Shown: positions 1-64,000 of the stretch, piece after piece
Position numbering within the stretch: position 1 is the stretch's first letter
How the letters are laid out: each line of letters opens with the position of its first letter
From: Flavihumibacter fluvii
GTDB taxonomy: Bacteria; Bacteroidota; Bacteroidia; Chitinophagales; Chitinophagaceae
Length of the DNA stretch: 64,000 nt
Reading direction: 5' to 3'
Assembly: GCF_018595675.2 (NCBI RefSeq)
Contig: NZ_CP092333.1
Span: 2,566,001 to 2,630,000 of the forward strand
Made by a program: the position numbers and the translations under genes
The notes under the pieces: model-generated
The model's database searches: none
The model's input: only the letters and a program-made list of their open reading frames with translations
What the model was told of the DNA's origin: nothing

Positions 1-568
1 CCCCGGGTTTGCCCAAAAAAGGCTGGGTTTCTGGCCCTGGCGTAAAAGTTCCCCTGCCGGATGCTTCAAAACTGCATTCACTATATTGGCCAATATGCCC
101 CGCTCCTGCGTAAAACAGCGCATTCCGAACCTTTTCCAAGTGGTCATCCGGAACGAAACAATACATTTTTTTGAGTAGTCCATCCTTGGGTTGCATAATT
201 TGCGGGCCTTGCAGGGCAAGCAGGCTGGCAATTTTACCATTTACCCCCTGATGCACATTATCCAGGTTGGTATGGATGGCCAGAATAGCCACCTCATTCC
301 GAATAGCCTTAAGGAGGGCTTTCTCTACATAATTTTTGCCTGTTATTCTCTTTAAGCCGGAAAAAACGATGGGATGATGGGCAATTACCAGGTTACAACC
401 CTTTTGAATTGCGTCCTCAATAACAGGTTCTGTAGCGTCAAGGGCCACCATAATTCCGGTACAGTCCCAACCAGGGTCGCCACACAAAAGCCCCGAATTG
501 TCGTAAGTTTCCTGGTAAATAAAAGGGGCAAAGGCATCTGCCACCCCAATGATCTGGCTGATTTGCAT
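1..568 (-). CDS. Nif3-like dinuclear metal-centre protein (partial, C-terminus beyond window)
   Basis: Reading the minus strand from the ATG at 568 gives 189 codons, open to the window edge, so only the N-terminal half is present. The product resembles the Nif3/YbgI family (often named GTP cyclohydrolase 1 type 2-like), hexameric proteins with a dinuclear metal site and unsettled physiological role. Seen: an early TYDNSGLLCGD segment (about residues 21-31), a HHP motif at residues 64-66 and HTNLD at 99-103, which are metal-ligand regions of the family. From about residue 130 (KKMYCFVPDDHLEKV) the inserted CutA-like domain found in longer members begins. It is transcribed away from the genes to its right. 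The family call is firm; a specific substrate cannot be given. Confidence 0.85.
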   Translation of the reverse strand, partial: MQISQIIGVADAFAPFIYQETYDNSGLLCGDPGWDCTGIMVALDATEPVIEDAIQKGCNLVIAHHPIVFSGLKRITGKNYVEKALLKAIRNEVAILAIHTNLDNVHQGVNGKIASLLALQGPQIMQPKDGLLKKMYCFVPDDHLEKVRNALFYAGAGHIGQYSECSFEASGRGTFTPGPETQPFLGKPG

Positions 569-665
569 ATTATAAAGATAATTTGAGCTGGCGCAATTAT
601 TGCTAAGTTTATTCCATTCACACACATTCCTGGTTCCTGAAATCATTTAAAACCCAAATAATGGT

Positions 666-965
666 ATGAAAAAGCTAAGCATTCTTTTATCCGAGATGCG
701 CCTGATGGATTTCCGAACCGGAGGCTGTGATACTATTATAGAAAAAGTGTGGGCATTTTTTAGAAAAGAATTATGGGAAAGCAGCGATCTCTTTCTTAAG
801 ACGCTAACAGGACTCTGGCTGGAATTAATACAATTTAATGCAGCCCCTGATTTTTACAGCCCAAGGGTGATTTCAGAATTGTCGAAAATGCGATTTCAGG
901 CCACACCCAAAGGCACCCTTTACTTAATTGAAGAAATAAAGCCCAGTGAAGGATATCCCGAATAA
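666..965 (+). CDS. Small hypothetical protein (doubtful)
   Basis: This is a 99-codon open frame from ATG to TAA lying between the divergent Nif3-like gene and the M32 peptidase gene. I do not recognise the product. It has no signal peptide or membrane segment; the middle (FLKTLTGLWLELIQF) is moderately hydrophobic and the C-terminal third reads like a soluble domain. No Shine-Dalgarno sequence precedes the ATG, which is normal for this phylum and so not evidence against it. It is on the same strand as the peptidase and ends 56 bases before that gene's ATG. It could equally be a chance frame; only conservation in relatives would settle it. Confidence 0.35.
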   Translation: MKKLSILLSEMRLMDFRTGGCDTIIEKVWAFFRKELWESSDLFLKTLTGLWLELIQFNAAPDFYSPRVISELSKMRFQATPKGTLYLIEEIKPSEGYPE

Positions 966-1021
966 GGAGGTATCTATAAACCAATTGTTTCCTTAGATTG
1001 CAGGCAGAATTGATTTATCCA

Positions 1022-2554
1022 ATGTCTCAGCTTACCAAAACCGAAACCTTATATGAGCAGTATGTGCAGGAATTACAGCAGATAGCTGATATCCGCTATG
1101 CTGTCGCCCTGCTGCAATGGGACCAGGAAACCTATATGCCTTCTTCCGGAGCTGATTTCAGGTCCAGGCAAATCGCCACCCTTAGTGAACTGGCGCATTC
1201 CATGTTTACCGCAGCACCGTTTGGCAATTTAATTGAAACACTTCAACAACGAAATGACCTTTCCCCTGATCAGCAATCTAATATCAACCTAAGCAGGTAT
1301 GATTTTGAGCAACAGGTAAAACTTCCATCAGCATTTGTAAGAAGTATTAGTGAAACCACCTCAAAAGCTTATCATGCCTGGATCGATGCCAGGAAAGCCA
1401 ATGATTTCAAGGTTTTCAGCCCAAGGCTTGAAGAGCTTGTCTCGTTGAAAAAACAGGAAGCTGAATTGCTTGGATATTCCGGCCATCCATATAATGCCTT
1501 GCTGAACCAATTTGAACGGGCCTGTACAACCGACATTCTGGATGCCGCTTTTCAACAGTTGGTGCCGCCATTGCAACAATTATTGCAGAAAATCAGTCAA
1601 TGCCGCCAGGTTGATGACCATCTCCTGAAACAGTATTATCCGGAAGGAGATCAATGGCAGTTTGGGATGGAGTTGCTGCAACGTATGGGATTTGACTTAA
1701 ATGCAGGCAGGCAGGACCGATCCGAACATCCTTTTACCATAAATTTCAATAGCAAGGATGTTCGCATTACCACCCGGGTTGATGAACAGGATATAAGTAA
1801 TATGACCTGGAGTACCATTCATGAACTGGGCCATGCATTTTATGAACAAGGCCTGCCTTCAGAACAATATGGACTTCCCCTTGGCGAATATGCATCCCTT
1901 GGTATCCATGAATCACAATCGCGGCTATGGGAAAATAATGTTGGGCGAAGCAAGGCCTGGACCAGGAATTTCCTCCCAGTCCTGCAACACTATTTTCCAA
2001 ATCAAATGGATAAGGTCAGTGAAGACCATTTCTATAAAGCCATTAATTTGGTTAAACCTTCTCTGATCAGGACCGAAGCGGATGAACTTACCTATCATTT
2101 TCATGTGATCATCCGGTATGAATTAGAAAAGGCCCTCATAGGTGGCAGCCTGGCTGTTCATGACATACCTGAATACTGGGCCAGCCAATACGAAAAATAC
2201 CTTGGTATAACAGTACCGGATGACAGATCGGGTTGCCTGCAGGATGTTCACTGGAGCCATGGTAGTTTTGGGTATTTCCCCACCTATAGCATGGGCAGCC
2301 TATATGCAGCACAATTTTTTGCTGCAGCAAATATTGCCATACCCGGCCTGGAAAGGCAAATCGAGCAGGGGGAATTCACGCAATTGCTGGATTGGTTAAG
2401 AAAAAACATACATATGCATGGAAGACGTTATACAAGTGAGGAATTATGCCGGAATATTTCAGGGGAAGGGATAAACAGTCGTTATTTCATGCAATATGTC
2501 ACTAATAAATACCGTTTCATCTACGCGTTTCAAATGGAGGAGGTGGCATTATGA
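1022..2554 (+). CDS. M32 family metallocarboxypeptidase (carboxypeptidase Taq type)
   Basis: A 510-residue cytoplasmic zinc carboxypeptidase that removes C-terminal amino acids from peptides. Seen: the HExxH zinc site HELGH at residues 267-271, the downstream HESQS motif with the expected third ligand Glu at about 297, and FEQQVKLPSAFVR and WDQETYMP near the N-terminus, all typical of the M32 family (usual length about 500). I chose the ATG at 1022 because the open frame upstream starts only with a TTG at 998 and adds residues outside the family's usual start. The stop overlaps the start of the next gene by four bases (ATGA), suggesting translational coupling to the lipoprotein that follows. 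Peptide turnover is inferred as its role. Confidence 0.93.
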   Translation: MSQLTKTETLYEQYVQELQQIADIRYAVALLQWDQETYMPSSGADFRSRQIATLSELAHSMFTAAPFGNLIETLQQRNDLSPDQQSNINLSRYDFEQQVKLPSAFVRSISETTSKAYHAWIDARKANDFKVFSPRLEELVSLKKQEAELLGYSGHPYNALLNQFERACTTDILDAAFQQLVPPLQQLLQKISQCRQVDDHLLKQYYPEGDQWQFGMELLQRMGFDLNAGRQDRSEHPFTINFNSKDVRITTRVDEQDISNMTWSTIHELGHAFYEQGLPSEQYGLPLGEYASLGIHESQSRLWENNVGRSKAWTRNFLPVLQHYFPNQMDKVSEDHFYKAINLVKPSLIRTEADELTYHFHVIIRYELEKALIGGSLAVHDIPEYWASQYEKYLGITVPDDRSGCLQDVHWSHGSFGYFPTYSMGSLYAAQFFAAANIAIPGLERQIEQGEFTQLLDWLRKNIHMHGRRYTSEELCRNISGEGINSRYFMQYVTNKYRFIYAFQMEEVAL

Positions 2555-2958
2555 AGAAATTACTCTGGCTTATTATAACTATTTGCCTGGTAACCGCTTG
2601 TAAGAAAGTGATTGAAGACAAGAAAAAGGATCTCATTCTGGACGCCATGACAAATGGCCAATGGTTTGTTTATTCCTTCCTTGATGGAAACACCGACATT
2701 TCAACTTCATTTTCACCATATACCTTTCAATTTTACCGGGATGGCACTGTAAGTGGATTTACAGCAGTCACTGAAAACAAAGGCATATGGGTAGGCGATC
2801 CAAATGCATTGACCATTCAATCAGATTTTCCTGAAGCGACTGAGCCGGTAAATAAATTGAATGCCCTTTGGAAACTGACCAATTATACTTATGATTATGT
2901 GAAAGCTGAGGCAAAGATTGCCGGTATAACCCGCAAGTTATACCTGAAAAAGAAGTAA
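2551..2958 (+). CDS. Small lipoprotein of unknown function
   Basis: A 135-residue predicted lipoprotein. Seen: a lysine start, a hydrophobic stretch and a lipobox LVTAC with the lipidated Cys at residue 17, followed by a charged linker. The rest reads as one beta-rich domain (WFVYSFLDGNTDIS, FQFYRDGTVSGF, GIWVGDPNALTIQ) reminiscent of lipocalin-like or DUF-type Bacteroidota lipoproteins that start NGQW/WxVxxF, but I cannot assign a family. Its ATG overlaps the M32 peptidase stop (ATGA at 2551-2554), so the two are probably co-transcribed. Likely location is the periplasmic face of a membrane or the cell surface. No binding partner can be inferred. Confidence 0.8.
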   Translation: MKKLLWLIITICLVTACKKVIEDKKKDLILDAMTNGQWFVYSFLDGNTDISTSFSPYTFQFYRDGTVSGFTAVTENKGIWVGDPNALTIQSDFPEATEPVNKLNALWKLTNYTYDYVKAEAKIAGITRKLYLKKK

Positions 2959-3037
2959 AACCATGGTTGACCGTTTGAATTGCACCGTACCGGATACCCT
3001 TTGAAAACAAGCCGCTTTCTGAAAAACAAAAACCGAC

Positions 3038-6000
3038 TTGTTGAGAACAAAACATATAAATCTTGTCCTGATCCTCTTAATAGCTGGATTACAGAGCCTT
3101 TTTGCCCAAAAACCAGTCGCGGATTTCACTGCCGATGTAACATCAGGATGTGCGCCCCTGAGGGTGCGATTTACCGACCAGTCAACAAATAATCCCAAAA
3201 CCTATACCTGGAAATTTGGGAATGACCAGCTTTCGAAAGCCCAAAATCCGGTGATAGTTTTCAATACCCCTGGCGTCTATACTGTTACGCTCATTGTAAA
3301 CAACAATTCCGGAAGTTCGGAAAAAATAAAAGTCAATTACATCACTGTATTGCCTTCGGCCAGAGTCAGTTTTACAGCCAGCACAAATATTTCCTGCAGC
3401 CCTGCAACGATACAATTTACAGACAATTCAACAGTTCCTTCAGGCTCAATCATATCAAGATCTTGGGATTTTGGTGATGGAACTACCTCCAACCAGACCA
3501 ATCCGAAGCATATTTATACAAATATTGGGTATTATAATGTCAAACTTACTGTCAAAACCTCTGGCGGATGTGAGGTGACAGGTGCAAGGATCCGGTTTAT
3601 CAGGATCATAAATGGTGTTACACCCAATTTTGATTTCACGAGAACTACAGATTGCGCTGCACCGGTTGGGGTTGAATTTATAAACCAAACAACTGGCCCT
3701 GGTACATTAACCCATCAATGGAGCCTGGGTAATGGGGAAACCCCAATTGAGAAGAACCCCAAAACCGTGTATAATGCATTAGGGACCTATACAGTTAGGT
3801 TAATCACGACCAGTAGTTACGGCTGTAAGGATACCATTACTAAACCAATAACATTTTCATCCAACAATACTAAATTCACCGCTCCGGACAGTATTTGTCC
3901 AGGCAAGCCTATCACATTTATCAACAATGGTACACCAACCCCGACCAATGCTTTCTGGGACTTTGGTGATAGTACAACTTCTAAAGAATTAAACCCTTCA
4001 AAAACCTATAATAAACCGGGCACTTATACTGTGAAACTCGTTAATCAGTATGCTGAGTGTGCAGGAACATTTTCCAAAACCATCAAAGTAACCACCCCGC
4101 CAGTGGTAAATTTTTCAGCCACCAATCCTCTTGGCTGTACCACACCGCATACGGTAACCTTCCAGGACCTTAATACCGGATCATCCAACTGGTTATGGGA
4201 TTTTGGAGATGGCAGCCCAACATCCACAGAACAGAATCCTTCACATACCTACACGCAGGAAGGAAATTTCAATGTTTCGCTTACTGTCACTACCAATAAT
4301 GGCTGCCCTACCACATTAATAAAACCTGCTTTTATTAAAATTGCCAGGCCAGGTCCAATTAGCTTTAATGGCTTGCCTGCAGAAGGCTGTATCCCACTAA
4401 CGGTTAAGCCTACTGCCCTAATCAATACTGTTGATGGTGTTGCCAGTTATGAATGGAATTTTGGCACAGGCTCACCAATAACGGGTACAAACCCAAGTTT
4501 TACCTATACTGCAGAAGGCATTTATACAGTGGGTGTAAAGATCACTACAAATGCTGGTTGTGTAGTATCCTATACTCTGCCTGATGCAGTTCAGGCGGGG
4601 ACAAAGCCAACAGTTGATTTTTCTACTGCAACAACTAATACCTGTGCCGCAGATACCGTTTATTTCATCTCCAATTCTACACCAGCCGACAGGTGGCTAT
4701 GGGATTTCGGGGATAATAGTTCTGCAAGTGATGAAAATCCAGCCCATAAATACCAGGATACAGGTAAAATGACGGTAACGCTGATCGCCTGGAATAAAGG
4801 TTGTCCCGACACGCTGATTAAACCTGATTTACTCACCACTATTGCACCGGTCGCTTTATTTGCCCCTGTCTATAACTGTATAAATCCGCTGAGTGTCACT
4901 TTTAATAATACATCTATTACTGATGCTTCTCATGGACCAACTACTTACTCCTGGGATTTTGGTAACGGGCAAACATCCACTGCCCAAAATCCGCCACCAG
5001 TTGTGTATTCTTCCTATGGTACATATACTGTAAAATTGATTGCTAAAGACAACCTTTGTGAATATTTAAAAGAGAGTGTAATTACGGTCCTTAAACTCGT
5101 GCCTGATATTACCATTAATAAGCCGAGGTTCTGCAGGGGTGAAACTTTTATACTCAGTGCAGCCAATGTAAATCTTTCCCATGTTAAAAAATATTCCTGG
5201 AAAATCGGTACAGGATCAACCACTGATGGAACATCCCAATTTGATTCCAGTATCCTTAATAATGGATCATATGATGTTACCCTGACGCTTGAAGATATTC
5301 ACGGGTGTATTTCCACAATTACTAAACCCGGACTTATTAATATTGTAGGATCAGACGCTGATTTCAGTGTAGTCAATAATGGCGGCTGCCTGAACAGCCA
5401 GATCACCATAAATGACCTATCCACCCCAACGGGTACAATTACCAATTGGGTATTTAATTATGGAGATGGGAAATCAGATACATCCACAGCGGGTCCTTTT
5501 GTCCATATTTATGACAAAGTTGGAAATTATTCCATTAGGCTAACCACTACCGATAATTTCGGATGTATTGATACCATTACCAAAATTGCCGTAGCCACAG
5601 TATCCAAACCAGCTGTTAATTTCGGCGCAAGGGATACTGTTTACTGTCCAAATATTGGTTTACAATTTTCTGACAGTACGGCTGGGAATAATAACACCTA
5701 TGCATGGAGTTTTGGAGATGGCACAACAGGAACTGGTAAAAATCCTATACATCCGTATACCGGACCTGATTCAGTGTATACTGTGAAACTGATTGTTACA
5801 GATGGGTTCGGTTGTATTGATTCATTGATCAGGCAAAATTACATCCGGGTGGTTGCGCCAAAATCCAGGTTTGACCTGTTTGATTCTGCTTCAATTTGTC
5901 CACCGCTGGAAACAAAATTCTATTCAGCGTCGTTAGATTATGATTCTTTATATTGGAATTTTGGCGATGGTAATACGTCGACCTTACCAACAACTACCAA

Positions 6001-7378
6001 TTTTTATAATACATACGGCTCGTACACAGCAAAATTATTTGTACGTGGTTATGGCGGTTGCCTGGATTCATCTGCTGCAGTTATCAATTTATACGACCCA
6101 TATCAATACTTGAATTTTTCATTTGGTCCGAAAGAAGCCTGTAATGAGATTACAACAACCTTTAATCTGACACCAATTCCGGGAACAAAATTTAAAATGG
6201 TTTTTGGAGATGGTACCGAAGATACAACACAGACAACGCCAATAACACATACCTATGACAGGCCAAATACATATACGCCATATGTTGTGATATCCGATAG
6301 CCTTGATTGCCTGGTTTCAGTAGGCAACAGCCAAAAAGTCCTGGTAAAAGGTGTATATCCATTGTTCGATATGGATAAAGACCAGTTTTGTGACACCGGA
6401 TCTGTTCAAATGACTGACTTCAGCCTTGGTAATGATAGTATCACTAACCGGCTATGGGATTTCGGTGATGGCACTTTCAGTGACCTGGAAGATCCTGTAA
6501 AGATTTATAGCAATCCTGGCACCTATCTGGTTACCCAAAAAGTGACCACTGAAACAGGTTGTTCAAATAGTTATACAGATACTGTACGGGTGTACAGAAC
6601 CCCAATTCCGGTCATTTTGGGTCCTGATGAAATATGTGTCAACAATTCTATTCAATTTATAGCTGGCACTGTTGTTCCGGACAGTTTAACTAAATGGAAA
6701 TGGACTTACGGAAATGGAACAACATCAATTGAGTCTTCCATTACAAACCGTTACACAATACCCGGAAAGGAAACTATACTACTATCAGCCGCAAATCTCC
6801 TGGGCTGCTCCAATGATACTTCCAAATTGGTTGATATATGGCCACTTCCGGTCATTACCAATGTACCTGAAGTTGTCATCCCGGTTGGAACCGGTGTAAG
6901 CCTTCCTGTAACCTACAGTAGCAATGTAGAGACCTGGAAATGGGAGCCCCCTACCTCGTTAAGCTGTACAAATTGTCCGGTTCCATTTGCAAACCCGAGG
7001 TTCAACACAAGTTATAAAATAGCTGTAGTAGATTCTAACGGCTGCAAGGCTACCAGCAGCATTATCGTAAGGGTTATCTGCATAGATAAAAATTATTTTA
7101 TCCCGAATACTTTTAGTCCGAATAATGATGGCCAGAATGATGTCTTTTATCCAAGGGGTAATGGTTTAGACAGGATCCAGTCAATGCGTATATTCAACCG
7201 TTGGGGCGAGCTTGTCTTTGACCGGAAGAATTTCCCTGCAAACTCAAAGTCTGATGGCTGGAATGGGTATATAAGGGGAGTACCTGCACAATCAGATGCC
7301 TATGTGTATATTATAGAAGTTATTTGTGATAACGCACAGATTGTTACATTAAAAGGCAACGTTACACTGATCCGATAG
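3038..7378 (+). CDS. Giant PKD-repeat surface protein with type B (gliding-type) T9SS sorting domain
   Basis: A 1446-residue secreted protein. Seen: a signal peptide (hydrophobic NLVLILLIAGLQ then Ala-Gln cleavage region at about residue 23), then roughly fifteen PKD-type repeats marked by WDFGDGT-like cores followed by HxYxxxGxYxVxL strands, many with a paired Cys. The last 95 residues (IPNTFSPNNDGQND, RIFNRWGELVF, DGWNG, ending KGNVTLIR) form the gliding-motility-associated C-terminal domain used for type IX secretion. No ATG lies at the start; TTG at 3038 (or 3041) is the only start that keeps the signal peptide. The PorP/SprF gene begins four bases after the stop, matching the SprB-SprF style of pairing. 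Adhesin function is inferred. Confidence 0.93.
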   Translation: MLRTKHINLVLILLIAGLQSLFAQKPVADFTADVTSGCAPLRVRFTDQSTNNPKTYTWKFGNDQLSKAQNPVIVFNTPGVYTVTLIVNNNSGSSEKIKVNYITVLPSARVSFTASTNISCSPATIQFTDNSTVPSGSIISRSWDFGDGTTSNQTNPKHIYTNIGYYNVKLTVKTSGGCEVTGARIRFIRIINGVTPNFDFTRTTDCAAPVGVEFINQTTGPGTLTHQWSLGNGETPIEKNPKTVYNALGTYTVRLITTSSYGCKDTITKPITFSSNNTKFTAPDSICPGKPITFINNGTPTPTNAFWDFGDSTTSKELNPSKTYNKPGTYTVKLVNQYAECAGTFSKTIKVTTPPVVNFSATNPLGCTTPHTVTFQDLNTGSSNWLWDFGDGSPTSTEQNPSHTYTQEGNFNVSLTVTTNNGCPTTLIKPAFIKIARPGPISFNGLPAEGCIPLTVKPTALINTVDGVASYEWNFGTGSPITGTNPSFTYTAEGIYTVGVKITTNAGCVVSYTLPDAVQAGTKPTVDFSTATTNTCAADTVYFISNSTPADRWLWDFGDNSSASDENPAHKYQDTGKMTVTLIAWNKGCPDTLIKPDLLTTIAPVALFAPVYNCINPLSVTFNNTSITDASHGPTTYSWDFGNGQTSTAQNPPPVVYSSYGTYTVKLIAKDNLCEYLKESVITVLKLVPDITINKPRFCRGETFILSAANVNLSHVKKYSWKIGTGSTTDGTSQFDSSILNNGSYDVTLTLEDIHGCISTITKPGLINIVGSDADFSVVNNGGCLNSQITINDLSTPTGTITNWVFNYGDGKSDTSTAGPFVHIYDKVGNYSIRLTTTDNFGCIDTITKIAVATVSKPAVNFGARDTVYCPNIGLQFSDSTAGNNNTYAWSFGDGTTGTGKNPIHPYTGPDSVYTVKLIVTDGFGCIDSLIRQNYIRVVAPKSRFDLFDSASICPPLETKFYSASLDYDSLYWNFGDGNTSTLPTTTNFYNTYGSYTAKLFVRGYGGCLDSSAAVINLYDPYQYLNFSFGPKEACNEITTTFNLTPIPGTKFKMVFGDGTEDTTQTTPITHTYDRPNTYTPYVVISDSLDCLVSVGNSQKVLVKGVYPLFDMDKDQFCDTGSVQMTDFSLGNDSITNRLWDFGDGTFSDLEDPVKIYSNPGTYLVTQKVTTETGCSNSYTDTVRVYRTPIPVILGPDEICVNNSIQFIAGTVVPDSLTKWKWTYGNGTTSIESSITNRYTIPGKETILLSAANLLGCSNDTSKLVDIWPLPVITNVPEVVIPVGTGVSLPVTYSSNVETWKWEPPTSLSCTNCPVPFANPRFNTSYKIAVVDSNGCKATSSIIVRVICIDKNYFIPNTFSPNNDGQNDVFYPRGNGLDRIQSMRIFNRWGELVFDRKNFPANSKSDGWNGYIRGVPAQSDAYVYIIEVICDNAQIVTLKGNVTLIR

Positions 7379-7382
7379 CATC

Positions 7383-8417
7383 ATGAAAAAAACTATTATC
7401 CATATCATTCCGCTCCTGTTGCTGGCACTTTCAATAAGTAACAGTACCACTGCGCAGGACATTCATTTTTCCCAGTTTTTTGAGGCACCATTGCTGAGAA
7501 ACCCTTCCCTTGCAGGCATATTCACCGGGGATATCAGGGCCCAGATCGTTTACCGCGATCAATGGAACAGTTTCACCAATGCCTTTAAGAGCGGATCATT
7601 TAATGCTGAATACAAAATGCCCATTGGAAAAGGCGATGATTTTATTACTGCCGGTCTTCAAATGTTGTATGATAAGGCCGGAACCGTTTCATTGACTTCC
7701 AGTCATCTTTTACCAGCCATTAATTACCATAAAGCCCTGAGCAGCGAACGAAATATGTATTTATCAGTTGGATTTATGGGAGGCATAGTACAGAAAAGTA
7801 TTGACCGTTCCAAAATAACTACTGATAACCAGTATGATGGCGGAGCTTACAATCCGGCACTGGCCGACGGTGAAACATTTATCAATTCAAATTACATGTA
7901 CGCAGACGGCAGTGTTGGGGCAAGTTTTAATTCATCATTTGGTGAAGAACAAAAAAACAACCTATTCTTCGGCATCGCATACCACCACCTGAACAGGCCA
8001 TCTAACTCATTTTACCGGAGTGCCAATGCAGCATTGCATCCAAAATGGGTGTATTCTGCCGGCGTTCGTTTCAATGTAAATGACCAGGGATTCTTTAACC
8101 TGCAGGCAGATTATTCCACACAGGGAACAGCAGACGAAATCATCGGTGGGGCCATGTATGGATATAAAATAGGCGATCCGGAAACCCCTGACTACACATT
8201 ATATGGTGGTTTTTTTATCCGTATGAAAGATGCAATAATACCAGCTATGAAGATCGATTATAATCCATTCTCTATCGGATTAAGCTATGATGTGAATGTT
8301 TCTCAACTAAAAACTGCCAGCCAGGGCCGGGGTGGTTTCGAATTATCTGTTACTTATATTGGTTTTCTCGACAGGGATAATTCTTCAAAGTTTAAAGTGA
8401 TGTGCCCAAGGTTTTAA
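7383..8417 (+). CDS. PorP/SprF family type IX secretion membrane protein
   Basis: A 344-residue outer-membrane protein. Seen: a signal peptide ending near TTAQ, then the family hallmark QDIHFSQFFEAPLLRNPSLAG directly after cleavage, followed by YRDQWNSF and a series of alternating amphipathic strands ending in FKVMCPRF. Known: PorP/SprF proteins work with type IX secretion and are commonly encoded beside adhesins bearing type B sorting domains; they are thought to help secrete or anchor that partner. Here the partner is the PKD protein ending four bases upstream, so one transcript is likely. A second member of the family lies at 34109-35152. Confidence 0.93.
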   Translation: MKKTIIHIIPLLLLALSISNSTTAQDIHFSQFFEAPLLRNPSLAGIFTGDIRAQIVYRDQWNSFTNAFKSGSFNAEYKMPIGKGDDFITAGLQMLYDKAGTVSLTSSHLLPAINYHKALSSERNMYLSVGFMGGIVQKSIDRSKITTDNQYDGGAYNPALADGETFINSNYMYADGSVGASFNSSFGEEQKNNLFFGIAYHHLNRPSNSFYRSANAALHPKWVYSAGVRFNVNDQGFFNLQADYSTQGTADEIIGGAMYGYKIGDPETPDYTLYGGFFIRMKDAIIPAMKIDYNPFSIGLSYDVNVSQLKTASQGRGGFELSVTYIGFLDRDNSSKFKVMCPRF

Positions 8418-8486
8418 TTCCTGTAACGAAAAAATCTTTAACCAATTTTGTCATTTGTTGTTATTACTGCCATTTAAAACAACAAA

Positions 8487-8957
8487 ATGAAAATTACAGT
8501 AGGACAAAAAGCGCCAGAGTTCAGTTTATATAATTCAGAAAAAAACAAAATCAGCCTGGTTGATCAAAAAGGGAAAAATGTGGTATTACTATTTTTCCCG
8601 CAGGCATTTACAAGTGTTTGTACTGCGGAACTTTGTAATGTGAGGGATAATTTAGCCTTTTACAATAATACCAATGCCGAGGTTTTTGGGATTAGTGTTG
8701 ATTCAATTTTTACACTTGCCAAGTTCAAAGAAGAGCAAAAATTGAATTTCCCGCTTTTAAGCGATTTCAATAAAGAAGTGTCTGGTAACTATGATGCCCT
8801 TATCCGGGATTTTGTATTTGATATGCATGGAGTATCCAAAAGGGCCGCATTTGTTATTGATAAAGAAGGAGTTGTGCAATATGCAGAAGTTCTTGATAAA
8901 GTATCGGATCAACCCAATTTTAATGAAATCCAGGAAACCCTGAAACGCCTGAATTAA
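8487..8957 (+). CDS. Peroxiredoxin (AhpC/TSA-Redoxin type)
   Basis: A 156-residue thiol peroxidase that reduces hydrogen peroxide or organic peroxides in the cytoplasm. Seen: the active-site motif PxxxTxxC as PQAFTSVC with the peroxidatic Cys at residue 45, and a second Cys at 50, the spacing of the resolving Cys in bacterioferritin-comigratory and some AhpE-like proteins. The VGQKAPEFSL start, ISVDS and RAAFVIDKEG segments fit the family, as does the length. It is followed by a clear hairpin terminator at 8979-9002, so it is probably the last gene of its transcript or monocistronic. Which reductant regenerates it is unknown. Confidence 0.93.
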   Translation: MKITVGQKAPEFSLYNSEKNKISLVDQKGKNVVLLFFPQAFTSVCTAELCNVRDNLAFYNNTNAEVFGISVDSIFTLAKFKEEQKLNFPLLSDFNKEVSGNYDALIRDFVFDMHGVSKRAAFVIDKEGVVQYAEVLDKVSDQPNFNEIQETLKRLN

Positions 8958-8978
8958 AATATTTGTTAGAATTGTCTG

Positions 8979-9002
8979 AGGCCGGTAAAATCATACCGGC
9001 CT
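8979..9002 (+). terminator. Rho-independent terminator after the peroxiredoxin gene
   Basis: A perfect 9-bp stem (AGGCCGGTA pairing with TACCGGCCT) with a six-base loop lies 21 bases after the peroxiredoxin stop and is followed by a short TTTGGTTATTTT tract. GC-rich stem and position support a terminator. Confidence 0.8.
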
Positions 9003-9035
9003 TTGGTTATTTTATGACCTGGCATTGTAACTTTG
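9002..9035 (+). promoter_or_regulatory. Putative Bacteroidota-type promoter
   Basis: TTTG at 9002-9005 is followed after 22 bases by TAACTTTG at 9028-9035, matching the phylum's housekeeping promoter pattern (TTTG, spacer, TAnnTTTG). It lies 49 bases before the ATG of the small sorting-domain gene at 9085 and just after a terminator, where a new promoter is expected. The upstream box shares bases with the end of the terminator. Confidence 0.5.
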
Positions 9036-9084
9036 AAAAAAATGGAATACCTTGTTTGGGTGCTTCTATAACCTGAAATTGCCG

Positions 9085-9408
9085 ATGAGGATATTTTTTA
9101 CATTATCCATCTTACTGTTTTTGTCTGTCCGGGGGATTTCCCAATCCATCCAGTCAGAGCCTGCGGTTGTTAGATTTTACCCAAACCCGGCTGTTTCCCA
9201 AATCACTTTTGACTTTCCTAAAAACTTTGACAAGCACTATACTTTCGAGATATACAATTTCCTGGGTAAGAAAGTATATGAACAAAAAAATATCAGCCAG
9301 AAGACCACCGTAGAATTATCCCAGTACTTCAGGGGTATATATATTTTCCAATTACGCGATAAAACCGGTAAAGTTATTGAAGCCGGGCGATTCCAGGTAT
9401 CCCGCTAA
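9085..9408 (+). CDS. Minimal secreted protein: signal peptide plus type A T9SS sorting domain
   Basis: A 107-residue protein. The ATG at 9085 gives a clean signal peptide (RIFFTLSILLFLSVRGISQ); the longer frame starts with TTG at 9052 and would bury it. Seen after cleavage: YPNPAVSQITFDF, YTFEIYNFLGKKV, LSQYFRGIYIFQL and a basic end GRFQVSR, which together are a nearly complete type A Por secretion sorting domain. Only about ten residues precede it, so there is no cargo domain. Known: these domains normally sit at the C-terminus of larger proteins and direct them through type IX secretion. A free-standing one might be a decoy, a surface peptide or a relic; nothing here distinguishes these. 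Confidence 0.85.
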   Translation: MRIFFTLSILLFLSVRGISQSIQSEPAVVRFYPNPAVSQITFDFPKNFDKHYTFEIYNFLGKKVYEQKNISQKTTVELSQYFRGIYIFQLRDKTGKVIEAGRFQVSR

Positions 9409-9428
9409 TCTTCCTTTTTTTATATCTG

Positions 9429-10601
9429 TTACAGAACCTGAACAATTAAAAACTTCAGGTAATGGGTATTTTCCTGTCCCCAGATAATGGGGTGATCACT
9501 AGCCTGGGTTTGGTATACTACCTGCCGCAGGATACGTTTAGCGTCTTTAGCGGCTATTTCTATTATTTCCAGGAATAATTCTGGCTGAATAAGGTTCGTA
9601 CAGGAGGTGGTTACAAGGAAACCTCCAGGCCTGACCAGTTTCATACCCCGTAGGTTGATTTCCTTATACCCTGTAACTGCCTTCATAATATTTTCACGAC
9701 TTTTGGTAAAAGCCGGGGGATCAAGCATAACTACATCGTACTGTCGGCCTTCCTTTGACCATTGTTTCAGCACATCAAAGGCATTCACTGCCTGGAAAAC
9801 GCATTTATCGCCAAAACCATTCAATGCGGCATTTCTGTTGGCCTGTTCAACTGCAGAAGCGGAAATATCAAGCCCTAATACAGATTTAGCCCCATAATGG
9901 GCAGCATGGATCTCAAAAGTTCCGGTATAGGTAAAAGCACCCAGTACATCAGCATCCTTAACGATATGCCTGATTGCCCGGCGGTTATCCTGCTGGTCCA
10001 GGAAATAGCCTGTTTTCTGACCATTTTCCACATCAACCATAAACTTCAGACCATTCTCGTGTATAAGCACCTGTGTATCAAAAGGGGCAGATAAAAAGCC
10101 CTTGACCTGGGTTAATCCTTCAAGTTCGCGAACAGGTACATCATTGCGCTCATAAATTCCTTTTGGCTGAAAAATGGTCTCCAGCGCATTCACAATGGCG
10201 GATTTCCACAAATCCATCCCCAAAGAAAGGGTTTGCAACACAAAATAATCATTGAACTTGTCAATGATAAGAGCCGGAAGAAAGTCGGCCTCTCCAAAAA
10301 CGAGTCGGCAATTTTCAGTGTAGCCTAGTTTCTGGCGGTACTTCCAGGCAGCATTGATCTTTTGCAAGAAAAAATCGTCGGTAATCTGTTCATTCTTTTT
10401 GCGGGTAAGCAAACGAATAAGTATTTGGGATTTTGGGTTGGCATATCCCCTGCCGATAAATTTACCATCGTGAGTGACAAGGTCAATAATATCCCCGCCT
10501 GCGACCGGTCCGTCAATTTTCTCAACTTCATTCGCGAAAACCCAGGGATGCCCATTTTCAATTCTCCGGCTAACTTTCTTTTTCAGGTAAACTTGTGTCA
10601 T
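9429..10601 (-). CDS. Class I SAM-dependent rRNA (cytosine-C5) methyltransferase, RlmI-like
   Basis: A 390-residue protein with the architecture of RlmI/COG1092: an N-terminal PUA-like RNA-binding domain (VSRRIENGHPWVFANEVEK, residues about 9-28), a central part with the YERND segment, and a C-terminal Rossmann methyltransferase (AFTYTGTFEIHAA, VLGLDIS, and the catalytic-loop MLDPPAFTKS). Known: RlmI methylates C1962 of 23S rRNA in Escherichia coli; the exact target here is inferred. The conserved late segment (TTSCTNLIQPELF, ASDHPI) is present. Its stop faces the small sorting-domain gene across about 20 bases. A TAnnTTTG-like box lies very close to its ATG. Confidence 0.88.
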   Translation of the reverse strand: MTQVYLKKKVSRRIENGHPWVFANEVEKIDGPVAGGDIIDLVTHDGKFIGRGYANPKSQILIRLLTRKKNEQITDDFFLQKINAAWKYRQKLGYTENCRLVFGEADFLPALIIDKFNDYFVLQTLSLGMDLWKSAIVNALETIFQPKGIYERNDVPVRELEGLTQVKGFLSAPFDTQVLIHENGLKFMVDVENGQKTGYFLDQQDNRRAIRHIVKDADVLGAFTYTGTFEIHAAHYGAKSVLGLDISASAVEQANRNAALNGFGDKCVFQAVNAFDVLKQWSKEGRQYDVVMLDPPAFTKSRENIMKAVTGYKEINLRGMKLVRPGGFLVTTSCTNLIQPELFLEIIEIAAKDAKRILRQVVYQTQASDHPIIWGQENTHYLKFLIVQVL

Positions 10602-10606
10602 GCCGG

Positions 10607-10614
10607 CAAAGTTA
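10607..10614 (-). promoter_or_regulatory. Possible -7 box of the RlmI-like gene
   Basis: On the minus strand the sequence reads TAACTTTG, a match to TAnnTTTG, ending six bases before the ATG at 10601. A TTTG lies 26 bases further upstream (10641-10644), a little beyond the usual spacing. If used, transcription would start almost at the start codon. Confidence 0.3.
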
Positions 10615-10756
10615 GGGGTTCAATATCCCGGTAAACAAGACAAATTGTCCCATTTCCAAGAGCTGGCAAAAAAATTGACCATTTATTTACATCTTAAAAA
10701 TTATGCGATCCCTAGTGCATCACCAGGCCTAAACAGCCAAAAATGGTAAAATGTAT

Positions 10757-10764
10757 TAGGTTTG
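10757..10764 (+). promoter_or_regulatory. Possible -7 box of grpE-dnaJ
   Basis: TAGGTTTG matches TAnnTTTG and lies 18 bases before the grpE ATG at 10783. I see no good TTTG at the expected upstream distance, so the call is weak. No CIRCE-type inverted repeat is visible between 10602 and 10782. Confidence 0.3.
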
Positions 10765-10782
10765 CTGCCAATTTGTTCGATT

Positions 10783-11331
10783 ATGGAAGAAAAAGATTTC
10801 AATCAAACAGCTGATTTTGACATCAATGCAGATAGCGATGTTCCTGGAACCAGCCACCTTAATGAACCTGTAAAGGACGCCAGCGATATTGAACGTCTGG
10901 AAGTTGAGTTAGCCGAAATGAAGGATAAATACCTTCGCCAGTTTGCAGAATTTGACAATTTCCGGAAAAGAACGGCTAAAGAGCGGCTTGAACTGATTCA
11001 GACTGCTGGTAAGGAAGTAATCGTTCAATTGCTGGAAGTATTGGATGATGCGGACAGGGCGCAGAAACAGATGGAGACCAGTGAAGATGTAAAAGCCCTT
11101 AAAGAAGGGGTTCAACTGGTATTTAATAAATTACGCAACATACTGAATTCCAAAGGGTTGAAACCGATGTTAAGCATTGGTCAAACCTTTGATGCCGACC
11201 AACATGAGGCAATTACCGAAATACCCGTACCACAAGAAAATATGAAGGGGAAAGTGATAGACGAAGTAGAACGTGGTTACTTATTGAATGATAAAATTAT
11301 CCGGTTTGCTAAAGTGGTCGTGGGTAAATAA
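10783..11331 (+). CDS. grpE: GrpE nucleotide exchange factor
   Basis: A 182-residue co-chaperone that releases ADP from DnaK in the cytoplasm. Seen: an acidic, disordered N-terminus, a long helix of coiled-coil character (ELAEMKDKYLRQFAEFDNFRKRTAKER) and the C-terminal beta domain with the conserved block HEAITEIP and a YLLNDKIIRFAKVVVGK end, all standard for GrpE. The ATG at 10783 was preferred to a TTG at 10762 because it begins the acidic tail directly. dnaJ follows after 22 bases on the same strand; dnaK is not in the window. Confidence 0.96.
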   Translation: MEEKDFNQTADFDINADSDVPGTSHLNEPVKDASDIERLEVELAEMKDKYLRQFAEFDNFRKRTAKERLELIQTAGKEVIVQLLEVLDDADRAQKQMETSEDVKALKEGVQLVFNKLRNILNSKGLKPMLSIGQTFDADQHEAITEIPVPQENMKGKVIDEVERGYLLNDKIIRFAKVVVGK

Positions 11332-11353
11332 ATAGAATCTGAACCTGAAGGAA

Positions 11354-12511
11354 ATGTCAACAAAAAGAGATTATTACGAAATATTAGGTGTCGCCAAATC
11401 TGCCTCTGCTGATGAAATTAAAAAGGCATACAGGAAGGTTGCGATGCAATTCCACCCAGACCGTAATCCCGGTGATAAGGCGGCTGAAGAAAAATTTAAA
11501 GAAGCCGCTGAAGCTTATGAAATATTAAGTGACGCTGATAAACGGGCGCAGTACGACAGGTATGGCCATGCCGGATTGGGCAATACCACCCGTGGCTTTG
11601 GCGGAAACGGTAACATGGAAGATATCTTTAGCCAGTTTGGAGATATTTTCGGGGATGATATCTTCGGATCATTTTTTGGAGGCGGCGGTGGAGGCCGGGG
11701 TGGCCAACGATCCAGAGGTACCAGAGGCAGTAACTTGCGGGTAAAATTGAAATTAAACTTTGAAGAAATTGCCAAAGGAGTAACCAAAAATATCAAAGTA
11801 AAAAAACATGTTTCCTGTTCTACCTGTTCAGGAAGTGGCGCAAAAGATAAAGGAAGTATCCAAGGCTGTGGAACCTGTGGAGGTAGCGGTCAGGTAAGGA
11901 AAGTAACCAATACCTTCCTGGGCCAGATGCAAACTGTAACTACATGCCCTACCTGTAATGGCGAAGGCACAACCATTACTGCAAAATGTGGCAGTTGCAA
12001 AGGGGAAGGCAGGATATATGGGGAAGAAACTGTTACGATAGATATTCCGGCCGGTGTACAGGAAGGAATGCAACTTAATGTTAGTGGCAAAGGAAATGCA
12101 GGGGAAAGAGGTGGAATGGCGGGAGATCTGATTGTACTTATTGAAGAAGAACAACATAAAGAACTGCAACGCGATGGCTTAAATGTGGCATTTGACCTCT
12201 ATATTTCTATCCCTGATGCTGTTTTTGGCACCCAGTTGGAAGTTCCAACCATTGACGGCCGGGCCAAGATCAAAATTCCACCTGGCACACAAAGCGGAAA
12301 GATTTTCAGGCTTAAAGGAAAAGGCTTCCCGGCAGTAAACAGCTATGAAAAAGGCGATCAGTTAATTCATATTAATGTCTGGACACCACAACACCTTAGC
12401 GCTGACGAAAAGCACATGATGGAAAAGCTTCAGGGTTCCGCCAATTTCAAACCTAATCCGGATAAAAACGAAAGAAGTTTTTTTGATAAAGTTAGAGAAA
12501 TATTCTCCTGA
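11354..12511 (+). CDS. dnaJ: Chaperone DnaJ (type I Hsp40)
   Basis: A 385-residue co-chaperone that stimulates DnaK ATPase and delivers unfolded proteins. Seen: an N-terminal J domain with HPD (in [10 protein letters not shown], about residues 35-37), a Gly/Phe-rich linker ([14 protein letters not shown]), then a zinc-binding region. Its four CxxCxGxG-type repeats are [24 protein letters not shown] and CGSCKGEG. The C-terminal substrate-binding beta domains follow ([33 protein letters not shown]). It is in an operon with grpE. Confidence 0.98.
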
Positions 12512-12560
12512 TAGGTAAGGAACAAAATAACTCCTATATTTAAGACGTAATTAATAAGAT

Positions 12561-13154
12561 ATGACTGAATCAGGATTTCAGGCCATACATGCGTCTATTG
12601 TACAACGATTGTCAACAGGATTGGATTCACGTTTAACCTATCACAACCTGGCACATACGCTGGATGTATTGGACCAGTCTTTAAGAATTTCGCTTGCGGA
12701 AAACATTTCTGACCCGCACCAATTATTATTGATCAGGATTGCCGCCCTCTTCCATGATACTGGGTTCTTATTTGAATACAGTGGGCATGAAGCGAGGTCT
12801 TGTGTAATAATGCGGGAAGCACTTAAAGATACTTCCATTACCGAGAAAGAACTGAACCAGATCAGCGGAATGATTATGGCCACAAAAATTCCGCAAAGTC
12901 CGACCAACCTGATGGAACAAATCATCTGTGATGCAGACCTGGACTATCTTGGAAGGGAAGATTTTCCACCCATCAGCAATAATCTTAAACAGGAATTCCT
13001 TGAATATGGTGTAATTAAAAGTGAAGAAGCCTGGGACCCATTACAGATCGGCTTCCTTGAAAAGCACCAGTATTTTACACTAACATCCAATAGAACCCGT
13101 GCACCAAAGAAAAACGAATACCTGGCCATGTTGAAAAAACAAAAAGCCCAATAG
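12561..13154 (+). CDS. HD-domain metal-dependent hydrolase
   Basis: A 197-residue soluble protein with an HD phosphohydrolase fold. Seen: the first His in TYHNLAHT, the HD pair in LFHDTGF, a further His in YSGHEARS and the distal Asp in CDADLDYLG, giving the H...HD...D metal-binding pattern. Its layout is like small predicted Bacteroidota phosphohydrolases; the substrate (nucleotide, cyclic nucleotide or other phosphoester) cannot be read from the sequence. It lies 49 bases after dnaJ and 29 bases before the HEAT-repeat transporter gene on the same strand. No signal peptide is present. Confidence 0.82.
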   Translation: MTESGFQAIHASIVQRLSTGLDSRLTYHNLAHTLDVLDQSLRISLAENISDPHQLLLIRIAALFHDTGFLFEYSGHEARSCVIMREALKDTSITEKELNQISGMIMATKIPQSPTNLMEQIICDADLDYLGREDFPPISNNLKQEFLEYGVIKSEEAWDPLQIGFLEKHQYFTLTSNRTRAPKKNEYLAMLKKQKAQ

Positions 13155-13183
13155 GCCCAACAACATTAAACTGATTACCACAA

Positions 13184-15946
13184 ATGAAATCCAACCAATT
13201 TTGGTTGAAATTACTCAATGTGCACACCAATGAATGGGGTGTGGTACGGAAGTTATTCTGGTTACAGTTTTTCCAGGGGGCCGGTATTACATTCTTTTTC
13301 TCAGCTGAATTCTCCAGATTCCTTGACAAATTTCCGGTTTACCAACTTCCCTGGGTAATGGTGATCGCATCATTTATGCTTTGGATCGCTGGTTTCATCT
13401 ATTCAAAACTGGAACATATTATTCCATTTAAAACCTTCAATATTGCAATGATCGTTTTAATGGCCTTAAGTATGTTAATGGTCAGGGTAGGCAGTAATTA
13501 TTTTTCCGGCGACTGGTTTGATTATGTCAGTTTTGCCTGGTTTTATGTGTTATACCTTCTCAATAATCTTGAATTTTGGGGAATTGCTGCACAGCTCTTC
13601 GATATAAGACAAAGCAAAAGACTATTCGGTGTTGTAAGTGCCGGGGAAATTCCTGCCAAATTTGTTGGGTATACGCTGGCATACTTTATTGTGGGATTTA
13701 CGGGGACATTGAACTTATTATTGATTGGCGTCTTTTGCATGATTTGCTCTATACCTTTTTTTTTACATATTGCGAAAACTGAAGAGGGGGCCTTTAAAAA
13801 TGACCATGGACATGGACACAAACATGTTCATCATGCCCATAAAAACAAGGTTGGCAACCTGGTGTCTAATTATTTCAATAATAAGATCATTTTTCGCATT
13901 GCCCTGATCTCACTATTGTCAACAGCCTGCTTATTCATCGTCAATTATGGGTTTTACGCAAAAGTTAAAGAGGCCTACCATGATGATGTTGAGCTGGCTA
14001 AATTCATTGCCTTTTTCATGGCTATACTCAGGATTGCGGCACTCATTACAAAAATCCTGTTCACAGGAAGACTGGCTACTAACCTGGGTGTACGGAAGTC
14101 ACTTTTTATTATGCCGGTAACGATGATGGTAATGGTGGGTATTATATTGGTAAGTGGTTTCACATCCAATAACGTCCATATCTTGTTTTACCAGTTTGGT
14201 GCCCTTGCCATAGCCGTAGATGTTTTGAAGATATCCATTAATTCCCCGATTCTGCTTGCAGCCATGCAGCCTTTGCCGACCCACGAAAGGTTAAGGGCAC
14301 ATAATATTGTAAAAGGAATAATGGATCCATTTGCAACATTATTTTGCGGGATATTACTCATTTCCCTTTTCTGGATACAGGGTGAAATCAATTTAATCAC
14401 CCTTTGCTATTTTCTGATAATAATTGGCATTATTTGGTTAGTAGGTGTAATAAGGGTAAACAAAGTATACCTTAATATGCTGGTGAATACCATAAGTAGC
14501 AGGTTTTTCAGCCAGGAGGAGTTCACTTTAAATGATCCACAGACCGTCCAGAAAATAAAAGAAAAAATCAATACGGGGACTTACCCGGAAGTACTGAGTA
14601 TTTTACAAATGGTCAGCACCAAACAGAACCCCCTTTCTGCAGAATTATTGGGGAATTTTTTACAACACCCTTCCGGGGAAGTCAGACTGGAAGCAGTTCG
14701 CCTCATTGGGAGCAAACAAATAAATACATTAAAGGATGAATTAAATACTGTACTCATTCATGATTCAAACGAAGCCGTTAAGGGTGAAGCTATCAAAACA
14801 ATTTGCCGGCTTACAGAAAATACTCCTGAATTATTGGCCTATCTCAATCATCCGGATAGTGTCATCCGCCAGGCTGCAATTACTGGTATGTTAAGCAATA
14901 ACAGAGCTGCAAACAAAGAAACCGCTGAGAAGGAACTCCATTTGCTACTTAGAAGTGAACACCCGGAAGAGCGGGATATTGCCCTTAAAATTTTGCAGGA
15001 AGTAAAGGATGATTATGACCATCCCGACCATGCTCTATTAATTGAAAGTAACCATCCTGAAACCCGAAAAAAAGCCATTGATGCTATTGGTAGAGGCGCT
15101 TTGCATGAAAGTCTCGATGCTTTAACCAGGCAATTGGGAAAACAAAACAAGCAAGTGTATAAAGCCTTGCAAAATGCCGGAGAAAAAGCGATTCCTTTTA
15201 TCAAGAATGTCCTGACTATTGAAAAAACAGGAAACAGTACCCGCCACCAGTTGATCAGATTATGTGGAAAAATAGGTGGCAGTAATGCCCATCATTTATT
15301 ACTTCAATTATTACAGGTTAGTCCGGCAGAATCTCCGGTTATTATAAAGGCTTTATACCGAAGCAAATTTGTGGCGGATAAAAAGGATATCAGGGCCTTA
15401 TTGGAGGAATTCTGTAAAGCGTATATCCGTTATGCTGTTGAACTACTGCATATGCAAAAAATATTACCCAAAACAGAAATCCCGGCAACGTTAATTTACA
15501 ATTCCGTACAAATAGAGCTTCTGGAAATAAGGGAAACTTTATTGTGCCTTTTTTCTTTATTATACGACCGGGAACAGATCAGAAAAGTGAGAACCGGACT
15601 CAATGCAAACCAGCGTTCGAGCATTGCCAATGCCATGGAAATTATTGAATTAACCGTAAGAAAGGATATCGGTAAATATTTCAATATCTTATATGAAGAC
15701 GTGCCTCTTGACCGGAAATGTGATGATTTGAAATTCCTTAATGAAGATATTAATTACCAGCAGACCAACCAGGTTCTGAGGCGTATACTGTCGGAACAGC
15801 CGATTGCTTACCAGGACTGGACCAAAGCCTGTTCTATGTATATTAGCAAAAAATACCACCTGGATATTGACCGAAGGTTGCTGGATAAATTCCTGGTTGC
15901 TGATAATCTGATGCTTCAGGAAACTGCAATTTATGCACGGGCATAA
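13184..15946 (+). CDS. MFS/nucleotide-transporter-like membrane protein fused to HEAT repeats
   Basis: A 920-residue protein. Residues 1 to about 440 hold about a dozen hydrophobic segments in a layout like the ATP/ADP translocase (COG3202) and MFS superfamily, interrupted near residue 210 by a His-rich cytoplasmic loop (HGHGHKHVHHAHKNK). From about 465 to 750 the protein is soluble and helical with HEAT-like repeats (LSILQMVSTKQNPL, GEVRLEAVRLIGS, PDSVIRQAAITGML, HPETRKKAIDAIGR). The last 150 residues are helical and unassigned. Known: related proteins in Bacteroidota and Chlamydiae pair NTT-like transporters with HEAT and cyclic-nucleotide-binding parts. Here that last part is a separate gene 11 bases downstream. 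The substrate is unknown; nucleotide transport is only suggested by similarity. Confidence 0.8.
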   Translation: MKSNQFWLKLLNVHTNEWGVVRKLFWLQFFQGAGITFFFSAEFSRFLDKFPVYQLPWVMVIASFMLWIAGFIYSKLEHIIPFKTFNIAMIVLMALSMLMVRVGSNYFSGDWFDYVSFAWFYVLYLLNNLEFWGIAAQLFDIRQSKRLFGVVSAGEIPAKFVGYTLAYFIVGFTGTLNLLLIGVFCMICSIPFFLHIAKTEEGAFKNDHGHGHKHVHHAHKNKVGNLVSNYFNNKIIFRIALISLLSTACLFIVNYGFYAKVKEAYHDDVELAKFIAFFMAILRIAALITKILFTGRLATNLGVRKSLFIMPVTMMVMVGIILVSGFTSNNVHILFYQFGALAIAVDVLKISINSPILLAAMQPLPTHERLRAHNIVKGIMDPFATLFCGILLISLFWIQGEINLITLCYFLIIIGIIWLVGVIRVNKVYLNMLVNTISSRFFSQEEFTLNDPQTVQKIKEKINTGTYPEVLSILQMVSTKQNPLSAELLGNFLQHPSGEVRLEAVRLIGSKQINTLKDELNTVLIHDSNEAVKGEAIKTICRLTENTPELLAYLNHPDSVIRQAAITGMLSNNRAANKETAEKELHLLLRSEHPEERDIALKILQEVKDDYDHPDHALLIESNHPETRKKAIDAIGRGALHESLDALTRQLGKQNKQVYKALQNAGEKAIPFIKNVLTIEKTGNSTRHQLIRLCGKIGGSNAHHLLLQLLQVSPAESPVIIKALYRSKFVADKKDIRALLEEFCKAYIRYAVELLHMQKILPKTEIPATLIYNSVQIELLEIRETLLCLFSLLYDREQIRKVRTGLNANQRSSIANAMEIIELTVRKDIGKYFNILYEDVPLDRKCDDLKFLNEDINYQQTNQVLRRILSEQPIAYQDWTKACSMYISKKYHLDIDRRLLDKFLVADNLMLQETAIYARA

Positions 15947-15957
15947 AAAAAACGAAT

Positions 15958-16413
15958 ATGAATGTGTCTTCTAGCGATAGGTTATTATTAGTTGAGAAAG
16001 TATTGATTCTCAAGTCATTAACTATTTTTAAGGAAACTCCTGAAAACATCCTTGCCGACCTTGCCCCACTGATGCAACAGGAGGATTTTGAGAAAAACAC
16101 CTTATTGTTCCAGGAAGGTGAAATTGGTGACTGTATGTTCATCATCCAATCGGGTGAAATCAGGATCCATAAAGGACAAACCACCCTGGCCGTATTGCGG
16201 GAAAAAGAAGTTTTTGGCGAATTATCCCTTCTTGATGCGGAAACACGATCTGCCAGCGCAACCTGCCAGACGGATTGTGTTTTGTTCCGGATCGACCAGG
16301 AACCCTTTTATGAATTGATCGACTCCCGACCAGAAGTAGCTCGGGGATTCATCAAAATGCTTTGTAAAAGGCTACGTGCACAGAATGAAAAATCTGTTGC
16401 TACAAAAAGTTAG
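15958..16413 (+). CDS. Stand-alone cyclic-nucleotide-binding domain protein
   Basis: A 151-residue protein that is essentially one cNMP-binding domain. Seen: the beta-barrel (LLFQEGEIGDCMFIIQSGEIRIH) and a phosphate-binding cassette FGELSLLDAETRSASA with the Gly-Glu-Leu and Arg expected for cyclic AMP or GMP contact. There is no helix-turn-helix after the domain, so it is not a Crp-type DNA-binding regulator. It starts 11 bases after the HEAT transporter gene, which suggests it senses cyclic nucleotide and acts on that transporter. A class III adenylate cyclase is encoded at 22951-24921, a possible source of ligand. The functional link is inference. Confidence 0.85.
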   Translation: MNVSSSDRLLLVEKVLILKSLTIFKETPENILADLAPLMQQEDFEKNTLLFQEGEIGDCMFIIQSGEIRIHKGQTTLAVLREKEVFGELSLLDAETRSASATCQTDCVLFRIDQEPFYELIDSRPEVARGFIKMLCKRLRAQNEKSVATKS

Positions 16414-16681
16414 AAGAATAAAATACCCAATTGACTTGAAAATAAGAACAAATCTTCTTACCTTGATGCCACACACACGTTTCTTTTTCCTATCCACTCC
16501 TATCAATGCTGTTAATCTGTTTGCCCTCGGCAGCTGGTAAAATCGAACCTGATCAACTAAAAATTTGCTCACATTGTTGCATGACAAGCAGCCTGTAATG
16601 TTTACCTGATTCCCGGAACCGACCCGAAAATCACAAGACACTAAAGGTTTGTGCATTGCAGCATCACCTTAATGTATAAAC

Positions 16682-19600
16682 ATGAAAAAGCTTTACCTCG
16701 GGTTTTTAAAACTGTTGTCGTTTGGAATTTTATTACAGTTAACCCTTGTGTCTTCATTAAAAGCCCAACAACTCAACCGGGCATCCTTTGTGGTTTTTGG
16801 TGTTAACGGCGTGCAGTTTAATTCTTCGAACACCTTGACAGGTGCTGGTTCAGTCGGCAGTAACACTCTTGTAAAATCAACAGGTGGATTAGCATTTCCG
16901 GCTAATATAAATAGTGGCGGAAAAATTGAATTGGGTAATGGCAATAGTGTTGCCGGTAAAACCACCGCGGCTAATGGGGCAACACTCACTGGTAATATTT
17001 TATTTTCCGGGTCATCTGCCATATTCAATGGTGATATTGTTGTAAAAGGTGCCATCAGCATTTCCGGCGCAACAGTGGCATCCTCAGCCAAAATTTACCA
17101 GCCTGCCGGTGCTGCATATGTAGGACCTGCCTCAGCAACAAAGGCTCTCCTCACAGACCAGTTACCGCAGCTGCCGGCAATGCCCACAAATACACCTATT
17201 ACACCCAATACTACAAAGATTAATTCGACCACCAGTAAAGGTCCGGGAACCTATGGTGATGTAACACTTTCCGGTAATAGGACCCTGACATTGACTGGTC
17301 CGGGAACCTATATTTTTAATTCCTTTACACTCAACAATACGAACCAAATCATTTTTGATTTTGGTGGTACAACTTCCGGAAAATTTAACATCTATGTAAA
17401 AGGCACAATGATGCTTGATAAAGTAGGGGCCAGTTATATCGGGTTACCTGCCGGGCAAGCCAATAAAGATGCTGCAGCAAGGATTTATACTGAGGTACAA
17501 GGTGTTGTGGCGACCGGTGCAAGTAGCTTTGTAATTGCAAATGGATCAAGCTCCTCCAGATCTAAATGGCTCGGAACTGTATGGGCGTCAAATGGAAATA
17601 TTACTGTTGGATCCGGTACAGGAAATTCAGATTATACCGGTGCATTATGGAGTGGTAAACAGGTTATTATTAATAGTGGTGTAAATACCATTTATGCACC
17701 ACTCGTTGAAGAATGTATAAACCCTGCTGCCGATGCGGGCCAATCTTTAAATCCAACCATCCCTTGCACCGGACTAACTCCCTCTGTTCAGTTGCAGGGA
17801 AGTTCAACTGGCATTACAAATCCATCATATAGCTGGACAACCGTTAACGGTAATATAGTATCCGGTCAAAATACTCCAACACCAACTGTAACCACTGCTG
17901 GAACCTATGTTTTGGTTGTGAGCAATTCAACTGGCTGTACAGCAACCGCTGAAGTAAAAGTCAAGTCCTGTGTTGATCTTGCTGTTGATGGAAATCCGTT
18001 CAAGGTTGAAACAAAAGTTGATGCCATACTCACCAAACTGATAGGTGACCCTACCTATATAAATACGCCATATCTGTTCACTTTTGATCCAAATAATAAA
18101 AGCAGGATCCTTATTGAAGCAATATTACAGGACAATACACTGGCCACAGCAAATTCAGCATTGATTGAATTGGGTAGTAATGGATTCAGCCAGACATCAA
18201 TTTCAAACAATGATTTGTATTACATCATTACTGGATTCATCCCTATCTCAAACATTCCAAATCTGGAGATTCCGATTTTATTTAATGAAATCCGGGCAGT
18301 AGTGCCGCCCATTGGCCTGGCTGAAACAGGTGGATTATACCGTACCGGTGGGGACAGCGCCATCGGAACCCGCTCTGCAAGGGCAGGTTATGATATTACT
18401 GGTGCACAATACAAATCCAAGGATGGTTCCACCAAAAATATCAAGATAGGTGTCATTTCGGACAGTTATAATAAAAAAGGGGCCGCTGCTAACGATATCG
18501 CAACCGGTGAATTGCCGGCTGTTGTTGAATTGCCTAATGGTGATTTTCCATTCGGTGGCGATAAATCAGATGAAGGCCGGGCCATGATGCAGATTATTCA
18601 TGAACAGGCTCCAGGTGCCAAATTAGCATTCCGGACCGGATTTATATCAGAAGGTGATATGGCTGAAGGAATACGGCAACTCAGGGATGCCGGATGTAAT
18701 ATCATTGTTGATGATATCACTTATGCAACAACTCCATTTTTCCGCGACGGATTAGTTACAAAAGCCATTAAAGAAGTCGTAAAAGACAGTGTTTTGTATT
18801 TTACATCTGCAGGAAATTTTGGCAATAAAGCTTATGAAGGAAAATTCTCCGCGGGTCTTGCAAATGGTGCAGCGGTTCCAATTCCTGGAGTAGTAGCGCC
18901 TCAAAACAACACCCTGCAGCGGATAGAACTCAGCAGGGCCGGCACGTACATGATTATCCTGCAATGGGATGATTTCTTTTATTCCGTAAACGACCCGGGA
19001 GTAACCCAGGGGGCCGTTTATGACCTTGATATATACCTGACTGATTATACCGGTAAGAATATCCTGGGGTATAACAGGATCAATACCGGATCAGATCCGC
19101 TGGAAATTATGCCTTTTACTGTTGCTGATGCAACTACAGTTTACCTGAAAATCGTTAAGGCGTCGGGGCCGGCAGGCAGCGGTGACGTTAGTTATAAATA
19201 TATCATATTCAGGGGTAGCGGCAAGATCCTGGATAACGCCAATGCCAACCCTTCCACAATTATAGGACACGCAAATTCCCAGGAAGCAATGACCGTCGGT
19301 GCTGTTCAATATAACCTGACACCGGCATATGGCGTTGCCAGTAACCTGGTGAAAGTGGAACCATTCTCTTCCTGGGGCGGACCCAGTAATGGTATAGATA
19401 ACAAAAAACCGGATTTCTCAGCACCAGATGGTGTGAACACAAGTGTTTACTTAGGCGACCGCCCTTTGACAGATATCAATGGTGGCGTTTACCTGGATGC
19501 AGAAACAAAACCTGGATTATCTTATAATAATTTCTTTGGAACTTCAGCTGCAGCCCCTCACGCTGCCGGATTAGCTGCTTTGTTACTGGAAACCAGGTTG

Positions 19601-22600
19601 AAATATAATCCAACAAAGCCTGCATTTGGCTATAAGAATATTAAAAATGTTTTCAAATCGACAGCATCAAACATTTTGGATGCGAGTGACGACGCCACAG
19701 GCTTTGATTACAAGAGTGGTTCGGGTTTAATTGATGCTTATAAAGCGCTTTTAACTGAAGCCAATCCAAAACCCCTGATCACTTCCATCAAATCTGTTGA
19801 GACAACCACAACACCTGATGGTAAAGTGCAAATCAATATAGTAGTTGATGGTAATTACCTTGTAACCACCACTTATATTGAAGTAAATGGCGTTCAGGTC
19901 CCCACAACGGTTGACCTTGCAACAAAAACCCTCACCGCAATTATTGAACCATTTACAGGAAATCCAGAAGTAAAAGTTTGTAGTCCATCCATTGCTGCTG
20001 GAGATGGTCAATGTTCCAATTCAATTAACCTTCTTGATCCAACAAGAACAAAGATTACGGTAAGAGCTAAACCATACACAAAAACTTATGGTACGCCATT
20101 GCCTCCGGATGCAAATGCGCCACCATTCCAGTATGAAATATTGATTGGGGATTCCCCAACTGCATATGATCCTTCTCAACCATTACCTGGTGGCTTAACT
20201 TTAATTGACCTTGGATTAGCCAAACCTGGATTACAACCGGGTGATCCGGCCATTTCTACAGTACGTTTAACAACAACAGCAAGCAATACAAGTACAGCAG
20301 GCCAGCCGCAGGTAATACATCCTTCCATTGAAGGCTTTGAGCCAACAATTCCGTTGGAATATGCCAAACTCTATAATTATGTAATTGCAGATGGTGTGTT
20401 GACAGTGGAAAGATTGAAAGTAAATATTACACCTAAGTCACAAACAATCACTTATGGTGAAGAAGTCGGTCTGGTTGAATTTGATTATACTACCCCCGGA
20501 ACTTCTAATGTAGATCCGGCGATATTGCAGGAAATCAAAACTGAACATACCAAATGGATAGCCAACAGTTATGCATTGGTAAAAGGTTTTGATGCCAGCA
20601 GATTAAGCAATTCCAACCTGGCCATGATGATTACAGAAACCGGCTTATTCAATGCTACGAGTGGTGCAACAAGGGCTAATGGTGGTGTTACCCGTGCCAA
20701 TGTGGTGGATGTTTCACCCGAGGCCCTTGACAATTTCTTACAGAACAGGATTTTGTCCAATGGCGGCGTTACACGTGCCAATGGAATTCCATATGATAAT
20801 GCAGCTACAAGGGCTAATGGCGGTATTACAAGGGCTAATGGCGGTATTACAAGAGCCAATACCATTGTGAATGCTGATGCCCTAATCAATGGATTCATCG
20901 TAGTCACCTCAAATGGTGGCGTAACCAGGGCTAATGTATCTGGTGGAGATCCCAATGCAAATGGCGGCGTTACCAGAGCCAATGGTATAACCAGGGCAAA
21001 CTATATCACATTTACAGAGGCAAATGGAATAACCAGGGCCAATGTGGTACTCAACAGTGACGTCAATAAAACTGAATATGCATTCGCTGAACTGGACCAG
21101 ACGGCAGGCAATACCACAACAGTAAACGCCATACCTAACTCAGGTATTGAAAATGGTGTATTAACCAATAGTGGTGGTGATGTGACATTGGTAAACAGTT
21201 CCCTGTTTTCTGCTACATCAAATTCTAATGTTGCAGTATTGGTGGATGATGAAGATGTAAGTAAAGGATATGTAGAAGGCTATGTTTCCATCAATATGGT
21301 AACGGGTCTTAACGCAACAAATGGTACTCCGCATTTAATTATACCTGGTGCATTCCTGCCATTGAATCCGAATTTCGATATCAGTTATGGTACCGGTGAC
21401 CTGGTGGTTAACAAAGCGCCGTTAGCAATTGCAGCAAACACCATAACCAAAATATATGGTGAGCCTGTTGAATTCACAAACACTGTAACTGGGTATTTAT
21501 ATAACCCTGAAACAGATATACAGGATAATACCAGTATCGTTTATCCAAGTGGAATAAGCAACAATGTAACCGCAGTGATTAATTCTATTGTTGTTCCATT
21601 TACCGGACCAATTTACCCGGTAGGCAGTTATACCATCCAGCCAATATTTGGTCCGGTGAACAATTATGTTATTGATCCGCCACAGGGAAGTAATGGTGTT
21701 TTGAACATTACTCCCGCAGAACAAACCATCACCTGGGATAATCCCGCAGCCATAAAATACGGAACCCCATTAAGCAGCATACAACTTAATGCAACTGTGG
21801 CTGGCGTTACAGATGGATCCGATCCAGGTGCACTTACTTATACACCGGCAGCCGGAACATACCTGCAAGCATCAGACGAGCTCCAAAACCTGAAAGTTGA
21901 TGCAGCTGCCACAGCTGATTATACTTCAGCAACTAAAACAGTTTCAATAAAAGTTGATAAGGCAGACCTTACGGTGACCATGGGACAGGCGATCTACTAC
22001 TTTACCCAGGGAAGTTCAGTGCCGGCAATAACATCTAGCATTGCTGGATTAGCTCCGGGAGATGCAGTGAGCAATAACAGCTATGTTACAACTACCGGTG
22101 TTGCTATATCATCTTCAATGCCTGCAGGAGAATATACTATACTGCGCAATATTACCACCAGTAACCTGACCAATTTCAGTAGTTATAATATCCTGAATAC
22201 TGTAGGCTCTACTGCCAAACTGTATGTTAACCCTTCAGGCGGCAACATAAAATCCATCAGGCCTGTTCTTGAATGTATTGAACAAGATGGAACAAACTTC
22301 AGGGCGAAATACAGCTGGCAGAATGCCAATACAGTACCGGTTTATGTACCATTAGGAGACGATAATAAGATTATCCTTTCACCTGGTGCGATAGTATACG
22401 GTGGCACTCCTCCAGAGGTATTCCCTCCTGGTTCCGGTACATTTTATATAACCTTTAATGGAATTAAGATCACCTGGTACATCGCCAGTATTGAAAAGAA
22501 TAAAAAATCTTCTTCATCCAGCGATGCGACCTCTTCCTCAAACAAATGTAATTCTGGCAACCGCATAAACAATCTGGCCAGGGAGACACCTACCGATGTG

Positions 22601-22849
22601 GTAATCAGGGAAACTATTTATCCAAACCCTGCCAACAATCAGGTATTCATTGAAGGAGATTTCAATAAAGTTTCCGAGAAAGATATTATAATTGTTGACG
22701 GTATAGGTCGCCAAATGAAGCCTGCATCTATCCAGAAACTTTCATCCCGGAGAATGCAGATCAATATCAGCAACCTGTCCAGCAGCCAATATTTCATAAA
22801 AGTGAATACCATAACTGGCAAAAAAGTTTATAAGTTTATCAAATTATAA
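16682..22849 (+). CDS. Giant secreted sedolisin-like (S8/S53) protease with MBG domains, TRAN repeats and type A T9SS sorting domain
   Basis: A 2055-residue secreted protein. Order: signal peptide (to about residue 29); a Gly/Ser/Thr-rich beta-helix-like region (30-350); an Ig-like segment (about 355-430); a subtilisin-fold peptidase domain (about 570-1015); several MBG-type repeats from about 1120 on, recognisable by ITYGEE, KIYGEP and IKYGTP; and a C-terminal type A sorting domain (IYPNPANNQVFI to KVYKFIKL). Catalytic candidates: Asp594 in GVISDSYN, an acidic pair at 630-631 in DEGRAMM, Asp677/678 in IIVDDITY and Ser955 in FGTSAAAPHAAG. The usual HGT histidine is missing, so a sedolisin-type Ser-Glu-Asp triad is likely. 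One MBG domain is split by a long TRAN-repeat insertion. Secretion through type IX and extracellular proteolysis are inferred. Confidence 0.88.
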   Translation: MKKLYLGFLKLLSFGILLQLTLVSSLKAQQLNRASFVVFGVNGVQFNSSNTLTGAGSVGSNTLVKSTGGLAFPANINSGGKIELGNGNSVAGKTTAANGATLTGNILFSGSSAIFNGDIVVKGAISISGATVASSAKIYQPAGAAYVGPASATKALLTDQLPQLPAMPTNTPITPNTTKINSTTSKGPGTYGDVTLSGNRTLTLTGPGTYIFNSFTLNNTNQIIFDFGGTTSGKFNIYVKGTMMLDKVGASYIGLPAGQANKDAAARIYTEVQGVVATGASSFVIANGSSSSRSKWLGTVWASNGNITVGSGTGNSDYTGALWSGKQVIINSGVNTIYAPLVEECINPAADAGQSLNPTIPCTGLTPSVQLQGSSTGITNPSYSWTTVNGNIVSGQNTPTPTVTTAGTYVLVVSNSTGCTATAEVKVKSCVDLAVDGNPFKVETKVDAILTKLIGDPTYINTPYLFTFDPNNKSRILIEAILQDNTLATANSALIELGSNGFSQTSISNNDLYYIITGFIPISNIPNLEIPILFNEIRAVVPPIGLAETGGLYRTGGDSAIGTRSARAGYDITGAQYKSKDGSTKNIKIGVISDSYNKKGAAANDIATGELPAVVELPNGDFPFGGDKSDEGRAMMQIIHEQAPGAKLAFRTGFISEGDMAEGIRQLRDAGCNIIVDDITYATTPFFRDGLVTKAIKEVVKDSVLYFTSAGNFGNKAYEGKFSAGLANGAAVPIPGVVAPQNNTLQRIELSRAGTYMIILQWDDFFYSVNDPGVTQGAVYDLDIYLTDYTGKNILGYNRINTGSDPLEIMPFTVADATTVYLKIVKASGPAGSGDVSYKYIIFRGSGKILDNANANPSTIIGHANSQEAMTVGAVQYNLTPAYGVASNLVKVEPFSSWGGPSNGIDNKKPDFSAPDGVNTSVYLGDRPLTDINGGVYLDAETKPGLSYNNFFGTSAAAPHAAGLAALLLETRLKYNPTKPAFGYKNIKNVFKSTASNILDASDDATGFDYKSGSGLIDAYKALLTEANPKPLITSIKSVETTTTPDGKVQINIVVDGNYLVTTTYIEVNGVQVPTTVDLATKTLTAIIEPFTGNPEVKVCSPSIAAGDGQCSNSINLLDPTRTKITVRAKPYTKTYGTPLPPDANAPPFQYEILIGDSPTAYDPSQPLPGGLTLIDLGLAKPGLQPGDPAISTVRLTTTASNTSTAGQPQVIHPSIEGFEPTIPLEYAKLYNYVIADGVLTVERLKVNITPKSQTITYGEEVGLVEFDYTTPGTSNVDPAILQEIKTEHTKWIANSYALVKGFDASRLSNSNLAMMITETGLFNATSGATRANGGVTRANVVDVSPEALDNFLQNRILSNGGVTRANGIPYDNAATRANGGITRANGGITRANTIVNADALINGFIVVTSNGGVTRANVSGGDPNANGGVTRANGITRANYITFTEANGITRANVVLNSDVNKTEYAFAELDQTAGNTTTVNAIPNSGIENGVLTNSGGDVTLVNSSLFSATSNSNVAVLVDDEDVSKGYVEGYVSINMVTGLNATNGTPHLIIPGAFLPLNPNFDISYGTGDLVVNKAPLAIAANTITKIYGEPVEFTNTVTGYLYNPETDIQDNTSIVYPSGISNNVTAVINSIVVPFTGPIYPVGSYTIQPIFGPVNNYVIDPPQGSNGVLNITPAEQTITWDNPAAIKYGTPLSSIQLNATVAGVTDGSDPGALTYTPAAGTYLQASDELQNLKVDAAATADYTSATKTVSIKVDKADLTVTMGQAIYYFTQGSSVPAITSSIAGLAPGDAVSNNSYVTTTGVAISSSMPAGEYTILRNITTSNLTNFSSYNILNTVGSTAKLYVNPSGGNIKSIRPVLECIEQDGTNFRAKYSWQNANTVPVYVPLGDDNKIILSPGAIVYGGTPPEVFPPGSGTFYITFNGIKITWYIASIEKNKKSSSSSDATSSSNKCNSGNRINNLARETPTDVVIRETIYPNPANNQVFIEGDFNKVSEKDIIIVDGIGRQMKPASIQKLSSRRMQINISNLSSSQYFIKVNTITGKKVYKFIKL
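20663..21043 (+). repeat. In-frame TRAN peptide repeat array (NGG[VI]TRAN)
   Basis: Ten copies of the peptide TRAN, mostly as NGGVTRAN or NGGITRAN, lie in residues 1328-1454 of the protease gene. Some are tandem with a seven-residue period; others are separated by 12-25 residues of other sequence. Codons vary between copies (ACAAGGGCTAAT, ACCCGTGCCAAT, ACCAGGGCCAAT), so the repeat is held at protein level rather than being a fresh DNA duplication. It sits inside a roughly 270-residue insertion splitting an MBG domain. Confidence 0.9.
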
Positions 22850-22856
22850 GTGAACC

Positions 22857-22915
22857 AATTCTGTTAAATGAAAAAATGAGGACTTAACGCCCTCATTTTT
22901 TCTTTTAACAGAATT
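22857..22915 (+). terminator. Long bidirectional hairpin terminator
   Basis: A near-perfect inverted repeat begins 8 bases after the protease stop: outer arms AATTCTGTTAAA and TTTAACAGAATT, one mismatch, then inner arms GAAAAAATGAGG and CCTCATTTTTTC around a nine-base loop. The T-rich right arm makes it a strong terminator for the protease gene; the symmetry would also stop transcription from the other side. The cyclase gene starts 36 bases later. Confidence 0.88.
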
Positions 22916-22950
22916 AGATTATTTTTAAACATGTTATATAAAACTCCGAA

Positions 22951-24921
22951 ATGAACCGGTTCAGCCCTATAATATTGATTTTGTTGCTGCTGATAATGCT
23001 GAACATTTCTGCCCAAAATCCTGAGGCTGAAAACCTGAAAAAATCATTACTGATACAAAAGGAAGATACCAGCAAGGTCAACCTGCTAAATCAGCTGACA
23101 GCTGCAACTATCCAAACACCCGATGCAATAATTTATGGCAACCAGGCCGTATCTCTGGCTGAAAAACTGAAATACACCAAAGGCAAAGCACTTGCCTTAA
23201 AGAATCTTGGTTTATACAATTTCTACAAAAGTGATTTTGTTCCGGCAGAAGAATATTGGCGCCTTGCTTTAAAAGAATATACTGACCTGAAAGATGAGGT
23301 GGGTAAATCCAATATGCTTAATAACCTGGGGACAATCAATTCCCAAATTGGTAATTCTTCAAAGGCGATGGAATATTACCTGTTAGCGCTGGAATCTGCT
23401 CTTAAAACAACAGATACTGTCAGAATAGCAACTACCCTTAATAATGTGGGTAGCATCTATATGTCCAAGCCAAGTACTTTTGACCTCGCAATAGATTACC
23501 TTAATAAAGGCCTCTTGTTGGCAACCAGGATTAATGATAAAGCAAATATGGGGTTATCATATGTTAACCTGGGAGAAGTTTATTTCCAGGAAGGTAAAGA
23601 TTCTCTAGCCTTCTTTAATTTCTCAAGAGCAACCGAAGTTTTTGATCCATCAGATGAGCTCCTGCCTTATACCCTGAACAGTATAGGTAAGTTATATAAC
23701 CGTCAAGGGCAAACAGAACTTGCCCTTAAATACCATGAAGAAGCTCTTAAAAAAGCGATGAATGCCGGAAGTAAAATAAATATTGCACAATCATCCCTTT
23801 TCATAGCCTATTATTATGAACTCAAGAAGCAACATGATAAAGCTTTGTCATATTTTGAAAAAGCCCGGGCACTAGCCACTGAAATAAGAGCAGCACCCGA
23901 ATTAAAACAAGCTTATTTAGGTTTATCACAAAGTTATTATTCAAAAAACGACTACAAGAACGCATATAAATTTCGTGATCAATCAGCATTGCTAGCTGAT
24001 TCATTATTTACTTTTGCTGCCGATAGCCTTCAGTTAAAATATACTGTTGGCTTGAAGGAAAAACAAATAGATATCCTTACGAAAGACAAGGACCTTAAAG
24101 ACCTTGAACTCAAACGACAGAAAATTGCCAAAAATGCATTGATGGTCGGCCTGGGACTTGTATTCCTGATCATCGGAATTTTATACAGGGATTACCGGCT
24201 GAAAGTAAAAACTAATTATATCCTTGATCATCAGAAAGCAGAAATCGAAAGCCTGTTATTGAACATATTACCCGCTGAAGTTGCGCATGAGTTACAAACA
24301 GAAGGCCATGCAACACCTAAATACTTTGACCATGCTACTGTATTGTTCACCGACTTTAAAGGATTTACCAGAATGGCCGATGCTCTTTCTCCGCAGGAGT
24401 TGGTGGCCGAACTGAATGACTGTTTCATGGCATTTGATGACATCATTGAAAAATATAATCTGGAGAAAATAAAGACAATCGGCGATTCATACATGTGCGC
24501 AGGGGGTATACCGACACCTGATCCAACAGCAACCTTAAAAATGATCGAAGCCAGTTTTGATATTATTGAATATCTCAAGAAATGGAATGAACAAAGAACA
24601 GCGATTGGCTTAAAGCCTTGGGAATTGCGTATTGGCATTCACGTTGGCCCTCTTGTTGCCGGCGTGGTAGGTAAGAAAAAATACGCATATGATATCTGGG
24701 GTAGTACAGTGAATATCGCCAGCCGGATGGAAAGTGCCGGCGAGCCCGGACAGGTGAATATATCTTCAAGTGTTTATGACATAGTAAAGAACCATTATGA
24801 CTGCCAGTACAGGGGTAAAATTTCTGCCAAGAATATTGGTGAGATTGATATGTATTTTGTAACAAAGGCTAAAGAAGTTCCTAAAAACATGGAACTAGCG
24901 AGAGCTGTTTCTGAATCTTGA
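22951..24921 (+). CDS. Membrane-bound TPR adenylate cyclase (class III)
   Basis: A 656-residue protein. Order: signal peptide (1-22), tetratricopeptide repeats in the periplasm (about 30-370), a transmembrane helix near 394-412 (LMVGLGLVFLIIGILY), a short coiled linker and a cytoplasmic class III cyclase domain (about 455-640). Catalytic residues are complete: metal-binding Asp468 (LFTDFKGFT) and Asp512 (KTIGDSYM), adenine-selecting Lys508 and Asp581 (YDIWGSTVN), and transition-state Asn588 and Arg592 (NIASRME). Lys/Asp selectors argue for ATP rather than GTP, so the product is probably cAMP. TPR-cyclase proteins of this build are common in Bacteroidota; the signal sensed is unknown. The 3' end overlaps the convergent VWA gene by 27 bases. 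Confidence 0.92.
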   Translation: MNRFSPIILILLLLIMLNISAQNPEAENLKKSLLIQKEDTSKVNLLNQLTAATIQTPDAIIYGNQAVSLAEKLKYTKGKALALKNLGLYNFYKSDFVPAEEYWRLALKEYTDLKDEVGKSNMLNNLGTINSQIGNSSKAMEYYLLALESALKTTDTVRIATTLNNVGSIYMSKPSTFDLAIDYLNKGLLLATRINDKANMGLSYVNLGEVYFQEGKDSLAFFNFSRATEVFDPSDELLPYTLNSIGKLYNRQGQTELALKYHEEALKKAMNAGSKINIAQSSLFIAYYYELKKQHDKALSYFEKARALATEIRAAPELKQAYLGLSQSYYSKNDYKNAYKFRDQSALLADSLFTFAADSLQLKYTVGLKEKQIDILTKDKDLKDLELKRQKIAKNALMVGLGLVFLIIGILYRDYRLKVKTNYILDHQKAEIESLLLNILPAEVAHELQTEGHATPKYFDHATVLFTDFKGFTRMADALSPQELVAELNDCFMAFDDIIEKYNLEKIKTIGDSYMCAGGIPTPDPTATLKMIEASFDIIEYLKKWNEQRTAIGLKPWELRIGIHVGPLVAGVVGKKKYAYDIWGSTVNIASRMESAGEPGQVNISSSVYDIVKNHYDCQYRGKISAKNIGEIDMYFVTKAKEVPKNMELARAVSES

Positions 24922-26625
24922 CGGTTTCCCCTTATAATAAATTTTCTTTGCCTTTTCCAGTATCAGTAAGAATTCTTCCTGAAGGTGATTACCCGCCTGG
25001 ATTGACGGTTGAACAATATTTTGAACATCTGCCCAGCTTGCCTGCTTGGTGTATTTCGAATCCTTTAGTAATTGCCCGAATAAGGAAATGCCTGCTGCAA
25101 ACCGATATGTCTGGGGCAGTGCAGCAAATGAAGTACTTGTTGCGGTGGCAGTAATATTATGTTGTATCCTGCCTGAATCATTGGGTACCTTACAGGTAAT
25201 TTCAATGTTTGCCAGATTTGCTGAGGAATCAACTACCCATGAGGGCCTTTCAATTTCAAAAATTGCCATCAAGGTGTGTCCGGATCCCACTTCTCCTCCT
25301 TCAAGAATACTGGATGTATCCGAAATCGCGGCAATTTTATTTTCGAAGCCTACAAGCCGGTAATCTTTTACAGTTTCCGGATTAAACTTAACATGGAGCA
25401 AAGCATCATCTGCAACTGCATACATAGTTTGGGTGAGCTCCTTAACAAGTACTTTTTCGGCTTCCTTCTCATCATCAAGATAAGCAAAATTACCGTTACC
25501 CTTTTTAGCCAGGACTTCCAGTTTAGAGTCTTTGTAATTCCCCATGCCAACGCCAAGGCAGGTGAGATAAATTCCCAACTGACGTTGTTGAGTAATGAGT
25601 CGTTCAAGGTCTTCCTCACTGGTTTGACCTACATTAAAATCACCATCCGTTGCCAGTATTACCCGGTTATTTCCATTTGGAATAAACTGACTTTGCGCAA
25701 GCCGGTAAGCAGACCGGATTCCTGATTCACCTGCTGTTGATCCCCCTGCGTCTAATTCTTCAATGGCTTTATTGATCTTTTCCTTATCCGCGCCTGAGGT
25801 TGGCACAAGCCAAACACCTACGGTTCCGCCATACACAACGATTGAGACGGTATCAATATTCCTCAAATTATTTACCATCAACTTAAAGGCTGCTTTCAAT
25901 AAAGGGAGCCGGTTGGGCATGTCCATAGAACCGGAAACATCAATCAGGAATACAAAATTGCTGGCGGGGATTTTATCGAGATTTAATTTTTTTGCACTCG
26001 CTTTAATAAAGAACAATTCGTTACCCGGCTTCCAAGGGCAATCTGATAGTTTTGTATCTACTTTGAAAACAGCACCTGGATCCGGTTCCTCATAATTAAG
26101 GTCAAAGTAATTCAGCATTTCCTCTATCCGCACTGCATCAGGAGGAACAGTATTACCCATGTTCAGGAATCGGCGGATATTACTATAAGAGGCCTTATCT
26201 GTATTAAGTGCAAAATCAATTGCCGGAAAACGATCAACGGGCATGAATTCATTTTCACGCAAACTGCTATAAGTTTCGCCATTAAGGGAAGACCGTGTTG
26301 GCTCGCTGCCTTTAAGGTCGCGCGTTACAGACATGAGGCGGCGTTCCTGGTTATTTTCTTTTTTTGCCTTCAGCTTTAGTACCAGATTATTTTCTTTCCT
26401 GCTATCCAAAACAAGTGTGCGTGTCTGGTAGCCTTCAAGGCTAAGGGTCGCTGTATCAGTAGAATTTGAGGAAGTGATGCCAAACCCACCGTAGGTCCCA
26501 CTGTAGTAAATATAACCAGTGGAATGGAAAATTATTTTAACGTTCGCCAGAGATTTCTGGGTTTCATCCTTAATTTCTCCGCGGATATAATATTGGGCTT
26601 TGGTAGAAATACCAGCCAATACCAA
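24895..26625 (-). CDS. VWA-domain protein (YfbK/DUF3520-like) with N-terminal carboxypeptidase-regulatory-like domain
   Basis: At least 576 residues. Seen: a small beta domain (YIRGEIKDETQKSLANVKI, residues about 12-80) like carboxypeptidase regulatory domains; a YfbK-type N-terminal region (FPAIDFALNTDKASYSNIRRFLN); a von Willebrand A domain with metal site DVSGSM, TAGES and TDGDFN; and a C-terminal DUF3520-type part ending at the TAG on 24895-24897. Family role is unknown; surface or periplasmic location is inferred. Start problem: the TTG at 26625 is the first standard start but cuts the signal peptide. The frame stays open upstream to about 26676 without ATG, GTG or TTG, and a CTG at 26652 would give MKTGVAILLLVLAG, a normal signal peptide. 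Confidence 0.85.
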   Translation of the reverse strand: MVLAGISTKAQYYIRGEIKDETQKSLANVKIIFHSTGYIYYSGTYGGFGITSSNSTDTATLSLEGYQTRTLVLDSRKENNLVLKLKAKKENNQERRLMSVTRDLKGSEPTRSSLNGETYSSLRENEFMPVDRFPAIDFALNTDKASYSNIRRFLNMGNTVPPDAVRIEEMLNYFDLNYEEPDPGAVFKVDTKLSDCPWKPGNELFFIKASAKKLNLDKIPASNFVFLIDVSGSMDMPNRLPLLKAAFKLMVNNLRNIDTVSIVVYGGTVGVWLVPTSGADKEKINKAIEELDAGGSTAGESGIRSAYRLAQSQFIPNGNNRVILATDGDFNVGQTSEEDLERLITQQRQLGIYLTCLGVGMGNYKDSKLEVLAKKGNGNFAYLDDEKEAEKVLVKELTQTMYAVADDALLHVKFNPETVKDYRLVGFENKIAAISDTSSILEGGEVGSGHTLMAIFEIERPSWVVDSSANLANIEITCKVPNDSGRIQHNITATATSTSFAALPQTYRFAAGISLFGQLLKDSKYTKQASWADVQNIVQPSIQAGNHLQEEFLLILEKAKKIYYKGKPSRFRNSSR

Positions 26626-26726
26626 TAATAATATGGCAACACCAGTTTTCAGGAGGGGGTCGTTTCGGGCAGAAAGTTACACCAATATACCTTGATTGTC
26701 AAGTGTCTAGGACAATGATTACTTAA

Positions 26727-27266
26727 TTATTCTTCCAATAGCCGGTAAATCTCTGGCAAATTCCTGCCAAAGCCATCATAATCCAGTCCATAACCCACAA
26801 CAAATTTGTTAGGAATGGAAAATCCGAGGTATCTGATATCAACCGGGAATTCAGTGGCATCAGGTTTATGCAGGAGAACGACAAGTTCAAGTGAAGCTGG
26901 CTGCTGATGTTTCAATTGGGGTAAAAACTGGCTAAGTGTTTTGCCTGTATCCACAATGTCTTCTATGATAATCACATGCCGGTTATGGATATCCATATCT
27001 AAACCAATAGCGGTAATAACCTGGCCGGTCGATTTTGTACCCTTATAGGATGCAAGTTTAATAAAGCAAATCTCGGCATCTATGGATATTTCCTTAAACA
27101 GGTCAGCGGCAAACATAAATGAACCATTCAGGATGGCAATAAATAAGGGTTTTTTACCGGCATAATCGCGGTTGATTTCAGCAGCTATCCGGTGAATTCC
27201 TGATTCAATCCTTGCGGCATCCAGATACGGTTCAAAAACCTTATCCAGCACCTGAACTTTTACCAT
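26727..27266 (-). CDS. hpt: Hypoxanthine phosphoribosyltransferase
   Basis: A 179-residue purine-salvage enzyme that makes IMP (and often GMP) from hypoxanthine or guanine and PRPP. Seen: the PRPP-binding loop VIIIEDIVDTGKTL (about residues 92-105), the pyrophosphate loop region LNGSFMFAADL, the flexible-loop KLASYKGTKSTGQV, and the late FVVGYGLDYDGFGRNL block that contacts the base. Length fits the family. The glucosaminidase stop lies one base before its ATG, so the two genes form one transcript with close coupling. Confidence 0.95.
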   Translation of the reverse strand: MVKVQVLDKVFEPYLDAARIESGIHRIAAEINRDYAGKKPLFIAILNGSFMFAADLFKEISIDAEICFIKLASYKGTKSTGQVITAIGLDMDIHNRHVIIIEDIVDTGKTLSQFLPQLKHQQPASLELVVLLHKPDATEFPVDIRYLGFSIPNKFVVGYGLDYDGFGRNLPEIYRLLEE

Positions 27267-27267
27267 A

Positions 27268-28458
27268 TTAATTGGGATAAATGATTAATTCCTGTCCGGG
27301 TTTCAATGGGGCACTTGAAAGCCTGTTCCATTCTTTTATTTTATCCGGACTAACACCATACTTTTTCCCTATACCATAAAGCGTTTCCTTTTGAAGTACG
27401 ATATGCCTGGTTAAAGCTGCTGTATTTATTGTTTCAACAGTATCCTGCCCTCTGGCAAAATCTATCCTGACCGGTGCATCCATTAATACTGGCCTGGCAG
27501 GTGATTTCTCTTTAAGGAAGATTCTTTCCCCCACCGCTGGTTGCATGCCAGGCTGCAAGTGGTTCAGTTCCAATAATGCTTCATACCTGATACCTTCATA
27601 TTGGGCGATATCATAAAGGGTTTCCTCCGGCTGTACATGGTGAAACAGGTTTGCCCCGGTTTTTCTTTTCCGTTGCAAAAACACCAACTGGTCCTCATTC
27701 AAAATATCACCCTCCCCTGCTGTCATGTCATTGAAATCAAGCAAACGTGCAAGTGCGACGTCATACTGGTTCGCTATTGCCAAAAGGGAAGTACCCCCTT
27801 TTACAAATACCACGCGGGTATCATTTACCTGGAAAACGCCTTCAGGGTAATTCACAACAGGCACAACCAGCACAGCTTCATTTTTTGTAGGTGTATTAAC
27901 CTCTCCAGCCATCATATCTGAAATTGGGGGAAGTTTTCCCATTGCGATCAAGGTATACTGCTGGAGGCTATATGTTTCAATAAGTTTAATCAGAATTTGT
28001 GAATACTTGATATTTGTAGCATATCCGGCTTTTTTCAATCCATATGCCCATCCCTTATAGTTAGTAGGATCCAACTGGAATAAAGAAGCATAGCGCTGGC
28101 TGGATTTCAGAAAATCAGAATGGTCGCGATATGAATCTTCCGGAGAATTATAACTACGGAAACATTCACCATTCGCATCATCATCGTGGTACACTTTTTC
28201 GCCGCTCCATCCGGTCTTGCATTTGATGCCAAAATGATTATTGGATTTAAGCACAAGCTCACTTCTTCCTGCTTCTGTTTCGTGTATACCCTGTGCCAGT
28301 TTAATGGATGCAGGAACCCCTGTGCGCTGCATTTCATCAATAGCTAACTGTCTGTACCTATTTATATAGTCAATTACTGCAGCACTTTGCTGTCCAAGCA
28401 CAGATCTGCCAGAAAGCACAAAACAACCGATTATCAGCAACACACGGATCATTTGCAT
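27268..28458 (-). CDS. Secreted glucosaminidase/muramidase with LysM repeats
   Basis: A 396-residue peptidoglycan hydrolase. Seen: a signal peptide (VLLIIGCFVLSG, to about residue 22), a FlgJ/LytD-type glucosaminidase domain (residues about 27-165) with the catalytic Glu region QGIHETEAGRS and NNHFGIKCK, then LysM peptidoglycan-binding modules. The last is clear (LYGIGKKYGVSPDKIKEWN, with GQELIIYPN at the end); two earlier ones (LAIANQYDVALARLLDFN and LYDIAQYEGIRYEALLELN) are weaker. Known: these enzymes cut between wall sugars in growth or division. Its ATG overlaps the stop of the O-methyltransferase gene in the sequence TAATG, so translation is likely coupled. Confidence 0.92.
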   Translation of the reverse strand: MQMIRVLLIIGCFVLSGRSVLGQQSAAVIDYINRYRQLAIDEMQRTGVPASIKLAQGIHETEAGRSELVLKSNNHFGIKCKTGWSGEKVYHDDDANGECFRSYNSPEDSYRDHSDFLKSSQRYASLFQLDPTNYKGWAYGLKKAGYATNIKYSQILIKLIETYSLQQYTLIAMGKLPPISDMMAGEVNTPTKNEAVLVVPVVNYPEGVFQVNDTRVVFVKGGTSLLAIANQYDVALARLLDFNDMTAGEGDILNEDQLVFLQRKRKTGANLFHHVQPEETLYDIAQYEGIRYEALLELNHLQPGMQPAVGERIFLKEKSPARPVLMDAPVRIDFARGQDTVETINTAALTRHIVLQKETLYGIGKKYGVSPDKIKEWNRLSSAPLKPGQELIIYPN

Positions 28459-29102
28459 TATTTTTTTTGCAATAATAAAAGTCCATCACGAAGGGTCACA
28501 AGCACCTTATCAACCCTTTCATCTTTTTCAATATATTCATTGAATGCCTGGATCGCTTTGGCGTTTTTCCCTTTAAGAGGTTGGGTCAGCACTTCCCCGT
28601 GGAATAATACATTATCAGCAATGATCAAACCACCTTTTCTCAAAAATGGAAGAACCAGTTCATAATAGTTTAGATATCCGGTCTTATCGGCATCAATAAA
28701 TACAAGATCCCAGGTAAAATGCAGTTCAGGAATGATCGATCCAGCTTCCCCTTCATGCAAAAAAAGCTGGCCCGACCTGGGTGATTTGCTGAAATTCGAT
28801 CTTGCAATAGCTGCCTCCCGGGGCCTTAATTCAATGGAATGTAGTTGTCCACCTTGGATTAATCCTTCAGCCAGGCACAACGCGCTATAACCAGTAAAAC
28901 AGCCAATTTCGAGAATATATGCAGGTGCCATCAGCCGGCTGATCATGGCCAGGAATCTACCCTGTAAATGACCGCTTAGCATATGGTGCTGCGGATGCAC
29001 CGCAATAGTATTTGCAGAAATATCTTTCAGTTCCTGTGGTTCTTTAGAGCTGAACCGTTCTGCATAATTTGTAACTGCCTCATTAATTGGATCCAAGCAC
29101 AA
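28458..29102 (-). CDS. O-methyltransferase (class I, CCoAOMT-like)
   Basis: A 214-residue SAM-dependent methyltransferase. Seen: SAM motif I ILEIGCFTGYSALCLAEGL, the acidic SAM ligand region LHSIELRP, the metal/catalytic FIDADKTGYLNYYEL and GGLIIADNVLFHG segments, matching the divalent-metal-dependent caffeoyl-CoA O-methyltransferase-like family (COG4122). Substrate is unknown. The start is TTG at 29102; no ATG occurs in the frame upstream, and this start gives the usual N-terminal helix (INEAVTNYAERFSS). The stop codon overlaps the next gene's ATG by one base. The gene is unrelated in function to its neighbours as far as can be seen. Confidence 0.88.
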   Translation of the reverse strand: MCLDPINEAVTNYAERFSSKEPQELKDISANTIAVHPQHHMLSGHLQGRFLAMISRLMAPAYILEIGCFTGYSALCLAEGLIQGGQLHSIELRPREAAIARSNFSKSPRSGQLFLHEGEAGSIIPELHFTWDLVFIDADKTGYLNYYELVLPFLRKGGLIIADNVLFHGEVLTQPLKGKNAKAIQAFNEYIEKDERVDKVLVTLRDGLLLLQKK

Positions 29103-29138
29103 AATTTCGGCAAAATTAATACATATTGATTTAACCGG

Positions 29139-29834
29139 TTAGAAATTGGGCTGAAGTGGATGTTTGCTATAAAAATGGAGTACGTGTTCAGCCACTTCAT
29201 CAGCTGTGTCCACTACTTTAAGCAGGTCAAGGTCGTCGGAAGAAATGTATTCTTCATTAAGCATCGTTGTCTCCAGCCATTTCATCAATCCTCCCCAATA
29301 TTCCCTGCCAACCAGGATAAGTGGTACCTGCAGCATCTTCCCGGTCTGTATCAACGTTGCAACTTCAAAGAATTCATCCATGGTCCCAAAACCACCGGGC
29401 ATCATCACGAAACCTTGTGAATATTTGGTAAACATAGTTTTACGTACAAAGAAATATTCAAAATTGAGGTTGGCATCCCTATCGATATAGGGATTGGCAT
29501 GTTGTTCAAATGGTAATTCAATATTTAATCCAACTGATTTCCCGGCACCCAGTTGTGCCCCTTTGTTGGCGGCTTCCATGATTCCCGGGCCGCCCCCTGA
29601 AATGATCCCAAATCCTTCTTCAGCTAATCGCTTGGAAATGTCAACCGTTAATTCATATGCGGCGTGTCCTGATTGTGTTCGTGCTGAACCAAATATTGAA
29701 ATGCAGGGTCCCAGTTTTGCAAGGGCTTCAAAACCATCTACGAATTCAGCCATAATTTTAAAAATCTGCCAGCTGGAATGCGCCTTAGATTCACTCCACC
29801 GCCTTTGCTTGGTCATTCTGATCGTGTCATTCAT
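29139..29834 (-). CDS. LOG-family protein (TIGR00730-like), longer type
   Basis: A 231-residue Rossmann-fold protein. Seen: FGSARTQSGH at the first strand, GGGPGIMEAANKGA and the signature PGGFGTMDEFFE, which mark the LOG/lysine-decarboxylase-like family. Known: members studied cleave nucleoside 5'-monophosphates to free base and ribose 5-phosphate, releasing cytokinin in some species; the family was long misnamed lysine decarboxylase. It has an N-terminal extension of about 40 residues compared with the short LOG protein at 31457-31996. Cytoplasmic. The true substrate here is unknown. Confidence 0.88.
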   Translation of the reverse strand: MNDTIRMTKQRRWSESKAHSSWQIFKIMAEFVDGFEALAKLGPCISIFGSARTQSGHAAYELTVDISKRLAEEGFGIISGGGPGIMEAANKGAQLGAGKSVGLNIELPFEQHANPYIDRDANLNFEYFFVRKTMFTKYSQGFVMMPGGFGTMDEFFEVATLIQTGKMLQVPLILVGREYWGGLMKWLETTMLNEEYISSDDLDLLKVVDTADEVAEHVLHFYSKHPLQPNF

Positions 29835-29935
29835 AGTCTACGTTTTAAGGTTAGGAGACGAATATGCCACCCATTGGCACCGTGGATGGCATCGTAATAA
29901 TACAAGTATAAGAACGTAATTTTTCAGCTATTAGT

Positions 29936-31390
29936 TTATGCCGGAATATTTTTTTTTGAAATGATTAACAGGCCCAAAAAGGTCAGTATACCATTGATCA
30001 GCAATAATTCTATGCCAATCTGGAAGCCACCCAGCCATTCTGAGGCATACCTGCTGATAAAATAACAGAGGATGGGAGATAAGAGACAAACCAGTGTAAC
30101 GTTAAAATTATCTGGAAACTTCTTTTTCGTAAGAATGCCAAATGAGAATAAACCCAGCAATGGACCATAGGTATAACCTGCGAGGTCAAGAATAATACTG
30201 ATAATGGATTTATTATCAATCCATTTAAATACCAGTATACAGAGCATGAATATAACAGTGAAGCTCAGGTGCACAATCATACGGGTTCCCTTCTGCATTT
30301 TGTCAGAGAGGGACGCATCTCGCCTGATACCAAGAATATCGATACAAAATGAAGAAGTCAATGCTGTTAAGGCTCCATCTGCACTTGGGAAAAGAGCTGA
30401 TATCAGGGCAATGATAAAAATAATGGCAACTGCAGGTGGCAGATAATTTACGGCGATTGCCGGGAAAAGGTCATCACCTTTCAAGGCAAGTCCTTTCTGT
30501 TCTGCATAGATGTACAACAATCCACCTAGCAACAAAAAAAGAAAATTTACAAAAACAATAATGATACTGAAGGACATGATATTCTTTTGTGAGTCTTTCA
30601 GGTTTTTAACGCTGATATTTTTTTGCATCATCTCCTGGTCTAAACCGGTCATGGCAATGGTGATACAGGCACCACCAATTACCTGTTTCAAAAAGAATCC
30701 TTTACTATTGAAGTCGGTATTGATAATTGTAGAATATCCCTTATCAGCAAGGGCCTGCATGGTACCTGAAAAACCATAACCCAGGTTTTGCATGATATAA
30801 ATAACGCATACGATAAGGCCCAGTAACATAAAGCTGGTTTGAAGTGTATCGGTATAAACAATCGTTTTTACACCCCCTTCAAAGGTATACAGCAGGATCA
30901 TTACCAAAATAACCAGTGCGGTAATGAAAAAAGGAATCCCCATGCGGTCGAGGATAAACAATTGCATCACATTAATGACAAGGTAAAGCCGTGCAGTGGC
31001 TCCAATTGTTCTTGAAATAATAAAGAATAACGCCCCTGTCTTGTATGCTGCAAAACCAAATCTTTGCTGCAGGTAATTATATATTGAAGTGAGGTTAAGA
31101 CGGTAGTATAAAGGCAACAATACATATGCAATTACGATATAACCCAGGAAGTAACCGAATACCACCTGCATATAGCTGAATGCATTGGTGGCAACAGTAC
31201 CAGGTACAGATACGAATGTAACACCACTTAATGAAGTGCCGATCATCCCAAAGGCTACCAGCATCCAGTTGGAGTTTTTATTCCCGATAAAAAAGCTGTC
31301 ATTTGTTGCATTCCTCGAAGTGATATAGGCTACTACCAGCAGAAGCAGGAAATATGCGATAATGAAAGTAAAAAGCAGTGTTGGTGACAT
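29936..31390 (-). CDS. Sodium:solute symporter (SSS family)
   Basis: A 484-residue inner-membrane transporter with about 13 hydrophobic segments from residue 3 to the C-terminus. Seen: family features in TM1-2 (FIIAYFLLLLVVAYI, NSNWMLVAFGMIGTSLSGVTFVSVPG, whose GTSLSGVTF is the sodium-site region), the RIGATARLYL-like stretch as RTIGATARLYLVINV, and the conserved late FPSADGALTALTSSFCIDI. Known: SSS proteins take up sugars, amino acids, sialic acid or other solutes with sodium. The substrate cannot be assigned; the nearby GlcD-like oxidoreductase or sugar genes do not decide it. It is divergent from the LOG gene at 31457. Confidence 0.92.
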   Translation of the reverse strand: MSPTLLFTFIIAYFLLLLVVAYITSRNATNDSFFIGNKNSNWMLVAFGMIGTSLSGVTFVSVPGTVATNAFSYMQVVFGYFLGYIVIAYVLLPLYYRLNLTSIYNYLQQRFGFAAYKTGALFFIISRTIGATARLYLVINVMQLFILDRMGIPFFITALVILVMILLYTFEGGVKTIVYTDTLQTSFMLLGLIVCVIYIMQNLGYGFSGTMQALADKGYSTIINTDFNSKGFFLKQVIGGACITIAMTGLDQEMMQKNISVKNLKDSQKNIMSFSIIIVFVNFLFLLLGGLLYIYAEQKGLALKGDDLFPAIAVNYLPPAVAIIFIIALISALFPSADGALTALTSSFCIDILGIRRDASLSDKMQKGTRMIVHLSFTVIFMLCILVFKWIDNKSIISIILDLAGYTYGPLLGLFSFGILTKKKFPDNFNVTLVCLLSPILCYFISRYASEWLGGFQIGIELLLINGILTFLGLLIISKKNIPA

Positions 31391-31456
31391 ACCCCTAAGT
31401 TTTTCCTAAAATAGGCTGAAATTAATCATGAATACTATTACTTTGGTACTTAATAT

Positions 31457-31996
31457 ATGAACATTAAGGCGATTGCTGTTTTTTGCGGGTCACAACATGG
31501 TATCAATCCTGTTTTTGCACAACACACTAATGAATTGGGCAGGTTCCTGGCTATGCTAAATATCAAACTGGTATATGGTGGTGGTAAAAAGGGCCTCATG
31601 GGTACCATTGCTGATTCTGTACTGTTACATGGCGGTGAGGTAATGGGAGTAATTCCAAAAATACTGACTGAGTGGGAGCAGCAGCATGAAGGATTGACGG
31701 AACTCGCGGTTGTACCCGATATGCATAGCCGAAAAAAAATGATGTATGAAATGAGCGATGCCGCTATCATACTTCCGGGTGGTTTCGGTACGCTGGATGA
31801 ATTATTTGAGATGCTCACCTGGAACCAGCTTAAAATCCATGATAAGAAGATATACCTCCTTAATTCAGCCGGTTACTACAATGCCCTGATACAATTCCTT
31901 CGGCAGGCGGAGAAAGAGGACTTTCTTTATGACCCGGTAGATGAACGTATCATTGTTTGCAATAATCCCATAGAATTATTCAATAAAGTCCGTTGA
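31457..31996 (+). CDS. LOG-family cytokinin riboside 5'-monophosphate phosphoribohydrolase-like protein
   Basis: A 179-residue protein of the short LOG type. Seen: AVFCGSQHG at the N-terminus, YGGGKKGLMGTIADS (nucleotide phosphate loop), the RKKMMYEMSDAAIILPGG region with catalytic Arg, and PGGFGTLDELFEMLTW with catalytic Glu. Known: this type hydrolyses the N-glycosidic bond of nucleoside monophosphates such as AMP derivatives. It faces the outer-membrane protein gene tail to tail (five bases apart). A longer paralogue lies 1.6 kb to the left; the two are not close duplicates. Confidence 0.92.
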   Translation: MNIKAIAVFCGSQHGINPVFAQHTNELGRFLAMLNIKLVYGGGKKGLMGTIADSVLLHGGEVMGVIPKILTEWEQQHEGLTELAVVPDMHSRKKMMYEMSDAAIILPGGFGTLDELFEMLTWNQLKIHDKKIYLLNSAGYYNALIQFLRQAEKEDFLYDPVDERIIVCNNPIELFNKVR

Positions 31997-32001
31997 AAAG
32001 G

Positions 32002-32607
32002 TCAAAGTCCCACGTTGAAACCTATACTGAAGAATACATTGCTACCGTATGGTGTTCCGGGATTAACATTGTCTCCTGCGGTATTCAGAAGGTCATATTG
32101 CGCCATGATGATTAAACCTCCCCCGCCCCCGCCCATCGGAAGCATGGCGCCAGCCCCTGCCAACAGGGAAGGAATGATCTTTCCGTTCAGCGATGATTTA
32201 TACTCTGATGGGATATATTGCGTATAATTTCCCCATATATAATTCAATTCAGGTTGTAATGAAATGAAAGCTTGTTGAATAGGGTATATCCTTCCGAAGA
32301 TGCTCATACCGGCCACTCCATATTCATTCTTATAATATACTTCGCCATTATATTTCTCGGTGTACTGGGAATACTGACCATTGATCCCAAGCCCAGCAGC
32401 AAATAAATTACTGAAACGGTAACCAACCTGTGGCGATATATTGATAAAAGTATATGTACCGAAACTCAATCCGAAGTTACCACCTACAAAAAGCCGGCTC
32501 CTGTCGAATTTCTTTGGTTCTGATTGTTCCTTTTCTGTGGTACTATCCTGAGCAAAAAGACAAATCGCAAAAGACGTCAAAAGTCCTGTCAATAATATTT
32601 TTTTCAC
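32002..32607 (-). CDS. Small outer-membrane beta-barrel protein
   Basis: About 201 residues. I place the start at GTG 32607, which gives a normal signal peptide (KKILLTGLLTSFAICLFAQ) and begins ten bases after the upstream oxidoreductase stop; the ATG at 32643 lies inside that gene and adds non-signal residues. After a charged linker the protein alternates amphipathic strands (LFVGGNFGLSFGTYTF, INISPQVGYRFSNLFAAGLG, FFSIGFNVGL at the end), typical of small OmpA/OmpX-like barrels. A Gly-rich loop (GGGGGGL) sits near residue 165. Function unknown. Confidence 0.82.
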   Translation of the reverse strand: MKKILLTGLLTSFAICLFAQDSTTEKEQSEPKKFDRSRLFVGGNFGLSFGTYTFINISPQVGYRFSNLFAAGLGINGQYSQYTEKYNGEVYYKNEYGVAGMSIFGRIYPIQQAFISLQPELNYIWGNYTQYIPSEYKSSLNGKIIPSLLAGAGAMLPMGGGGGGLIIMAQYDLLNTAGDNVNPGTPYGSNVFFSIGFNVGL

Positions 32608-32617
32608 TGCATAAATT

Positions 32618-34051
32618 TTAAATATCAAATATTTTACCTGCATTCAGGATATTATGAGGATCGAATAACTTTTTTATACCCCGCATCAGTTTGAATTGGG
32701 TTTCATTGAATACAATGTCCATAAATCCTTTCTGTACCAGGCCGATGCCATGTTCGCCACTAATGGTGCCACCCAACTTATAAACGAGTTCGAATAATGC
32801 CCTTAATGCAGCCTGCATTTGCGGGTCATCCTGGCTATTATAGGTACCTTCCTGCCTGATCCTGATATGAAGGTTGCCATCACCGGCATGACCGTAACAT
32901 ACTGCCGTAAAATTGAATTGCTGCCCCAGAGCCTTAACGCCCCTGATCAGCGCTGGCAATTCTGCCCTTGGCACAACAGTATCTTCTTCAATGGTATAAC
33001 CCGCAATTTTAACGGCTTCCGCTACTCTTCGCCTTAATTTCCAAAGTTCAGCCTTCTGCTGTGCATCATCCGCAAAATAGACTTCGCCACAATCATACCG
33101 TGTCAGTAATTCTGCAATTGCTTCCATTTCAGCCATCAATGATTCCGGATGGTTGCCATCCACTTCGATAATAAGGTGGGCTTCAGTACCGGGAGTAACC
33201 GGAACAGCAATGCTATCCACGAATGAACTGACTATCGTTAAGGCATCTATTTCCAACAGTTCAAGACCGCTAGGGGTAAAACCGGCCCTAAAAATGGCAC
33301 TTACAGCTTCACCTGCTTTTTCTAGTGAAGCAAATGGCACCAGCATAAGCAGGTCATGACTGGGATGTGGTATCAACTTCAATACAATTTTGGTCACAAT
33401 TCCTAAAGTACCTTCACTGCCCACCAGTAATTGAGTGAGGTTATAGCCTGTAGAATTTTTCAAAACATTGGAACCTGTCCAAATGATTTCACCGGTTGGC
33501 AGTACAAGTTCGAGGTTCAGTACGTAATCCCGGACCACACCATATTTGACAGCCTTCGGCCCCCCGCTATTTTCAGCAATATTTCCGCCGATGAAACAGG
33601 ATCCACGGCTGCTGGGATCTGGTGGGTAAAATAGTCCTCTTTCCTTCACTGCCAATTGAAGCACTTCGGTGATCACGCCAGGTTCCGTAGTTACCTGGCC
33701 ATTCCGCTCATCGATAGATAAAATACTGTTAAACCGTTCCATCGACAACAATACCCCCCCAATATGTGGCAAGGCGCCGCCACTTAGCCCGGTTCCCGCT
33801 CCCCTTGGTGTAACGGGAATGAAATCTTCATGGCAAAGTTTAAGTATTGCACTGATCTCCTTTGCAGTTCGGGGCTTCACCACAACTTCCGGATAAAAAA
33901 ACAGATGTTCCGTTTCATCACGCCCATATTTCTGGAAAGATTCCTCATCCGTAAATACATAGGATGGTCCTACAATTTGCTGCAATTGATGGAAATGTTG
34001 GGCATTCAGGATGCCCCTTCGAGCCTTGACATCTAGTTCAGGTGATTGCAT
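32618..34051 (-). CDS. FAD-linked oxidoreductase (GlcD / D-lactate dehydrogenase type)
   Basis: A 477-residue flavoprotein that likely oxidises a 2-hydroxy acid such as glycolate or D-lactate. Seen: an FAD-binding type 4 (VAO/PCMH) domain with VVKPRTAKEISAIL, PRGAGTGLSGGA and PPDPSSRGSCFIGGNIAENSG, and a C-terminal FAD-oxidase domain with CYGHAGDGNLHIRI and the His-containing SGEHGIG. The ATG at 34051 was chosen over a TTG nine bases upstream. The GlcE/GlcF partners of glycolate oxidase are not next to it, so a single-subunit dehydrogenase feeding the quinone pool or cytochrome is plausible. Exact substrate uncertain. Confidence 0.9.
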   Translation of the reverse strand: MQSPELDVKARRGILNAQHFHQLQQIVGPSYVFTDEESFQKYGRDETEHLFFYPEVVVKPRTAKEISAILKLCHEDFIPVTPRGAGTGLSGGALPHIGGVLLSMERFNSILSIDERNGQVTTEPGVITEVLQLAVKERGLFYPPDPSSRGSCFIGGNIAENSGGPKAVKYGVVRDYVLNLELVLPTGEIIWTGSNVLKNSTGYNLTQLLVGSEGTLGIVTKIVLKLIPHPSHDLLMLVPFASLEKAGEAVSAIFRAGFTPSGLELLEIDALTIVSSFVDSIAVPVTPGTEAHLIIEVDGNHPESLMAEMEAIAELLTRYDCGEVYFADDAQQKAELWKLRRRVAEAVKIAGYTIEEDTVVPRAELPALIRGVKALGQQFNFTAVCYGHAGDGNLHIRIRQEGTYNSQDDPQMQAALRALFELVYKLGGTISGEHGIGLVQKGFMDIVFNETQFKLMRGIKKLFDPHNILNAGKIFDI

Positions 34052-34108
34052 AGGCCACAAAAATCGGATAATTCAGGGAATGTTTGCCGCTATTGCGTGA
34101 AGGTTTGC

Positions 34109-35152
34109 TTAAAACTTTGGGCAAAGTGATTGACGTTGGTTGCCATTGTATTCATCATAAAATCCGTGTCGCACCAGTGAAAATTCAATAGCACCCCGGT
34201 TATTATTATACGTTGAAAGGGAAGAGGTTGTTACATCATAGGTAAAACTCATCCTGAAATTCTTCCATTGGAAGCCCACTAAAGGAATGATTGACTCACC
34301 AGACCGGTAAAACAAACCACCTAACAACTGGGTTTCCCCGTCACCACTCAGGTTATAATTAAAGCTGGCGCCCGCCACAAGTTCACTTGCCTTCGACTGG
34401 TTGGTGTAGTAGGCCATAGGATTCACAATGACCTGGTCATTCACTTTAAGGCTGGCATTCAAAAAGCCGATATACCGAGGATCAAGACGGTTATCAAAGT
34501 CAGAAGAGGTAAAAAAGGTTTCTTTAGGTTTGTTCAGGTGATGTACAGAAAATCCGCCATTCACATACACTTTATCATTAGGGAAATAGGCATAATTTAA
34601 TCCGGCCTGAATATCAACATAACTGATTGAAGTTGCATCAAATACCACGCTTGTAGGGATTCCTGCATCAAAAAATCCTGTAGCCTGGTTAAACTGGTCC
34701 GGAAATTTCAAACGTGTGGGGTCGATCCTTTTATTGGCCCAGCCCACATTAAATCCAGCTGAAAGTAAACTGGCATAGCCAAGCATCTGATGATAAGCTA
34801 TAGATCCGTAAACTTTGGTAGAAGTAAGATTTCCGCTTCCCGCAACATCCCTGAGGATAACACCTCCCAATCCTAACCACCCATTTTCAATCTTGTTTCG
34901 AAATACCTGTGCATCGCCAAAAACACTGATTGTCTTATAGGGGACTTCCATCACACTCACCCACTGGTTGCGGTAATTTGCACCAATCCTGTAATCCGCG
35001 TCCGGTATAAAACCTGTGTTCGCTGGATTTGTGGTAAGCGGGGAATTGAAAAATTGCGAAAAATGAAGGTCCTGTGCCTGAACTTTGGCGGAACAACCCA
35101 TAATAACTATAACAGCCATCAATAACCATCCCTGCCTCATTTCGCGTAACAT
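34109..35152 (-). CDS. PorP/SprF family type IX secretion membrane protein (second copy)
   Basis: A 347-residue outer-membrane protein. Seen: signal peptide to about residue 26 and then QDLHFSQFFNSPLTTNPANTG, the family hallmark, with YRNQWVSV after it and a barrel-like series of strands ending in LCPKF. It follows the 1219-residue type B sorted protein after 17 bases on the same strand, so the pair mirrors the one at 3038-8417 in gene order (large protein first, PorP/SprF second). Sequence identity to the first PorP/SprF is limited outside the motifs, so each probably serves its own partner. Confidence 0.93.
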   Translation of the reverse strand: MLREMRQGWLLMAVIVIMGCSAKVQAQDLHFSQFFNSPLTTNPANTGFIPDADYRIGANYRNQWVSVMEVPYKTISVFGDAQVFRNKIENGWLGLGGVILRDVAGSGNLTSTKVYGSIAYHQMLGYASLLSAGFNVGWANKRIDPTRLKFPDQFNQATGFFDAGIPTSVVFDATSISYVDIQAGLNYAYFPNDKVYVNGGFSVHHLNKPKETFFTSSDFDNRLDPRYIGFLNASLKVNDQVIVNPMAYYTNQSKASELVAGASFNYNLSGDGETQLLGGLFYRSGESIIPLVGFQWKNFRMSFTYDVTTSSLSTYNNNRGAIEFSLVRHGFYDEYNGNQRQSLCPKF

Positions 35153-35169
35153 CTTCTTTACATTTAAGG

Positions 35170-38100
35170 TTATCGAATTAAAGTAATATCCCCCTTCTTT
35201 GTAGCACGTGTACCATCTGTAAATTCAACATCAAGTACATAAGCATAAACATCCATCGGTTGTACGACTCCGTTATATTTTCCATCCCACCCGAACTTAA
35301 TACTATTTGATTCAAACACTTTCTGTCCGAAGCGGTTAAAAATCATGAATTTCATTTTTCCAATTGCAAATCCCCGGACAAATACCTGGTTATTGGGTGA
35401 TGGCCCTAATGGAGTAAACGCATTCGGAAGATCAAGCCTTGGAACCACCACTGCTTCAACTGGCAGACAGAGTGTATCAATACAACCTGATGAATTAATG
35501 GCTAACAGGCAGGCATCAAAAATACCTGTGCGGTTGTATTGGTGATCGATAGCTATTCTTGATGCTGTTTCCAGTGTTTCACCGTCACCAAAGCTCCAGA
35601 AAAAATTCACTGCATCCGGTGATGAGGTATTGGTAAACGTGGTAGGGGTATTTTCAACAGGGGTGACAGGGGCGAAGGTAAATCCTGCTGTTGGTGCATC
35701 CTGCACAAGGACATCCCTGAATGTGGAATCAATAAGGTTACAACTATTAGCATCCTGCACAACCAGTTTAACCCTGAAAGTGCCGGAATTAAGGAAAACT
35801 TTAACGGGAACTTTATCTGTAGATGTTGTTCCATCACCAAAATCCCAGAAATAGGTTTGTCCACCTATTGATGTGTTGGAAATTACAGCATTATACGGAA
35901 CGCAACCATTGGGAATTTCAAACTGGGCTTTCACCAACGGACTGAGGTTAAATTCCCGGTTCAGTGAATCACCTACATTGCAGTATACAGTATCATTCAA
36001 AATCAGCCTGACCTGGTACGTGCCTGCTGAAAGATAGGAATGGTTGATGCTTTCAGCTCCAGATATAACCCTTGTGCCATCACCGAAGTCCCAGGTGAAA
36101 GATGTATTGTTAAATGGCTTACCAGCAGGGGGGGCAGATAAATTGTCGAAACGGAAGGATAGTGATTCGCAAGGCGGTAATTTAGTGGCACTGAAATCCA
36201 ATCTGGCTTCATCCGCTCGAACCTTTATATTTATATAAGCGGTATCACTGATATTACAACTGGTAGAATCGATTGCAATAAGCATTACCTGGTAATTACC
36301 TACCGCATTATACTGATGGTCAACTTCAAAGTTTGTTGTTGGTAATTCCGGACTACCGTCGCCAAAATTCCAGATATAGCTTTGGGCATTCTGCACGGTA
36401 TCCACCAATTTTACCGTTAGGGGAACACAACCCGAAGTATCTCGGATACCATTGATATAGCTTGAGGGGCCGGCACCCACACCTGCAAAATTGAATGATA
36501 TCTTGATGGCGGCAAGGTTACATTCGGCACCACTGCCCGTGCCATTTGCTCCGGCATATCCGTTTGAGCAGCACCATGCACCTGGAGTTACTGGGAATCG
36601 GGGTCTGGGGGAACTGATAGCCTGGCTGAAACAATTGGCACACATCGCCTGGTATATAATACCATTCTGGTCATAACGGCTTGTACCGCCATCAACGTGT
36701 TCTGAGAAATTTCCGTTCTGCCCAAAAAAAGAGGCATACAATAATTCAGATGCATTTCTCTTGATCACGATGAAATAAAAATCATTATTGTCCGTACTCT
36801 TCTTGATTGCATCGCTGGTGACTTCCATGCCGGAAGTCCCACTCATGGGGTATTGGGCCAGATTTGTTCCACCCCAACCCGATACATACAGATTTTCACA
36901 CCTATCTACAAGGAATGCAACAGGTGAAATATTGGGTAATGCCCCAGGTGTTCCAAATGTGGTCGTGTATTGCCAGCCGGATAAATCTTTGTTTAGTTTG
37001 CCAACAAATTGCTTTGCATTAGGTGTACCGTACACCGCGTTTATAATTGGCCAATTACCATAAGTAACACCCATGACATAGGGTTCATCGAACCGGTCAA
37101 ATTCAAAACCAAGCACGGCATCCTTTCCAGCTGTTCCTATAAAAGTTGATTTCTTAAGGATTGTGCCGTCATTGGAAAATATAGCTACAAAGCCTTCTGT
37201 TTCACCACCCGAATAAGTAGGACCAACTGTACCTGATTTATTCCCTGGAAAATCAGTGCTCTTCGTGGAACCACAAATCCAGATATCACCATTTGTCTGA
37301 CTTACACCTATAACAAAACCCGCATCCAGGTCGGTACCACCGAAATAGGTTGACATCAGGACATTGCTAAGATCTGGATTGGTCTTGATCAAAACTGCAT
37401 CCTGGTTAGCCCCATTCCTCGTTTTGAATGGTGCGTTTGCTGTTACATAAAAGTTATCTGACTGGGTACATGATGCAAGATATATATTACCATCTTTATC
37501 CAGCATCACTTCACTACGGGCATCATCTCCATAAAAATTCAACAGGCCTTTTGGGCCTCCAGAATGACTATCACCGGTATTAATTCCATCACCACCGCTT
37601 CCGCCTATACGGATAGAACCAACCAATGCGGTACCGTCTGCACTCAACTCGGTTAAAACAATATCAAAGCCACCTAAAGGACCATACTGGGCAAGTGAGG
37701 GATAATCAACTGAGGATGTCCTGCCTGCAATCACCAGGTTTCCTCTGCCGTTTACAATAAGGCTATGCGGCTGGTCAGTAGTATTTCCACCTAAATAGGT
37801 AGCGTATACTCTTTGAGACCCATTAGTATTAAATTTCATGATCCCCATGTTAAAGGGACTTTGACCAGAATTGGCATTAAATGTTGTTTGAAATGCCCCC
37901 GGCGATGTAGGAAATCCATTCCCAAAAACAATACCACCGCTATATAGTGTGCCGTCTCCGCCATAAGTCGCTGTGTAACCCCAGTTATCAGATAGGCTAC
38001 CAGTAAAAGTGGCAAAAATAAGGGTGGGATCTATGATAAGGGTAGCATTGCGGTCATATTCACCAAGGGAAAATTTTACGGTATTGCCTTTAAGCTGGTA

Positions 38101-38829
38101 TTTCGCATCTATCTTCACCCTGCCTTTAGCAGATTGCTGGTAGGTATACGGTGGCATTTCCCTGATGTCGCCAACACTTGTTTTTACTACCAGTTCACCT
38201 TTATTCAAGGTAAGTTTATCAGCACCATCATAACGCATCATAATTTGTGACGGATTACCCCCCGGACGCACAATGAACTCGTATTTCACCCAGCCTTCGT
38301 CAGTAAAATACCTGATATCAATATTTGGATAAATGTTACTGTAAGTAACCGTATTATATATGCGACATCCGCCGGCCCATTTTGACCGGTCATTGCCAAT
38401 AAAATAATTATTATAGCCTGGCTGAGGTTTACTGCCTTCAATGGTTACAGTTTCATTCGCGCCAACCAATTCCATAGAATATGCATGTGACCGGATAATG
38501 AGATCAGCAGGATCCTTAGGAGAATTTTTTGCTGATAATTCACTTGCTAGGGCCATGCCATCAGCACCCTGGTGCCGGGATGCTGAATTATCTTTTCCAT
38601 GCCCATGGGAAAGTTCAGCGACTTTCATCAAGTCAGCAGAGTTATGCTGTAAAATTGTGAAGCCGGTTTTTTTCAGAAAAAAAGCACCATTACCTAATTC
38701 ACCCATGAAACTTACACGCTTATCCCATTGCCCCTTGTTCTCAACAAACTCGAGGTTGTTGGTATTCTTTTGGGCAACGGCCGGAAAAGAAAATAGGGTG
38801 ATCAGGAATATGAACAGATATTTTGCCAA
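35170..38829 (-). CDS. Large secreted protein: DUF7948-like N-terminus, SBBP/beta-propeller repeats, PKD domains, type B T9SS sorting domain
   Basis: A 1219-residue secreted protein. Seen: signal peptide (YLFIFLITLFSFPAVAQ), an N-terminal module starting LEFVENKGQWD (DUF7948-type), beta-propeller-like SBBP repeats (ATYLGGNTTDQPHSL, STYFGGTDLDAGFVIG, TFGTPGALPNIS), a Cys-containing segment (CANCFSQ), then four PKD domains (YIWNFGDGS, FTWDFGDGT, YFWDFGDGT, FFWSFGDGE) and a type B C-terminal sorting domain (LPNAFTPLGPSPNNQVFV, FNRFGQKVFES, ending KGDITLIR). It starts with TTG at 38829; no ATG precedes it in frame. Surface adhesin or matrix role is inferred. The downstream PorP/SprF gene is the likely partner. 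Confidence 0.92.
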   Translation of the reverse strand: MAKYLFIFLITLFSFPAVAQKNTNNLEFVENKGQWDKRVSFMGELGNGAFFLKKTGFTILQHNSADLMKVAELSHGHGKDNSASRHQGADGMALASELSAKNSPKDPADLIIRSHAYSMELVGANETVTIEGSKPQPGYNNYFIGNDRSKWAGGCRIYNTVTYSNIYPNIDIRYFTDEGWVKYEFIVRPGGNPSQIMMRYDGADKLTLNKGELVVKTSVGDIREMPPYTYQQSAKGRVKIDAKYQLKGNTVKFSLGEYDRNATLIIDPTLIFATFTGSLSDNWGYTATYGGDGTLYSGGIVFGNGFPTSPGAFQTTFNANSGQSPFNMGIMKFNTNGSQRVYATYLGGNTTDQPHSLIVNGRGNLVIAGRTSSVDYPSLAQYGPLGGFDIVLTELSADGTALVGSIRIGGSGGDGINTGDSHSGGPKGLLNFYGDDARSEVMLDKDGNIYLASCTQSDNFYVTANAPFKTRNGANQDAVLIKTNPDLSNVLMSTYFGGTDLDAGFVIGVSQTNGDIWICGSTKSTDFPGNKSGTVGPTYSGGETEGFVAIFSNDGTILKKSTFIGTAGKDAVLGFEFDRFDEPYVMGVTYGNWPIINAVYGTPNAKQFVGKLNKDLSGWQYTTTFGTPGALPNISPVAFLVDRCENLYVSGWGGTNLAQYPMSGTSGMEVTSDAIKKSTDNNDFYFIVIKRNASELLYASFFGQNGNFSEHVDGGTSRYDQNGIIYQAMCANCFSQAISSPRPRFPVTPGAWCCSNGYAGANGTGSGAECNLAAIKISFNFAGVGAGPSSYINGIRDTSGCVPLTVKLVDTVQNAQSYIWNFGDGSPELPTTNFEVDHQYNAVGNYQVMLIAIDSTSCNISDTAYINIKVRADEARLDFSATKLPPCESLSFRFDNLSAPPAGKPFNNTSFTWDFGDGTRVISGAESINHSYLSAGTYQVRLILNDTVYCNVGDSLNREFNLSPLVKAQFEIPNGCVPYNAVISNTSIGGQTYFWDFGDGTTSTDKVPVKVFLNSGTFRVKLVVQDANSCNLIDSTFRDVLVQDAPTAGFTFAPVTPVENTPTTFTNTSSPDAVNFFWSFGDGETLETASRIAIDHQYNRTGIFDACLLAINSSGCIDTLCLPVEAVVVPRLDLPNAFTPLGPSPNNQVFVRGFAIGKMKFMIFNRFGQKVFESNSIKFGWDGKYNGVVQPMDVYAYVLDVEFTDGTRATKKGDITLIR

Positions 38830-38877
38830 AGTCTTTTGAATTTACACCAAAAAAATGAATATACTCATTGCTTATAC

Positions 38878-40929
38878 CTACGAAATTTTACTCCAGGCTA
38901 GTTTTCCTTTCTGAGCATGAAGGAACGATTTTAACCTCAGATTATCAACCGCCGATAATGTGGGATCTGCCGCCACAATAGTTTGGGACAACTGTTTGGC
39001 TGCATCCAGCCAGTGTTTATCCTGTACAATATTTGCCAATTTAAAATTCAACAGACCGCTTTGCCTGGTGCCTTCTATATCGCCGGGACCACGTAATTCG
39101 AGGTCCTTTTCTGCAATCACAAATCCATCATTCGTTGCACACATTATCTTCAACCTTTCACGTGCCTCATTGGTTAATTGGGTGCCTGTTAATAATATGC
39201 AAAAACTCTTTTCACAGCCCCTTCCTACCCTTCCTCTAAGCTGGTGCAATTGTGACAGCCCGAATTTTTCGGCGCTTTCTATCACCATCACACTGGCATT
39301 CGGAACATTTACACCGACCTCTATAACCGTTGTTGAAACCATGATCTGAGTATCATGCTGAACGAAACGTTGCATATTAGTTTCCTTAACATCCGGGGCT
39401 TGCCTCCCGTGTACCATACTGATCCAATAACGGGGTTCCGGAAAAAATGCCTTTACATTTTCATAACCTCTCATGAGGTTTTCATAATCCAGTTTTTCGG
39501 ATTCCTCAATAAGCGGGAAAATAATATACACCTGCCGGCCCTTGTCTATTTCTGAACGGATAAAATCCATAACGGTTGCCCGCGCATATTCATAGCGGTG
39601 AACTGTTGAAATTGGTTTCCGGCCCGGGGGCAATTCATCAATGATACTATAATCAAGATCTCCATAGGCGGTCATGGCAAGGGTACGTGGAATTGGGGTT
39701 GCCGTCATGACCAGGATATGTGGAGGGATTTCTGCTTTCTTCCATAGCCTGGCCCTTTGTTCCACACCAAAGCGGTGTTGTTCATCAATTATTGCGAGCC
39801 CCAGCTTTTGGAATTGTACTTTATCTTCCAGTAATGCGTGTGTACCAATCAACAGGTGAATCCCGCCTTCAGCAAGATCTTTCAGGATTTTTTTCCGGGT
39901 ACTACCTTTAACTGAACCCGTAAGCAGTTCGACCCGGATAGGCATGTTTTTCAATAAGCTGGTAATGCCCTGGTAATGCTGGTTGGCCAATATTTCAGTA
40001 GGTGCCATAAGGCTACTCTGGAAGCCATTATCCGCAGCCAAAAGCATACTCAATAAAGCCACCATGGTTTTGCCAGATCCCACGTCTCCTTGCAGCAACC
40101 GGTTCATTTGCCGGCCCTGTCCCATATCTTGCCGGATTTCCTTCAAAACCCTCTTCTGGGCGGCGGTAAGAGCAAAAGGCAGGAACTGGTGGTAAAATGT
40201 ATTGAACAGTTGTCCAACCTGCGCAAAAACAACTCCCTTGGAATAACGGTGCCGTTGCAACCTTATGAGGGATAGCCGTAATTGGGCAATGAATAATTCT
40301 TCGAATTTGAGGCGATTTATGGCTTTTTGAAAGCGTTCCTCCGAAACAGGAAAATGGATTTGCTGGTAGGCCTCAAATCGTGAAGGAAATGAAAAATGCT
40401 GTAGCAGTGAGGGGGGCAGGTTTTCAGGGAGATCATTTTCCTGAATAGACGACAGTAATCCAAAAGTCAGTTTTCCAATTTGCCTCCCTCCCAGTGATTT
40501 AGCCTTTAATTTTTCAGTGCTGGGATAAACTGGATCAAGAAATGCTTTACCATTCAGCTTTTCCGGACTAAAAGCTTCAATTTCCGGATGTGTGATCTGG
40601 GGCATACCATTGAAATACCCGGCTTTTCCATACACCAGGTAAGGTTGCCCTAGCTGCAGGCTTTTCTGGATATAGCTGATTGCCTGGAACCAAACTAATT
40701 CAAGTGTCCCGGAATCATCTTTTAAGGTAGCCACTAATCTTTTCCCCCTTCCTTCACCCATTAAATTGAGCGCTGTGATTTTACCCGCTACCTGGATATA
40801 ATCTGAAGCCAGGTGAATTGAACTGATGGGATGCACTTTTGTCTTATCTACATGGCGAAGCGGAAAATGATCGAGAAGGTCTTTGAAGGTAAATATATTA
40901 AGCTCTTTCTTAAGGAGGTCAGCCCGCAA
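38878..40929 (-). CDS. recG: ATP-dependent DNA helicase RecG
   Basis: RecG remodels stalled replication forks and Holliday junctions. Seen: an N-terminal wedge/OB domain (FKDLLDHFPLRHVDKT, VQVAGKITALN-like strand, LVWFQA), Walker A GDVGSGKTMVAL, DEQH box IIDEQHRFGV, MTATPIPRTLAM, and the C-terminal QLRGRVGRG and DLELRGPGDIEGTRQSG motifs. The coordinates use TTG at 40929, giving 683 residues, but the frame remains open to 40992. The upstream codons read SSPIEYLKGVGP, a conserved RecG N-terminal block, so translation almost certainly begins earlier. No ATG, GTG or TTG exists there; ATC at 40989 would give the usual length of about 703. Confidence 0.95.
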   Translation of the reverse strand: MRADLLKKELNIFTFKDLLDHFPLRHVDKTKVHPISSIHLASDYIQVAGKITALNLMGEGRGKRLVATLKDDSGTLELVWFQAISYIQKSLQLGQPYLVYGKAGYFNGMPQITHPEIEAFSPEKLNGKAFLDPVYPSTEKLKAKSLGGRQIGKLTFGLLSSIQENDLPENLPPSLLQHFSFPSRFEAYQQIHFPVSEERFQKAINRLKFEELFIAQLRLSLIRLQRHRYSKGVVFAQVGQLFNTFYHQFLPFALTAAQKRVLKEIRQDMGQGRQMNRLLQGDVGSGKTMVALLSMLLAADNGFQSSLMAPTEILANQHYQGITSLLKNMPIRVELLTGSVKGSTRKKILKDLAEGGIHLLIGTHALLEDKVQFQKLGLAIIDEQHRFGVEQRARLWKKAEIPPHILVMTATPIPRTLAMTAYGDLDYSIIDELPPGRKPISTVHRYEYARATVMDFIRSEIDKGRQVYIIFPLIEESEKLDYENLMRGYENVKAFFPEPRYWISMVHGRQAPDVKETNMQRFVQHDTQIMVSTTVIEVGVNVPNASVMVIESAEKFGLSQLHQLRGRVGRGCEKSFCILLTGTQLTNEARERLKIMCATNDGFVIAEKDLELRGPGDIEGTRQSGLLNFKLANIVQDKHWLDAAKQLSQTIVAADPTLSAVDNLRLKSFLHAQKGKLAWSKIS

Positions 40930-41016
40930 TGGACCAACGCCCTTCAGGTATTCAATGGGGCTGGATAATATGGTTGCGTCAAAACTGATCGGTTATAATT
41001 TGCTACAAAAATACAT

Positions 41017-41034
41017 GCAGGAATCTATTCCTGC
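41017..41034 (-). terminator. Terminator overlapping the stop codon of the glycosyltransferase gene
   Basis: On the minus strand GCAGGAAT, two or so bases, then ATTCCTGC form an 8-bp stem, followed by ATGTATTTTTG. The TAG stop of the family 2 glycosyltransferase (41025-41027) lies in the hairpin itself. It separates that gene from recG. Confidence 0.6.
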
Positions 41035-42230
41035 TGATCATTCAGCCCGGTAAATGATTTTGGGGTATGCAGGAATTCTTTCCGACCCTTTTTTATACGC
41101 AATAACGCCTTGATCATTGTGATCATAAGCATGGGAAGGCTCAACATAGCCTTTCCCGTTTGAGATGAATAATATCGGGAAGGAATTGCAAGGGCCAGGG
41201 TAAGCAGGAAGAACAGCAACAAACTCAGCCACCATCCAGGCAGGGGGAAAATAAATGGAATACCTGTCAGATAGCGGATTACCACCAAAACAACAATAGC
41301 TGAAAATACCACCAGGTATAAAGACCGGGGTAAAAGCAGATTTTGCACCAGTTTATTGTAATATTGGGCATCTTTTTGGATGCCTGCCATATCAGGTTCC
41401 AGGAAACGACGGATATGGTACCATTGGGCTTCCATCCAACGCACCCGCTGTTTCTCGAAAACGTCGTGACTAGCCACTTTTTCATCCAATACCCAGGCTT
41501 CTGGTATAAAATGCATTCTAATCCCCCTTTTCAGCAATTGCATATCAATTTCACGGTCTTCCCCAGGATTCTCAAGTATCGGTCTCCAGGTAAAAATTGA
41601 TTGAATCAGTTTCGTTTCGAAAGCCATTCCGGAGCCTGATGGTGCCGCTGAAAAACCGAGGGCCTGTTGTCCAAGACGGAAGAGATGGTTGTTGATTTCC
41701 TCACTGATCGCATCTAGAAGGGCAATGCTGGAATCTTCATTTTTTGCAGTTCGATGGCATTGTATGGCATGGTAGCCGGCCTGGAAATAAATATTGACCA
41801 ATCTCAGACAGCCTGACTTCATAATATTGTCAGCATCCAATAACATTACAAGGTCATATTTTCCATCAGGCAGGGTTTGCAAAGCAAGAAATACAGATTT
41901 TGCCTTCATTTGTGCAGATAGTTCTAACACTTTTACGCCTAACCGCCGAAGTTCATTTATGGTTCCAGGTTGCAAAGAATCTGCAATTACAGTAACATCA
42001 AAATAATCAGCAGGGTAATCGTGGTTCATAGCCGAAGTGGCCGTTTGAATAATAATATGATCGTCACGGAAAGATGGAATAAGGACGGCTATCCGCGCAA
42101 TTTTAGTGGTGTCGGGCGGGACAATTTCCTTGTGCATTATTCCGGCAATAGCCACTACCAACAGGTAGGTGATACTACAAAACAAGTAAATAAACAGCAC
42201 AAGGCCGGTGATGTATAAAAATGTTACCAC
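41025..42230 (-). CDS. Membrane family 2 glycosyltransferase
   Basis: A 401-residue protein that probably adds sugars to a lipid-linked or surface polysaccharide. Seen: an N-terminal membrane helix (FLYITGLVLFIYLFCSITYLL), a GT-A domain with VLIPSFRDD, the metal-binding LLDADN (DxD-type), an acidic ENPGEDREIDMQL region and QRVRWMEAQW, the QxxRW-like motif of processive GT2 enzymes, then three or so C-terminal membrane helices. The start codon is GTG at 42230; no ATG precedes the helix in frame. It lies downstream of the sugar-transferase gene but is separated by a terminator, so it may have its own promoter. Confidence 0.9.
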   Translation of the reverse strand: MVTFLYITGLVLFIYLFCSITYLLVVAIAGIMHKEIVPPDTTKIARIAVLIPSFRDDHIIIQTATSAMNHDYPADYFDVTVIADSLQPGTINELRRLGVKVLELSAQMKAKSVFLALQTLPDGKYDLVMLLDADNIMKSGCLRLVNIYFQAGYHAIQCHRTAKNEDSSIALLDAISEEINNHLFRLGQQALGFSAAPSGSGMAFETKLIQSIFTWRPILENPGEDREIDMQLLKRGIRMHFIPEAWVLDEKVASHDVFEKQRVRWMEAQWYHIRRFLEPDMAGIQKDAQYYNKLVQNLLLPRSLYLVVFSAIVVLVVIRYLTGIPFIFPLPGWWLSLLLFFLLTLALAIPSRYYSSQTGKAMLSLPMLMITMIKALLRIKKGRKEFLHTPKSFTGLNDQQE

Positions 42231-42319
42231 AATTCGGGAAAATAGCGAAAAAACGATGTATAACCAATGAACAAGCAGTTTATTTCGCCCATTGGATCAT
42301 TACCGTAAATATATATGCG

Positions 42320-42344
42320 AAAAGCCGGCTTCCGGCCGGCTTTT
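42320..42344 (-). terminator. Strong hairpin terminator after the sugar-transferase gene
   Basis: A perfect 10-bp stem (AAAAGCCGGC with GCCGGCTTTT) and a five-base loop lie 23 bases beyond the stop of the sugar-transferase gene on the minus strand; the arms carry the T-run in either direction. Confidence 0.85.
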
Positions 42345-42367
42345 CTAGAATTATGTTTCAACAACGA

Positions 42368-43525
42368 TCAGACATTTGATTTCTGAATTAATGCAGGTGG
42401 TGTGTTTGCAATAATCCATAGATCAAAAAGGAAATTCTGTTTTTTTGAATATGCGATATCAAGTTTAATCCTTTCTTCGTCACTCATTTCATGACGGCCT
42501 TTTCTGCGGATCTGCCAAAGTCCGGTGATTCCGGCGGGTGCCATAAAACGCTCAGACCACTCATCTGTAGTAAGAAGGGATGCCTCATACAGGGGAAGAG
42601 GGCGATTACCTACCAATGACATATCACCCAACAGCACATTGAAAAATTGTGGTAATTCGTCAAGACTTGAGTTCCTCAGAAATTTACCAATCCTTGTTGC
42701 TCTTGGATCATCTGAAACCTTGAAAAAAACCTTGCTCTTTTCATCAATACAAAGGTTTAGTTTTTTCATCCGGTCAACTTGTGTATCTGCACCACACAAC
42801 ATTGTGCGGAATTTTATAAAGTTAAATACGCGGTAACCCCTTCCTGCCCTTTTAGAAATATAAAATACAGGGCCTTTGCTTTCAATTTTAATGGCCAGGG
42901 CAATAAGCAGCATAACCGGACTTAAGAGAATAATTGCTATGAGAGCAACCGAAAAATCAAAAAACCGGCGACCAGGGCTAAGCCTGCTTTTTTCACGAAG
43001 GGATGCCAGTAAGTTTAATTTTTCCTGGTTTCTGGCCAGACGCTTATGTTTCACCTTTACAAGGAAACTGATCCTTTGCAACAACTTGCTATCTGGTTTG
43101 CGGGTATCAATAACGTCATCGAATATGCGCATGAGTAATGAAGGATCCGTTTGATCAGTTGAAGTGCTGTTCTTATCCATTATAACAGGAATTCCACTGA
43201 ATTTATCACCCTGACGGAGAAAAACATTAAGTTCCGAAACAGCAGGTAATGGGATGCCGCTATCAATTATTATTACTGAAGGAAGGCCTTTTTGCTGCCG
43301 GTCTATCCTTTTAAGGATATTTAATGCCTTGGGGATACTTTCTGCCGCATATCCGCCATCAAACAAATTTACCAGGTAATCAATACTTCTGGTGTTCTTG
43401 CCAATATAAAAAAATTCACGGTTATGAATCTGCACTACCGGAGCCAGATCAGGTTCACGGTAGATTGAATACCGTTTATAAGATGGTTGGGAAGAAGAAG
43501 ATGTTAATGGTAAAATTGGTTCCAT
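42368..43525 (-). CDS. Polyprenyl-phosphate sugar transferase with N-terminal receiver-like domain
   Basis: A 385-residue protein. The C-terminal part (about 190-385) is a WbaP/WcaJ-type initiating transferase: one membrane helix (VALIAIILLSPVMLLIALAIKI), KSKGP-like KIESKGPVFY, the KFRTM motif, SLDELPQFFNVL with the catalytic Asp-Glu, and VGNRPLP. It transfers a sugar phosphate to undecaprenyl phosphate to start polysaccharide synthesis. The first 170 residues are not a membrane bundle as in WbaJ but read like a receiver domain (VIIIDSGIPLP in place of the phosphorylation site strand, IPVIMDKNS, VIDTRKPD). A separate receiver gene lies just upstream on the same strand. Regulation of sugar transfer by this domain is inferred. 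Confidence 0.88.
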   Translation of the reverse strand: MEPILPLTSSSSQPSYKRYSIYREPDLAPVVQIHNREFFYIGKNTRSIDYLVNLFDGGYAAESIPKALNILKRIDRQQKGLPSVIIIDSGIPLPAVSELNVFLRQGDKFSGIPVIMDKNSTSTDQTDPSLLMRIFDDVIDTRKPDSKLLQRISFLVKVKHKRLARNQEKLNLLASLREKSRLSPGRRFFDFSVALIAIILLSPVMLLIALAIKIESKGPVFYISKRAGRGYRVFNFIKFRTMLCGADTQVDRMKKLNLCIDEKSKVFFKVSDDPRATRIGKFLRNSSLDELPQFFNVLLGDMSLVGNRPLPLYEASLLTTDEWSERFMAPAGITGLWQIRRKGRHEMSDEERIKLDIAYSKKQNFLFDLWIIANTPPALIQKSNV

Positions 43526-43556
43526 TCAGGTAAGGTTTACGGTTTCTGGGTATCAA

Positions 43557-43961
43557 TTACACTACTTTAAGCAATTTAAGATTGCTGCTAGCAGGCAATT
43601 TGGTGAGCAACTCAAGCTTCTTTTTAAGGTCTATCGGGTTGAAAGGCTTATGAAAAAAAGCATCAACATTATAGTTAGCACTAAGGGAAATCAACTCTTC
43701 TTCTGGTTGTGCTGAAATAACAATTAGTGGAATATGCTTGTACAGGAAACTGGTTTTAAGGTGTTCTACCAATTCCCAAGGTTCAGTATCAGGAAGATTG
43801 GGATCAATTACAATAGCATCCGGCAATTCTGACTGGGAAATCCAATACATGGCATCTCCGGCTTCAGCAGCAGTGATGGTGTTAAATTGATCATTAAGCA
43901 CAGTCTGTAGTAAAAATCTGATAGCTTTGCTTTCAGTAATCACGAGTATCTTTCTTTTCAT
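43557..43961 (-). CDS. Single-domain response-regulator-like protein
   Basis: A 134-residue receiver-only protein. Seen: phosphoacceptor candidate Asp in AIVIDPNLPD, the Ser in VISAQPEE at the Thr/Ser position and the Lys in FHKPFNP. The usual acidic pair near the N-terminus is not present: the first strand reads ILVITESKA, with at most one acidic residue, so phosphorylation may be weak or absent. It lies 31 bases upstream of the sugar-transferase gene on the same strand, whose own N-terminus is receiver-like; the two proteins may interact. No DNA-binding domain follows. Confidence 0.85.
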   Translation of the reverse strand: MKRKILVITESKAIRFLLQTVLNDQFNTITAAEAGDAMYWISQSELPDAIVIDPNLPDTEPWELVEHLKTSFLYKHIPLIVISAQPEEELISLSANYNVDAFFHKPFNPIDLKKKLELLTKLPASSNLKLLKVV

Positions 43962-44251
43962 CCTTGAATAATTAAGTTATTAAAACTCAATTTTTCAATA
44001 GGAAAGCGATTGGAACGGTAGGTTTTCAATGGGTATTCGAACGGATAACAATATTCCTTAAGCTCAACTTTCAAACTATTTGTAACAGAATTAAGCTGTA
44101 TTAAGGATGAATGGAAAACTAGCAATCAGACACTTGTCAGAGGATTTGTATAGGAGATTGTGAGGTAAAATTAGTATTAATTTCCATTTAAAGAAATGAA
44201 ATCTGATTTATTTTTTAATCTATTTCAAATTTACCCAAACCGGGCTGAAAA

Positions 44252-45448
44252 TCATTTTTTGTCAAGGGTTGGCATCTCCAGCCGTTCGGACTTTTCCCAT
44301 ATCCCTGACTGTTGGCCCTTTATAAATCGCGTCCAGCCGAGGAATACTGCCCAATTCATAAATACAAAATAATAAGGTATATATACGAGTGGCCATTTCG
44401 TATTATTCCGGGCACCAAGCCAGCCAAAACAGGCAGAACTATAAAAAATAGCCTGGCACAACAGGGTAAACTTATACCAGCTATGAGCTTCAATCACCAC
44501 TAAAAAAAGGTTGGTAGCCAGCAAAACCGGCATTCCTGCCGGCGCAAGCGTCCATCGCAATACCCTGTGTGAGACATACTGGAAGGTAAGCAATGGGTGT
44601 TTTTTGAAATTCATTAGGGTACGCAGTCTTTTCATGGCCTGAAAGCCGCCTGCTGCAATCCTGACCTTTCTCAACTGCTCCTCCCGGATACCTGCGGATC
44701 CGCGTTCAATAGCCCAGGCTGCAGGTTCATAGGCGACCCTGTAACCTTTTTCACATATACGCAGGGAAATTACAAAGTCATCGAGAATGGTGTCTGGTTC
44801 AAGAGGCTGGAATAAACGGCGGCGGTAGGAAAATAATTCCCCCGCTGCACCCACCAATGTGCCAACCTGTGCATCTTGATTTTTTAGGAAAGATTCATAT
44901 TTCCAATATAACCCCTCCCCCTTTTCACCGGCACCGGACATACCTGTAACCATTACCCGCTTTTCACCCGAAACTGCCCCAACCCGCTCGTTTGTGTAAT
45001 GGGCTACCAATAACCGCAGGCTGTCTGGATGGATAAAGGCATTGGCATCTGTTAGCACAACAATTGGACTTGTTATTGATTCCATAGCCTTATTTATCGC
45101 AGCCGCCTTACCCATCCGCCTGGACTCGTGGATCAGCTTCACCTGTGGAAAGGCCCTTACAATATCCGGACTGCCATCTGTTGATCCGTCAGTAATGACC
45201 AAAACATCGAAAAGGTCCCCCGGATAATTCAACTCAAGCGTATTTCTGATTTTAGCACCCAGCACCTGTGCTTCATTAAAAGCAGGAATTAGCACTGTAA
45301 CCTCTGGTAAAGGATCATTATCATTTGCAAGTATTGCCTTACGGGGGCGCCATTTCGCGAAGATGGCCATTAATACCCCATACCCGAAGTAAGTATAGAA
45401 AATGACCAGCAAACTGGTCCAATATAAAATTTTGGCAATTACAACCAT
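44252..45448 (-). CDS. Membrane family 2 glycosyltransferase (second)
   Basis: About 398 residues from ATG 45448. Seen: an N-terminal membrane helix (ILYWTSLLVIFYTYFGYGVLM), a GT-A domain with VTVLIPAFNEAQVL, ITDGSTDGS, VLTDANAFI (DxD-like TDAN), DTILDDFVISLRI and a basic EEQLRKVRIAAGG acceptor region, then three C-terminal membrane helices. It resembles glycosyltransferases of exopolysaccharide synthesis. GTG at 45475 is an alternative start that overlaps the ROK kinase stop (GTGA) and would add nine residues; both are possible. About 290 bases without a gene separate it from the receiver gene; I see nothing definite in that stretch. Confidence 0.9.
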   Translation of the reverse strand: MVVIAKILYWTSLLVIFYTYFGYGVLMAIFAKWRPRKAILANDNDPLPEVTVLIPAFNEAQVLGAKIRNTLELNYPGDLFDVLVITDGSTDGSPDIVRAFPQVKLIHESRRMGKAAAINKAMESITSPIVVLTDANAFIHPDSLRLLVAHYTNERVGAVSGEKRVMVTGMSGAGEKGEGLYWKYESFLKNQDAQVGTLVGAAGELFSYRRRLFQPLEPDTILDDFVISLRICEKGYRVAYEPAAWAIERGSAGIREEQLRKVRIAAGGFQAMKRLRTLMNFKKHPLLTFQYVSHRVLRWTLAPAGMPVLLATNLFLVVIEAHSWYKFTLLCQAIFYSSACFGWLGARNNTKWPLVYIPYYFVFMNWAVFLGWTRFIKGQQSGIWEKSERLEMPTLDKK

Positions 45449-45471
45449 GGTGCAATAATACTGAATGCCTA

Positions 45472-46395
45472 TCACCCGACGGGGGATACTACAAGGGCAG
45501 CGGCACCAAATACACCGGCACTGTCTCCCAATATTGGTTTAACGACCGGAACATCAAGTCGGTTATTAAATATATAATGTGCAAGCGATTGGGTCCCTTT
45601 TGTATATATTGAATCGATATTGCCTACCCCACCCCCCACAACAATTACATCGGGATCGAGCAAATTGGTAATGATAGATACCGCTTTTCCAAAAAATAGG
45701 TGCATCCGGTCAATGGTCATGCGGGCAGCGGCATCATTTGAGGTTAAGGCTGTGTGTACAATTTCACGGAGGGTCAGTTCATTACCGCTGGTTTGTTTAT
45801 AATACCGCTGCAATGATGGACCACTTAAAATAGTTTCCACACAGCCGCTTTTCCCGCAATAGCAGGAACCACCGGAAGCATCGAGAAATATGTGTCCCCA
45901 TTCGCCGGCAATTCCATGTTTACCATTCCATATTTTCCCGTCAATTACAATTCCACCACCCACCCCAGAGCCCATAATGATCCCAAAAACCAGGCGAGCA
46001 TCTGGAAATTGTTGTTTTACGATACCCCAATGCGTTTCCGCAAGGGCAAAACAATTGGCATCATTGGCCAGTTCAACCGGAATACCCAGTGCATTCTCAA
46101 GATCTTTTTTTAGCGGTTGACCGTTCAATGCGGTACTATTACAGTTTTTCATAGTCTGCAAAATAGGATCAAGAACACCCGGTGTTCCAAAACCAATGGC
46201 TGCGGGTTGCAGGCCAGAGACGGATTTCATCTCATCCACCAATTTTTTGATCTGCGAAATAATGTGGTCATATCCTTTGTGCGCTTCAGTGTGAACGCGG
46301 GTCCTCACAATGGGCTCCGGGTTTTGAAGTGTAGGCAGAATGACCCCTTCAATTTTGGTGCCGCCCAGGTCAATGCCCCATAATGGTTGTTGCAT
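45472..46395 (-). CDS. ROK-family sugar kinase
   Basis: A 307-residue cytoplasmic kinase, probably for glucose or a hexosamine. Seen: the N-terminal phosphate loop GIDLGGTKIEGVIL, the substrate segment LANDANCFALAE with catalytic Asp, GSGVGGGIVIDGKI, GEWGHIFLD with the conserved His, and the zinc motif CYCGKSGCVE. ATP is used to phosphorylate the sugar at C6 in characterised relatives. It starts the short minus-strand transcript with the glycosyltransferase at 44252 and is divergent from the sugar porter at 46464, which suggests joint sugar uptake and activation. Confidence 0.93.
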   Translation of the reverse strand: MQQPLWGIDLGGTKIEGVILPTLQNPEPIVRTRVHTEAHKGYDHIISQIKKLVDEMKSVSGLQPAAIGFGTPGVLDPILQTMKNCNSTALNGQPLKKDLENALGIPVELANDANCFALAETHWGIVKQQFPDARLVFGIIMGSGVGGGIVIDGKIWNGKHGIAGEWGHIFLDASGGSCYCGKSGCVETILSGPSLQRYYKQTSGNELTLREIVHTALTSNDAAARMTIDRMHLFFGKAVSIITNLLDPDVIVVGGGVGNIDSIYTKGTQSLAHYIFNNRLDVPVVKPILGDSAGVFGAAALVVSPVG

Positions 46396-46463
46396 AACAA
46401 TTCATTTATTGTCTAATATAATTATTCCCCGTAATACAATATATTTAATCTAAACTAACGATT

Positions 46464-47780
46464 ATGCTTTCATATCCGGTACGCATTGCCTGGATTGCCG
46501 CTATGGGCGGTTTCCTCTTTGGCTTTGAAACAGCGGTTATCTCCGGCGCCGAAAAAACCATTCAACAACTTTGGGAACTGAGTGCCTTCTGGCAGGGTTT
46601 TACCGTTGCTTCCAGCCTGATAGGTACCGTATTAGGATCCATGATTGCAGGCCAGCCCGCGCAGAAATATGGCCGAAAAATGGTGTTGACTGCCATTGCG
46701 ATCATGTATGTACTCTCGGCAATAGGTTGCGCATTTTCCACCAATTGGTTCCTTTTCATCCTTTTCAGGTTTACTGGTGGTGTTGCAGTAGGATCATCCT
46801 CTGTCGTAGGCCCGATGTATATTGCTGAAATTTCCCCGGCAAAATTACGGGGTAGGCTGGCAGGTTCTTTCCAACTCAATATTGTACTGGGAATTTTTGT
46901 GGCTTATCTCACCAATTTTATCTTTGCCGGTACCGGCGAAAACTCCTGGCGTTATATGTTGGGGGTAATGATGTTGCCTGCCGGGTTATTTGCTGTATTA
47001 GTGCGAACGATTCCTGAAAGTCCAAGGTGGCTGGCATTGCAGCACCGTGATGCAGAAGCCACACCCATTATGAACAGATTAGGCGAGGAAGATCCTGCTG
47101 CGGCTATCGCAGCTATAAAAAATTCGGTCAGCAGTCATTCGCAAAAACTATTCCAGCGAAAATATTTTAAACCCATAATTTTCGCTGTACTACTGGCAAT
47201 GTTCAATCAATTATCTGGCATTAATGCCATCATTTATTTCGCACCTCGCATCTTTGAAATGGCAGGCGCTGACCAGTCCACCGCCTACCTCCAGCCAGTG
47301 TATATTGGTGCAGCCAACCTATTTTTCACAATGCTCGCCATGACTATGATTGACCGATTTGGCAGAAAAACATTGTTGCTCATCGGTTCAGTGGGAATGA
47401 TATTTTTCCTGGCCATGACAGCCATTGCCTTTAACGCACCTGAATCAGCCGGCCAGAACGTCATCCTTTACCTCATTGGTTTCATAGCATTTTTTGCATT
47501 TTCACAGGGTGCAGTTATCTGGGTATTCATCGCAGAGATATTCCCAAACGACGTTCGGTCCCAAGGGGGATCATTAGGAAGCTTTACGCACTGGATCATG
47601 GCAGCAATTATCAGCTGGACCTTCCCGGTAATTGTTGAGGGAAGCCCGAAAGGTGGCTACCATTCATTCCTTTTTTATGCAGTGATGATGTTATTGCACC
47701 TGTTTTTTGTATGGCGCTTTTTACCCGAAACCAAAGGAAAGTCCCTGGAAGATATTCAGAAGGAAATGGGTATTGCTTAA
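46464..47780 (+). CDS. Sugar porter (MFS)
   Basis: A 438-residue inner-membrane protein with 12 predicted helices. Seen: sugar-porter motifs GGFLFGFETAVISGA in TM1, GRK between TM2-3 (KYGRKMVLT), MYIAEISPAKLRGRL after TM4, PESPRWLAL at the end of the first half, the QLSGINAIIYFAP stretch in TM7, DRFGRKTLL, and the closing PETKGKSLEDIQ. Known: these take up hexoses or pentoses, often with a proton. The divergent ROK kinase suggests a phosphorylatable hexose as substrate, an inference. Confidence 0.95.
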   Translation: MLSYPVRIAWIAAMGGFLFGFETAVISGAEKTIQQLWELSAFWQGFTVASSLIGTVLGSMIAGQPAQKYGRKMVLTAIAIMYVLSAIGCAFSTNWFLFILFRFTGGVAVGSSSVVGPMYIAEISPAKLRGRLAGSFQLNIVLGIFVAYLTNFIFAGTGENSWRYMLGVMMLPAGLFAVLVRTIPESPRWLALQHRDAEATPIMNRLGEEDPAAAIAAIKNSVSSHSQKLFQRKYFKPIIFAVLLAMFNQLSGINAIIYFAPRIFEMAGADQSTAYLQPVYIGAANLFFTMLAMTMIDRFGRKTLLLIGSVGMIFFLAMTAIAFNAPESAGQNVILYLIGFIAFFAFSQGAVIWVFIAEIFPNDVRSQGGSLGSFTHWIMAAIISWTFPVIVEGSPKGGYHSFLFYAVMMLLHLFFVWRFLPETKGKSLEDIQKEMGIA

Positions 47781-47809
47781 TCAATAAAGGTATTTGTCAG
47801 AAGAATATA

Positions 47810-48484
47810 ATGGATGTACCCCTTAGTTTACAAAATATAGAGATTGGAGACAAAATAGTAACCCTTTTTGTTCCGGATAGTCATGCAGTTCAGGCAGCTT
47901 ATAATCACCAAAAGAAAACTGACCTGAAAGCCCCCTTCCCTTATTGGGCAAAAATATGGCCTTCGGCAAAAGCATTGGCCGAATACCTGGTGAAAAGACC
48001 TGGGTTGTATTTGGGGAAATCAGTAATGGAACTCGCAGCCGGATTGGGTTTACCGTCCCTGGCAATTGCCCCTTTAGCCAAGAAAGTAATATGTTCAGAT
48101 TACCAGGAACAAGCTGTTGATGCTATTGCGAAATCGGCTAGACAAAACCGCTATAATAACCTGGAACCTGCTCTGATGGATTGGAATGATATTCCAGAAA
48201 CGGCAACTTGTGATCTATTGCTGTTAAGCGACATTAATTACGATCCCCTGGCTTTCGAACAATTAGAAAGGCTCATTATCTGCTTTATTAAAAAGGGCTC
48301 AACTATACTTTTAGCAACTCCACAGCGATTAATGGCAAAACCATTCATTGCAGCAATAACCGGTTTCATCTCCGGGCAGGAGGATATTACTGTTTCGGAT
48401 CCTGATGGTCAAACGACCATTTCAATCCTCGTATTAAATGATGCAACTACACATATTGCTGCCGCACCGCTTCAATTTCGGTAG
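47810..48484 (+). CDS. METTL21/lysine-methyltransferase-like SAM methyltransferase
   Basis: About 224 residues from ATG 47810; the upstream ATG at 47711 lies inside the transporter gene in another frame. Seen: the WAKIWPSAKALAEYL block, SAM motif I VMELAAGLGLPSLAIAPLA, VICSDYQEQAVDAI, and a post-motif DINYDPLAFEQLERLI in the place where eukaryotic METTL21-type protein lysine methyltransferases carry D/ExxY. This family also includes bacterial ETF and ribosomal-protein methyltransferase relatives. The target is unknown. Its last 38 bases overlap the convergent aminopeptidase gene. Confidence 0.82.
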   Translation: MDVPLSLQNIEIGDKIVTLFVPDSHAVQAAYNHQKKTDLKAPFPYWAKIWPSAKALAEYLVKRPGLYLGKSVMELAAGLGLPSLAIAPLAKKVICSDYQEQAVDAIAKSARQNRYNNLEPALMDWNDIPETATCDLLLLSDINYDPLAFEQLERLIICFIKKGSTILLATPQRLMAKPFIAAITGFISGQEDITVSDPDGQTTISILVLNDATTHIAAAPLQFR

Positions 48485-49853
48485 CAGTGGCAGGAAGGTA
48501 TTTTCCAAATTTGCGGTAACCTGTTGGAGTGATCAGGAAATTATTTTCGATCCGGATACCGCCGAAATTTCGAAAGGCCTGTAATGCATCATAATTGATA
48601 AAGGAGGATAGGATTTTTTCAGAGTGCCAGCGATCCATTAGTTCCGGGATCATATAAATTCCCGGCTCTACAGTCAACACGAATCCGGATTCCAGCTTTT
48701 TTCCCAGCCGCAAAGATTTCCAACCAAAATCAGTTCTCTTTTTAATGGTATCATCATAGCCAACATATTCTTCACCCAGATCCTCCATATCATGTACATC
48801 AAGTCCCATCATATGTCCCAGACCGCATTGAAAGAATAAAGTATGTACACCGTTCTGAACCGCCTCTGCCGGATCACCCCTTACAAGGCCGAGATCCTTT
48901 AGACCGACTATTAATTCTTCGGCGGCCTTTGCATGAACATCTATAAATTGTATGCCGGGCTTCAGTAAAGCAGTGGCCTTTTCAATGGAACTGAGTACGA
49001 TATCATATACTTCACGTTGCTGGGATCCAAACTGCCGGCCAACCGGGAAAGTACGTGTAAGGTCCCCTGCATAATGAAGTTTTTGCTCCGCTCCTGCATC
49101 CACCAAAAGTAGTTGTCCATCATGAAGCGTATTTCCATAGTAATGATTATGTAGTACCTGTCCTTCTACAGACAGAATCACGGAATACGAAATCCGCCCC
49201 CCCGCAGCATTAGCCACTTCCTGCACTTTAGCAACAACTTCATATTCTTTCATCCCCGCAACAGCATGCTTCATTGCTGCCAGGTGCATATCTTCACTGA
49301 TACATACTGCCTCTTCAATAGCGTCGACCTCAACTTGTTCCTTTATTGATCTTTGCTGCACAACAGCTTTAATCAATTCTATGGAATGGTGTGTTTTGAT
49401 GGCAGAAACCGGTACCTGAAGCCATTCTGATAATTTCAACAGGTTTTCGGGACGATAAGGTGGGAGAAAATGGATTTTTCTTCCTGCCGAATTTGCATGA
49501 ATGATCTGCCTGCCAAGTTCAGCATATGGTCGTGTCTTTTCCACTCCAACTTCAGCCGCCAATTCACTGACAGTAGGCAGTGGACCTGTCCAAACGATAT
49601 CATCCATACTAAGATCATTACCAAAAATGATTGTGGAATCGTTATCCGTATCAATAAGGGCACCAAGGCTGGCTACATCCAACCCGAAATAATAAAGGAA
49701 ACTGCTATCCTGCCGGAAAGGGTAACAATTGTCCTTATAATTCATGCCAGACTCCTCATTCCCCAAGAGTACAATTAATCCGGACCCTACCAACTCTTGT
49801 AACCTTTTACGTCTGTTTATGTACACTGCTTTTGAAAAAAGGGAGAAATGCAT
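48447..49853 (-). CDS. Xaa-Pro aminopeptidase (M24B)
   Basis: A 468-residue cytoplasmic metallopeptidase that removes the residue before proline. Seen: an N-terminal creatinase-like domain (FLYYFGLDVASLGALID) and a pita-bread domain with all five metal ligands: Asp in LVDAGAEQKLHYAGDLT (two), His in CGLGHMMGLDVHD, Glu in TVEPGIYMIP and Glu in GIRIENNFLIT. No signal peptide. The 3' end overlaps the methyltransferase gene tail to tail; the 5' end is divergent from the DUF3179 gene. Confidence 0.95.
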   Translation of the reverse strand: MHFSLFSKAVYINRRKRLQELVGSGLIVLLGNEESGMNYKDNCYPFRQDSSFLYYFGLDVASLGALIDTDNDSTIIFGNDLSMDDIVWTGPLPTVSELAAEVGVEKTRPYAELGRQIIHANSAGRKIHFLPPYRPENLLKLSEWLQVPVSAIKTHHSIELIKAVVQQRSIKEQVEVDAIEEAVCISEDMHLAAMKHAVAGMKEYEVVAKVQEVANAAGGRISYSVILSVEGQVLHNHYYGNTLHDGQLLLVDAGAEQKLHYAGDLTRTFPVGRQFGSQQREVYDIVLSSIEKATALLKPGIQFIDVHAKAAEELIVGLKDLGLVRGDPAEAVQNGVHTLFFQCGLGHMMGLDVHDMEDLGEEYVGYDDTIKKRTDFGWKSLRLGKKLESGFVLTVEPGIYMIPELMDRWHSEKILSSFINYDALQAFRNFGGIRIENNFLITPTGYRKFGKYLPATATEIEAVRQQYV

Positions 49854-49924
49854 ATGGTAATTTTAATCAGCTAATAAAAATACACTTGAAATTAGTAGCT
49901 TCCACAAAAATAATAAAGCTGAAC

Positions 49925-51121
49925 ATGCACCGCACATGGTTAAGAATCATACTTGTCATTTTATTTATGATTGAACTGGCCAATGTTTATTTAATAATGC
50001 CATTCCCGGGCAGCCAGCTACAGAACACCGTTGCAATAGCGTACTGGTTACATAAAAATATCGGCTGGATCCGCCTGCTCTTATTGGTATCGGGCATTTT
50101 ACTTGCTGCACAGGTATTCAAATCAGCTTCAAAAAAAACGCGCATTAAAACAGCGTTACCCTTTATTTTTTATATGTTATTGTTTTTTATTGTGAAATAC
50201 GAGATGAAGGCAGATACCATGTTTTACGAACCGAAAAACCTGGTCATGGCCCCTATCGGCAGTAATAAGGTAAGTGGAGATAAACTGGTTATTGGGGTCA
50301 CTGTTGATGGAAATGCAAAAGCGTACCCCATCCAGTTTATTGGATATCATCACCAGGTAAGGGACAGTATTGACAAAACTCAGATAATGGTAACCTATTG
50401 CACCGTATGCAGAACGGGAAGGGTATTTAGTCCGGTGGTTGATGGTAAAGTTCAGCGCTTCAGGTTGGTAGGTATGGATCATTTTAATGCCATGTTTGAA
50501 GATGGAACCACGAAAAGCTGGTGGCGTCAGGCTAATGGAGAAGCAATTGCCGGACCATTGAAAGGAAAAAAATTATTGGAAATTCCCAGCCAGCAGATGT
50601 TGCTAAGTGACTGGTTACTGGAATACCCCAACTCTCAGGTAATGCAACCCGATAGCTTGTTTGCCTCAGAATATTCAGATATGCAGAATTATGACAAGGG
50701 CCTTGGTAAAAGCGACCTCACTAAACGCGATTCACTTTCATGGAAAGGAAAATCATGGGTGCTGGGTATCAGCATAGGTGAATATTCAAGAGCATATGAT
50801 TGGAATGACCTTGTAACCAATAGGATCATTAATGATAGTTTCGGAACAGTCCCTGTAGTATTATTATTGGAAAAAGACTCCGCATCATTCCATGGGTGGA
50901 GCCGCAGAATTGCAGGCAGGTCACTTGACTTCATAGTGTCAGACAGTGCGGAACTAATAATTGACCAGCAAACCCGATCAACCTGGAATATGGGCGGGTG
51001 GTGCATTGAAGGCCCGCTAAAAGGAAACCACTTGACGCGCATTCCTGCCTACCAGGAATTCTGGCATTCCTGGCAAACTTTCCACCCTGCAACGAGCCGG
51101 TATACGGGTGCTAAAAATTAA
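49925..51121 (+). CDS. DUF3179 membrane-anchored protein
   Basis: About 398 residues from ATG 49925; a longer frame from 49832 adds basic residues before the membrane part and is less likely. Seen: two or three N-terminal membrane helices (WLRIILVILFMIELANVYLI, IRLLLLVSGILLAAQVF, FIFYMLLFFIV) and a large extracytoplasmic DUF3179 domain with the conserved MVTYCTVCRTGRVFSPVVDG (CxxC) and WWRQANGEAIAGPLKGKKL. The domain's role is unknown. It is divergent from the aminopeptidase gene and its stop overlaps the NIPSNAP gene by four bases. Confidence 0.88.
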   Translation: MHRTWLRIILVILFMIELANVYLIMPFPGSQLQNTVAIAYWLHKNIGWIRLLLLVSGILLAAQVFKSASKKTRIKTALPFIFYMLLFFIVKYEMKADTMFYEPKNLVMAPIGSNKVSGDKLVIGVTVDGNAKAYPIQFIGYHHQVRDSIDKTQIMVTYCTVCRTGRVFSPVVDGKVQRFRLVGMDHFNAMFEDGTTKSWWRQANGEAIAGPLKGKKLLEIPSQQMLLSDWLLEYPNSQVMQPDSLFASEYSDMQNYDKGLGKSDLTKRDSLSWKGKSWVLGISIGEYSRAYDWNDLVTNRIINDSFGTVPVVLLLEKDSASFHGWSRRIAGRSLDFIVSDSAELIIDQQTRSTWNMGGWCIEGPLKGNHLTRIPAYQEFWHSWQTFHPATSRYTGAKN

Positions 51122-51831
51122 TAATCCGAATAGGATGTGCCGCGCATCAGGATGATGTCAGCTTTGGAAACATTTTTCTGGTATTCCGGTTTCCCTGAAA
51201 GAGTTTTCCATTCTGTATCATCACTAAAAGTCTTCCAGTGATCATCACGGGATTTCATGTTATTAAAGCTGGTCATATACATCAGGTTGGGCATACGGCT
51301 TCCTGAGATGACTTCTGCATAAAAAACCGCATTGAAACCAAGACGTTCAAACAGTGTAATTTCTCCCCCTTCATTGAACATCTGCACCTTATTCTGGTAC
51401 AATTTTTCCGTTGAAGATTCATAACTGCGCAGTTCGTACACGTAATCAGACCTGTTGCCAGAAAGTTTAGGCAGGGTCATTTGGGGTGCAAGCCGGAAAG
51501 CTTCAAGCAATATTGATTCCAACCTCTCATATTTAGGAGCCTGATCATTGGGCAGACGGTTTTTAAAGGAATAAAACTCCTGCCAGTTTTTGTATGGGAC
51601 CAGGAGATACACTTTTTTATCTAAAGCGGTATCATTTGCAATTGGTTTAAAAACCCCAATGTTTGTAGTACCCAATTTGTGCAAGGCCGGTATAAGGTTT
51701 TTTCCCAGGTAAGCGTCTAGCTCGGCCTCCTGTTGTGCATTTGTAAAATGATATAGGGATATCTGGTAAATTTGCTTTTGCTGGGCCTGAACCATAACTA
51801 GCAGGCAAAGCATCGTGATAATCTTCTTCAT
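51118..51831 (-). CDS. NIPSNAP-family secreted protein
   Basis: A 237-residue protein with a signal peptide (IITMLCLLVMVQA) and two ferredoxin-like NIPSNAP repeats: the first around YQISLYHFTNAQQEAELDAYL, the second at YVYELRSYESSTEKLYQNKVQMF with the typical ITLFERLGFNAVFYAEV and LMYMTSFNNM. Known: NIPSNAP-type proteins are dimeric alpha-beta barrel relatives with little known chemistry; periplasmic copies are common in Bacteroidota. It lies 25 bases upstream of the stop-side... in transcription order it follows the sialate O-acetylesterase, whose stop is 25 bases away on the same strand. Confidence 0.9.
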   Translation of the reverse strand: MKKIITMLCLLVMVQAQQKQIYQISLYHFTNAQQEAELDAYLGKNLIPALHKLGTTNIGVFKPIANDTALDKKVYLLVPYKNWQEFYSFKNRLPNDQAPKYERLESILLEAFRLAPQMTLPKLSGNRSDYVYELRSYESSTEKLYQNKVQMFNEGGEITLFERLGFNAVFYAEVISGSRMPNLMYMTSFNNMKSRDDHWKTFSDDTEWKTLSGKPEYQKNVSKADIILMRGTSYSDY

Positions 51832-51856
51832 TATTGCAAGTTAGTATTATTTGAAC

Positions 51857-53284
51857 TTAATTTATGGGATCTTGTGCAACTTTCCAATTATCCGTCCGGA
51901 AGGGTACAATTGGCAACCCTTCACTACTGGAGATATTGCCCACAACCGTGTTTCCAAAACCATAACGAACATGGCGGGGTTGTTTTACCAGGGGACTCCA
52001 TACAGTCATCACATCATTTTTAACTCTTGCTTTTGCAGGAAACCATTCTTCCTGGTCACCTGACACATAAAGGCCCGCCGCCTCATTCCCATTGATTTGC
52101 AACCCGCCGGGAGCATTGGAAAATCGAAGGATCATTTTATCTTTTTCCCGGGTTGCGGATATCAGCACAGGGCTTTTATAATTGATGCCTGTTTGACCAT
52201 AGGTATCAGCCAATGCCCAGTTAGCTAGTCTTTCAGCAACCGGCTTTTTACGGGAAGGATGGATATTTGTTACCGAATCAATCAGGTCTGAAACCACAAC
52301 CATTCCGGTTTTGGGATGTGTCATTGTTAGCGTCTGTTGCTCCTGCAATAAAGCGCCTTCATTGGTCCGCCCATATTTAAATGGAGCGATCTGAACATAA
52401 TAAAATGGCAATAATTTACCCCATGCCTGCCGCCATGAATCAATCATTCTGGTGAACAACTGGTGGTAAGACGAATTATTGGTGGTGTTCCCTTCACCCT
52501 GGTACCAAATAGCCCCGGCAATACTGAAATTGGCCAATGGGGCAATCATTCCATTATAGGCTTGTCCGGGAGCCGAAGGCCACCAGGGAAAACTATTTAA
52601 CTGAATGGCGGCTGAAGATAACAAGGGGTCTTGTTTGATGGTTTCCTCCGGGGTCCATGTCTCAGCAGGAGTCCCACCCCAGCTAGCGTTGATGATACCT
52701 ATAGGAACATTCAATTCCTGCTGTAATTTTTTTCCAAAAAAGTACCCTACTGAACTAAATGATTTGATGGTGTTGGAATCACATGCAGTCCAACTTGCCT
52801 TTACATCATCCTGGGGATAAACCGCTGCAGTTTTAGGAACATGGAATAGCCGTATATTTTTGTTATTGGCTGAAGGGAAATCTGGAGCGATATCAGAAGT
52901 ACCATTATAATAACTCCACTCCATATTGGATTGGCCAGAACAGACCCAGACTTCACCTACCATAACATCAGACAATGTGATGGTGTTGCGGCTTTTTATT
53001 GTAATGGTAAAAGGGCCACCTGCCCCTGGAGTCATCACTTTTAATTTCCATGTGGCCATATTTGAGACAACTGCGGAATCAGTTCGGTTATTCCAACTCG
53101 TGGTAACATACACTTTTTCCGAAGGTCCGGCCCATCCCCAGAATGTTACCGACTCGTTTTGTTGCAAAACCATACCGGATGATAGTATTGCCGGAAGACG
53201 CAACTGGGCAGCTGTTTCAAAGCCGGTAAAAAGAAGACCTGCCAGCAAAAGGCAGGTACTGAAAACTATAGGAGTCCTTTTCAT
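51857..53284 (-). CDS. Sialate O-acetylesterase-like SGNH hydrolase
   Basis: A 475-residue secreted esterase from ATG 53284; an upstream start at 53323 would add residues before the signal peptide (IVFSTCLLLAGLLFTG). Seen: the family opening LRLPAILSSGMVLQQNESVTFWGWA, catalytic Ser in WVCSGQSNMEWSYYN, SWGGTPAETWTPEE, IWYQGEGNTTN with the block III Asn region, and the His in NIHPSRKKPVAERLA. Known: such enzymes remove acetyl groups from sialic acids or plant polysaccharides. The residue two before the His is Asn where many relatives have Asp. No other sialic-acid gene is nearby, so the glycan is uncertain. Confidence 0.9.
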   Translation of the reverse strand: MKRTPIVFSTCLLLAGLLFTGFETAAQLRLPAILSSGMVLQQNESVTFWGWAGPSEKVYVTTSWNNRTDSAVVSNMATWKLKVMTPGAGGPFTITIKSRNTITLSDVMVGEVWVCSGQSNMEWSYYNGTSDIAPDFPSANNKNIRLFHVPKTAAVYPQDDVKASWTACDSNTIKSFSSVGYFFGKKLQQELNVPIGIINASWGGTPAETWTPEETIKQDPLLSSAAIQLNSFPWWPSAPGQAYNGMIAPLANFSIAGAIWYQGEGNTTNNSSYHQLFTRMIDSWRQAWGKLLPFYYVQIAPFKYGRTNEGALLQEQQTLTMTHPKTGMVVVSDLIDSVTNIHPSRKKPVAERLANWALADTYGQTGINYKSPVLISATREKDKMILRFSNAPGGLQINGNEAAGLYVSGDQEEWFPAKARVKNDVMTVWSPLVKQPRHVRYGFGNTVVGNISSSEGLPIVPFRTDNWKVAQDPIN

Positions 53285-53297
53285 AGCAATAAAATTA

Positions 53298-53320
53298 AGG
53301 TTTTCCCTATTGGAAAACCT
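53298..53320 (-). terminator. Hairpin between the small secreted-protein gene and the acetylesterase gene
   Basis: On the minus strand AGGTTTTCC and GGAAAACCT form a perfect 9-bp stem with a five-base loop, followed by TTAATTTTATT. It lies 52 bases after the stop of the 53373-53795 gene and 13 bases before the acetylesterase ATG, so it is either that gene's terminator or part of the esterase leader. Confidence 0.55.
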
Positions 53321-53372
53321 CAATTTTACGCTTAGGCATTTATGCCCGAATTGTCAGGTAAGTTTATTTTGA

Positions 53373-53795
53373 TTACAATTTTTCAATTACAACATCTTCA
53401 ATAACCTGACGGTTCTTGCTGATTTCAAAAGTCTCAGTCTGGCTCAGTTTTTTGGTAGAGACAGTCAACAGGATACGCATTGGATTATCACTGCCATTGT
53501 CAAACTGGAATCTTTTTACAATTTTCTTGTTGGTAAAAGATCCGGAATACAACAATTCACCATTCTCATCACGCAAGGTTACTTTGAATTCTTCACCAGC
53601 GGCATTATCAAGGCTAACTTCAAGTACCGGTTGCTCATTCTGGCTGCCAATGTATTTTACTTCAACAGGAATAACGCTTCTTTCAACGCCAGTTTTCTCA
53701 TTGTTTGCATTAGCTGTTCCAGTACTCAAAACCATTACTGCTGCTACTGCTGCCACTGACAACATAGCTTTCAATTTAGTGTTTACACTTTTCAT
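53373..53795 (-). CDS. Small secreted protein of unknown function
   Basis: About 140 residues from ATG 53795 (a TTG at 53804 is an alternative). Seen: a signal peptide (AMLSVAAVAAVMVLSTGTANA) and one beta-sandwich-like domain (VEVKYIGSQNEQPVLEVSL, EFKVTLRDENGELLYSGSF, FEISKNRQVIEDVVIEKL). The alternation and the phrase DENGELLYSG recall short Bacteroidota secreted proteins with an Ig-like fold. No enzyme motif is visible. The gene is the first of its transcript by position; a promoter-like pair lies about 150 bases upstream. Confidence 0.8.
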   Translation of the reverse strand: MKSVNTKLKAMLSVAAVAAVMVLSTGTANANNEKTGVERSVIPVEVKYIGSQNEQPVLEVSLDNAAGEEFKVTLRDENGELLYSGSFTNKKIVKRFQFDNGSDNPMRILLTVSTKKLSQTETFEISKNRQVIEDVVIEKL

Positions 53796-53940
53796 AATAT
53801 TCAATTTTTAAGGTTAACATTTCTATAACAAACTTGCAGGCGGCAATCGAAATGTTATTTAGATGGGTGGGCAACCGGCTATTTGAAGCTCTTTACAGAT
53901 TGTACGTGCTGAAAGGAGTAGTAATAATCAAATGCTGATA

Positions 53941-53972
53941 CAAAAGTAGCATGGAGTTTCGGGTCCTGCAAC
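53941..53972 (-). promoter_or_regulatory. Putative promoter of the 53373-53795 gene
   Basis: On the minus strand TACTTTTG (53948 to 53941) matches TAnnTTTG and a GTTG (53972 to 53969, one base from TTTG) lies 20 bases upstream. It would give a leader of about 140 bases before the ATG at 53795. Confidence 0.35.
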
Positions 53973-54077
53973 ACAAGTTTTATTCAATTATTTGATAACA
54001 AAACTGCGAATAAAATCACAAAATACTTACTGGAACTGTGTTTCGAAGGAATTTACTGATGATGCCCAAGGCTCGAA

Positions 54078-54895
54078 TCAGAGGTATGAAAGCCACTTAT
54101 CATTGTTTGTTTTCTTAAACTTGCTGAACCATTTGCATGGAAAGTAAAAACTCAGGACAGCTGAAACTCAGATACAATAGACTACCGGAAAATCATAAAC
54201 GAAGTTTATGAGACCGAAAAAAAGGAATATCAGGGTTAACGATCTGGCTGGTGGAATACCCTTCAGGAAAAAATGCAACAGTTAATAAAAAACCGTCACA
54301 TGACCTTAAACAAATACAAATCACAGCAAGACGGATGTAATGTTTTCCAACAATGATAATGCAATCAGAACAGGGTCAATTGTCATAAAGAGATCTAATA
54401 AGGAAGGCGGATAATTGCTGGTATTCCGGAATGATAAAAAGTTCTGCTTAGGAGTGCCATATAAATTCCATGGTGCTGCAGGGGACCCCTCCATTGTTAA
54501 TGAAAGGTAGTCAGTAAGTCTATGACCGAATAACGATATCAGACCAATTAGAAAGACCAGCCTCTTTGAAAAGTTGCTCAAGATACCAGGCAGAATCATG
54601 CTGCAACTGATGACCCTTATTAATTACTCCGAGAAAGAATACAGTATATAGGGGATTAAAGTTTAGTATAATTGGCACAAGCAATATTTATACCTGGATC
54701 AGACAGACTCCTCTATTCATCAGGAAACTGGTTACTTCGCGTTTAATTTTCCGCTGCGAAAACAGGTACGCTGAAATAATCGAAAGCAGTACAAACAAGG
54801 GGGCACAAAAATGAGTGATCCGGGGCCATGATGATTATCACCATTCCCCCTAAAATATAAATTGAAAGTATCCTTTGTAAAGGATTCGCAACGAT
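54078..54895 (-). pseudogene. Decayed DUF1624 / heparan-alpha-glucosaminide N-acetyltransferase-like gene
   Basis: Reading the minus strand in shifting frames recovers, in the family order, fragments of a DUF1624 membrane acyltransferase: RILSIYILGGMVIIIMAPDH (from 54880), RITHFCAPLFVLLSIISAYL and KREVTSFLMNRGVCLI ending in TAA near 54690, NFNPLYTVFFLGVI, SNFSKRLVFLIGLISLFGHR, NLYGTPKQNFLSF, YPPSLLDLFMTIDPVLIALS, FLLTVAFFPEGYSTSQ, SQIVNPDIPFF, then FVYDFPVVYCI, a TGA stop, and FYFPCKWFSKFKK to a final WLSYL and TGA at 54078. Intact family members run to about 370 residues (1.1 kb); here about 0.8 kb survives with at least two large internal deletions and several frameshifts. A 92-codon frame at 54321-54599 is one fragment only. 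Family match is from memory, so a search should confirm it. Confidence 0.75.
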
Positions 54896-54925
54896 ATCCT
54901 AATATTCAATTTTTAGGAGTTGGTT

Positions 54926-55357
54926 TTATTTAACCGTAATTACAATGGTTTCAGGTTTTGCACTTATGCTAAAACTAGCTTCCTTAAAAGTTGCAGAGCG
55001 TGTGACTGGCATAACATTATTTGAAAACCCATAATCCTCTTTTGGAATACCCAGGAAATTCTTATCCAGTGTGCCGTTCCCGTTTTCATCAAAAAAAACA
55101 GCAATGGCATATACGCCTGGATTAACATTTTCGAATGTTACAGCAACTTCCTCTTTATCCTTAACTGGAACTACTTTTTTTAGCACAGCAAGGCTTACAT
55201 CCATGTAGGACTGCGCGGAATTATACCAGCCAATAAACACATTGCCCTTTTTCTTGTCCAGGTTCTTAATGATGACGGTATGAGATCCAGCCTGGCCATT
55301 CGCCAGCATGGGTAGGCACCCTATACCCAAAAAAAGTAATACATATACACCACGCAT
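54926..55357 (-). CDS. DUF2141 secreted protein
   Basis: A 143-residue protein with a signal peptide (VYVLLFLGIGCLPMLANG) and one beta-sandwich domain of the DUF2141 family: HTVIIKNLDKKKGNVFIGWYN, VAVTFENVNPGVYAIAVFFDENGNGTLD and GIPKEDYGFSNN are the family's conserved stretches. The EF-hand-like DENGNGTLD may bind calcium. Function unknown. Its stop lies 30 bases before the start of the decayed acyltransferase gene on the same strand. Confidence 0.92.
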   Translation of the reverse strand: MRGVYVLLFLGIGCLPMLANGQAGSHTVIIKNLDKKKGNVFIGWYNSAQSYMDVSLAVLKKVVPVKDKEEVAVTFENVNPGVYAIAVFFDENGNGTLDKNFLGIPKEDYGFSNNVMPVTRSATFKEASFSISAKPETIVITVK

Positions 55358-55419
55358 AGCTGATAATTAATGGAAACACTAACAACGCTGATCGCTTTTG
55401 GTTCTATGCTTTTTTCCAC

Positions 55420-56634
55420 TTATTTCAGGTTGAACAGCCTTTCGGACACAGGGGCTAGTCCCGGCAAATTATTTTCCGGCCTGTCCAGATAAAAATATGC
55501 AGTAGAAGAATAATCATCTGAGCGGTAGAAATTGGTCCAGCCATCAGGAACACCTTGTGCTTCAAGGTTAATAAGGCTATCCTTTTTGAAAAAAGCCGTA
55601 AAACCATGCTCCCCTGCAATAGATACAGGCAATAATTTGGCACCCTGTTTCAGGTAATTGATTACATTCTTTTTAATATCACCGCCAATGGCCTGTATGG
55701 TTACCCGGCAATCAGATCTGAAATAAATGGGATCAGGAATATGGTAACGGTAAAAAGACCATTGCATCAGGGAATCATTGCTAATGGGGCAGCCCGTATA
55801 ACGGTTGATAAACATCCCCTGGCCCCAGGCTGTACCAATATAATCTTCAGTACCCGTTCCATTCAGGGTAGGAAATGATTGGTCGCCATCCAGGTAAATT
55901 TTTACCTCCCCTTCGCCAAACCAGGATTTACCATAAGCCGGACTGGCATTTACGCCAATATTCGCCCCAAGAAAACGTCCTTTGCCCTGAATAGCAGGAA
56001 GAATCTCATAGTCCCTGGCGAGTTGTGTAGCAGTATCCCTTCTCCAACTGGAATGGAAATAAAGGGGTGTTTCATCAAATCCTTTCACGAGGGTGTAATC
56101 CACATCAAAGAAAAATAGTCTTAAGGTTTTTGCAGATTCATTGGTCACCATGATCTTTGCCCCCTTCATGAACGGCATAGGAATAAAACAATTAAATGAC
56201 CTGCCTTCTGCATTGGCAAATAAAGCATTTTCAAAGGTTGTGGTACGTCCCAGTCCAACGCCAAAAAAATCACCAAAAGGAACCGATACAGCAGGCTTGC
56301 TGGCATTGTCCCAATACATATCAATACGCAGGGATCGCAACATTTCAGCAGATCGGTCATCGATGGTAATCCAAATTCTGCGAATAATACCCATGTCCTT
56401 GATATCCAGTAATGAGATGGATTTCCCGGCGGGTAATGAATCGAAGGCGTGGCCTTTGGCACCATTGTTTTCCTGACCACCCGCCCCCTTTGCCCCATTC
56501 AGGTTCTCCGGACTGCTCCACCGGGTCGTCATATTTTCATCAAAATGGAATAACTGATTGCTTTGATCGGTAAACTGTCTTTTTCCGGAACAGGAAGTGA
56601 GGAAGATAACACAGCAAATGACAAGGTATCGCAT
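55420..56634 (-). CDS. DUF2961 lipoprotein (GH172-like glycoside hydrolase)
   Basis: A 404-residue protein. Seen: lipobox VIFLTSCSG with Cys near residue 15, then the DUF2961 domain with RWSSPENLNGAKGAGGQ, IRRIWITIDD, VPFGDFFGVGLG, FFFDVDYTLV, GEGEVKIYLDGDQSFPTLNGTGTEDY and WSFYRYHIPDPIYF. Known: several DUF2961 proteins are now classed as GH172, acting on fructosides or D-arabinans; the acid in GTGTEDY and others in the core are the likely catalytic residues. The sugar target here is unknown. It is the first gene of its strand beside a divergent S10 carboxypeptidase. Confidence 0.9.
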   Translation of the reverse strand: MRYLVICCVIFLTSCSGKRQFTDQSNQLFHFDENMTTRWSSPENLNGAKGAGGQENNGAKGHAFDSLPAGKSISLLDIKDMGIIRRIWITIDDRSAEMLRSLRIDMYWDNASKPAVSVPFGDFFGVGLGRTTTFENALFANAEGRSFNCFIPMPFMKGAKIMVTNESAKTLRLFFFDVDYTLVKGFDETPLYFHSSWRRDTATQLARDYEILPAIQGKGRFLGANIGVNASPAYGKSWFGEGEVKIYLDGDQSFPTLNGTGTEDYIGTAWGQGMFINRYTGCPISNDSLMQWSFYRYHIPDPIYFRSDCRVTIQAIGGDIKKNVINYLKQGAKLLPVSIAGEHGFTAFFKKDSLINLEAQGVPDGWTNFYRSDDYSSTAYFYLDRPENNLPGLAPVSERLFNLK

Positions 56635-56756
56635 GAGATTTTTGAAATTTTTTCAGTATAAGATAAATAGTTTCTGGTACTTTTTGGTAACAGGAAATAA
56701 CCAGGGATAAGATTATGCTGAAACTGGCCAATATTCTATTATCTGGTAAAAATCAC

Positions 56757-56764
56757 TAGGTTTG
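56757..56764 (+). promoter_or_regulatory. Possible -7 box of the S10 carboxypeptidase gene
   Basis: TAGGTTTG matches TAnnTTTG 38 bases before the ATG at 56803, in the gap between divergent genes. No good TTTG lies at the expected distance upstream, so the call is weak. Confidence 0.3.
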
Positions 56765-56802
56765 ATTATCCAGTAGATTTACTAAAACAACGTCATTTAT
56801 TC

Positions 56803-58338
56803 ATGAAACATAAAGCAATCCTCATTGTGCTGATGATGGTATTTGTATTACCCGGATATGCACAACCGAAAATTTCAAAGACGCCTGAGCAGGAAGTGAA
56901 AGAGGAAAAAGCGCAAACATCCAACCAGGTATTTAATCCCGACTATTTAATTACCACTCAGCATGAAGTTGTTATAAAGGGGCAGAAAATCCCTTATAGG
57001 GCAACAGCCGGGACATTACCTGTTTGGGATGATGATGGCAAAACTGTAGCCGGACTTTTCTATACTTACTATGAAAGGTTGGATGTAAAAGACAGGGAGT
57101 CCAGGCCATTGGTGATCTCTTTTAATGGGGGTCCGGGTTCAGCATCTGTATGGATGCACCTGGCTTACACCGGCCCGCAGATTTTAAAAATTGATGAAGA
57201 AGGTTATCCGGTACAGCCATATGGGTATAAAGACAATCCAAACTCAATTTTAGATGTAGCAGATATCGTTTATGTTGATCCGGTGAATACAGGTTTTTCA
57301 AGGATAACCAATAAAGAAACGCCGAGGACCAAATTCTTCGGGGTCATGGCAGATATCAAATACCTGGCAGAATGGATCAACAGTTTTGTATCACGTGTGA
57401 ACAGGTGGGCGTCGCCGAAGTACTTAATTGGTGAAAGCTATGGCACTACCAGGGTATCTGGACTGGCACGTGAGTTGCAGGAGAAACAATGGATGTACCT
57501 GAACGGAGTAGTATTGGTATCGCCTACCGAATTGGGCATTGAACGCGGCGCGGCTACTGACGCTGCACTTCGCCTACCCTATTTTTCAGCTACCGCCTGG
57601 TACCATAAAATGTTGCCGGGAGACTTGCAACAGAAGGACCTGACCGATATGCTGCCTGAAGTGGAAAATTTCACTATGAATGAATTGATCCCGGCGATGA
57701 ATAAAGGCAGCCAGTTATCTGTAACTGATAAACAAAATATTGCAGCCAAAATGGCCCGTTATTCCGGTTTATCCGAGAAGGTCATCCTTCAGAATAACCT
57801 GGATGTATCACCATCCTTTTTCTGGAAAGAGTTGTTACGTGATAAGGGATTTACGATTGGCAGGTTGGATTCAAGGTATAAAGGCATGGATAAAATGTCT
57901 TCCGGAGAAAGTGTTGATTATAATGCTGAATTAAACTCATGGCTACACTCTTTTACCCCTCCGATCAATATGTATCTGCGGGAAAAATTGAAATACAAAA
58001 CCGACCTCAAATACAATATGTTCGGATCTGTTTATCCTTGGGACGACACCAATAACCATACTGCAGAAGACCTGCGAAAAGCCATGGCAGAAAATCCATT
58101 CCTGTATGTAATGGTTCAATCGGGCTATTATGATGGAGCATGTGATTATTTTAATGCGAAATATAATATGTGGCAGATGGATCCCGGTGGAAAATTATCA
58201 AGCCGGTTAAGTTGGAAAGGCTACCGCAGCGGACATATGATGTACCTGCGCAATGAGGACCTGGTCAGCAGCAATGAACATATTAGGCAATTCATACAAC
58301 ATTCGTTGCCCAAACCCGGGCAACCAGCTAAATATTGA
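56803..58338 (+). CDS. S10 serine carboxypeptidase, secreted
   Basis: A 511-residue exported peptidase that removes C-terminal residues. Seen: signal peptide (AILIVLMMVFVLPGYAQ), FNGGPGSASVWMHL (oxyanion region), GESYGTTRVSGLA with the catalytic Ser, VQSGYYDGACDYF with the catalytic Asp and YRSGHMMYLR with the catalytic His, so the triad is complete. Length matches bacterial S10 members. With the M32 enzyme and Xaa-Pro aminopeptidase it fits a peptide-scavenging lifestyle. The Gfo/Idh/MocA gene follows after 51 bases on the same strand. Confidence 0.95.
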   Translation: MKHKAILIVLMMVFVLPGYAQPKISKTPEQEVKEEKAQTSNQVFNPDYLITTQHEVVIKGQKIPYRATAGTLPVWDDDGKTVAGLFYTYYERLDVKDRESRPLVISFNGGPGSASVWMHLAYTGPQILKIDEEGYPVQPYGYKDNPNSILDVADIVYVDPVNTGFSRITNKETPRTKFFGVMADIKYLAEWINSFVSRVNRWASPKYLIGESYGTTRVSGLARELQEKQWMYLNGVVLVSPTELGIERGAATDAALRLPYFSATAWYHKMLPGDLQQKDLTDMLPEVENFTMNELIPAMNKGSQLSVTDKQNIAAKMARYSGLSEKVILQNNLDVSPSFFWKELLRDKGFTIGRLDSRYKGMDKMSSGESVDYNAELNSWLHSFTPPINMYLREKLKYKTDLKYNMFGSVYPWDDTNNHTAEDLRKAMAENPFLYVMVQSGYYDGACDYFNAKYNMWQMDPGGKLSSRLSWKGYRSGHMMYLRNEDLVSSNEHIRQFIQHSLPKPGQPAKY

Positions 58339-58389
58339 GGAGGAATCAAGGTGTTTATTTGGTAAATTGTAATTATAAAAGAAACGATT

Positions 58390-59490
58390 ATGCCACTCCA
58401 TTCAAGAAGGGATATTATAAAGGCCCTGGCCATGAGCAGTGGAGCTTTATTGTTCCAGCCAAACAATTTATTGGCGGCTACGCGCAGGAAAAAAGAAAAG
58501 CTTGGTGTTGCCCTGGTTGGACTGGGTTACTATAGTACTGATCTATTGGCACCCGCATTACAACAAACCAAAAATTGCTACCTGGCAGGAATTGTAACGG
58601 GAACCCCTTCAAAGGCAGAAGCCTGGAAAAAGAAGTACAATCTGGCAGATAAAAACATTTACAACTATCAGCAATTTGGTCAGCTGGCCAATAACCATGA
58701 AATAGATATACTGTATATTGTTCTTCCGCCATCAATGCATCGCGAGTTTGTTATCAGGGCAGCTGAAGCCGGCAAACATGTATGGTGTGAAAAACCAATG
58801 GCTATGACTGTTAAGGAATGTCAGGATATGATTGAAGCATGTTCAAAAAACAAAAAGTCCCTGGCAATAGGATACCGGCTTCAACATGAGCCAAATACGC
58901 AGGAATACCGCAAAATTATTCGGGAAAATAAATTAGGTAATGTACTGGCCCTGAATTGTGCTGCGGGATATAGGGACGATCGGACCAATCATTGGAAACA
59001 AATCAGGAATATGGGTGGTGGTGCATTACTGGATATGGGTGTTTACGCCATACAGGGGGCCCGGCTTGGAACAGGTATGGAACCTGTTTCGGTTGTTTCT
59101 GCCAAAACATCCACCACAAGGCCGGAAATTTACACCAACGGGCTAGAAGAAACAGCGATAGCACAACTTGAGTTCCCTGGCGGGATTATGGCAAATATCA
59201 AAACCAGTTTTGGAGAAAATATCAATTTCATGGACATCAGCTGCAGTCGTGGCAAAATCAGCCTGGCCCCCTATTCTGGATATGATGGGATCATTGGATC
59301 CAGTCCGCTTGGAAAAATAAACTACTCATATAAAGCACCCTGGCAGCAAGCAAAACAAATGGATGACGATGCGTTGTCCATCATGCAAAACAAGGCCGTT
59401 CTTGTTCCTGGCGAAGAAGGTTTAAGGGATATCCGTATTGTGGAGGCTATCAAAGCATCAGCATCACAACAGAAGAGCATTCATTTATGA
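58390..59490 (+). CDS. Gfo/Idh/MocA-family oxidoreductase with Tat signal
   Basis: A 366-residue NAD(P)-dependent oxidoreductase probably exported folded by the Tat system. Seen: twin-arginine start HSRRDIIKALAMSSGALLF, a Rossmann domain (KLGVALVGLGYYSTDLLAPAL, then DILYIVLPPSMH and the family motif WCEKPMAMT with EKP), and the C-terminal GFO_IDH_MocA_C domain with GGGALLDMGVYAIQGARLG. Known: exported relatives such as glucose-fructose oxidoreductase act on sugars with tightly bound cofactor. The sugar is unknown. No gene lies in the next 250 bases; I see nothing recognisable there. Confidence 0.92.
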   Translation: MPLHSRRDIIKALAMSSGALLFQPNNLLAATRRKKEKLGVALVGLGYYSTDLLAPALQQTKNCYLAGIVTGTPSKAEAWKKKYNLADKNIYNYQQFGQLANNHEIDILYIVLPPSMHREFVIRAAEAGKHVWCEKPMAMTVKECQDMIEACSKNKKSLAIGYRLQHEPNTQEYRKIIRENKLGNVLALNCAAGYRDDRTNHWKQIRNMGGGALLDMGVYAIQGARLGTGMEPVSVVSAKTSTTRPEIYTNGLEETAIAQLEFPGGIMANIKTSFGENINFMDISCSRGKISLAPYSGYDGIIGSSPLGKINYSYKAPWQQAKQMDDDALSIMQNKAVLVPGEEGLRDIRIVEAIKASASQQKSIHL

Positions 59491-59743
59491 TCGGGATTGG
59501 AAATTTTGCTGCAAGTTGAAGTATGACTTTTTTTAATACAGGTAATATCATCCACCCAATGGTAATTATGGTGAGCGATATAATCACACAGACACGTGGT
59601 ATAATTTGACAGGCAGCTCCATGATTAGTCCACACATGAAACCATGAGACAATAATCCCTGGCAGGTCCTGTTTTTTGTATTGATTCCATTAAAGGAATA
59701 TACCCATACAAAAGCATCAGTACATGGAAAGTGGCAAATATTG

Positions 59744-61117
59744 TTATCCCCGTAAATGCCAGGCCTTTGGTTGTACAAAGGCCCTGATTCCTGCAAATGA
59801 CAATGTAGCGCCAAGACCAGAATGCTTCCTGCCTGACCATGGTAATCCGGCACTCACACGATCACAGCAATTCCAATACACTGTGCCGGTATTCATTAGT
59901 TGCATAATTTTTTCCGCCCTGTCAAAATCCGAAGAATAAACAGCTGCAGTAAGGCCATATTCAGTATCCAGCATCAATTGTGTAGCTTCCTCATCATTAG
60001 CAACTTTCTGGATACCGATCACAGGACCAAAGGATTCTGCTTTCATAACTGCCATAGAATGATTCACACCGGTAAGTATAGTAGGTGATATAAAATAACC
60101 TTTTGCAGGAACCGGGTTTCCACCGGCAACGATGGTGGCACCTTTACCCACAGCATCATCAATTTGTGACTTTAAAAAATCTGCTTGCTCCTTCCGACTT
60201 AATGGTCCTATTTCCGTTGATGGATCTGTAGGATCACCCACAACAAGTTTTGCGGATTGTGCTGAGATAGACTGAACAAACGCATCATAAACTTTTTCCT
60301 GAACATAAATCCTTTCAACAGCGCAGCAACTTTGTCCATTGTTATATACTACGCCCTCAAGGGCTGCTTCGGCCACTTTGTCGATATCCTCCACATCGTC
60401 CGCAACATACAAGGGATCCTTCCCGCCCAGCTCCAATTGGCAGGGCACCATTTTGGGTGCCACTTTGGAAGCGATATACTGCCCGGTTTTATAACTGCCT
60501 GTGAAGAAATAGCCATCGAGTGGTAGTTCAAGCAACATACCACCAACAGCACCGCCGCCAGCAGCCATCTGGAAAACATTTTCAGGTACACCTGCCTTAT
60601 AGATCATGTCCCGGATATGTTGTCCCGTGAGAAGGGTGAATTCCGAAGGCTTGTAAAAGACGGCATTACCGCCAATCAGAGCCGGAATAATAACATTCAC
60701 CCCTATGAGGTAAGGGTAATTCCAGGCGGAAATATTTGCGATAACACCTAATGGTTCATAGGTTATCTTTTCTTTTGTTCCGCCCTCCGAATTAACCCAT
60801 TCGGGTGATAACCATTTCTCTGAATGATCAATGAAAAACCTTATCCTTCCACGCGCACCGTTGATTTCATTACGCGCCTGCTGCAAAGGTTTCCCCATTT
60901 CTGTTGTAAGAGATAATGAAATGGTTTCTTTTTCTGCTTCGAGCAGATTATAAAATTGTTCGATGCAGGCAAGTCTTTCGGACAATGGCCTTGCAGCCCA
61001 GGCTGGCTGACCTTTCCGGAGCAATGCATACTTTTCGGCTATAGTTTCTTCAGTATCAGCGGCGATGGTAGTTACCAGCTCTTCTGTAGCCGGATTAATC
61101 ACTTTTATATTACTCAT
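59744..61117 (-). CDS. NAD-dependent aldehyde dehydrogenase (succinate-semialdehyde type)
   Basis: A 457-residue enzyme oxidising an aldehyde to an acid. Seen: cofactor region YPYLIGVNVIIPAL and KPSEFTLLTG, the general-base LELGGKDPLYV with catalytic Glu, GVVYNNGQSCCAVERIYV with the catalytic Cys, and the closing ESFGPVIGIQ. Closest architecture is succinate- or gamma-aminobutyraldehyde-type dehydrogenases. It is the last gene of the minus-strand group and its ATG overlaps the hydrolase stop by eight bases. With its neighbours it may carry the carbon of a glutamylated amine or amino alcohol to an acid; this is inferred. Confidence 0.93.
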   Translation of the reverse strand: MSNIKVINPATEELVTTIAADTEETIAEKYALLRKGQPAWAARPLSERLACIEQFYNLLEAEKETISLSLTTEMGKPLQQARNEINGARGRIRFFIDHSEKWLSPEWVNSEGGTKEKITYEPLGVIANISAWNYPYLIGVNVIIPALIGGNAVFYKPSEFTLLTGQHIRDMIYKAGVPENVFQMAAGGGAVGGMLLELPLDGYFFTGSYKTGQYIASKVAPKMVPCQLELGGKDPLYVADDVEDIDKVAEAALEGVVYNNGQSCCAVERIYVQEKVYDAFVQSISAQSAKLVVGDPTDPSTEIGPLSRKEQADFLKSQIDDAVGKGATIVAGGNPVPAKGYFISPTILTGVNHSMAVMKAESFGPVIGIQKVANDEEATQLMLDTEYGLTAAVYSSDFDRAEKIMQLMNTGTVYWNCCDRVSAGLPWSGRKHSGLGATLSFAGIRAFVQPKAWHLRG

Positions 61118-61826
61118 GTTGGGTTCTTATTGCGTTCAGGAAACTTTGTTTGAGTTGCAAAGAAAGCGGGCTCTCTTCTTTATCAGGCATACGCTCAGGA
61201 TGCCACTGTACACATAACAAATAGGGTTTATCATTTTTATCCTTATATTCTATTCCTTCAATGGTTCGGTCGTTGGTGCCGGAACGTGCATTTACCAGAA
61301 GGGTTGGCGCGATTTCATCCTCATCAATAGCCTGGTGGTGTGCACTGTTTACCATCCCTTCATGCACTTGTGAAATATTAAATAACAAACTATCTTCTGC
61401 AATGTGCACGAGATGTTGTTTGTCTTCGTCACCGGATTTTTTGTGGACCTCATTTTCTTCACCCAGGTCCTGCACCAGTTTCCCGCCCTCCAGCACATTT
61501 ACCAATTGTAAACCGCGGCAAATACCCAGCACTGGCAAGTGGTGGACTTTAGCGTATTCATAGATCTTCTTTTCAAAAAGGTCTCTCTCGGTCTGAAATA
61601 ATTCTGGTTTATGTTCATAATCAATATCGCCATTATATAAATCTGTATCAATATCTATCCCCCCCGTAAGTATAAAAGCGGAACATTCACTTATATCGTG
61701 ATCATTGTTCTCCAGGAATGACAACTGGATCAATTCAATATCCTGCCCAAGGTCTTCAGGTGTAAACCAATTCCAGTAATTGTGATAATTCGTGGTAGTA
61801 TAACTAATACCGATCTTCTTTTTCAT
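61110..61826 (-). CDS. Gamma-glutamyl-gamma-aminobutyrate hydrolase-like glutamine amidotransferase (PuuD-type)
   Basis: A 238-residue class I amidotransferase-fold hydrolase. Seen: FILTGGIDIDTDLY, the nucleophile in LGICRGLQLVNVLEGG and the His-Glu pair in VQWHPERMPD, forming the Cys-His-Glu triad. Known: PuuD releases glutamate from gamma-glutamyl-GABA in putrescine breakdown. Beside a glutamine synthetase-like gene and an aldehyde dehydrogenase, removal of a gamma-glutamyl tag is a sensible role. It starts eight bases after the alcohol dehydrogenase stop and overlaps the aldehyde dehydrogenase start. Confidence 0.92.
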   Translation of the reverse strand: MKKKIGISYTTTNYHNYWNWFTPEDLGQDIELIQLSFLENNDHDISECSAFILTGGIDIDTDLYNGDIDYEHKPELFQTERDLFEKKIYEYAKVHHLPVLGICRGLQLVNVLEGGKLVQDLGEENEVHKKSGDEDKQHLVHIAEDSLLFNISQVHEGMVNSAHHQAIDEDEIAPTLLVNARSGTNDRTIEGIEYKDKNDKPYLLCVQWHPERMPDKEESPLSLQLKQSFLNAIRTQHE

Positions 61827-61834
61827 TGCTTTAC

Positions 61835-62986
61835 CTATAAAGCGGCCATGTAAAGTTGTTTGAAATTTTCACGACTAACCGGCTTAGGATTATTGGGATG
61901 GCAGAAATCGGCAAAGGCAAGGTCTGAAAGGGTTTCAATATGCTCTTCCTTAACACCGATATCACGCAATTTGGTGGGTAGTCCCAGTGATCTGTTAAGG
62001 TCAAACAAGTAATTGACCATAGTCTCGCCAGATTCTCCTGACAATTCCATGCTGCGGCACATGCGACGGAACTGGGCTTCCTGGCCGGCATAATTAAATT
62101 GCATACCATAAGGCAGGTTTACTGCATTGGCCAATCCATGGTGGGTATCGATCAATTGAGACAATGGATGTGCAAGGGAATGCACAACCCCAAGGCCCTT
62201 TTGAAATGCCACTGCACCCATCAGGGACGCAATCATCATTTTGCTTCTTGATTCCAGGTCTGGTTTATTCACAGCTTTTTCAATCGACTGATTTATCAAT
62301 GCCATTCCTTCCAGTGCAATACCTTCTGCCATCGGATGAAATCCTTTGGCAATATAGGCCTCCATATTATGGGTGAGGGCATCCATGCCGGTTGCAGCTG
62401 TAATAAATGGTGGCAGGTCCATGCTTAGCAAAGGATCCGCAAAAACGATTTTAGCCAGGAGTTTTGGAGAGAAGAGAATGCGTTTGCGGTGTGTATCATC
62501 TTCTGATATGATGGCGCTCCTGCCCACTTCGCTACCTGTTCCGCTGGTCGTAGGAACAGTAATAAAATAAGGCACATCTTCGGTTACATACTGGTCACCG
62601 CCAATGAGGTCATCATAATCAAAAAGGTCGCGGTGGTGGTTGATGCGAAGGGCAATGGCGCGGGCAACATCCATCGCTGCACCACCACCAATGCCAATAA
62701 TTGCATCGCGGCCGGTACTTATAAAAGCCTCCCCTCCGGCCAATACATCAGACTTTACTGGGTTCTTGTGGATGCCGGAAAACACCTCGGCTGCAATGGA
62801 TTTTTGTTCAAGGCTTTTCAAAATATCCTTGAAAAAACCAAGGTCACGAACATTTGGATCGGTCACGATGAGAGGACGGGTAAATCCTGCTTTCTTCAGG
62901 TGGTCAGGCAATTCTTTAATAGCGCCTGCACCAAAACGGATGACAGTCGGAAAATTATATTGCCTGATCGTATTAAAATCGGTCAT
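61835..62986 (-). CDS. Iron-containing alcohol dehydrogenase
   Basis: A 383-residue NAD(P)-dependent dehydrogenase of the group III type. Seen: GIGGGAAMDVARAIAL (cofactor loop GGGAAMD), TVPTTSGTGSEVG, and the metal ligands in TGMDALTHNMEAY, VVHSLAHPLS and DTHHGLANAVNL (Asp plus three His). Substrates of this family include 4-hydroxybutyrate, lactaldehyde and longer alcohols. It lies nine bases after the glutamine synthetase-like stop and before the PuuD-like hydrolase, where a classical putrescine pathway has an amine oxidase instead. An amino-alcohol or hydroxyacid substrate would explain this; unproven. Confidence 0.93.
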   Translation of the reverse strand: MTDFNTIRQYNFPTVIRFGAGAIKELPDHLKKAGFTRPLIVTDPNVRDLGFFKDILKSLEQKSIAAEVFSGIHKNPVKSDVLAGGEAFISTGRDAIIGIGGGAAMDVARAIALRINHHRDLFDYDDLIGGDQYVTEDVPYFITVPTTSGTGSEVGRSAIISEDDTHRKRILFSPKLLAKIVFADPLLSMDLPPFITAATGMDALTHNMEAYIAKGFHPMAEGIALEGMALINQSIEKAVNKPDLESRSKMMIASLMGAVAFQKGLGVVHSLAHPLSQLIDTHHGLANAVNLPYGMQFNYAGQEAQFRRMCRSMELSGESGETMVNYLFDLNRSLGLPTKLRDIGVKEEHIETLSDLAFADFCHPNNPKPVSRENFKQLYMAAL

Positions 62987-62995
62987 AGTTATTAT

Positions 62996-64000
62996 TTAAA
63001 TAATTTCAAGATATCGTTGGAGTTCCCAGTCGGTTACTTTTTTGGAGAACTGCCGCCATTCCCATTCACGGGTGCTGGTAAAATGGTCAACAAAGGCATC
63101 CCCAAATAATTCCCTGGCCACTGGGGAGGATTTCATTGCCTGGCTGGCTTCCCAGAGGTTGGCCGGCAATATACCGTTCTTTTTATCCTGGTATCCACTA
63201 CCTTTTGTAGCCGGAATCTTAAGTTTCATTTTTTGCTGGATACCAAATAGCCCGGCAGCCAGGCAGCCTGCCATTGCCAGGTATGGATTTGAATCGGAAC
63301 CCACTACCCTTGTTTCCAGCCTGGTTGAACTGGCACTTCCAGGCAATGCGCGCAAGGCAGTAGTGCGGTTATCAATGGCCCACGTAATTGTAGTTGGTGC
63401 CCATGCACCTTCTACCAGGCGCTTATAACTGTTCACTGTGGGCGCGAACATAGGCAGGATATGTGGCAGGCAGTATAATTGCCCGGCGATATAACTTTCC
63501 ATCAATGAACTGATGCCACTAGACTTCTTCTTATCGAAAAAGACATTCTGCTTGCCATCTTTTGTCCACAGGCTCTGGTGGACATGGCCACTACATCCTG
63601 GCAATTGTTCATTCGGCTTGGCCATGAAACTGGCAATGAAGCCATGACGATGGGCAATTTCCTTTGTGCCTGCTTTGAATAACACGGCCCTGTCTGCTGC
63701 TTCAAGGATATCGGAATACAAAATGGCAGCTTCATAAACCCCCGGTCCGGTTTCTGTATGCAGGCCTTCCAATGGAACACCAAATTTATTCATTCCATCG
63801 AAGAGGCTGTTAAAGTACTCGCTGTTTTGGGAGGCTCGCAAAACGGAATAACCAAACATACCCTGGGTCATTGGTTGTAAGGCACTGAATTTTGACGCAT
63901 AGAGTTGTTCGGTATTATTGATAAAATTGAACCATTCAAACTCTTGTGAGAAGGAACAATTATATCCAGCTTTTGCCGCCCTGGACCGGATATTTTTCAG
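62996..64000 (-). CDS. Glutamine synthetase family protein (partial, start beyond window)
   Basis: The frame runs from the stop at 62996 through the window edge with no break, giving 334 residues of the C-terminal part; an internal ATG at 63871 is not the start because FEWFNF and NTEQLYASK family sequence continues upstream of it. Seen: TETGPGVYEAAI, FKAGTKEIAHRHGFIASFMAKP, GCSGHVHQSLW (ATP-grasp region with His), SYKRLVEGAWAPTTITWAIDNRTTALR and SSTRLETRVVGSDSNPYLAMAG. Known: such GlnA-like proteins include gamma-glutamylpolyamine or gamma-glutamylamine synthetases (PuuA, IpuC type) that tag amines with glutamate. Its neighbours support that role over housekeeping glutamine synthesis. Confidence 0.93.
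   Translation of the reverse strand: MKNIRSRAAKAGYNCSFSQEFEWFNFINNTEQLYASKFSALQPMTQGMFGYSVLRASQNSEYFNSLFDGMNKFGVPLEGLHTETGPGVYEAAILYSDILEAADRAVLFKAGTKEIAHRHGFIASFMAKPNEQLPGCSGHVHQSLWTKDGKQNVFFDKKKSSGISSLMESYIAGQLYCLPHILPMFAPTVNSYKRLVEGAWAPTTITWAIDNRTTALRALPGSASSTRLETRVVGSDSNPYLAMAGCLAAGLFGIQQKMKLKIPATKGSGYQDKKNGILPANLWEASQAMKSSPVARELFGDAFVDHFTSTREWEWRQFSKKVTDWELQRYLEII

Follow-up and report, generated by a model that had tools for sequence, protein, structure and literature searches.

The window analyzed here, the whole stretch of 64,000 nucleotides from Flavihumibacter fluvii (contig NZ_CP092333.1), contains a gene for a large secreted-protease-like protein that carries an array of short, near-identical peptides, followed by a gene for a TPR-containing transmembrane cyclase that we treat as the candidate receptor. 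The relevant features, in window coordinates, are as follows.

13184 to 15946, forward strand: HEAT-repeat gene (920 aa), conserved beside the cNMP-binding gene
15958 to 16413, forward strand: upstream gene with a cNMP_binding domain (151 aa), a possible cAMP effector
16682 to 22849, forward strand: array protein ORF (2055 aa), with an S8-like domain, MBG-like domains, the peptide array, and a T9SS C-terminal sorting domain
18569 to 18586, forward strand: DEGRAM motif
19538 to 19561, forward strand: subtilase Ser motif GTSAAAPH
20447 to 21391, forward strand: whole insert between MBG-like halves (left, ITYGEE; right, NFDISYG)
20663 to 21043, forward strand: peptide array, ten TRAN motifs with consensus NGG[V/I]TRAN, a 6- to 7-residue unit, in several clusters
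22616 to 22840, forward strand: Por_Secre_tail, the T9SS sorting domain (Pfam)
22951 to 24921, forward strand: receptor gene (656 aa), with a signal-like N-terminus, TPR repeats, one transmembrane segment, and a class III cyclase
23311 to 23313, forward strand: Asn121 of the receptor, co-varying with position 6 of the peptide
23323 to 23325, forward strand: receptor Asn125, the first invariant TPR asparagine (125, 165, 206, and 243)
24136 to 24186, forward strand: receptor transmembrane segment, ALMVGLGLVFLIIGILY
24319 to 24864, forward strand: receptor Guanylate_cyc domain (Pfam)

Two domains of the array protein are clear from Pfam: Peptidase_S8 (43.3 bits against a cutoff of 21.8) and Por_Secre_tail (residues 1979 to 2053; E = 3.7e-11, above cutoff). 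Compared by eye, the Glu of the DEGRAM motif presumably occupies the position of the catalytic His of subtilases; PDB matches align with parts of the protein only, chiefly the Ser half, and leave the His site outside. The sequence-only reading placed the array inside one split MBG domain. MBG_2 is present in 5/5 relatives scanned and both flanks of the insert appear MBG-like in a 16-row alignment, while the window protein itself has no Pfam MBG match; that the insert splits a single MBG domain is thus plausible on indirect evidence. Fold prediction of the window insert was uninformative (pLDDT of 32 with a 2-row alignment and 42 with the single sequence).

All ten TRAN motifs reported by the sequence-only reading lie in frame; the first Thr codon is at 20669, the last at 21032, and the final motif ends at 21043. 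As it had also observed, codon use differs between copies (CGT/AGG/AGA; GTT/GTA/ATT/ATA), and Tandem Repeats Finder retrieves only a 2.6-copy stretch from the region. Searched as a degenerate DNA pattern, G[V/I]TRAN has nine matches in the 5.0-Mb genome, eight of them within the array and one beyond it (C1:4283477); the reversed control pattern has no occurrence. For the three peptides tested in this way (TRAN, GYALVN, and SRAIVN), no same-genome copy beyond the array was found except this one GITRAN of the window genome. Two further strays of the SRAIVN pattern occur in other genomes.

Sampling one genome per species, we found that relatives carry arrays at the same site, mostly of other peptides. 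A TRAN array recurs in only one congener (G013, Flavihumibacter profundi by locus L015), where the unit is NGGVTRAN; two more Flavihumibacter congeners have one TRAN each. At the same insert, other congeners carry NGVVRAN (G001), GGTVRSN (G007), or GVPFVN (G010), and five genomes (G004, G005, G006, G009, and G012) carry SLRGIV, which we treat as LRGIVS with the phase set by a flanking anchor. A profile search retrieved the array-protein family from 40/394 Chitinophagaceae genomes. Among the 40 loci fetched from these genomes, 39 carry an array, each with its own peptide of 6 to 8 residues (degenerate in L071 and L073); the part of the protein available at L079 (G237), where a contig end cuts the frame, shows no array. 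Family peptides include SKAVAN, SRALVN, IKSVVN, AHAIVN, PAYLVN, and EEAIIN, along with the 8-residue VNGQAVTI, NGQTLTLS, and VNGQLQAL.

Within the class Bacteroidia, 25/395 genomes matched at an E value of 1e-8; the six weakest matches (1e-12 to 1e-8) resemble ordinary, array-free MBG proteins, and the others added further peptides, among them ARAIVN, GKGLVN, AKVVTN, GRVVTS, NPRVITN, and NGLSVIN. A phylum-wide draw gave 5/395 genomes at 1e-15, all already found. The DEGRAM motif is present in 57/61 array-family ORFs, the remaining four of which run off the end of the available DNA, and we therefore regard the array proteins as one family. The array region of L062 has no relatives in viral contigs, phages, or plasmids that would point to a mobile-element origin.

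Copies within an array are often contiguous with no spacer, number up to about 30 per protein, and can be fully uniform (16/16 for GYALVN and 17/17 for SRAIVN). Most motif positions vary from species to species. The sole near-constant residue is the unit-final Asn, found in 40 of 43 consensus motifs; Val occupies position 5 in 29 of them, and Ala, Ser, or Thr occupies position 3 in 24.

To quantify this uniformity, position-chosen blocks from two clusters (A and B) of each protein were compared. The test covered 32 of the 47 proteins with six-residue units (nine whose layout was incompatible with the anchors were excluded manually, five had no second anchor, and one fell outside the protease alignment); arrays of 7- and 8-residue units lie outside it. 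A protein's own clusters are 0.85 identical on average. Orthologous A-A identity is 0.83 at 78 to 90% protease identity and falls to 0.64 at 70 to 78%, 0.41 at 60 to 70%, and 0.33 at 50 to 60%; cross A-B identity between proteins, maximized over the same number of offsets, reaches 0.48 at 60 to 70% and 0.40 at 50 to 60%. Own clusters were more alike than orthologous ones in 273/282 pairs.

The DNA does not share this likeness. Where copies in different clusters encode the same residue, their codons agree at 0.41, whereas the codon usage of each gene predicts 0.37 (11,354 comparisons in 39 proteins). Four species with SLRGIV show no amino acid difference at the array residues compared (42 codon positions per pair), and the flanks are only 58 to 73% identical in the two pairs examined. 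Since synonymous codons are near random while the peptides are identical, selection acts on the peptide itself, as the sequence-only reading had suggested. Faster synonymous change in arrays was not seen: array codon identity between L047 and L048 is 0.64 (n = 42), and 50-residue blocks along the same gene range from 0.53 to 0.96, mostly 0.7 to 0.9.

The sequence-only reading had reserved neutral repeat expansion for repeats absent from all relatives or present as recent identical DNA copies. Arrays do occur in relatives, and recent DNA duplication does not account for most copies. Near-identical DNA copies do occur in excess (37 near pairs against 11.6 expected; 91 far pairs against 39.1), concentrated in a minority of loci, so some duplication or exchange takes place; it is not what maintains the likeness of copies. 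Near-random codons beneath identical peptides, an array more conserved than its flanks, and the receptor co-variation described below leave neutral expansion barely credible.

Uniform hexads could also reflect a self-stacking beta structure (a solenoid, meander, or amyloid-like fold) in which homogeneity serves rung stacking and adjacency to the receptor is incidental. Several features fit such a fold: the hexad phase is kept even where units degenerate, 19/32 proteins have a hexad with at least three mismatches between motif hexads (often GTAxVN-like), and the consensus at positions 6 (Asn), 5 (Val), and 3 (Ala/Ser/Thr) lies near the hexapeptide rule. Left-handed beta-helix (LbH) hexapeptide proteins (PF00132) share with the arrays the six-residue period and a hydrophobic-Asn-x-x-small tendency, and one array (L065) matches LbH_EIF2B at E = 2e-4, with 21.7 bits against a cutoff of 54; no hexapeptide family exceeded its curated cutoff in the six array proteins scanned, the window protein included. 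Known LbH proteins, however, tolerate nonidentical units: a comparable measure gives 0.32 for those in the same genome (eight proteins, 10 matches), against 0.85 for the arrays. The arrays also show no enrichment at the 18-residue coil spacing of three units (z = −0.7 at lag 3, with depletion at lag 1, z = −2.5), and stacking leaves co-variation with a separately encoded protein unexplained. We consider this fold an unlikely explanation of the arrays.

In the window, 101 bases separate the array gene from the receptor gene on the same strand, a neighbor that the sequence-only reading had missed and that is central to the interpretation below. When neighbors were compared at 18 loci, the receptor gene stood out as the immediate downstream gene; at 11 of the 18, a homolog of the cNMP-binding protein is encoded no more than three genes away from the array gene. 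Pfam analysis of 11 receptors identified TPR_12 in all, Guanylate_cyc in nine, and HATPase_c in two (G099 and G100), where a histidine-kinase ATPase replaces the cyclase. By sequence motif only, the receptors of G336, G385, G304, G081, and G232 are kinase-like. Receptors are 640 to 752 aa long, except in G264 and G413, where a contig end truncates the sequence. Asparagines 125, 165, 206, and 243 are invariant across 14 aligned ectodomains, and the TPR domain is, from its predicted topology, probably periplasmic.

A receptor lies directly downstream in 37/39 testable Chitinophagaceae array loci (adjacency at G264 and G344 was taken from coordinates), the exceptions being G334b and G029, where one ORF intervenes. 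In other families, the figure is 14/22 tested loci. At the thresholds used, no receptor is present on the contigs of G334b, G443b, G664b, G665b, G583, and G789a; in G443, G664, G665, and G789, it adjoins another array locus of the same genome, and the G583 genome has none at an E value of 1e-60. G495 has its receptor on the upstream side, G769 has, no farther than three genes away, a receptor with a lower score (258 bits), and G612a precedes a second array gene and then a receptor. G237 has a receptor whose neighbor, in the part available, shows no array. Three loci at contig ends (G157, G367, and the G750 locus on C40) are outside the adjacency counts, and G750 C73 and G665 C99 are outside the tally.

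The pairing extends to whole genomes. Scored with a profile built from the TPR part, a receptor class (at least 329 bits; 49/394 genomes) stands apart from generic TPR proteins (at most 234 bits). This class occurs in 39/40 genomes that encode the array-protein family, compared with 10/354 others (Fisher, 2.7e-43). We examined these 10 genomes, which had no prior array-protein match, and found an array upstream of the receptor in 7/7 testable loci, carried by a DEGRAM protein or its C-terminal part. The arrays thus predicted were NGTLVQ in 14 copies (two loci), LVQLVN in 13, GKAAVN in seven (two loci), and a VVILN unit in nine (two loci). Left out were G194, where the contig ends before any upstream ORF, and G227 and G374, whose upstream fragments (347 and 515 residues) are repeat-free and too short to judge. 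Upstream of related TPR genes outside the class, an array was found in 0/8 controls, a further control (G033) being too short to include. Two genomes hold two array-receptor pairs each: GKAIFS/Lys and SRALVN/Asn in G079 and GRVVTS/Ser and PRVITN/Asn in G664, where the second term is the receptor residue discussed below. Three lines of evidence, namely, gene pairing, the prediction test, and the two-pair genomes, are independent of the correlation statistics that follow.

Across 37 loci, motif similarity correlates with similarity of the receptor TPR ectodomain when the protease and both array flanks are accounted for (partial r = 0.41, P = 0.001). The corresponding values for the protease (0.02), the upstream flank (0.04), and the downstream flank (−0.09) are not significant, even though the flanks have diverged just as far as the TPR domain. 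Restricting the set to the 30 loci with cyclase-type receptors gives a partial r of 0.48 for the TPR domain and −0.21 for the cyclase domain; thinning of near relatives (28 loci) leaves the TPR value at 0.35 (P = 0.002). These Mantel tests, which are liberal under shared ancestry, used 37 of 43 receptor-array pairs, those with six-residue units; the receptors of G193, G237, and G382 had no array-map entry for these tests. Thus, peptide change follows a domain of a different protein more closely than it follows the peptide's own protein.

These correlations bear on the roles that the sequence-only reading had offered, namely, a flexible spacer, a binding motif, and a self-processing site. A spacer would need neither identical copies nor receptor tracking, so identical copies in separate clusters that follow the receptor of another gene weigh against it. 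Cleavage by the array protein's own protease has in its favor a protease domain in cis, with the DEGRAM motif as widespread as noted above. Once the TPR receptor is accounted for, however, motif similarity is independent of the protease (r = 0.02 to 0.05, P = 0.27 to 0.38); the motif positions are also mostly species variable, and Glu appears to stand where the catalytic His is expected. We regard self-processing as very improbable. A binding motif fits best among the three.

Among 345 scored receptor columns, the strongest association falls on residue 121. In the discovery set, all 37 loci conform: Asn121 accompanies a unit-final Asn in 30 loci, and Thr, Leu, Lys, or Ser accompanies a peptide Ser or Ala in seven. 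For peptide position 6 and residue 121, r is 0.97, a value reached by 0/300 family-wise permutations. In a held-out set of 26 loci, 22/25 Asn-type peptides have Asn121, and the only non-Asn peptide (GRALVS in G193) has Arg121, as expected; the 25 include all nine 8-residue peptides, coded as Asn type because they contain Asn, their position 6 being undefined. The rule fails in G029 (an array match with two stops), G360, and G404 (different, about 20-residue unit). Overall, it holds in 60/63 loci ([[52,3],[0,8]], peptide Asn or non-Asn against residue Asn or non-Asn), a table that includes five receptors not (shown to be) directly downstream (G029, G367, G495, G750, and G769) and omits G237, in which no array was seen, G597, whose array is truncated by a contig end and has an unclear motif, and G729b, which is not linked to an array. 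Six-residue units only give [[43,3],[0,8]] (n = 54; Fisher, 1.6e-7), and removal of those five and the nine 8-residue loci gives [[39,2],[0,8]].

On a receptor tree built with column 121 excluded, 1/20,000 simulations over the 63 loci equaled the observed association, and a Pagel-type test of peptide position 6 against residue 121 gave a likelihood ratio of 22.3 (P = 1.7e-4). Because several non-Asn receptors share one part of the tree, independent switches are few, perhaps three to five when counted by eye. Relative to the invariant Asn125, residue 121 is one helical turn earlier; asparagine ladders in other TPR proteins hold peptide backbones. Peptide position 2 and receptor residue 272 correlate at r = 0.53 in the discovery set. 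A coupling between peptide position 5 and receptor residue 135, strong in discovery, did not replicate in the held-out loci (Fisher P = 1.0) and was dropped.

We consider it likely that the array is a multicopy peptide ligand whose cognate TPR receptor is encoded next door. A subtilase-like protein, predicted to be exported by the T9SS, would carry the array as ligand, its many copies serving dose or avidity. In the periplasm, the TPR domain of the downstream-encoded receptor would bind the array peptide directly and relay a signal inward, through a cyclase in the window species and a histidine kinase in some relatives. In the window species, cAMP from the receptor cyclase may be read by the upstream-encoded cNMP-binding protein. 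Copies would be identical within a protein because all must fit the same pocket, and peptides would differ between species because ligand and receptor drift together.

Two forms of this ligand-receptor reading differ in where the peptide is met. The receptor may sense the intact array during secretion, as a monitor of secretion status, rather than peptides released by other cells. T9SS cargo traverses the periplasm prior to export, so the array protein should pass through the compartment in which the TPR domain is predicted to lie, and the abutting copies would suit such a sensor. A self-monitor, however, has no obvious need for species-specific drift or for some 30 copies, and one genome can hold two pairs with different peptides. 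Secretion sensing is a reasonable possibility at somewhat less than even odds. Alternatively, short peptides may be cut out and sensed as diffusible pheromones, a form to which we give nearly an even chance. A six-residue peptide approaches the size that porins pass; hence, either a freely diffusing signal or sensing of the intact array in passage is possible. We give somewhat less than even odds to the broader proposal of a widespread, previously undescribed Bacteroidota pheromone system, in which species-specific peptides of 6 to 8 residues, released from a T9SS-exported carrier, would act through cognate TPR-transmembrane cyclases or kinases as private channels.

Fungal pheromone precursors have processing sites between their copies and act, in eukaryotes, on GPCR-type receptors, whereas the bacterial arrays have no known processing site. 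The likeness to the ligand-receptor pairing proposed here lies in near-identical peptide copies within one precursor and in the diversity of both ligand and receptor: the P-factor precursor of Schizosaccharomyces pombe (map2) contains several near-identical copies, and strains vary in both P-factor and its receptor, Mam2, according to the available portion of PMC6342294. The RRNPP quorum-sensing systems of Firmicutes (Rap-Phr, PlcR-PapR, and others) likewise place a gene for a secreted peptide beside a TPR-receptor gene and comprise many private peptide variants; as described in the accessible part of PMC10075063, their propeptides are 10 to 100 aa long and their receptors are intracellular proteins of 250 to 500 aa. 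Here, in contrast, the peptide is repeated within a T9SS-tailed protease-like protein of about 2,000 aa, and the receptor is a longer transmembrane cyclase or kinase whose TPR part is predicted not to be intracellular. By propeptide size, receptor size, and predicted location, the array-receptor system is outside RRNPP.

T9SS-secreted S8 peptidases with MBG domains share the domain architecture and the secretion tail of the array protein; in the literature searched, as far as the text was available, they show no peptide array or receptor pairing. PMC8754138, in its available portion, uses adenylate cyclase as a two-hybrid tool only and reports TPRs in PorW; it is not relevant here. The open-access literature searched, in the portions available, contained no Bacteroidota counterpart of the peptide arrays or of their pairing with TPR receptors.

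Peptide signaling through TPR receptors has been described, in the accessible part of PMC10075063, for the Gram-positive Firmicutes. If the pairing proposed here is right, it would constitute a new ligand-receptor system for a major phylum, the Bacteroidota, and would assign a ligand to receptor-type cyclases of that phylum. It would also provide a large natural collection of peptide-receptor pairs that have evolved together, with a specificity residue already nominated. Should the pheromone reading prove true, these species would possess private, species-level channels, with several operating in parallel in some genomes.

In the protease domain of the array protein, the Glu of the motif DEGRAM (window 18569-18586), which is present in 57/61 related ORFs, apparently takes the place of the subtilase catalytic His. 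Sedolisins employ an Asp-Glu-Ser catalytic set. If Glu stands for His, the array protein would, judging from its sequence, carry a putative Asp-Glu-Ser set as well. Two features of the window adjoin or overlap this gene:

Window 12561-16413, upstream of the array gene: HD-like, HEAT-repeat, and cNMP-binding genes
Window 20569-20982, minus strand: antisense ORF (137 aa) overlapping the array

HEAT-repeat and cNMP-binding homologues occurred near the array in 11/18 loci of the neighbor comparison. The antisense ORF is probably a chance occurrence.

Receptors of two related genomes (G099 and G100) contain a histidine kinase instead of the cyclase, with the TPR domain in front unchanged in type; the same swap probably occurs in G336, G385, G304, G081, and G232. 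In G237 (locus L201), the receptor gene adjoins an MBG protein of 2297 residues up to the contig end, and the array is absent from the available part of this truncated protein. The window's genome also encodes a second TPR protein, outside the receptor class:

G000:C1:3876318-3877442: non-class TPR protein (217 bits)

No array was found upstream of this gene.

The most perfect array (GYALVN x16; L155, G029) occupies a frame for which two TAA stops are reported. One ORF separates it from the G029 receptor, an exception to the residue-121 rule; array and receptor are possibly a decaying pair.

A different long repeat, PTGLACWQTATFNT..., was observed in L094, L101, and L238 (G469 and G597), 3' of the array region and within an open frame shared with the array.

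Finally, the arrays of L210 and L211 (G360 and G404) have a unit of ∼20 residues, GGAVVILNGEEYPVVNS, and receptor residue 121 is Asp in both genomes; these arrays constitute a distinct subtype.
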